Position numbers and translations under genes: made by a program. The notes beneath the pieces were generated by a model. The model was not told where the DNA came from. It ran no database searches and worked only from the letters and a program-made list of their open reading frames with translations. From Sphagnum magellanicum (Eukaryota; Streptophyta; Sphagnopsida; Sphagnales; Sphagnaceae), in the NCBI GenBank assembly GCA_021904315.1, contig CM038914.1:3224001-3288000 (forward strand): 64,000 nt of DNA, in the 5' to 3' direction. Shown one piece after another: positions 1-64,000 of this stretch; within the stretch, counting starts at the first letter, position 1; the number at the start of each line of letters is the position of its first letter.

Positions 1-1073
1 GTTGTTATTTTGAAATGAAGAGCCTTGAGGATTCATCAATCACTAAAACCAATTTGGAGATGTTTTATACACTAGACATGGAACCTTATGTATATTTCTA
101 ATGTGACAAACCTACTCATGATAGCAAAAGAGTCACTTTTGGCAATGAATATGGGACCACTAGTGGTGGTATTGGGAACACCACTATGGAGAACAAATGG
201 ACATCTTGGGAACATCATGAGGACTTGGGCAACAAATATAAAAAAACTTTAATTGCATTGGGAACATCAAAAGGTTTATAAGTCTGATGGGAACATGATA
301 AAAAGGAATGATGAACATGAAAATAACAATTGTGGGGAAGCCCCAATTGAATTGATGTTAGGTTTCGTTCCAATAATTTATCTTGTAAAAGATTAGTCCT
401 AAAGGTAGATAGGTAAGTGGATAGAACAATAAGTGGCCATTAAAAAAATGCATGTATATAATAAATACATAGGTAAAGGTTGCTAGTATATAGGTAGGAA
501 AAACAACTCTTGAGATAACCATTATGCTTGACAAGGGAAATGGAACCCAATGATAAAGTGTTTCATGTCCACTCACCATCCATCCTTCATAATGTGTTGT
601 TGGTTCACTATGAGAACTTGACCATAACATTCATTGGGGTGCTCAGCATAAAAGATCCTAAAGAAAGCTATCATCATAAAGAAGCTTCCCCCTCCTCCCT
701 ATGGAATTTGAAAGTTACAAGACCTAATTAGTTGATAACACAATAAAATAATTTAACTGTCTTCATCAATGTCACCTTGTGTTCTTATTCAACTGAAGGG
801 GAAAATGCAAAGCATTCAATAACCAAGCATAGGTTAGGTGTGGCATTAGGTATTGCTATAAAATTAAAGGGAGTTCATGGGACCAAGGTTAAGTAATATG
901 TCACAAAACCATAAAAACTTATGTTCATAAAATCCAAACAATAATCCAAAATCTAATTAAAACATTCACCTCACCATGTCATCTTATATTTTCATAATCA
1001 CTAATGTGTATCATTGTTATGCTATGTGGTCGAATTTTATATTCCAATTCTTTAACACAAATTTTCAAATTAC
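1..1073. other. Intergenic, nothing recognised
   Basis: AT-rich DNA upstream of the left copia LTR. The only open frames are short (under 95 codons) and lack recognisable motifs or splice structure. I see no gene, RNA or clear repeat here. Confidence 0.5.
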
Positions 1074-1456
1074 ATTAAGCCAAATATCTAAAGTAATACA
1101 TTCATCTAAGAACCCATAGCAAGACATTATGCATTATTTGAGCTACCAGTCATCGTTCTAATTTTAACTAGTTACCATGTTGGTTCATTTTTGCCTTGTG
1201 ATGGTTCTTTCTTATTTCTTGTTTTTGGGCCTTGTCTTTTGTGTGTGTGTGTGTGTATCATCAAATTGAAGAGTTGCAAAGTAACAAACCTTGATAATAA
1301 GCTAAAGAGCAAAGGAGTTTTCAACATGTTCATGCATGCTTACTACTATTAAACATGTTTTCTTTTAAAAACATATTATTACAATAAAATTGAATATAAG
1401 CATCACTCTGTGTTTGGTGAGTGTATCTTCTTTTTTTTTGTTTCTTTGTTTTCATC
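1074..1456 (+). repeat. Left LTR of the copia element (approximate)
   Basis: Aligns by eye with 7762-8150. Shared landmarks in the same order are an AAGAACCC/TGAACCC block, a TTTTTGGGCCTTGTCTT block followed by a GT run, a GCAAAGTA block, and CATCACT..GTGTTTGGTGAGTGTAT near the end. Divergence is substantial, so the insertion is old. The outer edge could lie up to ~80 bp further left. Confidence 0.65.
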
Positions 1457-1551
1457 AAGTTATGGGCCCACAAGTTTGATAAAATAGCATAAAAAATTAG
1501 CACGTTGTTTAGTGAAAGATGGATCATAAAGATCTTAACACATTAGTGATA

Positions 1552-2445
1552 AGGTCCAACAAGAACAATTTGAGCTTATGGAAGTACCAAATGGAGATGG
1601 TGCTTGAAGCAAAGCCACTATTGATGGTGATTGCTAGATTTTGGTGATTTGAAAATGTGAAAAGTTGTGAGGAGGATAATCATTGGCAACATGCAAAGGC
1701 CATAATATGAATGCTCATTGGGACTAATGTGGATGAACAACATTTAAATATACTAATCAATTGCAAGACCACATCACACATGTGGAGCATAAATTAGTTG
1801 TCCATGAATAGCATTTTAAGGATAATGTGCACATGCTACATGGAGATTTTTTTAGCTATAATTTGAAGGAGGGAGACAACATTGATGCTCATGTTTTGTA
1901 TGTAGAAAATGTGGCCCATAGATTAAGTGATTTGGGATAAGCAATATTGTTGAAGTTTATGCATAATGCATAGGTGTTTGGCAATATGCCACCAAACTAC
2001 AATGTCATTGCATTTGTATGGGACAACTTACTAAAAGATCAATAAACAATATGTGCACTAACAATGTGATTCTTAAAGTTGAAAGCATGATCAAGATGTA
2101 GAATGGGAATTAAGTGTTAGGAATAGAGAAGACATTTTTCTCATCAAATGACTCTAACATAAAGAGCACACGTTGAATGAGATGTTTGAAAAGAAGCAAG
2201 ATAACAATTATATTAAGGAGCTAAATAAGTGTTGGACTAAATGTAACAATTACAAAGAACTTGGTCATCAAGTTGAAAAATGTCCAAACAAGGACAAAAC
2301 GATGGAGAAAAGGCAAAAGGATAAGAATGAGGACAATGTAATAAGAACCATGGAGGACATTGAAACTAAAACACAAATTGTGAAGAGTCTTTGAAAAGTC
2401 ATAGTTGCGAAAGAAGATGAAGAGAACATTGAAATGAATCAAAAG
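1552..2445 (+). pseudogene. Copia GAG remnant with broken CCHC knuckle
   Basis: Reads as a copia gag domain: it opens with NLSLWKYQMEMVLEAK, the usual LWK..M...L start of the family, and continues through several stops and frameshifts. At 2173-2394 a 73-codon open stretch contains CNNYKELGHQVEKC, which fits the zinc-knuckle pattern C-x2-C-x4-H-x4-C except that the second cysteine is tyrosine (codon TAT at 2251-2253). The nucleocapsid function would be lost. Confidence 0.7.
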
Positions 2446-2499
2446 TCATGATGACAAAAACATGAATAAAAATATTGAAAACATTAATGGAAAAAAAAC

Positions 2500-2590
2500 A
2501 TGAATGCTAGATTGGTTTGTTGATTCAAGAGCCACATAACATATATCTAATTGCCATGAATGGATGATGGATTTTGTTCTAATGACTTGA
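2500..2590 (+). pseudogene. Copia aspartic protease remnant
   Basis: The frame around 2513 reads WFVDSRAT, then a stop, then HISNCHEWM. This matches the copia protease start W-x-V-D-S-G-A-T-x-H. The active-site DSGA has become DSRA (AGA at 2528-2530) and the codon after the Thr is TAA, so the enzyme is inactive. Confidence 0.65.
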
Positions 2591-2883
2591 GAGAGCTACT
2601 CAATGGCAATATTTCAAGATGATAATCAATATTGGTTCCATGAAACAAGATATATATATATACATCTTTAGAAATGTAAAGAAAGTTTGGAAAAAGGTTG
2701 TGCTAAAGAGAATTATTTACATTCCCCTTTCAAAGTAGGAATTTTTTTCTTTTGATGAAGCAAACAACAATTCAAAAGATTATCATTCAATTTGACAAGG
2801 ACATTTTCACAATGATTGACAAGAATGTTGATGATGTTATAATGTTGGATGGACACCTCAATGGGAAGATGTAAAAGGGTGAA

Positions 2884-3130
2884 AATCCTTTAAGGTGTAC
2901 CACACGACAAAAAAGACCTAGTCTTTTTTGCAGTCATTTTTTACCCTATACCTTAATCCCCATAAAAAATAATGAATCAAAAGTTATCAAATATTTCAAA
3001 AAGACTATTTTAAACTATTACAATTTTAGATTACATCATAATCATTCATAAATGTGTTTTTACATAATAAAAAAAGACTAGGCAAAAAAGATAGAAAAGG
3101 GTGACATTGTGACAAGATTTTGGTACACAT
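2884..3130. repeat. ~245-bp dispersed repeat, copy 1 (inside copia)
   Basis: Closely similar along its length to 14101-14345. Both copies open with AAAATCCTTTAA then GTGTACCA, carry a GACCTAG motif soon after, and end with a GACTAGG motif and ATTTTGGTACA. The ends are partly complementary (TGTACCA at one end, TGGTACA at the other), suggesting a small non-autonomous element with short imperfect terminal inverted repeats. It has no coding capacity and interrupts the copia element, so it inserted later. Confidence 0.65.
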
Positions 3131-3609
3131 TACAAAATTTACACCTAGAAATTGAATGCAAAGGTTATACCACCAATGGAGTCAATGGAGTTGATAGATG
3201 TTCAAATAACCTCTATTACAAGTCATGAAAGAGTCAAACCAAATTTTTAACACAAGTGACATGTTCACTTGAATTTTTCAACCTTAAAAAATATGTATTG
3301 AAATTAAACTATTAAAATTTTGGAAATATTTGATAAAATATCAAAAAGTGAAAACAATTATGAGGGGTGTAGACAACATTGTCATTAATACCTAGTAGAC
3401 CTTAAGAAATAAAGATGCAACACACCTAGAAAGTTAATCCATTCTTACTTATGTGCTCCCATGGGTTCACAAAATCTAATGTGGGAAGGGTAGCCTTTTA
3501 ATATTATGTCATTTTTAAAAATGATTATATAAGATTTAAGTTTGTGTGTTTCATAAAAACACAAGTTACAGACATTTGCATGTTTCAAAAATTTGTTAAA
3601 TTGAATCTA

Positions 3610-4090
3610 GAATGAAAGGAAATCTAATGTGACAAGATTTTGTTCAAATCAAGGAGGAGAGTATGTAAACAAAGAGTTCAACTTATACTTGTAAAAATAG
3701 GGGATCAAATGTGAATATAATGTTCCCTATGCCCATGAACAAAATGGCTTCATCAAACATGACAAAAAAATTATCATGGAGGCAACATGTAGCATATTAC
3801 ATGTAAAACACCTACAAAAATTCCTTAAGGTTGAAGTTATTAACAAAATGGTTCATGCGTTAAATAACATAGCAACAAGAACATTGATTGGATCTACACC
3901 ATATGAACAATGGAGTGGTAAACAACCAAACATTTCATACCTTTGAGTGTTTTGATGGTTTGTATTTAAACAATGTGTGCCAAAGGAACAAAGAACAAAA
4001 CTAAACCCAAATGCACAACATCATGTTTTTCATATATGAAAAGATAACAAGGGGTACCAATTATGGAACCCAAGTGGGTTCAAAAGATTT
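3610..4090 (+). pseudogene. Copia integrase core remnant
   Basis: The translation contains QGGEYVNKEF, GIKCEYNVPYAHEQNGF and ATRTLIGSTPYEQWSGKQPNIS followed by VPKEQRTKLNPN. These are the conserved copia integrase core and C-terminal blocks (RGGEY, PEQNG, TPYE.W.G.KPN, VPK..R.KLD). Stop codons break it into short pieces. Confidence 0.8.
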
Positions 4091-5199
4091 CCATTGCCAC
4101 AAATGTGGAATGAAAACACATCAAAAACTAAGCTTACACAACAACACATTTTGAATTTTGCGATTAGCCTTTATAACTACATATTAGTCAGGAAGGACAT
4201 ATGTGATTAGAGATTACTAAATTGTTAAACCCATGTCATTTCACCCATTTACTCACAAGGGATGTTTAGTTGCAAATCCCAATCATTTTAAAAATGAAAA
4301 TTTAAAAATTTTATTATAATAATGAAATTTCATGACATCATTAACCTTGGTGTAATGTGCAAAATGCATGCCATCTCAACTTAGTCATTTTATTCAACTA
4401 AGTGTTACAAAAGACATTTTAATGGATGAATAACATGTGTCAAAAATTTATAAACACGTTATAAATCATTGTACATGACCAAAAGTCAACCTAGCCTAAC
4501 CTAGCTAGGCTAAGCAACCTAGCTTAGCTTGCCTAGCCCACCTAGCCAAAAATCAACTTAACTTAATTAGGTTAACTCACCATGACATCACATGACATTT
4601 CAATAGTCTTTTCAACTACATAGTGGTTTCTGTGACTAAATAATTACAATTGTAATAAAAAAGGATAATAGTTATTTCTTTGACCAATAAAAAAACCCAT
4701 AATGTGTTGTTGTGTTACTCAAGAAGTCTCCAATGATTCACAATAGTAATTGCATGTGATAGTGGGAGAACATGTAGTTTAAAGGTTTGTGCCAATTATA
4801 GGAAGTGTAGACAATTAATCAAGTGATGTAAGAGGTGCCAACAATCATTAGGGTGATGGGTTAAGAACAAAAGATAATTAAGCCTAGTGGTTGCCTTGGA
4901 ACATGTGAATTCTAATGGACTTGATCTAGTTCTTGTGGATGTGAAGCCACTAGCAAAACTTGACAACTCTACCAATGTTGAAAACATTGAAAAACTAATT
5001 TAGTAACCACAAAGAACATGACAAGCTCCATAGAGATACAAAGAATGGGACAAAGTTATCATTCGCCCATACAACTCACAAGCGTGCAACACATATATAC
5101 TCATCAAGTATTTAGTCAAAAACATAACAAGAAGTTCAATCACTTGACATGTCTAAATGGAAGGGAACAATGGATGAGGAATATTTAAATCTTTGTTAG

Positions 5200-5520
5200 T
5201 CAATTCTACTTGGGAGTTGATGCCATCACCCTCAAGATGAAAATTTGTCAAATTAAAGCAAGATTGATGGGATTCTAGAGCAATAAAAAGCAATGCCAGT
5301 TTTGAAAGGTTACACACATGTGCACGGATTTTTTTACAATGAAACATTCACTCCTATGATAAAACATGATTCAAATTGGAGCTTTTTTCCTTTATATTAA
5401 CCCATGATATGCACATGATATAGTATGATGTGCACACCTTTTTTTGTATGGAAAATTGAATGTATAATTTTATATTAAACAACTGGAAGGGTATGAGAAT
5501 GATGTGATCATGATGTGAAA
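5200..5520 (+). pseudogene. Copia reverse transcriptase remnant
   Basis: A degraded stretch reads IKARLMGF near its start (family: KARLVA.GF) and FLYGKLNV..YIKQLEGYEN near its end (family: FL.G.L.E.IY..QPEGY). Several stops and at least one frameshift lie between. No intact YVDD catalytic block was found downstream. Confidence 0.6.
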
Positions 5521-7129
5521 ATTCAAGGAAAACATAAATTTGCAAGATTCAACAACCTAATTACCATCAAGGAAAGGGTTGCTCAGTATAAAAGAAATAA
5601 AATGAAAAATGGAAAGACTTGAGGGTAGCAACTACCTTCTATTTGCCTACCATCATGCTATAACTATCATCCTACAACAATTATTGTCTTCTATAGACTT
5701 GAAAAAAACCCTCAACCATTTGTAGACTTCATGTAGCTCCTACCTACTGTTTGTAACACATGTAAACCTTTTGTGGTTATTGTTTACCATCTGCAACACA
5801 TGTAAAATTTATGTCATTGTTGCCTAGCATTTACAACAACTTTCCACTCTCTTTAAGCCTCAAATATTAAATCTACCTCTTTGTTGCTACCTTCCAATGG
5901 TAGTTACCATTGTGTGGTAAAAGGTATTTCTAGTTTAGAAACTAAAACAAAAAGTGGATGGCATATAAAAATATTATAGAAGAAATGAGAAACTAATACA
6001 TCAAAATAACAAATTCTATGTAATATTAATATCAACTATTTTCTCCTTTCTTTCTATATTCTAAGTAGAACCAAACACCAACAAAAACTATGAGAATTTG
6101 TCAACCATTTTGCATTGCAATGATAGGAATACATTCTACTTCCATACTCTCCTCCTCTCTCTCCCATGTCACATACACATTTCTTCCCCAAGAAAAATAT
6201 TCTAGCCACATCCAATCTAGAATAATCATAATCTTGAATAAAAGGGAGTGATCCACAATCCCCTCTTATCCTCTTGCTAATCTCCCTTCTCCCATACCAC
6301 ACAAGGTCCACATGCATTTCATGAAATAGGTCCTCCTATCCTTCCTAGAAATCTTCACATGATTGGTGGATTACCATCAATCATTCATCTAACTAATCCC
6401 ATTAACTTCATCTTTTAGTAAAAGATGGCAAGTTATTACCATTAGTAACCTTTTAGTTACTAGGATTCCCATGGGCATTAATTAGTTTAGGAATTTATAC
6501 CTTTAACAAAAAACATATATAACTTCAAGTAGGTACCAAGGCAATGGAACCACTCTTGACTATTTTTTGACAAGATATAATTTGGTAGCAAGTAATGTTG
6601 ATTCATGTGTCTATCATAACAATGGACATATTGAGACAATGGCAAGGATTTTTGTTGAAAATTAAATTAATTGTTTAATTAATGAATCAAAGTTAACTCA
6701 TATGTTGTAATACATGATAGAAAAATTGAAATGATGTAAGGAACAAACAATTATTATGTCTATTTTGAAATGTTTCATCATTGTAACAATCAAGTTCTCT
6801 TTACATCAAGTAGCAATGGCACATAATTGATACCATCCATTTTTTAGGGCTACAAAACAATAATCCAACCATAACCACAATGGATTTTCATTCATGTCTA
6901 ATAATAATAATAAAGGAAACACACCCACTTCTGCATCAGACAGACATGCAAAAATAGGATGCTTCATGTATGCCATGACATTAATAAGGTCATACATAGC
7001 CTATGTTGTGAATTGTGCAATTCAATTTTCAGAACAACCTAATCAAATGCATTAAATAAGAGTAAAATGCCTGTTGTGTTATCTATAGGGGACTAAAGTT
7101 CATGGGATCATGTATAATGGAATATTTTT

Positions 7130-7620
7130 AACAATCTAAGGAGATTTTGTGATACAAATTTTACAAGATATCAAAATGATCACAAGTCACACGCACTTGG
7201 TATGTTTTCACTTTTGGACATGGAGCCATAACATGGTGTTGCAAGAAATAACACATACCTCACTATCCACTAAATACATTTCGATTTGTGCAATTACCAA
7301 ACATGTTATCTAATTATAATGGTTTCTTGTCAAGCATTGAAAAGCCACAAAGCAACCCCACACCATTATTCTATGACAACTAAAATGTGATTCATTTGGT
7401 GAGAAATCTAAAATTTCATCATCGTAGTAAACACATTGACCCACAATATAATTTTATTTGGGAGAAGCAAGAATTTACAAAGATTGACATTCATTACACC
7501 TTATAATAAATGAAATTGTTGATATGTTGACAAAATTATTATCATTAGAAAAGACTTGCCACTTACACAAGCAGCTTGGGATTGTTTTAAAGGATACTAC
7601 GTTTTTGAAAAATAAAAACT
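7130..7620 (+). pseudogene. Copia RNase H and 3' coding end remnant
   Basis: Across frames one can read FSFGHGAITWCCKK (family: G.G.I.W.SKKQ), a KHID block, and LSLEKTCHLHKQLGIVLKD (family: LSLEKH.HF...LGI) just before the right LTR. This marks the pol end and fixes the element's orientation as plus strand. Confidence 0.75.
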
Positions 7621-7761
7621 AAATACTCATCTTGCCAACCACATTTCATATAAAATAACTGGTGGGAATCTGCTTAATTAAACATTGTATTGACAATGTT
7701 TTTTGGTAGATAGTTTTTTTTGTTCAAAATAATAATGTGCAAATAACATCCTACATTTTTT

Positions 7762-7928
7762 CTTGGCTAAATGAGTGGGAATGAAATAATAAATTCATAT
7801 ATGAACCCAAAGTAGGACATTGTGCAATCATTTGACCTTTAATTATTGCTCTAATTTTTATTGGTTCTTTTAGTGGTTGATCTTTGCTTCATGTTGGTTT
7901 TTTTGGTTTTTTGTTTTTGGGCCTTGTC

Positions 7929-7962
<34 letters not shown>

Positions 7963-8150
7963 TTGAATTGCAAAGTAGCAAGCTTGGAGAATGAACTAAA
8001 AAGCATAGGAACAAGTCAACATTTCTAGGCATGCAAGTACTATTGTTATGTGTTTTCTTTTAATTACATATATGCATGTATTAAAATTAAATATGGGCAT
8101 CACTATGTGTTTGGTGAGTGTATATTTCTGTTTTTTTTTTCTATTTTCAT
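7762..8150 (+). repeat. Right LTR of the copia element (approximate)
   Basis: Partner of 1074-1456, with the same landmark blocks in the same order. It contains a 16-unit GT microsatellite (7930-7961) at the place where the left LTR has a shorter GT run. The left edge is uncertain by roughly 80 bp. Confidence 0.65.
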
Positions 8151-11100
8151 TAATATATAAATCCAAATGACCCAAATGAACTCAACCTCCAACATTAAAT
8201 ATTGAGGGAGTGGGAAGATCATCATGCACCTTATTAGTGTTAGGAAAGTATGATTGAACCATTGTAAATTAAGTTGTTTTCAAGGTTGATTCAAACCCTC
8301 ATCAATATTCATTCAAGTTGTCAAAATTCTAAACATTTTTTTCTAATATACACATACAAGGCATCAAGATTATAAATAATCCCAATGTACCAACCCATAT
8401 ATGCAAATCATCAAAGCTATAAACAAACCAATGTAAGTTTAGTTGGGCTTCATCCAACTTCTAAAAAAAGAAAAAAATTAGTTTTATCCTTAATCAATGT
8501 TCTAATTAATTTTAATGTAGATAGTTCCATTGGAACCAAACCATAAACTTTTTCAAAATTTTCATAATTCACATAAACTACATAAGAATTATGATCAAGG
8601 TTTCCAAATTCATATGAATCATCATTTGCAAATTATTCTCGTGGGCATCATCTCAAAAAATAATTTGGATAACAACATCCTCTACACATTTTGATGATGT
8701 AAAATATCACACATAATCATTGCATTAAACTCATTTTCTTTCACTTTCTTGTCAAAAATATTTTAAAACTCAACTTCAACAAGTTTTGGTACACTTTCAA
8801 TAACATTTTGTTTTGAATTACTTCAATTGTAACAAGGTCAAAACCTATGACTAAGATCCAAAAGGATTACTTTGGAAAAGAACTACAAGTTTTTTTTCCC
8901 AAAATGCAAATGAAATTTTGAATGAAATTTTTTGTCACTTTTTCTAAAAAGATATTTAAATTTTCTCCAATTCATCACTTTTTTTTGTTAATCATTATTG
9001 AATAAATATGAATTTTTAAAAATGTGCAAATTCCTTACAGATTCAATGTTTCATTTTGAAAAATGATCAAAATTTTAAATCATCACCAAAAGTTAAATTT
9101 AAAATTATTTAGTTTTATTATACTTTAAATTATAATTTTTTTTAATACATCATGTACATTATAACCCATTTATATGTGGTAAAAGAACTTTGAAACTTTA
9201 AAATTTTGAAGCAATTTTTAAACATTCTTTGAATTTTTAAACTTGTAAAATTCCACATTTTTAAAAGTATGAATGTTTTTTGAGTGATTCATATGTTCTT
9301 ATCATCTATATTTTTTCCAATGAAAATTCTTTTATTATATGAGTCCTTTTGATAATCCTTTGTAAATTGACTCGATTTACATAATAGGTGTAGATTTTCA
9401 AACGTCCTAAATTAAAACCAAAACTTAAAATTAGATCAAATGAATTTTTACTCTAAGTTCCTTGACATTCATATGAGGGAAAAATGACTAACTTACCATG
9501 ATTACTATGGTTTTAAATGGTAATAAAAAAATAAATGTTTGATTTTAACTGATTATGTTTAACATCTGACGCCCTTTTTGGCTCTTAGTTACGTGTTTTA
9601 ATGCAACAATTTATACCATTGTGATTCATTTAACAAAACCTTTACACTTGTTTCTTGAAAATTATGTCCATTTGAAAACCTAAGACACAAGTTGACAAAA
9701 AAATTCTTGATCATTTAGATGTCACCTTGGAGGGACAAAATGACATTTAATCAAGGAAATTAACATGGCATATGAAAGCTCATAGGGAAAACTATGACTA
9801 GTGTATTTTCATGTGTAATTTGATTAAGACTCTTAAGAGTGCTTTAAGTCCCCCAAAGTTGTGGGACATTGAAGTGTCATTATTTTGGCAAAAGGAATTT
9901 ACGAATTGTGGGGGAAAAACCATAATGTGGGATGGAATTCCTTTGAAAACTTGTAATAAAATGCTAAAATAGGAAAGGAAGTTGTAGGCCCCATACTTTA
10001 TTTATTTCAAAAAAGAAATGCAACAACAAAAGAAGATGTTAACAAATGACACCCTCCCCATTACTGAACATGCCCTTATAACACCATTCAAAGATAAATT
10101 CAAACTCCAAATTGGTTTGTTTACTAGTATCTTTAAGTAATTATGCTTGCAAAAAATGTTCCAATTGGCCATGCCAATACCACTATCACTTGTGGAGGGG
10201 TAAAACATATTAAGGTGAACCAAAAATGAGAATTGAAAATCCATTTCAAGAGTCCATATCTAATGTATTATGAGTTTGGTGAACTAGGCTTAAAATAAAA
10301 GCATGATGTTAAAGTTAACATTTTCTTCCATGCAACCCAAATTCAAGCCATCTTACTTTAAACCTTTTAAATCACAAATGTTAAATATTGGTATCAGAAT
10401 ATAACAATTTAGATCTTCAAATGGACTTTATGAAATGTTACCATTTTGAATTCTAGTGATGAAAATTTCAAGGAACTAATATATGGATGGTTTTTATAAT
10501 CTTTTGTAGGCTCCTTATTTGGAAAATTTCAAAATTTGGAATCTATGGTACGGTCATCCTTGGACATTTCCAAAGACCATTCCATATTTAACTACCTCAT
10601 TTCCAAAGTCTACCTTTTTCTTTCCCTAATAACTACCTCTTTTGCTACTTATTTTTCAAATAATTATTTCCCTTCTTTTTTAATAACTACTTCCATCTTT
10701 ATAACTAACTCACTTTTTTCCCTACCCACCAACATGGATATGAAAAAAAAAATTAACATGTGTCTTTTCATGTCCATGGAGTTTGTATTAAATCAAACTA
10801 AATTTGACATTGACATAACTAATTATGAATTAATGAAAACCATATGAAAATATAAGAAGAAAAAAAGTTGATCATCATTAGTAGTGTGTAGCAATGCAAA
10901 GCCCAAATTCCATACATGGATTGTGACATTGGGCATATGTCAATTTGTAAACTTCATTTAATTGAATATTGATGGTTTTGGTGCAATTGTTTCAAAGTTC
11001 CAAAGATTAAGAGTTAATGTTTCAATAACTTGAGTAATTTTTTTAATGTTTACCATGTTTTCATTTTGTTTCTATGCAATAATACTTATTAGACCTAAAG

Positions 11101-13048
11101 TAACTAACATTGCTTTCCAAATCCCCTAATTATAGCTCACATGGGAAGAAAGACATAACAATTGATTACGTAGTTTGCTTCTATTCATAGGTACAAACTT
11201 GCTTTAGAATTCTCAAGCTCACATAAAGGCCATCAAAATGTAATTTTTACACATTTTAAATTGAGTATAGAACAAGATGAAACTATGCAACAAATTGAAA
11301 GGTTGCTTAGTACACAAGAGAAATCACCAAAGTGAAAGTTATAACTAAATGTTAGTTCTTCTTTTGAGTTGATAACATTGAGTTGAAAGTCATTGTCCAT
11401 TTTAAAGTTATTGTCCTCCCATTATCCATAGGAATTCAAGCCATAGTGAGTTAATTATGAATTGATGGACATGCATGACTTAGTTTTGGCTCACAATTGC
11501 ACTAGTGACACACTCTTTGTTCACATGTGAAGGTGAGGTGATGGAGAAGCACTTGAAACATGTCCTTTCTAGTTATCTAAAAGATCTCAAAGTCATACCT
11601 TCATTGCAAGGAGCTAAAAAAGGTGCCACAAGTTTGTAGAAATTCTATTATTTGCTAGATACCAATACCAATACTAGATTAACCTATAAGCATGTTAAAA
11701 ATAAACCTCAACATAGAATATTTGACCATACAAATATATGATTAAAACTTATACATAGGACCAAAAAACTAAAACCAAGTAATATCAACAATTAAAATAT
11801 GAAATTGAAAACTTTATATAAATGCAACAAGAAACTTTCATATATCAACCAAAACCTTGAGCAATTTAGTGATAAAATATAAAAACATGATTGAATTTTT
11901 CATATCAATTAATAAATCCAATACATGTGTGACCAAAATGTGCAACTAAAAAGAAAATGAAAAAAATGAAAAAAAAATAAAATTGAAAGTTTCATACAAG
12001 CAACATAAACAAATACCAATGACCAATACATCCATTGATTATTTTATTTTGGGAAAAAAATTTATAGAATCCTTCAAAAAAATCATTAAAACATATAGTT
12101 GAAATTGAAATGTCTGATTCAATTTTTAAGATTTATTTAAAAATAAAGTGCCACTAAAACCTTCATACAAGCTATCAAAATGAATGTATATGACCACCAA
12201 CAACTAAAAAAAAACCAAAACAAAACAAAAAAAAATGGACAAAATCACACTTAGAACTATTGACAAAACTTTTCATGTAAACAACCAAAATATATTATTA
12301 ATTTAAAATTATAACCAACTAAAATTGAAATTTTTGATTGAAAAATTGGTAGTTGCAATTAAAAGGAAAATGAAAAATGCAACTGAAAATTTAGTATATG
12401 TGGAGAAAAGATAACTAAAAAAAAATGTAATGCACAACTAAAATTCTAATACAAGTTGATTGACCTTCACCTTCATCGTTTTGGCATTTTCAATTCAATT
12501 AGGATATCTTAGAACATACATTAGTTATAAAAATAATAAATAATCTATTTTAGTTGTATAAAAAAAACAACCTACCAAAATAATATTTTTAAACAAAAAA
12601 GTTAAGGAATTTTTTTTTCAAAAATTTAATAAAACATTAATTGCAAGCATCCCAAGAAGATCTCACATTAAATGACAATAGGTTCCAAACACAATATGAC
12701 AAGAGAAACAAACCACCTAGAACCTATCTAAATATACACACAAAAGTTGAGATAATTTACCAAAGGTAGAGGGGAAATGTGGCAAAAGAAATTCAAATTA
12801 TGTTTTCTGAAATCTAGTGTTAAATAAAAAGAAAAATATAATATTTTCTTTTCCATTTTATTTTCTACATTTGTGTAAAATTTTGCATGAAAGAAAGGTT
12901 GACAAGTATAATTGATAATGTTGTAAATGCATAGAACAACATGGGTCTAGCAAAAAATAGTTCTATTGATCCCAAAACAAAAATTTCTCATATTCTCAAA
13001 CAATCATCACAAAAATTTTGTTGATGTTGTTCAATCAATCAAACAAAC
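8151..13048. other. AT-rich intergenic DNA, nothing recognised
   Basis: Long A/T-dominated stretch. The longest frame (103 codons at 10536-10847, plus strand) is low-complexity, has no family resemblance and no splice context. I see no supported gene. Confidence 0.5.
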
Positions 13049-13670
13049 AAACAAATAAACAAAATTTTGTTGAAACAAAGAAATGAACCAAACAAATCAT
13101 GTCTTGATCCATGCTTTCGAAATAAGAGTGACTTCACTTAAAAACCTCTCATTTTAAAAATTAAAAGCCAAAAAAAAAAGAAAAACAGTTATATAGGAAG
13201 CCTCGTAATTCAAGTCTTAGAAGGAAACCAACAACTTAAAGTTAGAAAAACAACTTTCACATTTCTCATTCCTTTTGAATTCTTTGAAGCTAGGCACAAG
13301 TATGGTAATAGTTCATATAAGCCTAGGGATCAACTAAAAGTTATCACCATGTGCCACAACAAATAAACAAAATTTTGTTGAAACAAAGAAATGAACCAAA
13401 CAAATCATGTCTTGATCCATGCTTTCTAAATACGAGTGACTTCACTTAAAAACTTCTCATTTTAAAAATTAAAAGCCAAAAAAAAAAAAAAAAAAAAACA
13501 GTTATATAGGAAGCCTCGTAATTCAAGTCTTAGAAGGAAACCAACAACTTAAAGTTAGAAAAACAACTTTCACATTTCTCATTCCTTTTGAATTCTTTGA
13601 AGCTAGGCACAAGTATGGTAATAGTTCATATAAGCCTAGGGATCAACTAAAAGTTATCACCATGTGCCAC
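13049..13670. repeat. Tandem duplication, 2 x ~308 bp
   Basis: 13049-13357 and 13358-13670 are two direct adjacent copies, each running from AAATAAACAAAATTTTG to CACCATGTGCCAC. They differ at only a few positions (for example CTTTCGAAATAAG versus CTTTCTAAATACG) plus the length of an internal A run, so the duplication is recent. No coding content. Confidence 0.92.
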
Positions 13671-14100
13671 ATGCCCTTGCAAATTTCAAATTTGCATTGA
13701 TGCTTAAAACCTAGTTGTAACTTCATTTGCAACAACTATATATTTGAACCTTAATTGCACATTAGTTGAAATTAATCATGAATCAATGAATGGGTAGATG
13801 AATGATTTGGTAATATGTACATGCACTTTGCACATTGACATGCTACAAATTTGGCATTTTCATATAGTCTATGTCCTTGCCCCATGGGATTTGAAGTTGC
13901 ATGTTCCAAGTTATTTGCATCTAGCTTGGCATAAAGTTAGACAATGTTGAGTAAAACCTTCCACATGGCAAGTGGCATGTCAAATTGGTGACTCATTTAC
14001 AAATGTCATAAAATTGCTTAATTTTTTAATGTGGAAATAATATTTTTAAATGCATGTATTTTTGCCATAAAGTTGCAAACTAGTTGGATGATCAATGAAA

Positions 14101-14345
14101 ATCCTTTAAAGTGTACCATCCAAAACAAAAAGGACCTAGGTCTCATTATGGTTTTTTTTTCCCCTATATTTTGATCGTCATCAAAATGAATGAATAAAAA
14201 AGTATCAAATATTTCATAAGTACCATATTTTAGACCACTACAATTTTACAATCACAATCATCTATAAGTGTGTCTTTACATGATAAAAAAGGACTAGGTT
14301 AAAAATATAGAAAATGTGATGTTGTGATAGGATTTTGGTACAATT
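14101..14345. repeat. ~245-bp dispersed repeat, copy 2
   Basis: Same family and orientation as 2884-3130, starting AAAATCCTTTAAAGTGTACCA and ending GATTTTGGTACAA. Being outside the copia element, it shows that the repeat is mobile independently of copia. Confidence 0.65.
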
Positions 14346-17300
14346 AAAAAAAATTGGACCACAATAGTTGTTTAAAACATGTAGTTAATGGTAGTGTGGT
14401 CTTCATGGACATGAATTTTCATATTGTGTTTTCATCAAATGGAAATTTCCCAATGTAATAGAATTTTTATTTTTTTTTCTAGTATTTTTTTTCTATGGGT
14501 TCATGCATTATTGTTTAGAGTGATCATGTTGTTATTGGGGTGCAATAATTTAATAAAGAACCATATATTTAACAAAAAAAATTTGGGAAATGGGTGAAAA
14601 AGAATCAATCACAACAATAAAATAATAATGTATGGTTGTCATTCAAGGAGTTTGAGATATCATTTTTCAGACCCCTCATTGGGGTTTCATTTCTAAGGTC
14701 CTATTTTTTATTAATCTTTGTGTTTTCCTACTTTTTTTTCACTATTTTTTTGGGGTAATATTTGAGAACCACAATTATTACAAATTAAAAAATTATAGTG
14801 ATATCGATATTATTTTTTATTTTTTAATTATAAAATCAATTATGAATACCCAATTTTTATTAAATAATTGATACAAAAAATTGGTTTACAGAAAATTTGA
14901 ACTTTTTTGATAAATTGGTAGGATATCAAAATCTTTGAATTTGAAAAAAATAAGCACCTTAGTTGTAATATGTGCATTAGAAACCCAAGACTAGGAGTTT
15001 TCAAGAAAAATGAGATTTTCCCCAAATTCATAGTTCTAGTTATTTGGAAACTCCTTACCTTAATTGACTTGATTAAAAGAAAGAAAAAATGATATATATT
15101 TTTAAATTAAAAAATATGAATAAAGAGATATAAGATTTTTTAATTTTTGTTTCCTTTTCATTGTAAATTTCTAAGGTGTATGCAAGATATGTGGTGATGT
15201 AATACTTGCAACCTAGCTTGGATTACACATGATATTGCTCAATTAATCAATCATCTTGAATTGAAAGCATCAATATTATCAGTATGTAAGTTTATGCAAG
15301 GTTTGAAAATTTCTTAGTCAATGTCAATGTCAATTCAATGCATATGCTTTAGTTTATTTTAAAATGGCATACGATATCATGCCAACTATAGGTATTTATG
15401 GTTTTTTTTATCCCACATGACATGCAAATTATTTGTCCTACCATGATCAACAATTGTTTCCTTGTTAATCTAAATGATCAAATGTGATTCTTAATTAGCT
15501 CCTTTGTATAACACAAACTCATGTTTTCATAAATCATTTTGTCACCTATGCAATTAAAAAATCACCATTTTCAATTCATTAATTACTAGTCATTTAGTAA
15601 GCTTTTAAACAAGTGAAATTGATCTAAAAATAATAATCAATGGACAATGTGTTGGCAATCTGTTTTTCAAGAATTGGCAACAAGTACTAGGACTTATTTC
15701 TTACAAAACTTAATATAAAAAACTCTAAAATCTACTTAGATTTTTTTAAAAATTGAGATTATTACAAACATGGAATTCAACTCATATATTGACAATGAAA
15801 CTAAAAAGTTAAATTAAGTTGGGTTTCTATGACCAAAATTGGGTAATTATATGTTCCATCAAATCCAAAAAATCACATTACAATTGAGAAAAGAGTTCAC
15901 ATTCAACATGTCATTGAATATCTACTCTCCTTTTTCTCCTTTTATAACATAGGATCTAATCATGGTTGGGGTACCACAACAAGAACAAGAAATGTTTTGT
16001 GTCTTCTGTCTTAAGTCCTAAGGCAAAATCAATGTTATGAGGTCCTAAACAACAAAAGGGTGGATATATATGTTTATTAATTAACCAAAAAAAGGAGAAT
16101 AGGTGATAAAAAATAATTGAGCAAATTTCCTATTCTTGTTTTTGTTGATTCTTTTTTTACAAAATTATGTAGTGGGACATGGTTCTTTAATCATGTTTCA
16201 AGATACTTAAGGACATGTTAAAATCGTCTAAATCATAAATAGTCATAAGCATTTTAATCAAGAAATATGTGAGTATTTAAGGAACTATAAATAAATAATA
16301 AATGAATAATTTGATACACATAATGATCATTCAAAATAATATCCTAACAAAGATTTTGGGGTTAGACAATTCTTTTGTGTACCCCAACCATGATTGCATT
16401 TCACAACCATATAGGTTTAGCAATTTTTACAATTGGAGCTTTAATCTTAAACTTCTAAGTCTTAAACCAGATGTTTGAATTATGAAATGTTCCAACAAGT
16501 GCATCATCATAACCTAGATTGCTTTTAAAGGTTGGTTTTAACCCCTATCAATTGTATTTGTTCAAGGCAACAAAACTTCAAACATATATGACCCATATAC
16601 ATGCAAGTCATCAGTATCATAAATAGTTGCATCACATAACCATACATGTCATCAATATTATAGACAATCCTAATGGCAATTGATGCCCATCCTAAGTTAT
16701 CATACCTATCAACAATCCCACCCCATACCATATGAGATATCGAGACTATATACATGCAAGTAGCTTTAATTGAGTTTCATCCAATGTACTACAAGAGAAG
16801 TTGGACTATCCCAACTTCTAGAATGTACTAAAAGTTATAGTTTTGCCTTAAACCAAAATTTATGACCTCAATTTCACTTTGCAATACGATTTACTCACAA
16901 AGGGCACATGAGTGAGAACCAATGGTGTTGTCATGCCAATGTTGTTGTCCATGACAACATCCTAGCATGCATAATTCATGTGCACATTTCATAGCATATC
17001 TCCATCACCATGTTGCATGAATGGGCATAGGTTTTATTGATTGGGTGATACGTTTGGTAGACCAAATCTATCCCTAGATTTGTGAGGTAGTCTAACTAGA
17101 TTTTGTGTGGCTATCCAGTCTCATTCCGTTCGGTCAGACAATTCACTTGTGTGTGTTAATATGATGAAAGTTTTTTTTTCCCTCTCTCTCTCTCTCTCTT
17201 CTGGTTGCTTGTGCTCCAATTTTGGGCTGCCCGCAACCCACATTTGTTGACTCCTAATAATTTGTACACCTTTTACTCACACACTATTTAACAATTCGCC

Positions 17301-18838
17301 CCTCTATTTTTCATTGCCAAAAATAGTACATAGTGATGTAGTAATAATTGCCATTTCTCCTTTCACTTACCTTCAGTGTGTTTTCTGGGGGACAAAGTTT
17401 TGCATTTTTCTGACCTGAAAAATATGATTTTGACACATGAAAAAGGATTTATGTGAAAAAAATGGCCCTAGTTCTCCAGATTATTGATTTTAAAAATTAA
17501 AAATGGTGAATTTTTTACAATGGGCTCCAGCAGGTAGCCAAAATATTAAATGATTTGATTAAAAAATTAATTCAATATTTGGTCTACAACCAAATTTGGC
17601 TACATCTTGTTGTTGATGATCACAAAAATTTGGCTACATCACAAAATTGGGAAAATAAAACCCTTGTAAGTTGCGAGATTTTAACATTGTATCAAGTTAT
17701 TTCTACCACTAGTTACTTTGAACTTTAGGTATAGTTGTGCTTCATGCACATGACTTTTGGAACTATATAAGATACTTGAATTAAGGCTAATTAAGCATGT
17801 CATTGCATTTGATGTTCATCACCTGGTCGAACATCACCTCCTATTACAAGCAAGGCCAGAGTTAAGGGAGTGAATCATAAGTTTGCAACAACTTATGTGA
17901 TGCTTAAGGTTGGGTGGAAAGCTCATGACAAATGTGTATTTTTCTATCATCTCTTGTTGATCCACAATCAATTTCCAACACAAGTTCCCTCTGCCTGCAC
18001 TCTTTGCAAGAGCAAGACTTGATGTGGTCAACCCTCTTGGTCTTATCATATATGCAGCAAGTAGATCAACTAATTCTCATTTGGTTGGTTGGTGGGAGGA
18101 GGGAGGGAGGGAGGGTTTGAGTTTGTGCTAGAATCCAATTGTGTATTGCCAATCCAAGCACTACAGAACAATAGCAACCTGCAAGACCCTCTGTCCAGTC
18201 CATTATTTTCTTAGTCCTTCTACTACTTCATGTCTTTACCAGAGTTGGCCGGTTATTGAGTTTCGACCCAGTTATCAGGCTGGTTATTAATCACGTATCA
18301 GTCAGTTACTGATTTTGTCGATAATAGGTTAAATTGATCATTGCTTGGTATTGAATTTTCAAAAATCTAATAACCTACCTGGATGACTTGATTATCATCC
18401 AAGTAGATTATCAATCTTTGAACATTAATACACAAAAAACAAAAAGGAATACTATTTTTAGTTTTATTAAAAAAATAGTATAACCAAATAATATACCTGG
18501 CAGGATAACCAATGGTTATGAATCAATTATTCGATAACCTACCTTATGCATAATCAATGGTTATTACTCAATTTTTTGATATCGATAACCTGTGTGATCT
18601 CCCAAAAAATTCAAGAGAATCGACCAATTGGCTATTTTAAAAGAAAAGAAATAACCATCCAACACTGGTCTTTACATCCCTAAATAGTGCAAAAATAAGG
18701 CCAGGGTGAACTAGCACCCACCAACTCACCACGAGGGATGAATGATGTGTGAACTAACCTACGATACTTACAAACTTACACAAATAGTTACTTACTTAGG
18801 TACTAGTGTGAGGTGGAAGTAGGAGGGTTAGTGATATC
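14346..18838. other. Intergenic DNA with two microsatellites
   Basis: AT-rich, no supported gene. It holds a CT run at 17182-17199 and a GGGA/GGGAG run at about 18088-18116. The short open frames at 17834-18120 on both strands overlap each other and resemble nothing I know. Confidence 0.45.
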
Positions 18839-18876
18839 AAAGTGGAACCTTAGTTTATCAACTAAGGTTCCACTTT
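18839..18876. repeat. Perfect 17-bp hairpin
   Basis: AAAGTGGAACCTTAGTT at 18839-18855 is followed by the loop TATC and then its exact reverse complement at 18860-18876. No coding context was seen on either side, so a function cannot be assigned. Confidence 0.85.
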
Positions 18877-19507
18877 AGTAACACAATTTGAACTTGCAAA
18901 TATGCACAAGACATGTACTTCTCCAAAAAGGGCCTGTAAAGAAATATGTTATTTTGATTGATCAATCATAATTTTGGATTAGTTCATGTAATTGCATACA
19001 AATGATCTACACTCCCCACTCTTTACAATGTTCAAATTTTCATATTTGTTTGATGAGGATTGGGGAAATAATAACTTGCATACTATTGTGGAAATGATAA
19101 ACACTAAGAGGCCCACATAGTGGATGTGGGTGGGTGGGATCTGCTCATACTTATTCTGTAGTAACAAACTTTCTATGGGGGGAGAAACCATATGACTAGA
19201 TCATGTGTGCCATGCTTCTCCTATTTGTGTGTGTATTTTTTCTTCTTTAAGGAGTGGATGGTCCACAGCTGTTCTGATAAAGGAGAGGAAGAGCTTGAAG
19301 AGCTTCCATGGCATTCAATAACTATTATGTAAACAAGAAGAATTGGGAATCCCCCACTTTCCAATAAAATAGCATCCTAAAGTGCAAAAAAATTATTAAA
19401 AAGCAAAACCTTGTGTTTTGTTGAATCCAAAATCCTTGTAAGTTGTGCTGCTCTTCTGGTGATTGGACATCAAACCCTAAATCCTGGAAATATAAGAAGG
19501 CCTTGTG

Positions 19508-19596
19508 TAGAGGATTTGACCCCTATAACCGTTCATGGTGCTCAACTTTAACTAGATGATGGACCACTTTGTCTAGAGGATTTGACCCCTATAACC
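19508..19596. repeat. 23-bp direct repeat pair
   Basis: TAGAGGATTTGACCCCTATA plus ACC occurs at 19508-19530 and again at 19574-19596, identical in both. The DNA between is not repeated. Confidence 0.8.
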
Positions 19597-20130
19597 AATC
19601 ACAGCAAACTTGTTTTGGCTATAGAATTTGAATTTTGCTGAGTCATGTGAGAAAGGGTTAGAAGCTGCTGGCTTTTCAAACTGGTGCTAGGCTACAAGTA
19701 AGTAAGCATAACTAAGCGACAACAAAAACTAGCCCTGCCAAAGGACATTTGTCCCCGTGTTTGCTGGCTTGCTTTTTGATGTTTAAAAAAACAATTCACA
19801 ACACTTTTTCCTCTCCTCGATATGCTCTTCTACCCATTTTCTAATGTTTCCTGAATGTAACCCAAGACAAGAGAAGTATCATGTGAGCTATCTGGAGCAC
19901 CTCATTTCATCCACTACCCTGATGCTATGGACAAATCACCTTCCTTTTTCTTAAAGTGCATGACTATTATATTATTTGCTCATCAAAGTTCCCATTGGAT
20001 ATGCACCTGCTTTTTGACACTTTCAAAGAGTTCCTTGGCATGTTGTTTCCTCCCTTCTAGTAAATTCCAGAGTTTCTCCCTCCTTTGGACTTCCCACACT
20101 AGTTGACTTCAAGTCTACCCTTACCCTAAC

Positions 20131-20380
20131 GTCCCTAAGGTCAGTTTCGTCATCAAATAATCCTCAAAATAGCGAAATGAAATTTTGTGAAAAATACAAA
20201 GTTGGCATGTTGAAAATCATCATAATTTATCATAAACTACACTCTGATTTACTACTCATATCACAATATTATTATAGTATATGATGGAAAAACTAATAAT
20301 TTCAAATTTAGAAAACACATGCATTTTTTGAAAATAAATAATTTTTTGTTTTATCAATGTGGAAACTGACCCTGGGCTAC
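20131..20380. mobile_element. MITE-like element, intact copy
   Basis: About 250 bp with imperfect terminal inverted repeats: CCCTAAGGTCAGTTTCGTCA at the left and the reverse complement of CCAGGGTCAGTTTCCACA at the right. Both halves align with the two outer parts of 49070-50300, which gives independent support for the ends. Non-coding. Confidence 0.75.
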
Positions 20381-21899
20381 TATTCAACTTATGGTTCCAT
20401 ACAAAATGGGGTTTGGATCAGACTTTAGGTAAGGTATCTCACCCATAAACTCAAACCCAAATTGAAGACCCATATTATGTTGGCCACGGCACTCCGTAGA
20501 TGATGCATCATGCAAATGAGTTCAATGTGGTGTTCAAGTTGTTAAAAGGGGCCGCCCAAGAGGAGAAAGTCTTGCTCAACTTTGAAAAATTAAGTGATTT
20601 TAGAGTTCTCCAATTTGCCAGAAGTGAGAAAACAAAAAGGTAGTGAAAAATCGCCAGACTTCTATACTTGGTTTTTAAAAAAAAAACGTGTAGCCAAAAT
20701 ATAGAAAGATGATAAAGGATTTGTATTTCATATTTGGTTTATAGTCAGATTTGGCTAAATCTTACCAGAGATGATCGCCACTTTTTCTATATCTTCCTAT
20801 GGATGATAGCTACTTTGGCTATAAACAAAAATTCTTAAAAAGAACACTGATACACAGTGATGTTACGATAGAGTTATGCATGAAATTTCAATACCTTTAA
20901 TGAGGACATAGGTATTATGTTTATTATTATTGGTTTAGTAGTGATCCTGGGAAGCATTGAGGTCTAAATCTCATGGAGACAGACAGCAAACTTTACCACT
21001 TGTATCAAATAGCTTTCTAGGATGTCAACTTGTGTAAAATGCCTTGAACTGATTGAAAATTGGAACCTAAAGTTTCCTTACTCTGAATGCTATTCATTGT
21101 CCCCAAAAATATATACTTTCTAGCAGGGTCCCTAGAAGAGATGTCTCCAGGGCTGCGATGCTAGCAAGGAACGTCCTTAGGTCCTCCAGCTCTCAGGAAT
21201 GTTTTCTGAAAATATAATTATTGCGACAATTCATCACAACAGCTAGTGAAGAACATTCCTCAAAGTGTGGGACCAAATTGGGCAGCTATGATGAGAGTCT
21301 CTAGAAAGCAAGCAGAGTGCTTGGTTGTTGGAGATTGGTTATTATCCTTGCTAACCCACTTTGCTACTTAGGTTTTGGGTGTTTCCAGCTAAGGGTTTTG
21401 CTATTGGTGGTGCCATTGATCGAGTATCGGTTGATAGGAGATCACCTTGCTGGGAGTGCTGCAGGTCTTACTAGGATTTATCTCTTTTTCACGTTTGAGG
21501 AAGGGCTTGGCAATTTGGGGTTTTAGGAAGGTTTTTTAATTGAATGAAGAAAATCAAATGAAATGATGCCACATGGTGCTCTGAAAATTCAGATTGCATT
21601 TTGAGCCCTCAGGCCTACCTCCACTAAAGAAAGTAGGTGCTTAACGAATGGTTGCTCCCTAACTCTTGAGTTTTGTTAATTTGGGGTTCAAGTTTGGCTT
21701 ATTATTGTTGAGAGGGTGAAAGTTTCTCATATCATTTCTTTGGTTGGTGGACCTCTGATGGTCTCAAATCATGGCACATTCGTCATATAAAGACGATCTT
21801 AAATTTGGGGCTAGGATACCACCTCCCCCACTTTCTCTAGTGACAACTCGTAAAAGTTGCTAGCTAAATGAAAATGACGTTATGCAAAAGCCTCAAAAT
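20381..21899. other. Intergenic, nothing recognised
   Basis: Mixed-composition DNA without a supported gene. The 69-codon plus-strand frame at 21317-21526 has no recognisable domain. Confidence 0.4.
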
Positions 21900-23040
21900 C
21901 TATTGGAGACACTCGTTGCAAGACTAGCTAAGCTTGGTAAGTCCACCCCTTTAGACCTCAACTATGTGACACATTACATGAAAGATGTTATAAAAGTCAC
22001 GATGGTTTGATTCTCAAGAAGCATGTCTCAATTCCTATTGCAACTCTAGATATGGAAGTGATCAAGAAAGGGGTTGCATTCATATAGAACATATTATCAT
22101 TACTAGTTTTCTAGCTAGCAAGTTACTTGAGCTTCACATTGTAGAGTGGATCAACATCATTAATCAATAGGTTCCAAGAGGTGGGGTGAACTTTTGAAGG
22201 GATGTTGGAAGACGATTTTACTACCTCTCTTCACCAAGTGTTAAAACCACTGAAATAGTACTCATGTTAGCTTTTAACTTTGTTGAGGACACAATGGTGC
22301 ACTACAATATTCCATTTGTGCATATTTACCTTTGACCCATATGCCATGGAGAGATTGAAAATACTAGTATGTATCATATTACATATGATGCCTTTGGAGT
22401 TTAGACAAATTGAAATGGCTTGGATGTTGCAAGACAAATAAATACATTGTTAGATTTTGATAACATGAATAAGGGAAGGAAAAAATCTTGCTTTTGCATT
22501 GCAATGGACCCATAAATGGGTTTGCCTACAATGGTTCATATCCTTGGTGTGGGAAGAGCTATTGACTATGAATAACTCCTTACAAAACATCAAGCAATAT
22601 GCATGGCAAATACAAATACCTTTAGTATAAATGCCTCCAAATATAAAAATGATAGAAAAAATTAATTTAAAGAAGGTAAAGGATATGGAATTAATTGAAT
22701 AAAACCCAAAACCTTAGCAAATTTTTTAAAATAGTTTTGCAAGCCAATGCCTAAACAAAACCTATAAAAGGGGCCCAAAGGAAAGTCAATGCCACTAAAA
22801 CAAATGTGGTTAAGGCTAGAATTGATTTGAAAAGAAAGGGTTTGAGGGAGTGATAATATTAGAGTCCCAACCCATCCCTATTGAAATAAACCTTGTTCGT
22901 CTTTCATAAAAATTCCCTAAAAACCAACTATGTGAAAAGTTGAACAAACCCATAAATGTGCACATAAAAGCACTTAACAAATTAGATTTGTATGTTTCCA
23001 ACTCACAACAAATCATATCATGATTAAGGTACCAAAAAGG
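21900..23040 (+). pseudogene. Unidentified decayed coding sequence
   Basis: Codon-like protein sequence persists across frames despite stops. Pieces include LETLVARLAKLGKSTPLDLN, then ATLDMEVIKKGVAFI, then LASKLLELHIVEWINIINQ and, after a stop, VPRGGVNF, RDVGRRFYYLSS and MLAFNFVEDTMVHYNIPFVH, ending near 22335. A weaker stretch near 22850-23030 reads PIPIEINLVRLS then FPKNQLCEKLNKPIN. At least one stop replaces a probable Trp or Gln codon. I do not recognise the family. A retroelement gag or a decayed plant gene are both possible. Confidence 0.4.
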
Positions 23041-24060
23041 ATTGTCTAACGAAAAAAAGATTGCAAAAGATTATTTTGGATTTTTATAATATTTATTACC
23101 TTATAATTATAGTGGATTTTTGTATGCATATAATTAGAATGATGTCATGTTAAATTAATAAAAAATCTAAGAATATATTGAATATAATATAAATGTCCTT
23201 TCAAGTTTTTAAAAATAATTTGACCTTGTTTTAATTGTAATTTTTATCTTAAAAGAATAAAAAAGGAATGTATTAAATATTACAATTGATTTCAAATTTT
23301 TTTCATGGATAAACAATGCTTACATCTATGTTTAACAATGTTCATTAACTGCATTTGATTAGATCATACATAGTATGAAAATTTTGAAGGTTACATACTT
23401 CATTTCAAAAGGGTTGCAAGAGAAAAGATTACATTTTTTGTCATTTGGTTGATTGTTTGTATTCACTAGACTTAAAATTTGTGGCCCCAAGCGCAAGTCA
23501 CATGTGCAAGAAATAATCATGCAAGAAATATGTCACATCGTCTATAGAAACTTATGTATTCATTTTTTACATTTCTCATTTTAAACCAAAATATCGATGT
23601 ATAATTACATATGCATGTGAAAAATCACATCACCATTTGAATTACCACAATTTGACTTATCTAGATTTTCATACTTGAATTTATTCCATGTAGATTTTAT
23701 ATTTGGTAGATAACAAAAACAAAATCCTTGATATTTCTGTCCCAAAATTGGTACCCTAATTGTGAATGTGCCTAACAAACACTTCATATTCCAACTAATG
23801 TTGTTAATATTCTTGCCAATATTCCCAACAAACCAAACCATTAAATAATTCATTTTCACATTTCAAAAATATTGGATGGCATAATGAGGAAGAGGGATTA
23901 GAGGAATTCCATGAAGTTCTACAACAAACCTCACCAGTAGGAAGGGAGGTTTTTTTGAAGAGGTGACACTTTCACCTATTGACTCAACTATTAAGAAGAA
24001 TAATACACTTAGGGATTTGAATGGGAAAAGGAACCTAAGAGATTAGGTGGAAAATGGAAA

Positions 24061-24090
24061 GGGGGGGAGGGGGGGGGGGGGGGGGGGGGC
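24061..24090. repeat. Poly-G tract
   Basis: An almost uninterrupted run of G (one A at 24068) followed by CAGGGGG. It creates a spurious glycine-rich frame. Its true length is likely to be poorly determined by sequencing. Confidence 0.85.
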
Positions 24091-24329
24091 AGGGGGTATT
24101 AGTAAGGAGGACATTATTGCCATTTTTTTTGTTAAGAAGGAGAATAGCCTTTACAAGTCTAAAGTTAATGCAAGAAGGTAGAAAGGTGATACAACTTCCA
24201 AAGGTGAACCCAAGATGCAACAATGATTATATGATTTGTGGGGTTTTAAGAAGGGCATTAAGGACAAACAATGAGAAAGGCCCTTGGAACAAGCTCTTCA
24301 ACCTTCAAATGTTATGTCATAAAATTTCA

Positions 24330-24560
24330 CATTGCAAATTACAATATTCAAGGCTAAACTTGGAAAAGAGGTTCATAAGTTGAAAATGTACATCCAAGGG
24401 TTAACACCCAAAATGGATGTGGTATTACTACATGAACAGAAACTTAAAGATGAAAAAGTAGTTAGCTTAAGCAAATATATGTGGAAAGATGCTAAAACTT
24501 GAAGAACTAAAACATATTTGTCTTACAAAAACTTTTGTCATGATTATGTTTGATAATAGT
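24330..24560 (+). pseudogene. Possible LINE endonuclease fragment
   Basis: One frame reads LKMYIQGLTPKMDVVLLHEQ then KLKDEKVVSLSKYMWKDAK before a stop. This resembles the N-terminal part of LINE apurinic-type endonucleases (…P.I..LQE.KL…). It is short and broken, with no RT nearby, so the call rests on one motif. Confidence 0.4.
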
Positions 24561-26691
24561 TGAATGTTCATTAGGGCCAAATGTCACTATGAGAAAATTA
24601 TGTCCATTGCAACTTGTCCATTGCAACTAAAAAGTGTTTGATAAAACTAGATTACAACTAGATAACCTAGTTACAACAAACATGATTTTCTCATAGTGTG
24701 TGTTTTGTATTTCCACAAGAAAATGTTGTTGTACATTGTACTTAGAAAATTGTATATACCCAACACCCAAAATCTTGTAATCCAACATTATATTGTCCCC
24801 ATTATCAAACAAATCTTAAGTGTGAAGTGGTTTGAAATTTTTCCCATAATGTGCTAGTTTACACTTATGACCAAACACTTTCCATATAAGGTTGGGCAAC
24901 AATGGTTTTTATAGAAATGTAAGGAATGCCTCCCATCACCAAACACATTTTTTTATATTTGAAATTAAATGACACCCAAATTATCTAAATTTATCCTATG
25001 GTTGAACACAAACAATCTCCCTAGGTAACACAAATTTTCATGCCCAGAGTTCAATCATGGGGTGCACTAGCCAGTGTAATCAGGCTGCATTGACTGCCCT
25101 ATGTTTGAACTCTTGCTCTGATCAATCACTGGCTTTTGTTTGGTGATGGATGTGCTTACCCTAATCCTTTTTCCTAGTCTGGCATATCAGATTCCTCGTA
25201 GCATATGGGATTTTCCTTAGCATGCCTTTTTCTTAGCTCTTTGAGGGACCAAGGTCAAGTTAGCTACATACCATCAACCTAGCCATAGGGAAGTTCAATG
25301 GGTCAGCAGGGAGTGGGAACTGGGAACCTAAGGACTTTTTGGTCATGTAAGCAATGACCAGAAGAGACACAACTTTCAAGCCTAGCTTCTCATGCCATGT
25401 CAGACCTATTTTAGATGGGGCTCCAGGGTCCAAATTCCTAGAACCAATTTGGACTCATTTGAAGCAAATTGAATCCCACACACTTTAGATACCATTGTTG
25501 CAACAATGGTATCTTTGACTGCAGTGGATTTCAGGTATAGGCAATAATGGGATTGCTAGGGATGGTGAATTGACTCTGTGGGTGTCGCATGAGATGGATG
25601 CACCCAAGAAATAATCCCAAACTGGGTGGCTTGGTCATGTCGGGTATAATCTACCAGTAAGTTCATTGCTTAGGATTCCTTTCTTAAAATCTGGATGATA
25701 GTGGAGGCAAGTGTGAAGATTGAAGAACACAAATGCTTATCTTCGCATGCCCAGCAAGTGGACATTAGTGCTCACCTGGATTTGCATGCATGTTTTCATG
25801 ACTCAATACTTTTGGTCATTTGCTTTGGATCTAATTCTTGCTCTAGAACTTTAATGCCTAGTCTCTACTGGAAGTTCAGTTTTGTTATTGGCTTTATTTC
25901 AGCGCTTCCTCACTTGAACATGGAGCATCTAAGCTTAGAGATGAATGTCACAAAGCATGCAACAGAACTTAGCATGAGGTGGGCATTTGTGTGAGCTTTT
26001 CAGAAATTTGCAAATCACTTAGACACAGTTGGAGAAAGAGAAGGATAATTTGCACTGGGCTATTCAATATACACCAGAATTGTCCTCTCCATTGTATTTA
26101 CATGATCTAGTAGTTTGTGCCCCAATCAACTTGTCTGAAACCCATTTGAGTAGCCTAGTTTTTCATGGGCCATTGTGCCGAATTACCCATCTAATTTTGT
26201 AATTCTTGCCAGATTCAACCTCATGAGTTCGATGTCTCTGGCACACTCAGTAGGTTACTTGCAAGTCCAAGCAGGTTTCAGACATCTACATTCTGGAGAG
26301 GTGTGTCTAGACAAGCAAGAGTTCATGAATTACAAGCAAGCTAGTCATGTTTTCATGTTCACACACTGAATCCAGTTGTATCTCCACAATGCCTATTTTG
26401 TGGGGTTAATATCCTATCAGATTGTGGGAGAAATTAACACTGAAGCCTCCATACCTGTCACCTGTACCAAACCATGTTAAGATGTAAGCTGAAAGGGTGA
26501 ATGGGAAGTTTGCAACTTTTCTACAAGAAACCATCAAAAGTGACCTTTCATACATGAGAAAATAACTACCTTGTTCTCAGAGCAGCTACAATTCTACTAG
26601 ATGAGTCTTATACCCCCCCAATTTGCTGAAGAAACAAGACAACCTCAGAACCCTAAAGTGAGAATCTGCCCATCTTGCATCAGCTTCTTTA

Positions 26692-29600
26692 CTAATTTGT
26701 GTCCATGCAATTCAAGGAATTCAAGACAGAAAGTTCAGAAGATCCACTGTACTTTAGAAGGGGTGTCTCCAAGGCTCGGAACATCGGTATAGTCGGTCCT
26801 ATTGAGAGAGCTTTTTGCCTCCGCTCCACATTTTGGCCCCATGTTACGAAGAAGAGGCCAGAAAGAATCAAAGTTGTGCCAATCACACTGCCGAACAACC
26901 CCCAACAAAGCATGGTCCATAAAAGAGTGAAACATCAGAGCAAAGAAATTATTGTAGGATCAAAGCTATGTATAAGTCCTCCCTATGCACAATTGTCTAC
27001 CACAAGTAGTATCAAGAGATAAATTATCATATATCAAAGTTGAAGGAATTACCAGCCTAGAAAAAGAGATTCACCAAGAATGAAGGTCCCGAAAATTGAT
27101 GCCAGTATAGGCATCACTGGGGCATATGCTGCCACAAAAATTGGTCCTTGATTATGAATAGACCAGCATTTCAGCACATTGTTCATGCCTGATATTATCA
27201 AGCCCTGCAATTCCCTTCCAGATTTTCAGTTAGGAAAATTCTGCCAAAGTGTGTGTGTGAAAGACAACTCTGTAGTTAAAACATTTCAACCACATACAGT
27301 CTCATATCAGCTTTAGGCCACCCATTTGTTACTGAAGAATTCTATTAGTTTCCATTAACCCAACAATCATTGGAACTATGAAACAAGAAGCAAATTAGCT
27401 GGATCATTCTATCAGCCAAAATGGAAACATGGTAATCAACTCTAGATTTGGGAAACACAAAGTAGCAAACATTGGATAATGGTTTGGAAAGGGAGATACT
27501 CCATAAGCAGCAGCCAGAAACTCTGATACATGATGGAAACCCCATTCTGATTGTTCTTGGACTGTGTAATAACATATAATAACCATCAATAGGAACCCTG
27601 TAAATGTCATCCCTGCTATCACAGTTATTGGTGCTGGAAATCTAGCCATTATTGCACTCTGCCATGATCACAATTTCTCATCAGAGGCAACAATTTTGCC
27701 TGTGTGCATTAGAAGAAAACCAAGGAGGCCACTTACAACTTTCTGTGCATTACTAATACTTTGCTCATGTAATGCTCATTTGGTGTCCAGGCACCCACTC
27801 TTGATGCAAAGATGATATATAGACTCAGAGTTACACTAGTGCAATTTGGCCCTAAGATGTGACTTCCACTTTCATGCTAAAAAAAATTGGGCCATATGAC
27901 TTTATTGTCAGAATTCATGTCCCAACGTCGGACCTAACATGACCACTTTAGTGTGCAGAAAATCACCATATGTCCTCTTGCTCATTTGAATTAAAACCCT
28001 AATTCTGCTGAAAATCATTAAATTTTTTTATTCAAATGCTGTAAAACAGTGGTGTCCTTCCTAATGTAGATAATTCTTCATCTAACAATCACAAAAAACA
28101 TTTACCTTTAAGTTAGTCTCGATGCCAATAGTGAGAGACAGAAGGATGAGACAAAGACCTCCAAGGGTCCATTTATCAATACCCCACCCTTCAAGCCCCA
28201 TCAGGTGGTCTCCCATAAGAAGTTTACTTGGTAACATAGAGTTTGGTGGAGTTGTTTTTGATGCCAAACTTTTAAATATGACAGGTCCCTTGTATACAGA
28301 CATGAGGAGTGCCCCCAACACGCAAAATACTATGCCCAAAATTTTGGCCTGCCCATCCCGCTGCCTATATCTAACCTCCTCTGTCCTGAAAAAGTCCAAT
28401 GATCCTGTAAATCCTATGCATTTTGTGGGTTCTCCTAGTAATTCATTGGGACAGCAAAACTCCATGTCAAATATGAAATCTAACATTTGTAGAAAAAAAC
28501 AATTACACACAACTCTGCACAAGATAATTTAACAAGATCCTGGAACAAGAACAATGCCTAGATTATTGGCTATCTCACAATCCAAAACTTCAAGGAAATT
28601 TATAAGTTCTATTTGTACATGGGAAACTTATGTCTGGAACTTGCAAATAACATAGCTTACAAAGGGAGCTGTTGAAGTTACCTGAATGTGGCAGCGATTA
28701 ATAGCACAGAAACTGGAGAACAGTTTAGCATGGCTGATGCAAAGAAAGTGCTTGTGTTTTCTAGACCAACCAAAAACAACACTTGCTCCAAAAAACCCCT
28801 GACCCCCAAAATTTGTTGCAACAAGATTTACAATCCTCATATTAGGGTGTAGCCTGTTTCAAGGACCCAGACTGTCCAGAGGGCAGAATTAGATTCACAT
28901 TCAGAAGAGCAGAAAAATTTGGAGTCTCATATGCTTTGCACCTACCCTAAAACCTGAACTTGAATTTATGCTCAAAATATTTCATGTAGGGTACACAACA
29001 GTGACCCAGAATGATCTAACGCAAAAAAACCATGAATGCTCACAATCTGAGTTTCAGCTGGGCCTTAAAGATACACAACCCCAACTTTACTAGCTCCTTA
29101 CAACTCAGAAAATTTAGATGTAACAAAGAACCAGTGTGTGGCAATTTTCACTTGTAATCAGAAACCAAAAACCAGATAATCAGCTACAATGATAACTGTC
29201 CTATTTTCTTTGGTATGATATTATGCAATGAGGCAGATGTTGAGCACTGCATTGCATATGGTGCTTGGAATCTGCAATTCATATTTAACTTAAGACCATG
29301 AAGAAAGAGACACTTGCACAAAATTGGCTGTGCTAGGAAGAAGAATAAATATTGCTCGCAAATAATCCCAATGTGAAAGCACAAGACTTGAGAGGAGGAC
29401 CGGGATTCTAACATGTTGATCACACTTACCCAAAAACTCCTAAGATAAGGATTAAGCCCAGGACAAGGACTGAACATCTGGGCCGCAATTTCCTGCACAC
29501 GTAACCCGCATCAGAAACAAAGATTTCCGAAAGAGCTCAGCATCGCCTACACAAATAAATTAGTTTCCTCCCAGAATTGGGAAGTGGGGAAGTAGGGCTT

Positions 29601-29972
29601 CGTTTCATCGTTGCATTAGACGAGTGATCCGTCAGCTCAGAAGCATGATCTCACACATAGACCTTTTCCCAAGCTGAGAACTGGAATGGTTATTAACAAG
29701 TGCAGCAGGTTTGCAAGAAGCTGAAATTGCGTGCTCCTCGGGGCGTCAAGTCTTGCTTACATCTCAGCGAAGAACGCCAAGGGCGCGAGAATGCAAAAAG
29801 CAATTCCGTCCCTGTAGGCGCAGAAAACGAGGACGTTGACGCCTGCATTGAGTGCGGCCTTGGAGAGCACGAGATAACCGACGGCACTGAACGACACTGC
29901 CAACATAACAGCGTGTGCCTTGGGTGCGGGAACCCGCTGCTGCTGCGGCTGCTGCTCTTCTCGAATTGCCAT
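26692..29972 (-). CDS. WAT1-related EamA transporter, copy A
   Basis: Seven exons on the minus strand: 29972-29761, 29492-29430, 28798-28682, 28385-28106, 27658-27500, 27204-27053, 26887-26692. All introns are GT-AG and the frame closes exactly (1179 nt, 392 residues), usual for plant WAT1-related (UMAMIT/nodulin-21) proteins. Exon 1 gives SKAALNAGVNVLVFCAYRDG and FFAEM, exon 2 a hydrophobic helix, exon 3 LVGLENTSTFFASAM, exon 4 RQRDGQAKILG and MSVYKGP, exon 5 ARFPAPITVIAG, exon 6 NQGPIFVAAYAPV and FILGESLFLG, exon 7 VIGTTLILSGLFFVTWG. These are the landmarks of the two EamA repeats of a ten-helix membrane protein. Family members export amino acids or auxin from cells or vacuoles; the substrate here is unknown. 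The start is the first Met of exon 1, matching the paralogue. No broken site was found. Confidence 0.93.
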
Positions 29973-30011
29973 CTCGACTCTCTACACAAAGAGAGCACTA
30001 CCGGTGTGTTA

Positions 30012-30084
30012 AAAACTGGGAATTATGAATGAAGTGCAAGTGCTAAAACAAATGCAAAAGCTCTTGCACTTCATTCCCAGTTTT
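30012..30084. promoter_or_regulatory. Palindrome 40 bp upstream of WAT1 copy A start
   Basis: AAAACTGGGAAT plus GAAGTGCAAG (30012-30023 and 30031-30040, separated by 7 unpaired bases) is matched by the exact reverse complement at 30063-30084. That gives a 22-bp bulged stem with a 22-nt loop. It lies 40-112 bp before the ATG, so it is probably in the 5' leader or core promoter. The inner GAAGTGCAAG/CTTGCACTTC part is kept upstream of copy B. A regulatory role is inference. Confidence 0.55.
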
Positions 30085-30091
30085 AAACACA

Positions 30092-30740
30092 AATTTGCCA
30101 ATCCCTTTCTCAAGACGACTACTACTTACTATGGATCCATGATGATGGAGAGTAGAGAGAGAAGACTAGTGGGTGGTATGTACCTTCCAAACATGAGTAT
30201 GGGGTCTCCTTCCTACCCAGAGAAGAAGACTAGTACCATAGTACCTAGGCTGGGTCTACAGCAAATTGCCTAACATATAACTTAGTACCTTTTCAGGTTT
30301 GGCAAAAAATATATATATATTTTAAAATGTCGAAATGTTAGAAAATTAAGGTCTTTTCCTGCTGAAATTTTTTAAAATTATTGTTCACTAAAGCCAAATT
30401 TTCATAGCATTTTTGAGTTTTTTTTAAAAATTTAAAAATTGTCTTTAAACACCCTCTAACAAGCTCTGTTTGACATCTTTTATGGGCTGATAATGCAGCC
30501 CTCCAAAGAACTGTGCTTGTTTTGTCACAGGATTTTTTATTTTTATTTTTTTACTTTGTGTATCCAATAAATGTAAAAAATAAACCCAGTTTTTCAATGC
30601 CTGATGTATGCTAGTGATTAGTGCCATATTTCTTGCAAGGGAAGATTTGGAATTAAAACCTGTGTTGCAAAGCACAACATTTGTGCAAAACATTTGATGA
30701 TGAATAACATGCAAATGTAAATGAGGTTTTGTTGAAAAAT
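30092..30740. other. Spacer between WAT1 copy A and the inverted repeat
   Basis: No supported gene. The 82- and 89-codon frames here are random in character. Holds a short TA run near 30311. Confidence 0.45.
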
Positions 30741-30985
30741 TATATTCTGATTATGCCATCATCCAAGGGCCTTATGGTACTCATATTCTGATTATGCCGT
30801 CATCCAAGGGCGTTATGGTACTCATATTCGGATTATGCTGTCATCCAAGGGCCTTATGGTACTCATATTTGGATTATGCCGTCATCCAAGGGCCTTATGG
30901 TACTCATATTCCGATTATGCTGTCATCCAAGGGCCTTATGGTAACTCATATTTGGATTATGCCGTCATCCAAGGGCCTTACCGAG
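30741..30985. repeat. 41-bp tandem repeat, 6 copies
   Basis: Six successive units of about 41 bp, each with ATTATGC, GTCATCCAAGGG and TTATGGTAC, differing at one to three positions. About three inverted copies occur at 32212-32337. The array forms the outer end of the left arm of the large inverted repeat. Confidence 0.9.
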
Positions 30986-32337
30986 TGTAAAGCACTGCTA
31001 GAAATGCAAAAGAGCAGAGACAAGAAGAAGAAGAAGTTACCTTACGTTTTGTACGGACAAACTATTTTTTGAAACATAAGTTTCCTCCTTCAAAACGGAA
31101 GTTGCCTCCTGTGAACTCCAATGTATGTGATGTTTTTAAGGTAGGTATCCTCCAATTACACTAAGAAATTTCTAACCATGCTTTATGCCATGTGCTGGGG
31201 ACTCTGTAGGCTCCTTGCCTTAGGTTTTTGTCCATTATTATGAAGCCTCTTGTCTTCTTGTTTCCGTGGAATAACAAGAGCTGGGTAAGTTGGCATCATT
31301 TTAAGTGGAACCAAATGAAGAACCTTGCAACATAATTCTTCCCAGTTCCAATAATACCTAGGCTCATTAGGAGGAAATTTTTATTTTTATTTTTTTGAAA
31401 TTGTTAAAAACCCTGAAAACAAAATGCATCCATGCCATGCCAAAGATCTCAATCAAACTCTCAATCACAATAACTAGCTTGATCATTTAGTAAGATATCG
31501 AATTGCAAATTGTCATTAGTTTTAGTGCTGAACAGAATTGAACTAAAAAAAAAGTGTGTCGTATAAATCGTAGGACCTTTTTAGGTTCAGCATCTCGCTA
31601 TTGAATAATTATTTTATTTTTAAAAATTGTTTTCAATGTAGAAAAAAAATAAAAATAAATATATATATATATATATATAATAACAATTTGCAATTCGATA
31701 TCTTACTAAATGATCAAGCTAGTTATTGTGATTGAGAGTTTGATTGCGATCTTTAGTATGGCATGGATGCATTTTGTTTTCAGAGTTTTTAACAATTTCA
31801 AAAAAAAAATTAAAATTGCCTCCTAATGAGCCTAGGTATTATTGGAACTGGGAAGAATTATGTTGCAAGGTTCTTCATTTGGTTCCACTTAAAATGATGC
31901 CAACTTACCCAGCTCTTGTTATTCCACGGAAACAAGAAGACAAGAGGCTTCATAATAATGGACAAAAACCTAAGGCAAGGAGCCTACAGAGTCCCCAGCA
32001 CATGGCATAAAGCATGGTTAGAAATTTCTTAGTGTAATTGGAGGATACCTACCTTAAAAACATCACATATATTGGAGTCCACAGGAAGCAACTTCCGTTT
32101 TGAAGGAGGAAACTTATGTTCCAAAAAATAGTTTGTCCGTACAAAACGTAAGGTAACCTTCTTCTTCTTTCTGCCCTTTTGCATTTCTAGCAGTGCTTTA
32201 CACTCGGTAAGGCCCTTGGATGATGGCATAATCAGAATATGAGTACCATAAGGCCCTTGAATGACAGCATAATCCGAATATGAGTACCATAAGGCCCTTG
32301 GATGATGGCATAATCAGAATATGAGTACCATAAGGCC
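30741..32337. mobile_element. 1.6-kb long inverted repeat (foldback-like)
   Basis: The left arm (30741 to about 31517) and right arm (about 31677-32337) are reverse complements around a ~160-bp AT-rich loop that contains a TA microsatellite (31659-31679). I compared about 200 bp of the arms (31181-31380 against the complement around 31800-32020) and saw no difference; the outer part shows a few substitutions, and the terminal tandem arrays differ in copy number (6 versus about 3). There is no transposase. Termini with tandem repeats and near-identical arms resemble foldback elements, or a recent inverted duplication. The right arm has an 88-codon open frame (31744-32010) without a recognised domain, part of which recurs upstream of WAT1 copy B. 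Confidence 0.85.
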
Positions 32338-34220
32338 ATCCCTTAGGCACAAGGGTGCACCTCAAAGCATGGAAGGGCCAAGAGGGCTACCCTTCCCTTA
32401 CCCAAAGCACTGGCTTTCTTTTCTTTAAAAGTCTGTCAGATGTCTCCCGCTCCCCCCCACCCTGTAATCATCAAGAAGAGCAGTTAGCCAAATTTGGCTA
32501 CAGGTCAGAGAGGAAAGTAAAAAAAATACAAATCCTATTGTGTTTTTGTGGCGTGCTGGAGTCTTTTTGGTCTAAATTTGGCGATTTCACAAAATTTTCA
32601 TACAAATTGGGTCATTTTCTCCCAAAAGAATCCTTTGAAGATGTCATGATGGATTTTTTTTTTATCATGAAAAAATGATTGTGACAATCGTGTTCACAAA
32701 GTGTAGGGTAAAGCCTAAGGCCATGGGCTTTACCAAAATTGTGGCCTTTGTGTGGTGGTGCTTCCAAGGGCTTTTACCAAGTAAACACCACATTCATACT
32801 TTTTTATTTGAAAAAAAAGGTGACACCTTATGATTTTCCATGGGTATGATGAGAAAAAATGATGCAAGGCATTTCGAAAAATGGAATGTTCACAATTATA
32901 GTTGTTTCATTTTCCAAAATGCCTCATGAGATTTTATACTTGACAATGTGCTCTCAAACTACATTAGAGAAATCCAAGCAAGTCTTTACGGATAAAAAAT
33001 ACTTTGAAATATAAGGAAATGCTAGAAAGAAGTTCAAAAGGATGTGTTACACTATACAAAGTCAAATAAATATTCCAACTTGTAAGAGAGTCCTTGAAAT
33101 AAATATCCTTCTTAACAATGGTTATCAAATAACAAAAGGGAACAAATCTAATCCTTTTAACTTGGCCTTTTTTCAAATTTTGAATTTTGATTTGATTTGA
33201 AAATTTCATTATTGTCTCATATGGAATCGAATTTGCAAACCATCTATGTCATTGGACTCCCGGAGTGAAGCACAATGTTGATTTTGAATTAAAAGTTCTT
33301 GGAGGTTGTTCATAGATGCAAGGTGTGAGCAACAGAGGTACATGTGCGACATGTCTTGATAACCAAGCTCTTGTGTGATATCAACTAGAAGAGGCATTTG
33401 AGATTCATAGATTATACTTTCTTCATGTTCAAACTAGGAGTAGGTGCATGGCTCACAACCCAACTAGTTGTCCTCATGTTTTGCCTATGATCAACAATAT
33501 TTTCCATCGCTCTTCAAATCTAACTAGAGTTCCTTCGTCTATTAGTGATAGACTTTCCTCATTGCATGAGTACACAAAACCAATTGATTCATTGGGCATC
33601 CACATTTTGAGATGTGACTTGGCTATGAATGTATGGAGACACATGATGCAATGAGAGATGTTATTACACCCATTGCTTAAGAAGTTGATTTTCAAATGGA
33701 TGGGAACAACTTCAGATGTTGCGTTCATTTACACAACGATCTTTTCATCAACGAGTGGACATATATCCAAAGATACTAGTTGCACCCTAGTCAAGGTCAT
33801 CATCACAAATCCCGCACATGTTAAGCTTTTACCTTAGACAAATTTGGTATCAAAGTTTGTTGTTTTAGAAATAACCCAAATAAAAGAAATGAACTATAAA
33901 AATCAACACCCAAGGGACCAATTCATGCCTTTAATAATTTTTTGTTCTTGATTGTTTACACAAACAAGTTGATGGTTTTTTTAAAGCTCGTATGAACAAT
34001 ATATTGGGATGAGAGGCCCAAAAGATTCGTCTCTTTTGGCCCTAACAACCTATGATATGAGCTTACAAAATATGTAAGCCACTTCTATCCAAAGTTGAGT
34101 TGTGGTGTTATCACATCTCAACTCCTTCCATTTGTCAAGGAACCCCCACCCAACCTCACATTCAACTTATTTGTAATTAAAGGTTTATGAGTACTTATGT
34201 TCTCAATGAGTGTTGTGGTT
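32338..34220. other. Intergenic, nothing recognised
   Basis: Frames of up to 107 codons exist on both strands but show no motif or homologous neighbour. No repeat of note. Confidence 0.4.
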
Positions 34221-34318
34221 ACTTATGAAAGTCTGCATGATTGATTGCTCTATGCTCTTGAGTTTTGTTACTTATGAAAGTCTGCATGATTGATTGCTCT
34301 ATGCTCTTGAGTTTTGTT
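34221..34318. repeat. 49-bp tandem repeat, 2 copies
   Basis: 34221-34269 and 34270-34318 are identical 49-bp units beginning ACTTATGAAAGTCTGCATGA. Part of the unit recurs in altered form near 34394-34414. Confidence 0.85.
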
Positions 34319-34559
34319 GCATCTAGGCTCGTCCTTACATTCGAGTCGGAAGGTGTACCAGTACTTATGTACTCAATGAGTGTGTGGCTAGTTAGGAAAG
34401 TATGCATGATTGACTTGCAAAGAATTGGCTACTCATTTGTGGGGGAAAAAAGAAGGTGCTCCACTATGGAAGAAGTGGAAATGGAGAAAAAAAGGTTGTA
34501 AGTCCTATTTTAGGAATTTCCATATTACCTCTTGATGGCAATTTAAATTTATGGAATAT

Positions 34560-36010
34560 AAATTGCCAGGATATTTTGCCAAGTTCACTTTATGTTCTTT
34601 TCTGTGTCTACTTTGGCAAATGGCTAAATCTCATTTGCCATTTTGCTATTTGGCTATTTTGCCAAGTTGACTTTACCACTTTGCCAAGTCCAGTTTGTCA
34701 AATCACATTGCCTAGGCCGCATTCCCAATTGGCCATTTCCACATTGCCCAAGTCCATTTCACCCGATGGATTGCCCGAATAAGCTTCAAGCTGCCCACCC
34801 ACTAAAAAATTTCTAGGCTGTCCAATGCCAGAATTTTTTTCCAGAATTTTTTCGGTTGAAACTTCTGCCCTGAAAAATCAGATTGCCTCTTATTTATATT
34901 ATATTTTCCCACAGGCTGCCTAGCCCTCCTCACCACTTTACACTCTCTCTCTCTCTCTCTCTCTTGACTTGATGATTGTGTGGACCTTGAGAGGAGCCCT
35001 TTCAAAACTCAAATTAGGCCCTTGAAACTTTCTGAACTTGATTTGCATGTGCTAAGCCTCCCTAGCACAACCCTTTCTTCTTTTTGTTCAAAGAGTATGT
35101 AAAGGAATGTTGGGCTCATTATTGAAGATCATGATGCCCATGGATGTCCCTTCTAGCAACCATGACCTTTTGAATGAAGTTTATTCCATGAAAGTTCAGC
35201 TTTTTCATTCATGAACCTTTTTGTCCATAAATTTCATCATTAGAACTTCATCCACTGAAAATTCACAAATGATATTTTGTGGATGTTCATCCATTGAATT
35301 TGAACTTTGAATGCAAAAAAGAAAATTGTGAATGAACAATAACATGGGTGAAATAAATCATAAATCATATTTCTTTGTTGAACTTGATTTCTTCCTTAAG
35401 AGTTTCTAAATTTTCTTGGCGAGATATCCATTCCAAGAGGCTAGCTTCAATTGCACATCATTGCCAAAATTGATACAAAGACAACATGAAATTTGAACTT
35501 GAAACCTTTCAATTTGCTCCCAATATGCTCAAAAAATAATTAAGAAGGTAGTTTGAATTTTTTAAAGGGCTTCGTGCAAGCTTCAAAGAGCTGTCAAATA
35601 ATAAATAAATAAAAAGAGAGAGAGGAGAAAGGTAAAGAGGGCAGAGCCCTAGGAGGCAGCCTATTGGGGGGCAAAAAATCATGGGCAGTCTGAGTTTTGG
35701 GGGCAGATTTTTTAGCAGACAAAAAAATATTCAGGCCTTTGGCAGCCCAGAAATTTAAAAAAATGTGCGGGCAGTTTGAAGCTCATTGGGGCAGTCCACA
35801 AGGTGAAGTGGACTTGCCAACTTGGAGTTGGTGCACCCACTTGGCAGTGTGGACTTGACAATTGGCCAATGTGGACTTGATGATTTGGCAAAAGTGCACC
35901 TAGGAAACACATAAAGTGAACTAGGCAATGTGGACTTGACAATTGGCCAACGTGGACTTGATGATTTGGCAAAAATGGACCTAGGAAACACACAAAGTGA
36001 ACTTGGCAAA
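34560..36010. repeat. Degenerate long inverted repeat
   Basis: About 34560-34965 and the reverse complement of about 35600-36010 share ordered blocks: TTTTGCCAAGTTCACTT, GAGCTTCAAACTGCCC-like, AAATTTCTGGGCTG-like, CAGGCTGCCT and a CT-rich tract with CTCTCTCT. They are separated by roughly 635 bp of unrelated DNA. Divergence is much greater than in the 30.7-kb inverted repeat. The arms are two opposite copies of one repeat family or an old foldback element; no coding content. Confidence 0.65.
35847..36008. repeat. 81-bp tandem repeat, 2 copies
   Basis: Units 35847-35927 and 35928-36008 each carry TGTGGACTTGACAATTGGCC, GGACTTGATGATTTGGCAAA and CTAGGAAACACA, with a few substitutions. They lie within the right arm of the degenerate inverted repeat. 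Confidence 0.85.
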
Positions 36011-36149
36011 ATACCCAACCAAATAATTTTCCATAACCCATCATCACTAAATAACCATGAGATCTCATAGCAAACTTCCCCAAATTTGGGTACGCATTTT
36101 GGAATTCATAATGGGGCAAGCACCATTTAATTTTCTTTTCTAGAGTTCC

Positions 36150-36520
36150 AGGAGATGGGTCGGGCATTTGACATTTTAAAGAACCACCGGTTCTGGGTAT
36201 TTGATAAAAAAATCGGAATAAAAAAACCATCATGTTCCAGATATTTGAAAAACAAAAAATCAAAAATCAAAGAACTGCCAGCTCCAGGTAATTGAAAAAT
36301 CAGAATAAAAAAAAACCAACCATTTCGTTCCAATTATTTTCCAAAACCGCAAAGAACCACCAGGTTTCATGAAATAACCAATGGGTTTTGAGACGGTTAT
36401 TTGATTTTCTCAAAATTTGAAAACCTCGGTTATATATCGGAACAGGGTATTTGATTTTTTGATAACTGTGATTACACATCTGAACCGGGTATTTGAATTT
36501 TTTAATCTTGATTATCAACC
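36150..36520. repeat. Imperfect short-period repeats
   Basis: Variants of a GAACC..GGTATTTGA.TTTTT phrase recur at irregular spacing of about 60-90 bp. The copies are poorly conserved and boundaries cannot be set. Confidence 0.4.
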
Positions 36521-36838
36521 CTAAGAACCACCTCGATATTCAGTGACGGTCTGGTGCAGTGTTTAGTAACCGCCCCACACTGAATTATACCCTCAATTTG
36601 TCAAGGAAAGAGGGATGATTTGCTAGGATAGTCACCACCCATAATATTTGCCTGGATAGGTCACCCAAATGTTTTCCACTTGCATATGGAAAGTGGGTCC
36701 ACTAAGCCCACTTTTCAAGTGTGCTTGCCCAATATTGTGGTGGGTTCACTTGCATCCACCCACTACAGAACAGAATAGTGGAGTGGTTGACTCACCAAAC
36801 TGGTATAATTCTAGACTTGTAGAACATAATGTAGTTCA

Positions 36839-36861
36839 ATAATAATAATAATAATAATAAT
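36839..36861. repeat. AAT microsatellite
   Basis: About seven to eight AAT units. A shorter ATT run lies at 37199-37215 beside the second copy of the neighbouring direct repeat. Confidence 0.9.
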
Positions 36862-36898
36862 AGTAACATCTAACTCTTTACAAGCACGATTCCAAGTC

Positions 36899-37162
36899 CC
36901 ACCATCCCATATGAAAAATTTACAAATCCATTTATATCTAAACTCTATCTCACCATTATTCGCTATCATACTCAATTCATGTGCAAACTTGAATCTCGAA
37001 AACCTCTTAACATTAACTCACATGAAGCCCACCCTTTCCTAGGGGCAATAGCCTTTTGATGAAAGTACCACCATCCCATGTCAAAAATTTACAAATCCAA
37101 CTATATCTAAACTTGATCTTAGCCATTATTTGTTTTTCATATTCAATACATGTGCAAAACTT
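36899..37162. repeat. ~93-bp direct repeat pair, 169 bp apart
   Basis: 36899-36990 and 37068-37162 both start CCACCATCCCAT, contain AAAATTTACAAATCCA and TATATCTAAACT, and end CATGTGCAAA. They differ at a modest number of positions. Non-coding. Confidence 0.75.
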
Positions 37163-37215
37163 ATGTAGCTTGTAACATTAATCCAATACCATCTATATTA
37201 TTATTATTATTATTC

Positions 37216-39796
37216 AAGAACAAGTGTTTGTAATCTGAATATGAAATAGAAATAGTGTTTGATTTTGTGAATAATGTTTGAGTTTCCCCATTCTAGACCT
37301 TAATAACGTATTCCTAGACTTGAATTTTCACTCTTCAATATCAAGTATGTTTGCATAGTTGGCCCAAAAGATGTCCTTATTTCACATGGGAATTTATTTT
37401 CACAAATGCATGAAAGGCAAGAAATGTTTCACAATTCTTGATGCAAAGTAACTATTTGCCAAAGCATAAGGTAATTTACAAATACAATCACAATTGTTAG
37501 ACTAGTATAGCATGTTATAAGATAATTAGTAACATGTTATTGTTACACATTATTAGAACGCAATCTTTTATCGATAAATAACATGTGATGGTTTCCACAA
37601 GTAACATTTCCCCAAAACATGATAAAAAGGAATATTATCCTTTGTAATGTATTGTAGGTTAATATATAACATGTTTTGATGGAACATACAACCATGCATT
37701 TATATAAACATGAAACTTGCAGTTATATACACAAGGAATATACAACCTTACTTTTTGGATTCATCAGTGTGTTGTCACTCAACTTTTATCATGTTACATG
37801 AATATCATTTTAATTGTTCGATTGGTACATCATGTTGTAATGTAATGTAAGATACAACATGTTATGTGGAACATGAATCAAAATTGGACATGTAACATAT
37901 AATGTTTTGCATAAATTACATAATTGACATTGGGGTACCCAAATAATGATACATGAAAATGATGTTGTAACACATGCATTTTTAATGTTGTCTTTTAATG
38001 CGACATTTGGAAGTAACAAGGAAAACATATTACAAACTCAAATTTTTTTCCCACCTAAATTGAATTTTCCTTATGCAAATAAAGTATATAAGATTTAGTA
38101 TTATTGTGTATTTTTATTACACATCAAGGTATTTTCATGGGCAAAACAAACCTTCCACAACCAAAAAATTAACAACATGCACAAAAATTAAGACAAATTA
38201 TAACAAAAACAAGCCTAAGCTTAAGTTTGGAATTGTACATAAAAGATAATTCAAAACAAGGTCACAAAATATACAAGAAAGTACTAAAACATAATATTAT
38301 TCATAGCATGGAAAGGTTTACACCAAGAAACAAAAGGAACAAAATTATGATTTAGAATAATACAAAATAAATTGAAGGTAAGGGTCCACATCATATGGAT
38401 GATCATCCATGGTAATGGATGATAAAATGGTTGGTAATCACAAGGATTTACAATTATTGATGTGATTACAATGCCATGTTGTGTCTTTTATTGTCCTTGG
38501 TGATTTTGACAAAATCTAGTCACAAATGTTTGATGTGACTAAAATCTAATCACAAACTTATTTGTAATTTTCATGTTTTTTTTTAGTGTTTTCCCTATCA
38601 TGAAAAGAAAAATGAACATCTACATGGTTTTTTTTGTTTAGAAAATAATGATGAATTGATATAATAATAAAAAACATCTTGTGGACCTCTTGCAAGCATC
38701 ATCACAACAGGTGGGTGCAAAATAAGATGGATTACTTTTTGTGTCACATTACGAGTTTTTGCACAATGTCATGCATTAACATGCCATAAAATCATCATTA
38801 TGTTAAATTTTTCGTTGAATTAAGATTTTCAACTTGAATAAAAAGACATTTACATTAAAAAATTATAACACATATTCTCCAAATATATTGGACTTTTGAA
38901 GTTGAAAAATATGGTTTGGTTTTTCGTTCATGGCTTTATATAAATACATTTTTGTTTATGAATTTTGTTTAGGTTATCTTATAGGGACTCAATATATGAT
39001 TTTATATATATATAAATTTTAGAATAATATTAAACCCAAAAAAATGTATGGACTTTTAAATGTTTTAAAATGGACTTGTTTTTAAAAGTCCATATCATAT
39101 TCATTTTTTTGATAGATTTTAATTTTTTTCTCTTAAAATACATGTTAAATATTTATTTAGTTGGGCTTTTCTTCACATAATCTTTATTATCTCATTAACC
39201 ACCTTTAATCCCCCACTTAAATAATGATATCACAGTAAATTATAATCTGTGTAGAAACTGGCCCTCCCATGTTTTGAGATTTGTGCTCGAGGCCGGTAGG
39301 TCAAGGGAATAGGTCGAAAATCATGGAAGGGCTTGTACTTAAGTCCTTTTCCTATGTAAACTAGAGTTGGGATTTTTCCACTTTTTAAAAATAGTGATAG
39401 GCTGGTTAGTATGTTCCACTGGTCAGAAGTCCCAGTATAGCCTAGCTTATACCTTCCACTGCAAAAGATCCCGTTTGTTGAAAACAGGTTTCTTCAGGTA
39501 GGTAAGGGAGTTGAAAATACAAAGAAAAAATCAAAGTAGTGCTTTATGAATACCCTACTCATGCAATATTTGTGTTTCCCTAGAGATGTGCATTGTTCAT
39601 TAAATGGAGGAGTCTTTGAAAACCTTTGTTGATTGTGTGATCTATAATGTTTTTGATAAGGTTTGTCTCTGATTATGCGATCTAAATGTAGCAAATAATG
39701 GGAGGAGGTTGGGAAGAGGGGTGTTTGTTCTATGAGCAAAAACCTACACCTTTGGACTTCTATGCAGGTGCACACACACCCCTCACATTTCTCTGA
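37216..39796. other. AT-rich intergenic DNA
   Basis: No supported gene. 37480-37950 is enriched in ACATGTT/AACATGT words but I could not define a repeat unit. The 93-codon minus-strand frame at 39494-39775 has no recognised domain. Confidence 0.4.
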
Positions 39797-39898
39797 GTGT
39801 GTAGTCCATCTCTAAATCTGTAGAGAATTTTTTTCAAGTTTGTAACCTTGTGCCACATGTTGCTTGTGTATGTAATCCATGTCTATTTCTGCAGAAAA
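39797..39898. repeat. ~71-bp minisatellite, left part
   Basis: About one and a half units of the same minisatellite found at 47288-47645: GTAGTCCAT, TCTAAATCTGTAGAGAA, TGTAACCTTG, ATGTTGCTTGTGT, then TTCTGCAGAAAA. It abuts the 3' end of the LINE. Confidence 0.75.
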
Positions 39899-40133
39899 CC
39901 CTGAAAGAAAGGGGGGGGAGGGAGGCAACAACCCCATCATACATTAATCAAAGTTCAAAAAGTACAAAGGGGGCAGAAAGCGCCACACCATGGCAGTGCC
40001 ATCCTCCCCAAAAATATTCAAGTGGCACCATTAAACCTTAAAGGCCTTATTAATACTATCCTAGAGACTAGGCCCACGAGTAGATCTGAGGGAATTGATG
40101 GCTTTCAACCTCAACAATAGTGACCCAAGCTTG

Positions 40134-40484
40134 TTAGAGAACATTGCAGGAGGAGTAATGCGCATCGAAGTGCATCATACACCTTTTTGACCAAAGGAAA
40201 TAAATAATGAAACTCCTAAGAATATCCAGCAGTCGCCTAATAAAAGAAAAACCACCATCGTGGTAGTCCTGAATTTTGGGAGGATCATCCTCTCTTTGGA
40301 TAACTAGCTCACCTAATAAAATAAAAGGCCAGGAAAGGGCAAGGTCATCTAGAGCCCCCCATTTTTGCCAAACCCTAAAGTACGCTTCCCAAGCATATTT
40401 GGCTTTAGCGCATTCAAGCAGGCAATGTTGCGGCAATTTGAAAAGCCCATCAGGGCAGACCTTGCACGTAGGAGGGATTCCCAT
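40134..40484 (-). pseudogene. LINE ORF2 C-terminal zinc-binding region (zf-RVT)
   Basis: A 116-codon open stretch begins CKVCPDGLFKLPQHCLLECA and continues KYAWEAYFRVW. The C-x2-C...H-C-x3-C pattern followed by A...W matches the zinc-binding domain at the end of plant LINE reverse transcriptases. It is out of frame with upstream ORF2 pieces. Confidence 0.75.
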
Positions 40485-40999
40485 GCATTAGAGCCAAGTG
40501 CCAACAGGGAGCCCACGATTTAGGGTGAGCCAAATGAGAGTTCCAACCTTGTGGGGGCGGGAGCTGTGCCAAATTCTGACCAACAGCTAGCGATCTGTCA
40601 AATTGTTGAAATTGAGCTGCTGGATGAAGGAGCGGATTACAAAAACCTCGGACAATTGCCTCGAATTCATATATCCCCGTTTAGCTGAGTAACCAAAGAA
40701 AGGTGAGTCCCCAAACGGGAGGGTCGTTTGCTAATGCCATTTTCCCAAATTCTAGGGGAAATCGTCGATGAAGCCGGTCTTAAAAATCTAGAATATAGTA
40801 GATTTGGGGAGCGCAAAGAAGTCTCTGACCACTCTGAAGGGAGCTTCGTGTTTTTGTTGAAATAGAACTCTGACCAAGTGGTAGCTTGCGGGTGAGAATG
40901 TCACCTTTTAAAAACTCATGGCTCTAATAAGACCATTAGGGGAAATCCTGCGGAATTCAATGGTTTTTACCAAGTTTGGGAGAATTTCTGCCACTCGAT

Positions 41000-42970
41000 A
41001 GATCCGTGTGAAAGGGGCAAGATGATCCGTTGCCTTGTTGTTGATCCAGTCCCTAATTTTGAAGTCATTGGAAAATGCAGCTGGGTTCCAAAGGATGTTA
41101 GAGATGATGATGTCCCTGCTTGTTCATTAATGACGTGGGAGCTCATTCCAAGTGCTAGGAGGCTCTTCCATTCCTTGTTCTCCTGGTCCCATAAATCCCT
41201 TATTCTTGTGCATCCAGCCTTAGCAATGGTTCGCCTTTCACTGAGTCCACTTACCCTTAAAGGTCGACCGGCATAATTAGTGACTAAGGGGTTGCTGAAG
41301 ATTGGTTGTCTGAGGATTTTTGCTTGCGATGTGGGTTCAATTTTTGCAAAACTTGTTTTCACATTCAATCAGGATCCGAGGATGCTTTTCCAAAATGAAC
41401 AGGTCGTTATCTAGAGTTTGGGGGCAATGAATAGCCAGTTGATGTCTTTATTCCTTGGGCCTTGCCCATGGACCGAGAATTGAACTTGATCCGCGAGATG
41501 TTTCAGTATCTCCTTCCAAAGTTCACAACCGGGGGATAGTCCTCTCACTAGCAACTTGGCAAAAAGGGCTTCTAATTGAGCTTTGGGGTCGATAATTCCT
41601 AGGCCCCCACTTGAAGGGGGAAACGTGAGGGAATCCCATTTTACTTTTGCTCAGGTGCTAATTGCTTTTCCTCCCCAAATGAAGTTCCAAACCACCCCCC
41701 TATTTTAATTGCACATTCTAGGATTAGGGTTCTAGCAAGCTGCCATGTACCACATGGAGGAAAGTAAAACCTAATTGGCTATGAGTATTCTACCTATGAG
41801 GAAAAGGTTATAGTTTCCCCATGATATCATTTTGACCTTTAATGGGATCATAAGTTTATCCAAGTTTGCCTTTGTGGGGAGCCGAAATCTAACTTGGATG
41901 CCTAGGTAGTGAACCCCTTCGCTCTCAGGGACCCATTTCAACCCTACCTCTTGACCCCACTCCTAGGCTTGTTTCTCTTTGTTGGCCCAAATGGTGGCAG
42001 TCTTCCCCTAATTGATTTTCGCCCCTAATGTGAGACAAAAGAGATCCAGTATTGACCGCATTCTATCCATGTTGCTTTTGGTTCCCTTGAGATAGAGAAT
42101 GGTATCATTAGCAAATGTTTGGTCCCGAACACAACTTCCTTTGGGTAGGGTCAGCCCCTCCACATTATATTTAGTATCGTCTAGCATATGTCCAAGGAGA
42201 TCTGCTGCCAATATAAATAGGTATGGAGCCAACGGGCAACCCTATCTCATCGATTTGGATAACTTGAAATCTTCTCCAAATTCTCCATTAACCTTGACCG
42301 ATGATGAAGCTAGCCAATATAATGAGGAAACCCACTTAATCCATTTGGGGCTAAACCCTAATTTGGACAAAGTTGGAAAAAGAAAGCCCCACTTTATTCT
42401 ATCAAAGGTTTTTTCAAAGTCGAAAAGAAGCAAGACTAGGTCCTGCTCACTCTCTACTGCCCACTCGAGCAATTCCTGGGCTAAAAAAATATTATCCAAA
42501 ATGCTCCTCCTCATCATAAAGCCGATTTGGTTGGGTCTGATCACAAATGGTAGGTGTACCTGCATCTTTCGAGTTAAGATTGTAGCAAATATTTTGCAAA
42601 TACTTCCAAGGAGAGTGATGGGTCTCCAATTCCCTAACTTGGAGTGGTCTCCAGATTTCGAGATCAAGGTGATCATCCCTTTGTTGATGAAGTCCGAGAT
42701 TAGTCCCAATGAAAGCATTGCTCAAAAGGCTAGGAGAAGTGAGGGGGCAATTTTGTCCACATTTTCCTGAAAGAAATTTGTTGATAAATCGTTATGGCCT
42801 AGTGCTTTGCCATTAGGCAAGGAGGTGATGGCTTCCACCACCTCTTCCAAGGTCAACTCCTGGGTCATTTTAGCATTCATATCCTTTGTGACTTGAGAGG
42901 GTACACTCTCCCAACACTTCCTTTGGGCTTCTGTAATGTTGGGGGAGTGGGGTTCAGATGCGTACATATT
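41000..42970 (-). pseudogene. LINE ORF2 reverse transcriptase remnant
   Basis: Segments in order: LPNGKALGHNDLSTNFF (family: NGKAPGPDG...FF), LISKSGDHSKLGNWRPITLL, RPNQIGFMMRRSILDNIFLA, LLLFDFEKTFDRIKW (motif A with its Asp kept) and TFANDTILYLKG. The last is the catalytic FADD box with the first Asp changed to Asn (AAT, complement of 42107-42109). Stop codons split it, one near 42233. Dead by several criteria. Confidence 0.88.
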
Positions 42971-43349
42971 GGCATAAAACTGGGAAATATAATGGAAGAG
43001 GTTCGCCTATTTGTATATTATCATCCCATCAACCTCTAGTTCCTTCAAGAGGGTCCTTTTCTTACCAACACGGTGGACGTCAAAGAATAACTTGGAGCAA
43101 GTGTCACTGTACCTTAACCATCTTGCTATCGAATGGTGGTTGAAGTGCTCTACTGAAGTCTGGAATAATTCAACCAACTTGCCTTGTGATTTTGAGAGAA
43201 TTATGCGTATGTGCTCGTTTGTTGGGTTAGATTGTAGTTACACTTTCGCTAGTTGAATTTTCTTGGATTGGGCCCTAACTCACATACCTTTGAAACAATT
43301 TCGTTCTTTGGCAAAACATTGCATGTCATAATTCTTTAGATGGCTGCCT

Positions 43350-44270
43350 CTATCTAGGGTGCCCATCCTACCTCTCTTGGGGGCTTGGGCGTCTCTCTTT
43401 CCCACGCCTTAAGCATTATTACCTTACACGTCTCGACTCTTAACAAAGAGGAGTCGAAATATCTATTCCGCTTTGAAGATTCAATTAGTTGTCCCCAAAT
43501 AGTTAAAACTAGAGGGGAGTGATTTGAAACCTTGCGTATTGACGTGGTTACTTCGATTCGTCCCCACTTCGTATCCAAATCCTAAGAAATAATGAATTTA
43601 TCAATGCGTGAGATAACTAAGTGCGTTCTAAATCTGCCATTATCAAAGGTGTACTCCTTCTTGGACATTTTTTGAAAGCTATTTAGCTTCCAAGCATCTG
43701 CTAGCCCATATTGAAGCATCATATGATGCTAAGAGGTTGCTTCTCTTCTCATCATGAAACGTTCCCCCGCTTTCCCTCTTCGGTTAGTCTTTTCTAGATG
43801 ATTGAAATTTCTTCTTATGATGACATGGGAGGTGTCAAAATTAGTTTCATTCAGCCGCTTCCACATCAGTGCCTGTTCATTGGAGGTGCAAACGCTGTAA
43901 ATGTTGACAATTGTGAGGTTTTCATTAACTGAAAGCTTGAGGGTTATATATTGTGCTTTGCCTTCAAGGAAAATGCCATTGGAGGTGATTTGGGGAGCAA
44001 GAGATTTGTCCACCAAAATTGAGGTACTTGCACTCATCCTTTGTGATCACCCCATTGGGATATCGTGATTCCAGAAAAAGGCTCCTTTCCAGAACTCTAC
44101 CCCCTTGGTTTAAGTAAGGCAATCCGCTTCCCCCAAGTGATGCTCTTACAGGAGCAAAATTTGTGGAGGCATGGCCAAGGAGGTGACCCATGCCTTAATT
44201 TCCTTTTGTTTCGAGGAATTCTTCTTTAGACTTCTCACATTTAGTGAGGCGAGGGCGATGGCCTTTTTAT
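43350..44270 (-). pseudogene. LINE ORF2 endonuclease remnant
   Basis: Starts IALASLNVRSLK, then PPQILLL-stop-EHHLG (family: ..LLQE..L; the CAA Gln codon is now TAA). Further on it reads VIIRRNFNHLEK where the family has GGDFN, and VSNHSPLVL where the family has SDHSP. The two catalytic aspartates are both asparagine (AAT at the complement of 43807-43809 and of 43522-43524). Confidence 0.82.
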
Positions 44271-44747
44271 TCATGAGCGGGTTGTTTGAGGGTGGTATTG
44301 TTGTTGATCAATCCCTACTCTGAAGTTGGCTCCCGATTACTGTCTTCCCTTCGATCCTTCTTTGGTTCGTGAAAGATTGAAGTGTCGTTAGGGGTGGTGC
44401 GTTGGAGGCCCAAAAGTGTTCCAAATTTAAGTACATAAATCATTTCTTCCTTGTTGCTTGAGAAGAGGCCTAGACACTTGAGATCATGTTCATGTAGAAT
44501 TGGCGGTCTTCTCCCTCAATAACCTTTCTCAAGAGGAGATTATGTGCCGAAATTACAAACTCCACCTCATTGTTCATGGCTGAGATTGCGTCAAGCATCT
44601 TCTAGTGTAGTTTTTTCTTGATCTGGATGTTGACAAGGTTAGCTCCGGCAAGAACGTGAGTTAGGATGGTGCACTCAAAACCTCCTCTCTTTGGTTCTTC
44701 CTTCCAGCTCCATTCTAAATTGAATGCTTGCATTGGTAGCTGATGCT

Positions 44748-46895
44748 TTAGGACATTATTTCTAGACTAGTTGCCACATGCTTAATCAATTCTTCCATAG
44801 TTGACTGGAAAGACCACCCCTCCTCCCCTTCTTCTACTTTTATTCCAAATGGGAGGCTTGGTAGGGCTTTGTTTTTTGAATGGACCAAGATTTCTACCAA
44901 TGAGCCTTTTTCTTTCGTCAGGGCAAGCCAAATCCTCACTCTACATCATTATGTTATTTTTGGTAAGAGAATCCCTAAGGATTCAAAGAAGGAGTGGTGG
45001 AGCTCTGATTGTTTTTGACCTCTCATTTTGCTTAGAACTTTTGTTAGCGGAGCATCAAGTTGGGAAAGATGGCCAGTTGCAAGGCATGTTGTTGCTATTT
45101 TAACCTCGTGCTTCTTCTTTCCTTGGAAGGTTCAGCCTTCCTCCAATGCTTTCAGGGTTTTCTTGAGAAAGCTCGAAGTTCCAGCCTCCTCGTTCAATGT
45201 TTCAAATGGGTTGGCATCTACCCATTTCCCTTGAAACTTCCCATCATTCCCTTTCGAAAGGTTGAAAGTTAGTTTCTTCTTTGGTGTGTTGCATCCTTCC
45301 TCCCCTTCCTCCAGTCCTTTGTTTCCTAGTTGAATTGTGATTAGGTTTTCAACTAATGGATGGGTCAAAGATTTCTCTAGTTCTCCCATTGTCTGATCCT
45401 CCTCATTGCTAACAAGGGCCTTTTGTCTCTGTTGCTCTGAGGTAGGATTCTTCTTTATGTTCTTGGTTGTGGGGTTTTCTAAAAGAGGTCGTAGCACATG
45501 GCCTGCTCTCACCTTTGCAGCAGGAATGTTTGTATCCGCTGTTTTTTTGTGGTTTTTGCTTCCGATCTCATGATTCCTCCTAGTGTTTTTAATATCAGAG
45601 ATGGTTTTGCTAAGAGGCATGGATCTCCACTTTCTCGCTCCAAGTTGGGAGCTTACCCGCAGGAGTGCTCCCATCCCAGATTAACATTTTGGAAACAGTA
45701 CAGGCATGGGCGAAGTGGCCAAATTGATGACATTTCTTGCATTGATTAGGTAGACCAAAGTACATGATTTTTTACAAAATTGTGTCCTTTGGAATTGAGC
45801 TCTCCGCCATAAAAGGAATGCGAATGTGGCTCGCAAGTCTGCTGATGTCTTGGATTTCCATTGTTATCATTCACCTTGCAGGTCTTTTCACATATGATTC
45901 CACTGGTTCTATTTCCAAGACCTCTCCAATTTTACTTGCCATTATTGTGAGAGCTTTGTCGTTCCTGAATTGTTCATGGAGGTTTGGGAACTGGACTTTC
46001 ACCTTGTGCGTGAGCATCACCTCCACCCCTTGAATGTTGGAGTCAAAGTTCGAGATGTACCTAAAAAAAAAGAAATTCATGCCGCTCCACTCAACCAAGG
46101 TGATTTTCCAAGTTGTTTTAGCTTTTTCATTTGAAAATAAAGCTTCAAAGAAGTCGTGCGTTAATAAGGTAGATGAGACAAAATAGGTCAGCAGGTGAAG
46201 CTTCAAGCAGTCGTTTAGGACCTTGATTGTTGGTCTACCTTCGATGCTTCATCCGATGACCATCCTACGTGCCTTTCTAGCAACTCCTTCTTGCATTACC
46301 TCAACCATGTCTAGTAGAAAATCCACATCGAGCTCTAGGTCATTGTCCACCGGCGATGGGCACCGGCGATGGGCCTTGGGGTTCTTCTCCTAAAGGAGAG
46401 AAGAGTCCTGACCCGTTGCCTAGAGGCGTATTTAATGGAGAGATGTTTGTAGCAAGTGCAGGCTTTTTTGCGCGTGCTTCAAGCTCGGAGCTTTTGCCTT
46501 AGTGATCGTGAAGTCTTCACGAGCAACTTGACCTGCAGCAACAACTTCCAAGCCCCCAAACCCAAAGCCCGAGCCACATCCACAGAGATAAACTTTGGAA
46601 TACGAGGAGAGGGATGGAGTTGAGGAGGTATTTCGACATTGGGGATCCGATTTTTTTGTATGGCTACTTCCACCGCGTCTTGTGCCGTCGCGAGGGGAGG
46701 AGCTTGAAGCGTTGGAGGTTGAGGAACATCACCATCACTATGATCGCCATCGCTCAAAAGTTGAGCTGCCTTCTCAGCTTTTCCGTGCTGCAATCGCAAC
46801 ACAAAGCCTCCAAAAGCCGTCGAGTCTACAGGCGCATTATTCCTGTGCGGGAGATCTTTCAAAGACGAATTTTTTGCTGACAAACCACTCGCCAT
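44748..46895 (-). pseudogene. LINE ORF1 (gag-like) with CCHC knuckle
   Basis: Opens with a Met at 46895. A 111-codon stretch (46206-45871) resembles the DUF4283-type domain of plant LINE ORF1 (EALFSNEKAKTTWKITLVEW; VKVQFPNLHEQF). Next comes NQCKKCHQFGHFAHAC at 45700-45744, a perfect C-x2-C-x4-H-x4-C zinc knuckle. A charged, low-complexity C-terminal part ends at a stop at 44748. Stops and frameshifts lie between the pieces. Confidence 0.78.
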
Positions 46896-47287
46896 AGGTC
46901 AAATAACATAATTGTTTTGCGCCAACAAACTAGTAGACCGAGCAACAAGCGCAGGACCTTTGAGACTGAGCGATGGAGAGAGAACTAAGGCGCCGCTGCC
47001 GCCGTTAGGGATTAGGAGTTTGTTTCGCAGCAAATTGCTACCTTGGCCGTCGGATGCAAGTGTACCACGGTTGGATATGTTCCACGTGGTGCGTTCTCAC
47101 TTCATTCGTTTGTTGACCGGAGAGGAATTACTTACTGTCGCTATTTCTCCCGGTTGTTTCGAGACCCGTGAGTGCTTCACGAGTTTCAACATGAACGCGC
47201 TCTGGCCAGCTTTCCGGATCCGACCAGCCACCAAAATATGCTCATTCAACCGCGAGATCTGCTGCGCTTCTAAATCTGATCGTCCAC

Positions 47288-47645
47288 TTCTGCAGAGAAA
47301 TTTGTTGAGTCTGCAACCTTGTGCAGTATGTTATTTGTGTCTGTAGTCCATGTCCAAATTTGCAGAGAAATTTGTTGAGTCTGCAACCTTGCGTCATATG
47401 TTATTTGTGTCTGTAGTCCATGTCCAAATCTGCAGAGAGGTTTGTTGAGTCTGTGACCTTGCACCATATGTTACTTGTATGTAAAATCCATGTCCAAATC
47501 TGCAGACAAAGTTGTAGAGTCTGCAACCTTGTGGTGTATGTTACTTGTGTCTGTGTATTCCATGTCCACATCTGGAGAGAAACTTGTTGGGATCTGTAAC
47601 CTTGCGCAGCATGTTGCTTTGTGTGCACCTCCTGGATTGAAACCA
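47288..47645. repeat. ~70-bp minisatellite, right part (5 copies)
   Basis: Units start TGCAGAG at about 47291, 47361, 47431, 47501 and 47573 (as TGGAGAG in the last), a period of 70-72 bp. Each carries TTTGTTGAGTCTGCAACCTTG-like, ATGTTA.TTGT and CCATGTCCA. It continues the array seen at 39797-39898 on the other side of the LINE. Confidence 0.88.
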
Positions 47646-48657
47646 GACTGGAAGTGAATGTGGAGACATCTTGAGATAATAGTTGTCTGTGCATGCATGA
47701 GGGACATTCAAGTATCACCTACCTTAACAAGAAGCAGCATTGAGCTGGTAGTGTGGGTTTCTCTGTTTGGCCTGCCAAAACATTGAAGAAGCCGCCAGCA
47801 GCAACAGTGTGAGTTTTGATTTCTTTTCTAGTTTTTAGAAGAGTTGGGTTTTCGAAAGAAATGCAAAATCATGGATTTGTGTAAACACAGTCCGCTAATT
47901 TCTGCTGCTGCTCTTTGCTGATTTCTTTCTTCTCTCAAGGTGTGACCCTGCATGACTGCTTTTGCATGATGTGGAATACCAAGAAAATGCAAATCAAGAA
48001 TGGTGGGCTGAGAAAACATATTCTCTGGTTTTTCTTCTTCAGGATAACTGTGACTACTAGTGAATTCAATCCTGTGATTCCAACATGAGAGAGAGAGAGG
48101 TCTGTGCAATGTCCATCTCTGGTTTCTCACACATGATCCAGGTGCTTTTTTAAACAAATCCACACTCAAGAATGAATGAATGTTTAGACATCAAGTTCTG
48201 AAGCAAACTCGACTGACTGCAACATTCTGAAAACAGGATGGAATTTTTAAAAAGTTTCATCTCTAAGATTCAAGTAATTGAAGCAAGCAGCATCAAAATG
48301 AGTAGAAGAAAAATAAGGTTGATGCGAAGAATCATATCTTCTTGCATAAATTCAAACACAAGACCTTTTCATTGTTTTGATCCATCCATGAGCATTTTAT
48401 GAAGAGACCACAATATCATGAAGAGATCATCAGTTTGTGAGTCATGCTTTCACTCACAAAAACTCATGGTCTCACACTGCAAAACACTCGTGATCTTACA
48501 CTGCTGCTGCCCAACTCTGCGTGATCTTACACTTTGCATGATCTTTGAGCATCTCCACCTGAGCACAGTATGTGACATTGCACTGGAAATCTTGGATGAG
48601 GTACAGCAGTAATATACAGTGTATTATGCTATGACCCTGAAAATGTATTTAGCTTTC
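47646..48657. other. Intergenic, nothing recognised
   Basis: No supported gene. 48540-48580 holds a partial GAGCATCTCCACC...CAGTATGTGAC word resembling the terminal repeat of the next element. Confidence 0.4.
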
Positions 48658-49026
48658 AGAGCATCCCCACCAGTGCTTAGTATGTGACCCTGAAAAATAT
48701 TTCTCACATCCTTTTTGCAACCCCACTGATAAAACTGAAACTGGGACTGCAAATAGGTGCAAACTATTATAGCAAACCACCCAAACCAATCATTATGTCT
48801 GGCCAATCAAAAACAGGGACGAGCAGACATATCATATTTATTTCACTCTTGTGTAGCAGGTGCACAACTTTGCTGTGCCTTTTACCAGTCTCGACAAACA
48901 GAGCAAACAGAGGAAAACTTTGCAGGAGCAAAACCGTTTTCCTGAGCTAAACCAACATATTTTGACTTTTTCTTCATCCGATTTTAATGCGCAGGGTCAC
49001 TACTGAGCACCAGTGGGATGCTCTTA
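48658..49026. mobile_element. MITE-like element with ~34-bp TIRs
   Basis: The left end AGAGCATCCCCACCAGTGCT...GTGACCCTG (48658-48692) is nearly the reverse complement of CAGGGTCAC...CAGTGGGATGCTCT (48992-49026). The ~370-bp interior is non-coding. The left ~150 bp recurs inverted at 50330-50512. Confidence 0.7.
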
Positions 49027-49069
49027 GAGCCCTGGAGGAGCCCTGGAAGAATCTAATAAATAAATACCT

Positions 49070-50300
49070 TACCCTAAGGTCAGTTTCGTCATTAAATAAT
49101 CCTCAAAGTAACGAAATGAAATTTTTGTGAAAATATGAAGTTGACATGTTGAAAATCATCATAATCATCATATGCCACATTCTGAATAATTTCATTTCTC
49201 GTAACACAATATCATAGTAGATGACTAGTTTGCAAAATGGGTTTTGCAAGCAAAATGATCAAATAAGCAAAAGACTAAAGTTTTATGTATCAAAGTCCAT
49301 TTTGTCCACTTCTACCCATCAAATGAATGCTGTGTAAAAAGGCACTCCTTTTTTCCGCAACTTGTGTGTGTATATTGTGCATGTGTGTATTTAATTTTTT
49401 TCACACACACCAAAGGCCAAAACCCAAACCCTTTTTCTTCTTTTGGGGGTGGGTGGGGACATCATTTACAAGAGAGATAGATGATGGGTATATTGGCTTT
49501 TAATAGTATATACCCTACTACTACCTTGGCAGTTTTTCACACTAATTTATATATTTTTCAGAAATGTTGAAATTTTCAAATTTTATTTATTTATCCCTCA
49601 AGTAACAAAAAAAATTTGAAAGAAAATATTGAACATTCAAGAAAATTCTATTTGGTTGAAATGATTTTTCAAATGATTTATTTATTTGACAAACATTTTT
49701 TGAAGCTTGCTACCAAGGTATACTCTTTGACTAATTAATTATTTGGCAAACATTGGTTCAACCTTCCAAGGTATTACGATATATGATATTATTATTAGAT
49801 GCAAGAGTAAACGCCACCCCCCCCCCCCCCCCCCCCCCCCCCCAAAAAAAATTGGGGGATATCCTAGAAAAAATCTACCTATTCAAAATTCTTTTTTTAA
49901 AAACTGGGGTTAATAAGTGAATGCAACTTGTAGTCTTGCCTAATAAAAAGCATAGTTGACCCAAAAAAGGCATCCCGTCCACCCCCAAAGTTAAAAAAAT
50001 TATAAATGATGGTTCGTAAGAACTTTCCATTTGAGCTCAATACGGATTAAAAATAGCAATTTCCCATGGAAATATCAACCACCGCTCGCTTTGGCTGGGG
50101 GCTCTCAAGGGAGGTGGGGGGGGGGGGGGGGGGGGGGGCTCCAGCCAATCACGAATTACCGAATGAAGCATGTGCAGACACCGATTATTTTATATAAGTA
50201 AGATGAAAATATATATAATTTCAAAATCTAAAAACGAATTCCACTTATTGAAAAGAAAAAACTATTCGTTTTGTCAATGTGGAAACTGACCCTAGGCTAC
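49070..50300. mobile_element. MITE of the 20.1-kb family split by ~1 kb
   Basis: 49070-49215 matches the left part and about 50195-50300 the right part of the intact element at 20131-20380, including both terminal repeats (ACCCTAAGGTCAGTTTCGTC and GGAAACTGACCCTAGGCTAC). The ~970 bp between them is foreign, contains a C27 tract (49817-49843) and a G23 tract (50116-50138), and has no gene I recognise. This is a nested insertion; the ends of the insert are not resolved. Confidence 0.7.
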
Positions 50301-50329
50301 GGTATATATTTATTGACCGCTCCCTGTTT

Positions 50330-50512
50330 CTGATTGACTAGATAGTGTGATTGGTCGAGCTGGGCTGCTATTACCTAGGAGTCTCCCACCTATTTGCAGT
50401 CCCGGTTTCAGTTTAATGGGTGTGGTTGGAAAAAGGTACTTATTAAATAACTGAAACTTGGATGTGAGATATACTTTTCCAGAGTCACAGCACTGGAAAT
50501 GCTCTTACAGTG
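50330..50512. repeat. Inverted partial copy of the 48.7-kb MITE
   Basis: The reverse complement of this stretch follows 48658-48810: GAGCATTTCCAGTGCT-like end, TCTCACATCC, AAACTGAAACCGGGACTGCA, then CAATCA. It lies about 500 bp before the MOSC start codon, so it may form part of that gene's promoter region. Confidence 0.6.
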
Positions 50513-50959
50513 CCAGACTCATCAGGATCTCTTTTCTTCTTCATGCGGCTGTCGCATCCATCTACACAGCCAACAGTCGAGAATTTCTTCTTCCAACGAA
50601 AATTTCACGGGAAGCTGCCGCACCTTGCGCACCAAGCAATTTCAAGCAGGTCCCACCAAACTCTCTCACTCACAGCAGCGCCGGCAAGAGGAGCAGCAGC
50701 TCCTTCCTCCTGTTGTAGCGAGAGACATGCAGAGGAAGATAAAAAGCTATGTCATGTACAAGGACAAGGGAGGTACAAGAGGAGGAGGGACCAGCCGGGG
50801 CCCACCCACCCATCGGTTCATTCTCCTGCACACAGTCCAAAAGCTGAACTCCTGCCCCTTTCGCAGGACATCGTCTGCTTCTTCTTCTTCTCCTTCTTTG
50901 TTGTTTGTCTTTCTCCTGCTGCTGGGAAGGGAAAGGAAGGAGAATTGGAGCTGTTGGGT

Positions 50960-50990
50960 GAAGAAGAAGAAGAAGAAGAAGAAGAAGAAG
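50960..50990 (+). repeat. GAA microsatellite before the MOSC start
   Basis: About ten GAA units, 20 bp upstream of the chosen ATG at 51011. It encodes the Glu run of the long upstream open frame but probably lies in the 5' leader. Confidence 0.9.
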
Positions 50991-51010
50991 ACGGAAGGGA
51001 GCAACCAAAG

Positions 51011-52932
51011 ATGGGACCTTACAGTGTGGCGGAGGTGATAGTGTATCCCGTGAAGGCATGTCGAGGTATATCTGTCTCTAGTGCAGCCATCTCTACAACA
51101 GGTAACAACAACAACTACAGATGTTTCCATAGCCCAAAAAAACAATCCTTTTTTCAACCATACTGCAAACTGTTCTCGACCATCCTCGACCACCATTGAC
51201 CGCAAGCAATTGTTTGTTGTTGTTGGAGAATGATTTTGCGTTGGCTTTTGTTGTGGGTGGTGTTTTTGTTTTTGGGGGTCAGGTTTCTTGTATGATCGAG
51301 AATGGATGGTAGTCAATGCTGACAATGGTCGTCTGATTGCCATGGCAAGAGCTCCAAAGCTTGCATTAGTGCAACCATCTCTTCCTGCAGCTGCATTCAA
51401 AGGAGATCTGTTGCCAGATGATGCTGTATTGGGTATGTCATCAAACTCTTCTACCACACTGTTATGGCCAGCAGCAGCGACCTCTCAAGTACCCCAGAGA
51501 CACAGAGACAGAGACAGAAACAGAGAAGTTTGTGTGTGATTTTGTGGGTCCCTCCAACATCCATTTGCTTTGGTTTTCTGCAATGATTTTGTAGAAGCCT
51601 CTTTGTTGCACACTCTGATTGATACATCAATCTTTGTGTGGGGTTTTTTTTTGTTCTGTTTTGTTTTTTGAGAATCCTAATTTGCTTGAAACTTTGTGTT
51701 CTGGCAGAGATCAATGCTCCAGGTATGCTTCCATTGAAGGTGCCATTGAAGCGGAGTTCCATGACAGGGAAAGCAAAGGAGGGAAATCGTGGAAGCATAG
51801 TGGATGTGGTGGTATTTTCTTGGTCAGGACAAGGAGTTGATGAAGGCCCAGATGCAGCAACTTGGTGGTCCACTTACTTGGGTTGCAATGCACGTCTTGT
51901 TCGTTTTGATTCTGGTACCAAAACATGCCCTCTTTTTTTCTTTTTTTCTATCTTTTTCTCTATGAAAACAAAGCAAAATGTCCACTGTCTGTAATGACTT
52001 TGTGGGCAGCAGCCTAACATGGTCTTCATCATTCTGAGATGTGATCTAGTAATGAATTGTTTGTTGTTGTTTCTACGACTAAATTTGAGCATTTCATGCA
52101 TGTATCTGTGATGCCTCTTCTTCAGTCATGCACAATCAAAGCCTTTTGAAGCTGGTGTTTTTCTTGTTTGCATACTCCTCAAAGGAATTTTTTTTGGAAA
52201 CAATTTACACCAAGGAGAGAGTGCCTTTTGCTTTGTGGGTATGTAATGTGTGCAGCGGCTTTGAGGGAAGATCGGCAAGCTGAACTTGCACCTAATGGTT
52301 ACACCACCGGATTTGCAAATACAGGCCAGTTTTTGTGTATATCTGAGGTTGGTTCACATCCACATTCTTTTGAGTGTGAATACCTACCTCATAGGTAGGA
52401 AATTGAATTGAATCTGCAGATAATAACACTATCAAGTCTGGACTCTCTTTGGCTACTCAGGTGGGGCTACCACTACTACCTACGTACATTAAGGTCTCGA
52501 AGATTGGTTGAAGATGAAGAAATTCTGTAAATTATTGGCTTCTAATTAGGGAAGATTGGTTGCAGCAGAATTTGCAATTTATAATACCTCCTAATTAGGG
52601 GAAGATCATGGGTTGCAGAAATTCTTACCTCACAAATTGCATCCTTGTGGCAGGCATCACTGGAAGAAGTGAACACACATTTTCCCAATGCACCACTGGC
52701 AATGAACCGCTTTCGTCCCAAGTGAGTCCACCTCTTATCCATTGGTCTATGTGAAGTTGCTGATGCATTCCATTTGTTCTGTCAAAAAACTTTTTGCGTT
52801 CAGATAGAGGTGGGGGATTAGAGAAACTGATCATTCTGCTATAACCCATTTAGCAACGTGATCAAATCCTCAGTTGATGATTTTTTTGGTGTTATGACTC
52901 AGAATGGGTATTGAATTATTTCTTTGAAAAAT

Positions 52933-52965
<33 letters not shown>

Positions 52966-54549
52966 ACATGCGCATTTTAGCATTATCGTGCATGGGCCTA
53001 GTGCATTTGAAGAAGACAAGTGGCACACTTTCACAATAACACACAATTATGGCACAACATTGAAGTTCCATTATGTTATGCCACGAGCACTCTGTAAGGT
53101 GAAGTTCCATTCAAACTGTTCTGCACTTCGTTCACTATTTCCTCAGATTTTTAAAAAAAAAAAAAAAAGCAAAGAAATTTTGTTTTGTTCAAGGTTTCTG
53201 CATCACAACAAAAAATCTTTTATGCCTCAAAACTGATGGTAGAACCAAGCTTTCAGTGCAACCTCTTTTTGTTTGGGAACTGAATGAGTAGCAACAAACA
53301 ACATAGTAGTTGGGGGCTCATGATTGATGACCATGCAAGTGGTATTTTTTTGGATCATCTTATAGTAGGTTACCATAGTAGTTAACCCAGCTGCACCAAA
53401 ACAAATGTATAATATTTTTTATAAAAAACTAAGAATTGGTTTGTTCTGAAGGTGCCCACTATTAATATGGAACAACCTGATGGCACGGGTGAAGAGCCTC
53501 TGAAGGTAAGAGTTGTGCTCACAATGTTGTATCACTAGGTTTTCTTACAGGGCAAACAAGCTCAAGCAATGTGGTGAGGAAAAGAATAGGAACAAACTAA
53601 AGAGGGTTTACTAACTGACACTACATGTCTGAAAGGTTCTCTTAGGCAGAGGGGAAGGCGGCAGAGTTCTATGAAAACTCTATAAATTGATGATGAGGAG
53701 CATGTATATTGGGAGTAATTCTGAGACTTATGTTTTGGTCCAATTGGCTCTCATTCAATTGATTTGATGAGCATCTATTGAGGACCTGTAGTAAATGGGC
53801 AAACAGATACATATTCGTTTCTAATTTTAATATGAATAATAAGAAGCAGCTACATTATATATATGTATATGAAGTCAGTGCATCAAAGTCATCATTTTAC
53901 AAGACAAAAGATAGGCATCTGCATGTTCTATTGTATTGAATCCATGTGTGAATTGGAAGCTGTCTTCATGTCTTACTCCATGGCAATCAGCACTTATGTG
54001 GAAATCTTTTAATCCAATAGGGTTGTTGAAATGGCAGACAATTGGAACATTTCGCTCCGGAAAACATTTGGGTTTGAACATAGGGAATGGAAAGCAGGTG
54101 CGTGCATGATGATGGTTATTGAACCTTTTGATGGGCATCCCAAAAGTTGTTCAGTTTTTACTAAACATGTGTGTTGCAACAGCTAGCTAGCATTTCATCA
54201 TGGTCTAAATGCAACACATTACTATTCATTTCAGAAGTAAAAATTGCAAAGGTATTGTGGGTTTTCCTTCATGCCAATCCTGAGGCAGCCAAGTTGTCTT
54301 TTGGGGAAGGATGCAGTTGGGTTGTATGCTTGCTCTTCGTGTCGAGGGTGGAAGAAACTCTGGTATATCTGACATGAATTATTGTTAACTTGGGCTTTGT
54401 CACAAATGTTATAACATGTGCAATTTTGTGTGCAGACATACTTTGGATCCTATTTTGTGTGTAGCTCTACTCTCAACAAAAAAAGCATGTTCCACCGAGC
54501 CCTTTGTGTGGCACCTGGAGACACTTTGGATGTTTTAGAGATGGCATGA
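51011..54549 (+). CDS. MOSC-domain protein
   Basis: Nine exons: 51011-51101, 51283-51432, 51708-51914, 52256-52347, 52654-52721, 52981-53098, 53452-53505, 54038-54097, 54436-54549. All introns are GT-AG; 954 nt, 317 residues, near the ~308 of related plant proteins. The N-terminal MOSC barrel shows VYPVKACRGISV (about 10-21), YDREWMVVN and RAPKLALVQ, then SWSGQGVDEG and ARLVRFDSG. The MOSC core has MNRFRPNIIVHGPSAFEED, LCKVPTIN (Cys241), FRSGKHLG and a final FGSYFV segment. The family binds molybdenum cofactor or a transferred sulfur and includes mitochondrial amidoxime-reducing components. Where relatives have C-S-R-C before K-[IV]-P-T, this protein reads R-A-L-C, so one cysteine is missing. 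The start fits relatives that begin shortly before the VYPVK motif; the frame is open upstream to an ATG at 50510, which would add 167 low-complexity residues. No targeting peptide is evident. Confidence 0.92.
52933..52964 (+). repeat. GT microsatellite beside a splice acceptor
   Basis: About 15-16 GT units in intron 5 of the MOSC gene, ending roughly 16 bp before the acceptor CGCATTTTAG/C at 52980-52981. It takes the place of the usual pyrimidine-rich tract, leaving only CATTTTAG. Confidence 0.9.
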
Positions 54550-55169
54550 TTGGATTCAAGGAGAGTCATCTATTCGCTCACATTATGTTCATTTGTTTGC
54601 CAAACTAAATGCTTCAATGCACAGGAAGTTGGGATTATTATTCAGTGGGCATTGAAGTTGGAAACTCTGTATTGAGTTAGCTACTATTACTTTTGAGCTT
54701 CCAAAAGGGTTTGATGTTGCTCACTATCTTTATTGGGCCTGGAACTCCTAGATGCTGTATGGCTGATGCTCATTCTACTGCCTTACATGGGCAAGTCTAG
54801 GATATACAATGCTTAACCAAATCCAATGATCCAGGGTGAAATTTGAACTTGTGATTTAAGACATTTTACAGCTTGAGGTTCATCACTATAGAGTGACTAT
54901 CCATGTTTATTATGGACGATAATTTGTTGTATGTATTTGCAATTGTGGGAGTTGTGGTGTCTTTAGTGAACTTTGATGGTAAGTTCACTTCCCATTCACC
55001 ATGATTTCTTCTTACATGTCAAAGCATTACTTAAAAGATATATAGATTTGCAACCCTTTTACACAATGGCAAATTGTTAAATGAGCATAACAAAGTCAAT
55101 GAAGAATTGGTCTCAAATTGAGTGCATGATGGAAAAAAGTTTTGCACAAAGCCCCATATCATTAAGGAT
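54550..55169. other. 3' flank of the MOSC gene
   Basis: Expected to hold the 3' UTR. No further coding exon is needed, as the frame ends at TGA 54547-54549. Nothing else recognised. Confidence 0.5.
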
Positions 55170-55530
55170 GACAAATTGATGTTTCTTACAATGAAGGAGA
55201 GTAGTACTTCATGTAATGGTCAAGGCTATGTTGAATTATGTGTGGATCTGTGATGAGTTTGTGACCCAATTGTGTGCATCCAATAACCTTTAAGGTACAA
55301 TTATCAAAAGCATGTTCTTTTCCTTGACAAGGATTGATTGAGCATTTTGTAAATATGAGCGCCTGATGCATGGGTCCATTCCATCAAAACCACAATACTC
55401 CTTTGACTAGTTTGACATCCAATAATTTTATAAACTTGACTAGCGAGTTTATGATTCTTCCAACAAATTTCATTAGTATGCTGTGCCAATCCCAGAATGT
55501 GTACTAGATAATTAGTGAATTTTCCCATAT
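55170..55530 (-). pseudogene. Unidentified frameshifted coding remnant
   Basis: Two overlapping minus-strand frames read as one protein with a single frameshift near 55320: first LVHILGLAQHTNEICWKNHK, YKIIGCQTSQRSIVVLMEW and HIYKMLNQSLSRK, then KEHAFDNCTLKVIGCTQLGH and KLITDPHIIQH. The sequence looks protein-like rather than random, but I do not recognise the family and there is no start or splice context. Confidence 0.35.
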
Positions 55531-57825
55531 TTACTGAGTTTCTATCAAGCTCATGATATAGGACATTTCACCTTGATAATTTCATGTATCTTCTCAACAA
55601 ATTTCTATATAAATGTACCATGTTCATGATACTTCCACCTTCCACTTTGCATTCATAAGTCCATTATCAATGGCATGGCAACCTCATAGATATGATTGCA
55701 TAGATGATGTCCTTCATTCAAAATTCAAATGTTATATCTTCAATGAGGGCCAAATCTGACATCGACACAAGTAACCTACATGATCCATTAAAGGGGAGGT
55801 CGCTCGAGGATGAATAGAAAAGGTTAATGGAAATTTTGAGCTATCCACGGGAGATGATTAGGCTAGGGGAAACTATTAAAATAGAAAAATCAAAAGTGAC
55901 TACAATTATTGTAGCAGTAGGGTAAGTAGGAAAATTACCTAGGCTAAAGTTAATAGACCACTTGATCTGCACCAGTGTTGAAACCATTTTTATATGACGC
56001 CTTCTACTTCCCAGTAGAGAGTCACAATGTAGTCACAACAAGACTACAACACTATTGGGTCACGGAAAAGAGGACTTCTTTTCAGAAACATATATATGAT
56101 GTACTTTATAATGAAATAAAAATGATTAGTTTCACTTTATTTTGGATCTTTTAGGCTTGCAAAAAACATGAAGAAATCATGTCTTGGGTTGAAACTTGTA
56201 GTAAAACTAGTTCAAGGTTTGTGCTAAAATGGTTGCTTACATCATGAAATCAGTAAAACTTGTAGTGATTTGGGTTGAAGGATTTGCCAAATTGGTTGAT
56301 CAAACCTACACAAAAATGGTGGACCAGTCTCATGAATTTATTTTACCACAAGGAACATAATTAACAAGAAAACAATCAAGAAGATCAAGTTATTGCAACC
56401 ACATTCACTTCTTGTTGATGTAATGCATACATAAAAACAAATTGGCATCACATAGAAAACAAATTGGTGTTGTGGTATTAGACAACAATTCTTTGTCCAT
56501 TCAACGTAGCTTATTTTTCATCATTCTTGACCAAGATCCTTGGACTTGTGTTAGCTTGATAAAGATCTTGGGGTATTGTGATCTTGATGCTTATTGGCAT
56601 ACATTTGTAGTATTTAGCCTTTATTGTGGATAGGTTTTGGAAGTTGTATGGCTAGGGCAACTTCTTCCCTTTTGGAGTTTATCAACAATGAGGTGATAGG
56701 AACCAAATTGGTTGGTGGTGAGATTCATGTAAGCTAGAATTGAAGGCAGATGTAAATTTAAAAATTTCTTGATGTCAAAAACTTGCATCATCCTAGGTTT
56801 GTTAAATAATATTGTTGATTAAAAAAAAAATTGTTAACTTAACAACATTATGCAAACTGGAGGTAGATTCCTTCATTTTGAACAAAAAGAGGTTGGGAAA
56901 GCTCCTAGATAGCACTAGGACAAGTTTATCAATTTAAACTTTCAATTATATAAAATTGCACAAACCAACTAAAGAGAATAGTTGATGCATTTGGTGCATG
57001 TATGAGCCATGAGCTAACATAAATTCACAAAATGATCATCATTGGTCACCATTGATCGGACATGGGAGAAGACATCACCCTCTTCCCTATATTATATTAT
57101 GTAGCTCTCCATGGACCTACATCCAAATTGCCAAAATTGTGGGGGATCCTAAAATGGGACTTTTGATTTTTTTTCCAAATTATGAATCCCAAATGTTCAA
57201 AAGTTCATAATGTCCCCAAAGGAATCAAAATTCAACAATATATAAATATTATAGCCTTGAAAAGGCCTTTTCAAAGTTATATCAAGCTCTTTAAGCATAG
57301 TTTTTTGAAGTGGTTGAAAGTCAAAGGTTTTGACAATTTGATTTTCGACCTTTCAAATGGCCATAACTTATGCTACATGTCTTTTTTTTTTGAAAATGTG
57401 ACTTGATTTTATTTATTACTTTTCAAAAAAAATCCAATCATCTAAAGAAGACCAAATTTGGACAAGGTTTGATCCCCCAAACCTTGATACAAAGATTTGG
57501 GATGCTTAAAGATCCAAGTATCAAAGTGAGAGTTCAACTTGGGAGTCAAGGGATTGCTTCCCTTTTATTCTCACAAAGTCTCATGCTTCATGTGGGAATG
57601 TGTTTGAACATTCTTGCATGTCAATTTAGTCCCTTGTTCAACATGATTCCAATTGAAAGGGTTTCAACTCTTTTTTGTTTCAAGAAGGACACTTTGTTGT
57701 TTAACTTAGGAGTTAATTGTGTAATCACGTTGGTTCATGACAAAAAGGCAATTTCAAAAGACAAAGGTTCTCCCACTACACACTTCATTTGCATGCTACA
57801 TGTAGGTTGAAGGTTCATGAATTGG
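55531..57825. other. Intergenic, nothing recognised
   Basis: AT-rich. The 135-codon plus-strand frame at 57403-57810 has no motif that I can tie to a family and no splice context; it could be repeat-derived. Confidence 0.4.
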
Positions 57826-58964
57826 TGCAGGCAATAATGGGATTGCTTGGGATGGTGAATTGACTCTGTGGATGTTGCATGAGATGGATACACCCAAGAA
57901 ACAATCTAAAGTAGGTGGCTCAGGCATGTTGGGTATAATCAGACCAGTAAATTCATAGGCTTAGAATTCCTATCTAAAAATGTGGATGATAGTGGAGGCA
58001 AGTGTGAAGATTGAAGAATACAAATGCCTATCTTTGCATGCCCAGCAAGTGGACATTAGTGCTCGCCTGGATTTGCAATGCAAGTTTTCATGAGTTTACA
58101 TGATTTTGGTCACCCTAAAATCTTGCTCTAGAACTTTAGTGCCTAGTCTCTACTGGAAGCTCAATTTTGTTATTGACATTATTTTGCCTCTTCCTTGCTT
58201 GAACATGGAGCATCTAAGCTTATAGATGAACATCACAAAGCATGCAACAGAGCTTAGCATGAGGTGGGCACTTGCATGAGCTTTTCAGAAATTTGCAAAC
58301 TACCTGAACACAGCTGGAGAAAGAGCAGGATAATTTGCACCAGGCTACTCAATGTACTCAGAATTGTCCCCTCCATTATATTTACATGATCTGGGACATT
58401 GTGTACCAATCAACTTCTCTGAAAACCATTTTGAATAGGCCAGTTCATGGGCCATTGTGCTAATTTACATATCTGATTTCGTAAGTCTTGCCAAATTTCA
58501 ACGTTATGGTTTCCATGTCTCTGGCCTACTGGGTAGGTTACTTACAAGTCCAAGCAGTTTTCAGACTTTACATTCTGGAGAGCTGAATCTAGGCTTATAG
58601 AGTTCATGACTTACAAGCAAGCTTGTCATGTTTTCATGTTGGCATACTGATTCCATTTGTATGAACAGAGCTTGCCAATGCCTATCATGGGGTTAATAGC
58701 CAATGAGATTGTTGGAAAAACATTTAAGCCTCCATCCACATCACCTGCACCAAACCATGCTAAGATGTGAGCTGAAAGGGTGAATGGGAAGTTTGCAACC
58801 TTTCTACAGGAAAACCATCGGAAGTGACCTTTCATACGTGAGAACATAACTACCTTGTTCTCAGAGCAGCTACAATTCTACTAGATGAGTCTGATACCCC
58901 CCCAATTTGCTGAAGAAATAAGACAACCTCAGAACCCTAAAGTGAGGAATCTGCCCATCTTGCA

Positions 58965-61900
58965 TCAGCTTCTTTTGGAATTCATCTCCATGCAATTCAG
59001 GGGGCTCAAGACAGAAAGTACAGAAGGTTCACTGTACCTTAGAAGGGGTGTCTCCAAGGCCCGGGATATTGGTATGGTTGGTCCTACCGAGAGAGCTTTC
59101 AGCCTTCTCTCCACACTTTGGCCCCATGTTACTAAGAAGAGGCCAGAAAGAATCAAAGTTGTGCCAATCACACTGCCCAACAACCCCCAACAACAGTGGA
59201 CATGGTCCATAAAAGACTGAAACATCAGAGCAAAGAGATTTTTGTAAGGGGTCAAAGGCATGTATAAATCTTCTCAAATTTGAAGACCTGCTGGTCACCC
59301 ACCTGTTCACTGACTTGAAAAAACATGGAAGCTCCCTTGTATGCATGATTGCCTACCACAAGTATTATCAAGAGATAAATTATCACATATCAAAGTTGAG
59401 GGAAAGTACCAGCCTAGAAAAAGAGATTCACCAAGAATGAAAGTCCCGAATATTGATGATAGCATAGGCATCACCGGGGCATATGATGCCACAAAAATTG
59501 GTCCCCGATTATGAACAGACCAACATTTCAGCACATTGTTTATGCCTGTCATTATCAGGCCCTGCAATTCACTTCCAGACTTTCATTTAGGAAAATTCCA
59601 CCAAATGGTGTACATGAAAGAACTGTGTAGTTAGAACATTTCAATGACATATGGTCTCATATCAGCTTTATTCCACCCATTTGTTACTGAAGAATTCTAT
59701 TAGTTTCCACTACCCCAACAATCCTGCTAGTCTAATCAAAGTGCTGGAACTATGAAACAAGAAGCAAATTGGCTGGATCATTCTATCAGCCAAAATGGAA
59801 ACATGGTAATGAACTCTACATTTGTGAAACACAAAGTAGCAAACATTGGATAATGGTTTGGAAAAGGAGATACCCCATAAGCAGCAGCCAGAAACTCTGA
59901 TACATGATGGAAACCCCATTCTGATTGTTCTTGGACTGTGTAATAACATATAATAACCATCAATAGGAACCCTGTAAGTGTCATCCCTGCTATAACAGTT
60001 ATTGGTGCTGGAAATCTAGCCATAATTGCACCCTGGCATGATCACAATTTCTCATCAGAGGGAACAATTTTGCCTGTGTGCATTAGAAGAAAACCAACAA
60101 TCCTTGGCCATGAAACACAATGTACACTAATTAAGCAACTTTCTTAAGACCAAGGAGGACACTTACAACTTTCTGCACATTACTAATAGTTTGCTTATGT
60201 AGTGCTCACTTTCATGCTCAAAAATCACAGGCCATATGAGTTTACTGTCAGAATTTGAGTCCCAACTTTAGACCTAATATGACCACTTTGGTATGCAGAA
60301 AATCACAATATAATCAGTTGCTCATTTGAGTTAAAACCTTAATCTGTCAAAATCATTAAATTTCTTTACTCAAACCCCTTAGAACAGTGGTGTCCTTCCT
60401 AGTTTAGATAATTCTTCATCCCATAATGAGGAAAAACATTTACCTTTAAGTTAGTCTCAATGCCAACAGAGAGAGTCTGAAGGATGAAGCAAAGACCTCC
60501 AAGGGTCCATTTATCAATACCCCAGCCTTCAAACCCCATAATGAGGTCTCCCATAAGAAGGTTATTTCTTGGCAACATAGAGCTTGGAGGATTTGTTTTT
60601 GATATTAAACGTTTAAAGATGATGGGCCCCTTGTATATAGACATGAGGAGTGCCCCCAACACACAAAATATTATGCCCAAAATTTTGGCCTGCCCATCCC
60701 GCTGCCTATATCTAACCTCCTCTGTCCTGAAAAATGTACACTGATCCTGTAAATCCCATGCACTTTGTGGGTTCTTGTAGTAAATTCATTGGGACAACAA
60801 AACTCCATGTCAAATATGAAATCTAACATTTGTAGAAAAGAACAATTGCACATCTCTCTGCACAAGATAATTTAACAAGATCCTGGAACAAGAACAATGC
60901 CTACAATATTGGTTATCTCACAATCCAGAACTTCAAGGAAATTTATAAGTTCTATTTGGATATGAGAAACATATGTCTGGAACTTGCAAACAACAAGCCT
61001 TACAAAAGGGAGCTGTTGAAGTTACCTGAATGTGGCAGCGATTAGTAGCACAAAAACTGGAGTGCAGTTTTGCATGGCTGATGCGAAGAAAGTGTTTGTG
61101 TTTTCTATACCAACCAAAAACAAAACTTGCTCCAAAAAACCCCTGACCCCCAAAATTCGTTCCAACAAGATTCACAGCCCACGTATTAGGGTGTAGCCTG
61201 TATTCAAGGACCAGACTGTCCAGAGGGCAGAATTAGATTCACATTCAGAAGAGCAGGAAAATTTGGAGTCTCTTATGCTGTGCACCTAAAACCTTCTTGA
61301 ATTTATGCTCAAAATATTTCATATAGGGTATACAATAGTGACCCAGAATGATGTAACACAAAAAAACCACTAATGCTCACACTCTGAGTTTCAGCTGGGC
61401 GTTAGGGATACACAACCCCAACTATACTAGCTCCTTACGACTCAGAAAATTTAGCAGTAACAAAGAACCAGTGTGTGGCAATTTTCACTTGTAATCAAAA
61501 ACCAAAAACCAGATAATCAGCTACAATGATAATTGTCCAATTTTCTTTGGTACGATATTATGCAATGAGGTAGATGCTGAGCACTTCATGTGGTGCTTGG
61601 AATCTGCAATTCATATTTAACTTAAGACCATGTAGAAGAGACACTTGCACAAGATTGGCTGTGCTAGGAAGAAGAATAAATATTGCTCCGAAATAATCCC
61701 AATGTGAAAGCACAAGACCTGAGAGGAGGACCGGGATTCTAACATGTTGAGCACACTTACCCAAAAACTCCTATGATAAGGATTAAGCCCAGGACAAGGA
61801 CTGAACATCTCGACCGGAATTTCCTGCACACAGAACCCCATCAGAGACAAGGATTTCCAAGAAAGCTCATTATCAAGTGCTCAAAATGTAGTTTCCTCAA

Positions 61901-62270
61901 AGAATTGGTAAAGGGGCCATGGTTTCATCGATGCATAGACGACTGATTTGTCAGCTCAGGCATGACACACATAGACTTTTCCCGAAGCTGAGAACTAGAA
62001 TGGTTATTGATAATTGCAGCAGCTTTGCCAGAAGGTGAATTGCGTGCTGCTCTGGGCATCGCTTGCTTACATCTCAGCGAAGAACGCCAAGGGCGCGAGA
62101 ATGCAAAACGCAATTCCGTCCCTGTAGGCGCAGAACACGAGGACGTTGACGCCCGCATTGAGTGCTGCCTTGGAGAGCACAAAGTAACCGACGGCACCGA
62201 ACGACACGGCTAACATAACGGCGTGTGCCTTGGCTGTGGGAACCCGCTGCTGCTCTTCTGAAATTGCCAT
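58965..62270 (-). CDS. WAT1-related EamA transporter, copy B
   Basis: Seven exons on the minus strand: 62270-62071, 61823-61761, 61142-61026, 60726-60444, 60032-59874, 59561-59410, 59172-58965. Exon phases match copy A and the frame closes (1182 nt, 393 residues). Differences from copy A include a 4-residue deletion after the N-terminal Gln run, one extra residue in the exon-4 loop, and a C-terminus longer by 4 residues ending NSKRS. Exon 5 is almost unchanged: from ARFPAPITVIAG to AAAYG only one residue differs. Exon 3 reads VGIENTNTFFASAMQN, closer to the family pattern than copy A. Family role: transport of amino acids, auxin or related solutes across plasma or vacuolar membrane. Both copies intact suggests both are under selection, though expression is unknown. 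Confidence 0.93.
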
Positions 62271-62318
62271 CTCGACTCTCTAGAGAAAGCCCTAGTGTGT
62301 TAAAAACTTGGGATTAAT

Positions 62319-62362
62319 GAAGTGCAAGCGCTAAAGAAACGTGCAGCCAGCTCTTGCACTTC
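62319..62362. promoter_or_regulatory. Conserved inverted repeat upstream of WAT1 copy B
   Basis: GAAGTGCAAG (62319-62328) and its exact complement CTTGCACTTC (62353-62362), with AGCGCT/AGCTCT partly extending the stem. It lies 49-92 bp before the ATG, the same place as the longer palindrome of copy A. The surrounding GTGTGTTAAAAAC and AACACAAATT words are also shared. Confidence 0.5.
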
Positions 62363-62512
62363 AACGAGTTCATATTCATATCCGGTCTAACACAAATTCC
62401 CAAATCTCTTTGTCAAGATTATAATGGACGCACGATTATGGGAAAAGAGAGAGAACTGTCGCCTATTCCCCGTAAAAAGGAGTAAAATAAGGCACTATGG
62501 AAGGAACGACGC

Positions 62513-62610
62513 CATAGGGTTCTCTCCATTTGGTCCCACGTAAAATGATGAAAACCTTCGGAACTTTATTCCAAGGAAACATGAATGAAAGGCAAGACCA
62601 ATTTTGGTGA
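62513..62610 (+). repeat. Single partial copy of the inverted-repeat arm
   Basis: GGTTCTC..CATTTGGTCCCACGTAAAATGATG and GTTCCAAGGAAACA-like words follow the right arm of the 30.7-kb inverted repeat near 31868-31960. In both, a frame reads HLVP[LR]KMM. Identity is moderate over about 90 bp, so this copy is much older than the split between the two arms. Confidence 0.55.
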
Positions 62611-64000
62611 GAAAAGGAGTTTCATCCCCCAACATTTGTTATCCTCACTTTTAGCTTATCATCCCAAATTTCCACAAATTTGCAGCTTCTCATCCCTTCT
62701 TTCATGAAGTTGACAAATAAATTTATTGTCATTCAAGAACCTTTTTTTCTTTTTTTGCATTCAATGTCCAAAATGTATATAAGTGAATGGTTTTGCCCTT
62801 AAGAAAAGAAGAATAATAGTTATAGGGTTATACTGTGTGGGAGCCCTTCTAATGCTCGTACTTGGGCTTTGCAAATGTTGCAAACTGCCAATGATAATCA
62901 ACCTTTTTTTTTCCTTTTCTTATGTTCCCACATGTTTTCCAATAGTTCATCATTCTTTATGGCAATGTTAAATTTAATTTGGATCATATAAATATCATGC
63001 ACATGAAAAGGCACATGTTAATTTGCATTTCAGGAAAAGGAGTGAGGTAGTTATTAAGACAAAAGTGAGATAATTAGGTTTGGAGATGAGGAAGTTATCT
63101 TAGGAATTGTCTTTAGAATTGTTCAAGGATGACCCTACAAAAGATTGTGCAAAATCTCTCACATACGAATTCACTCTATGATGATAGTTGAAAGTACTTG
63201 CAATAATTATGAGTTTAAGGTGCGTACTTATTTTGAGGTACTTATTCACAAGTCCTTTTTGCAATGAGCCAATTTGAATGTTAACCTAATGATTGTAATT
63301 TTTGAACATACAATATTTGCATTATGGTTGCTAAATGTTGGTCTCTTAACCATCCATTTGGATGGAGAAAAATGTTTTCATCATTTTTAATTAATTGGAA
63401 TTGATCATACTAATAATCGATGACATTGTTGTCAATATTGTTATTATATGAATCATTGATCATAATTAAATGTTTGTCTTTTTTTTTATAGGATTTCAAT
63501 GGATGGTTATTCTAAATATTTTTTGTTATATTATGATTCGAAATAGGTTTCAATATTTCTAGAGATCCTTTTTTGAAGTTAGTTCTGCATATGTATTAAA
63601 TAGTAATATTGTAGGATTATGAATCTATCTATGGATCGTAGACGTGATAAGGTTACATATATGTTGTGCATATTTAAACACACATTGTTAGGTGATTACC
63701 AAAGGTCTATAATTAATTTGTCAAACATTTGTCCTTGTGTTTTGAAATCTATAAGACAAAAAGCTGACATCTTTTTGTATCCATTCAAAATTTGTGAAGG
63801 ATATATTTTCGATGTATTCGATGTTTCCGTTTACAATTCTTAGTTTAGGATATAAAATTTTTATTATAATGACTTTCATTCTTTTATAGATTTTAAAGAA
63901 AGGTGTTAAGCATTGAGTTTTACTTATGGACACCGTTTGTCTTATCATGTATTTGATATCATTATGTATTGGCCTTTTTTTGTACGTGTCAGTTGCAACA
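62611..64000. other. Upstream flank of WAT1 copy B, nothing recognised
   Basis: AT-rich DNA to the window edge. Short frames of 62-75 codons on both strands near 63619-63948 overlap and show no motif. Confidence 0.45.

What the first reader, a model, noticed from the sequence alone, without database searches (positions are those of the whole stretch)
30741..32337. 1.6-kb inverted repeat with near-identical arms upstream of a transporter gene
The arms span about 650-780 bp around a 160-bp loop. Over the ~200 bp I compared base by base there was no difference, while the outer ends carry 41-bp tandem repeats in unequal number (6 versus about 3). A transcript through it would fold into a long double-stranded RNA of the kind that feeds plant small-RNA production. 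It lies about 0.8 kb upstream of WAT1 copy A and is absent in this form from copy B, so it could distinguish expression of the two. It may be a foldback element or a recent inverted duplication.
Basis: partly seen in the sequence, partly recalled or inferred. Interest (0 to 1): 0.75.

Follow-up and report, generated by a model that had tools for sequence, protein, structure and literature searches.

The report
Inverted duplication in mobile-element debris
Upstream of a probable transporter gene, a stretch of old mobile-element debris was copied back-to-front beside itself, apparently during repair of a chromosome break, leaving a long hairpin-capable repeat that looks like an ordinary genomic accident and not a special element.

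Summary
The inverted repeat is real: left arm 30742-31518, loop 31519-31677, right arm 31678-32337; aligned arms 95.7% identical. It is not a foldback transposon. The search of the 439-Mb assembly returned the full structure once. Each arm is a patchwork: T2, a nearly unique middle, T3 plus a 41-bp array. The loop holds the right end of another element, T1 (~550 bp), whose left part lies outside the repeat (30283-30741). Turning the loop back improves the alignment with 18 of 18 other T1 copies; the present order with 0 of 18. So the ancestral order was T1-T2-middle-T3-array, the right arm is original, and left arm plus loop are an inverted copy placed at a (TA)n in T1, with about 4 bp of microhomology at each joint. 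Break repair with template switching fits; that step is inferred. A 251-base run without mismatches hints at later exchange between arms. A third gene copy (C) outside the window shares T1's left part but not the repeat. Transcription and small RNAs could not be tested; exact matches to copy B's upstream DNA are at most 13 nt, so any effect on the transporter genes would be in cis on copy A.

The parts
30742..31518 (-). Left arm: inverted copy (array, T3, middle, T2 in reverse order)
   Evidence: alignment to the right arm; judged the derived arm from T1 and T2 order
31519..31677 (-). Loop: a T2 stretch, the T1 right end (inverted against T1's left part) and a (TA)n
31678..32337 (+). Right arm: judged the original (T2, middle, T3, array)
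   Evidence: orientation from T1 and T2 order
30283..30741 (+). Left part of element T1, outside the repeat
   Evidence: 39 further match rows beyond itself and copy C, 40 of 135 candidates scored; copies aligned
31567..31677 (-). T1 right end plus (TA)n, inverted in the loop
   Evidence: in 17 of 18 copies L030-L047 it follows T1's left part turned round; 18 of 18 in the join test
30742..30980 (-). 41-bp array, 5.8 copies
32208..32337 (+). 41-bp array, 3.2 copies
31352..31553 (-). T2 family stretch in the left arm, running on into the loop
   Evidence: 7 fetched loci; in 6 of 7 the match passes 31518 into the loop
31678..31841 (+). T2 family stretch in the right arm, cut off at the (TA)n
32005..32248 (+). 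T3 family stretch with one 41-bp unit (partner in the left arm 30939-31188)
   Evidence: single-arm matches of 70-78% in 10 fetched loci L008-L017
30242..30273 (+). Weak likeness to a T2 terminus, left of T1
   Evidence: 4 of 7 T2 copies on the expected strand and side, E 0.005-0.67 in the joined query
29760..29972 (-). First exon region of the EamA-family transporter gene, copy A (end of exon not fixed)
62523..62597 (+). Stretch upstream of copy B that resembles the arm middle, in the direction of the right arm
   Evidence: score 71; 200 shuffles mean 37.5, largest 54

Best explanation
A local inverted duplication of non-coding upstream DNA, made by repair of a chromosome break. Ancestral order, reading away from gene copy A: proximal promoter, T1 (both parts together, probably inserted in T2), T2, a nearly unique middle, T3, 41-bp array, flank. 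A break in the (TA)n of T1 was mended by copying 0.8-0.94 kb of the neighbouring right-hand DNA backwards, starting in the array (shared ATAT at 30742) and ending at the (TA)n beside T2 (shared TAAT near 31678). Either the repair also lost about 160 bp on the right, or only the arm was inserted and the loop was later flipped by recombination between the arms; these two cannot be told apart here. Shown: the anatomy, the order before the event, which arm is original. Inferred: the break, the template switch, the exchange between arms. As to function, most likely a neutral rearrangement with no role of its own.
For: T1 test: loop turned back improves alignment in 18 of 18 copies, median gain 56.5; present order 0 of 18; loop as it stands 1 of 18; right arm put directly after T1's left part 8 of 18, median 10. 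Same-order pieces in 17 of 18 copies L030-L047 and in L023 and L024, not in L045 and L025. T2: 6 of 7 copies pass from the left arm into the loop, while the right arm stops at the (TA)n. Mosaic arms of families that occur elsewhere apart. Joints with about 4 shared A+T bases, read by eye. Arms differ by substitutions and array length, unlike an assembly fold. A 251-base run without mismatch, P 0.0056 for an even spread of 12 mismatches, tested after seeing it.
Against: No empty-site or pre-event allele was seen: copy C stops at 30684, 57 bp before the joint, and runs into unrelated DNA. The T2 terminus left of T1 is weak (4 of 7; the other 3 matched only the opposite terminus). 4-bp A+T microhomologies in A+T-rich DNA are weak evidence. 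Putting the right arm directly after T1's left part also gains a little in 8 of 18. The local inverted insertions of the yeast study are mostly 5-34 bp (PMC11724301, abstract), far shorter than this.
Confidence: 0.82

Rival explanations
1. A foldback or Mutator-like transposon with long terminal inverted repeats built of tandem modules, inserted at a (TA)n.
For: Long near-identical arms with tandem modules at the ends; (TA)n at the inner joint; MuTAnT elements of Medicago have module-built foldback ends and insert in (TA)n (PMC4486113, passages).
Against: Full structure returned once; no direct repeat abuts the ends: the only exact 8-bp word shared by the flanks, CAAAGCAC, lies 66 and 65 bp outside them, its left copy inside T1, with no inverted likeness of 12 or more between the flanks and only one A+T 12-base run of overlapping 11-mers; arms end at different points of the 41-bp unit; arms are mosaics of other families; T1 is split across it.
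Confidence: 0.04
2. Two steps: a direct tandem duplication of the T2-T3-array segment, then an inversion of T1's right end with one of the two segments.
For: Gives the same final order and the same joints as seen.
Against: Needs two events and two breaks at the same (TA)n; no tandem intermediate was seen, though none was searched for in other accessions.
Confidence: 0.1
3. The repeat is a working hairpin-RNA locus: it is transcribed and its small RNAs mark copy A's upstream region or silence T3-family copies.
For: Near-perfect stem. Of 13 repeat-family loci tested (2 kb of each), 4 share 21 nt or more exactly with the repeat: L014 44, L013 36, L024 24, L018 22 (a TA run); the other 9 share 13-19 nt. 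Long inverted repeats feed DCL2, DCL3 and DCL4 in Arabidopsis (PMC4687873, passages). Mu killer of maize is a partial inverted duplication proposed to make a hairpin RNA (PMC3440606, abstract).
Against: No expression or small-RNA data exist here; gene copy A is transcribed away from it; 13 nt is the longest exact match to copy B's upstream DNA; no Rfam match in the window.
Confidence: 0.1
4. Assembly artefact: a read folded back on itself.
For: Inverted repeats are a known product of adapter-less reads (recalled).
Against: Arms differ at 20 aligned positions and in array length, and the loop belongs to T1 and T2 in a definite order.
Confidence: 0.03

Closest known systems
Templated inverted insertions at double-strand breaks (yeast: PMC11724301, abstract and outline seen; plant filler DNA: search listing only)
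   Same: Inverted copy of nearby DNA at a joint with microhomology
   Different: The local yeast events are mostly 5-34 bp by the abstract; here about 0.8-0.94 kb, and natural
MuTAnT / FARE foldback-type Mutator-like elements (PMC4486113, passages; the FARE paper itself is not held)
   Same: Long inverted arms with tandem modules; link with (TA)n
   Different: No copies of the whole, no target-site duplication, mosaic arms, foreign element split across it
Arabidopsis endogenous inverted-repeat siRNA loci such as IR71 and IR2039 (PMC4687873, passages)
   Same: Long near-perfect stem if transcribed
   Different: No transcript or small RNA shown here
Mu killer of maize (PMC3440606, abstract and outline)
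   Same: Inverted duplication of transposon-derived DNA
   Different: Mu killer copies a transposase gene and silences it; here non-coding element debris, activity unknown

Membership tests
Foldback / Mutator-like transposon | Multiple dispersed copies of the whole element | tested here: not met
   one full match in the own assembly; parts match separate places; 40 of 122 candidates scored
Foldback / Mutator-like transposon | Target-site duplication (9 bp in the MuTAnT paper) abutting both ends | tested here: not met
   a duplication wholly hidden in (TA)n was not tested
Foldback / Mutator-like transposon | Same terminal sequence at both ends | tested here: not met
   left ends at ATATTCTG, right at the GGCC of a 41-bp unit
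Foldback / Mutator-like transposon | Transposase in an autonomous relative | not tested
   no search for one was made
Inverted duplication by break repair | Arms match neighbouring DNA whose original order can be rebuilt | tested here: met
Inverted duplication by break repair | Microhomology at the joints | tested here: inconclusive
   about 4 A+T bases at each, read by eye; partner sequence inferred
Inverted duplication by break repair | An allele without the event | not testable with these tools
   one assembly only; copy C ends before the joint
Endogenous inverted-repeat siRNA locus | Long near-perfect stem | tested here: met
Endogenous inverted-repeat siRNA locus | Transcript across both arms and 21-24-nt RNAs | not testable with these tools
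   no RNA data

The most novel reading that the evidence does not exclude
A natural, chance-born silencer: the inverted duplication turned T1/T2/T3 debris into a hairpin gene whose small RNAs silence T3-family copies elsewhere (up to 44 nt identical) and mark the upstream region of transporter copy A alone among three copies, so that one break-repair accident separated the regulation of recent paralogues.
Probability: 0.06. Interest if true: 0.55.

Novelty: new member of a known kind. Interest (0 to 1): 0.25.

Why it matters
It shows step by step how a structure that looks like a foldback transposon can arise without one: the nested elements give the order before the event, the original arm and the break site. 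Such repeats are candidate raw material for new hairpin-RNA loci, and this one sits beside one of three paralogous transporter genes, two of them about 96% identical over the compared stretch, which makes a cis effect testable.

Tried and rejected
Foldback/MULE reading: rejected. Copy B as an empty site: no T1, T2 or T3 likeness was found upstream of it in the window; it shares only about 75 bp with the arm. I first took this stretch as ancestral upstream DNA of the gene; a partial match of the same stretch on C5 means it may be a low-copy repeat. The genome search with copy B's stretch found only itself and missed the arm, so that search is not sensitive at this divergence. Copy C as an empty site: it stops 57 bp before the joint. 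Dating: arms 2.26%, or 12 of 279 (4.3%) if the clean run is left out (my arithmetic), against copies A and C 2.88% overall and 3.57% in T1; the order of the two events is not resolved. Rfam: no match at gathering scores; tRNA: none. Protein searches with single exon pieces gave nothing for the transporter, the piece 29693-30022 being in a wrong frame. The superfamily of T1-T3 was not settled. A genome-wide search for further transporter copies by protein did not complete.

Full report
What is there. The window is C8:3224001-3288000 of a 439-Mb assembly in 31 contigs. The inverted repeat stands as described: arms 30742-31518 and 31678-32337, loop 31519-31677. The aligned parts (30850-31518 with 32337-31678) have 640 matches, 20 mismatches and 9 gap columns. 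The 41-bp arrays at the outer ends have 5.8 and 3.2 copies. Of 394 inverted 24-mer seeds in the window, 392 lie in this repeat; none were listed for 20 other loci of the same genome, 180,520 bases.

It is a patchwork. A search of the whole assembly with the repeat returned the full structure once (40 of 122 candidates were scored, so counts of partial copies are lower bounds). Parts match different dispersed families: T3 (32005-32248, partner 30939-31188; 10 fetched loci, L008-L017, each a single-arm match), T2 (31352-31553, partner 31677-31841; 7 fetched loci) and the loop piece (31567-31656). The arm middle, 31189-31360, matches the two arms and one 71-bp place on C5 at 77%.

The key. The DNA left of the repeat, 30283-30741, is the left part of an element of about 550 bp, T1, with 39 further match rows beyond itself and copy C (40 of 135 candidates scored). 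In 17 of 18 fetched copies (L030-L047; L045 missing) T1's left part is followed by the loop sequence turned round. As a control I extended T1's left part in four ways and aligned each with the 18 copies. The loop turned back improved the score by more than 10 in 18 of 18 (median gain 56.5), the present order in 0 of 18 (median 0), the loop as it stands in 1 of 18 (median 2), and the right arm put directly after it in 8 of 18 (median 10). T1 is therefore cut at a (TA)n, and its right end sits inverted in the loop. T2 agrees: in 6 of 7 T2 loci the match passes from the left arm 14-35 bp into the loop, while the right arm breaks off at 31678 against the (TA)n. A weak T2-like end lies left of T1 at 30242-30273 (4 of 7 copies on the expected strand and side, E 0.005-0.67; the other 3 matched only the opposite terminus). 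T1 thus seems to have been inserted into T2.

How it arose. The ancestral order was T1-T2-middle-T3-array in the direction of the right arm. The left arm and loop are the same DNA inverted and placed at the (TA)n of T1. Both joints seem to share about 4 A+T bases with the partner (ATAT at 30742, TAAT near 31678; read by eye, partner sequence inferred). The 251-base run without mismatch (P 0.0056 for an even spread of 12 mismatches over 530 bases, tested after seeing it) suggests that the arms have exchanged sequence. Templated inverted insertions through microhomology are known from yeast (PMC11724301, abstract), though the local kind there is mostly 5-34 bp.

Against a foldback transposon: no second copy of the whole, no target-site duplication abutting the ends (one exact 8-bp word lies 66 and 65 bp outside them, its left copy inside T1), ends at different points of the 41-bp unit, mosaic arms, and T1 split across the repeat. 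MuTAnT elements of Medicago have module-built foldback ends and insert in (TA)n (PMC4486113, passages), which makes the likeness understandable, but the defining features tested are not met.

Surroundings. The gene is an EamA-family transporter (stitched exon pieces, E 2.9e-7, 31.3 bits against a cut-off of 28.2; single pieces 20.3 and 17.8 bits, below it). It is transcribed away from the repeat. A third copy, C, lies about 10 kb beyond the window's right end in the opposite direction (C8:3297511-3298446). It matches A over 29245-30684 at 95.9%, with 41 mismatches in 1426 aligned bases. It shares T1's left part to 30684 and then runs into unrelated DNA. Copy B's upstream DNA has a stretch of about 75 bp like the arm middle, in the direction of the right arm (score 71; 200 shuffles mean 37.5, largest 54). 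This fits common ancestry of the upstream regions, but the C5 match means it may be a low-copy repeat; I do not lean on it.

Function. A transcript would fold into a near-perfect stem, and such stems feed several Dicer-like enzymes in Arabidopsis (PMC4687873, passages). No data here show a transcript. Copy B's upstream DNA shares at most 13 nt exactly with the repeat, the copy A gene 12, the copy B gene fewer than 12, while 4 of 13 tested repeat-family loci share 21 nt or more, the best 44 and 36. A silencing effect, if any, would be in cis on copy A or on T3 copies.

Verdict. Observation confirmed; foldback element not supported; an inverted duplication in nested element DNA, a new member of a known kind. 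Interest 0.25; the novel reading (a chance-born silencer) 0.06.

Noticed in passing
30004-30093, and the same in L029: A second, small hairpin just upstream of transporter copy A: minus-strand fold -42.7 kcal/mol, z -10.06, 0 of 200 shuffles as good; copy B's counterpart (62299-62391) is weaker, z -1.92. Copy C (L029) has the inverted match too.
   Followed up: partly
C8:3297511-3298446 (L029, L049), outside the window: A third, nearly identical transporter copy in the opposite direction; its likeness to copy A ends inside T1 at 30684, 57 bp from the repeat's first joint, so one fragile site may have served both rearrangements.
   Followed up: partly
C14:1680223-1680393 (L051): A further, more distant relative of the transporter gene: exon matches of 80-82% to copies A and B.
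   Followed up: no
32457-32602: A dispersed repeat of about 130 bp in the right flank of the inverted repeat, with dozens of matches of 71-90% in the genome; 40 of 848 candidates scored.
   Followed up: no
42242-42721: Reverse-transcriptase fragment on the minus strand (RVT_1, E 2.5e-14).
   Followed up: no
50468-51199: Reading frame with a MOSC N-terminal domain start (MOSC_N, E 1.8e-5).
   Followed up: no
13050-13671: Tandem duplication of 313 bp, 97% matches.
   Followed up: no
47282-47624: Array of 70-bp units, 4.8 copies, with a lone relative at 39811-39880.
   Followed up: no
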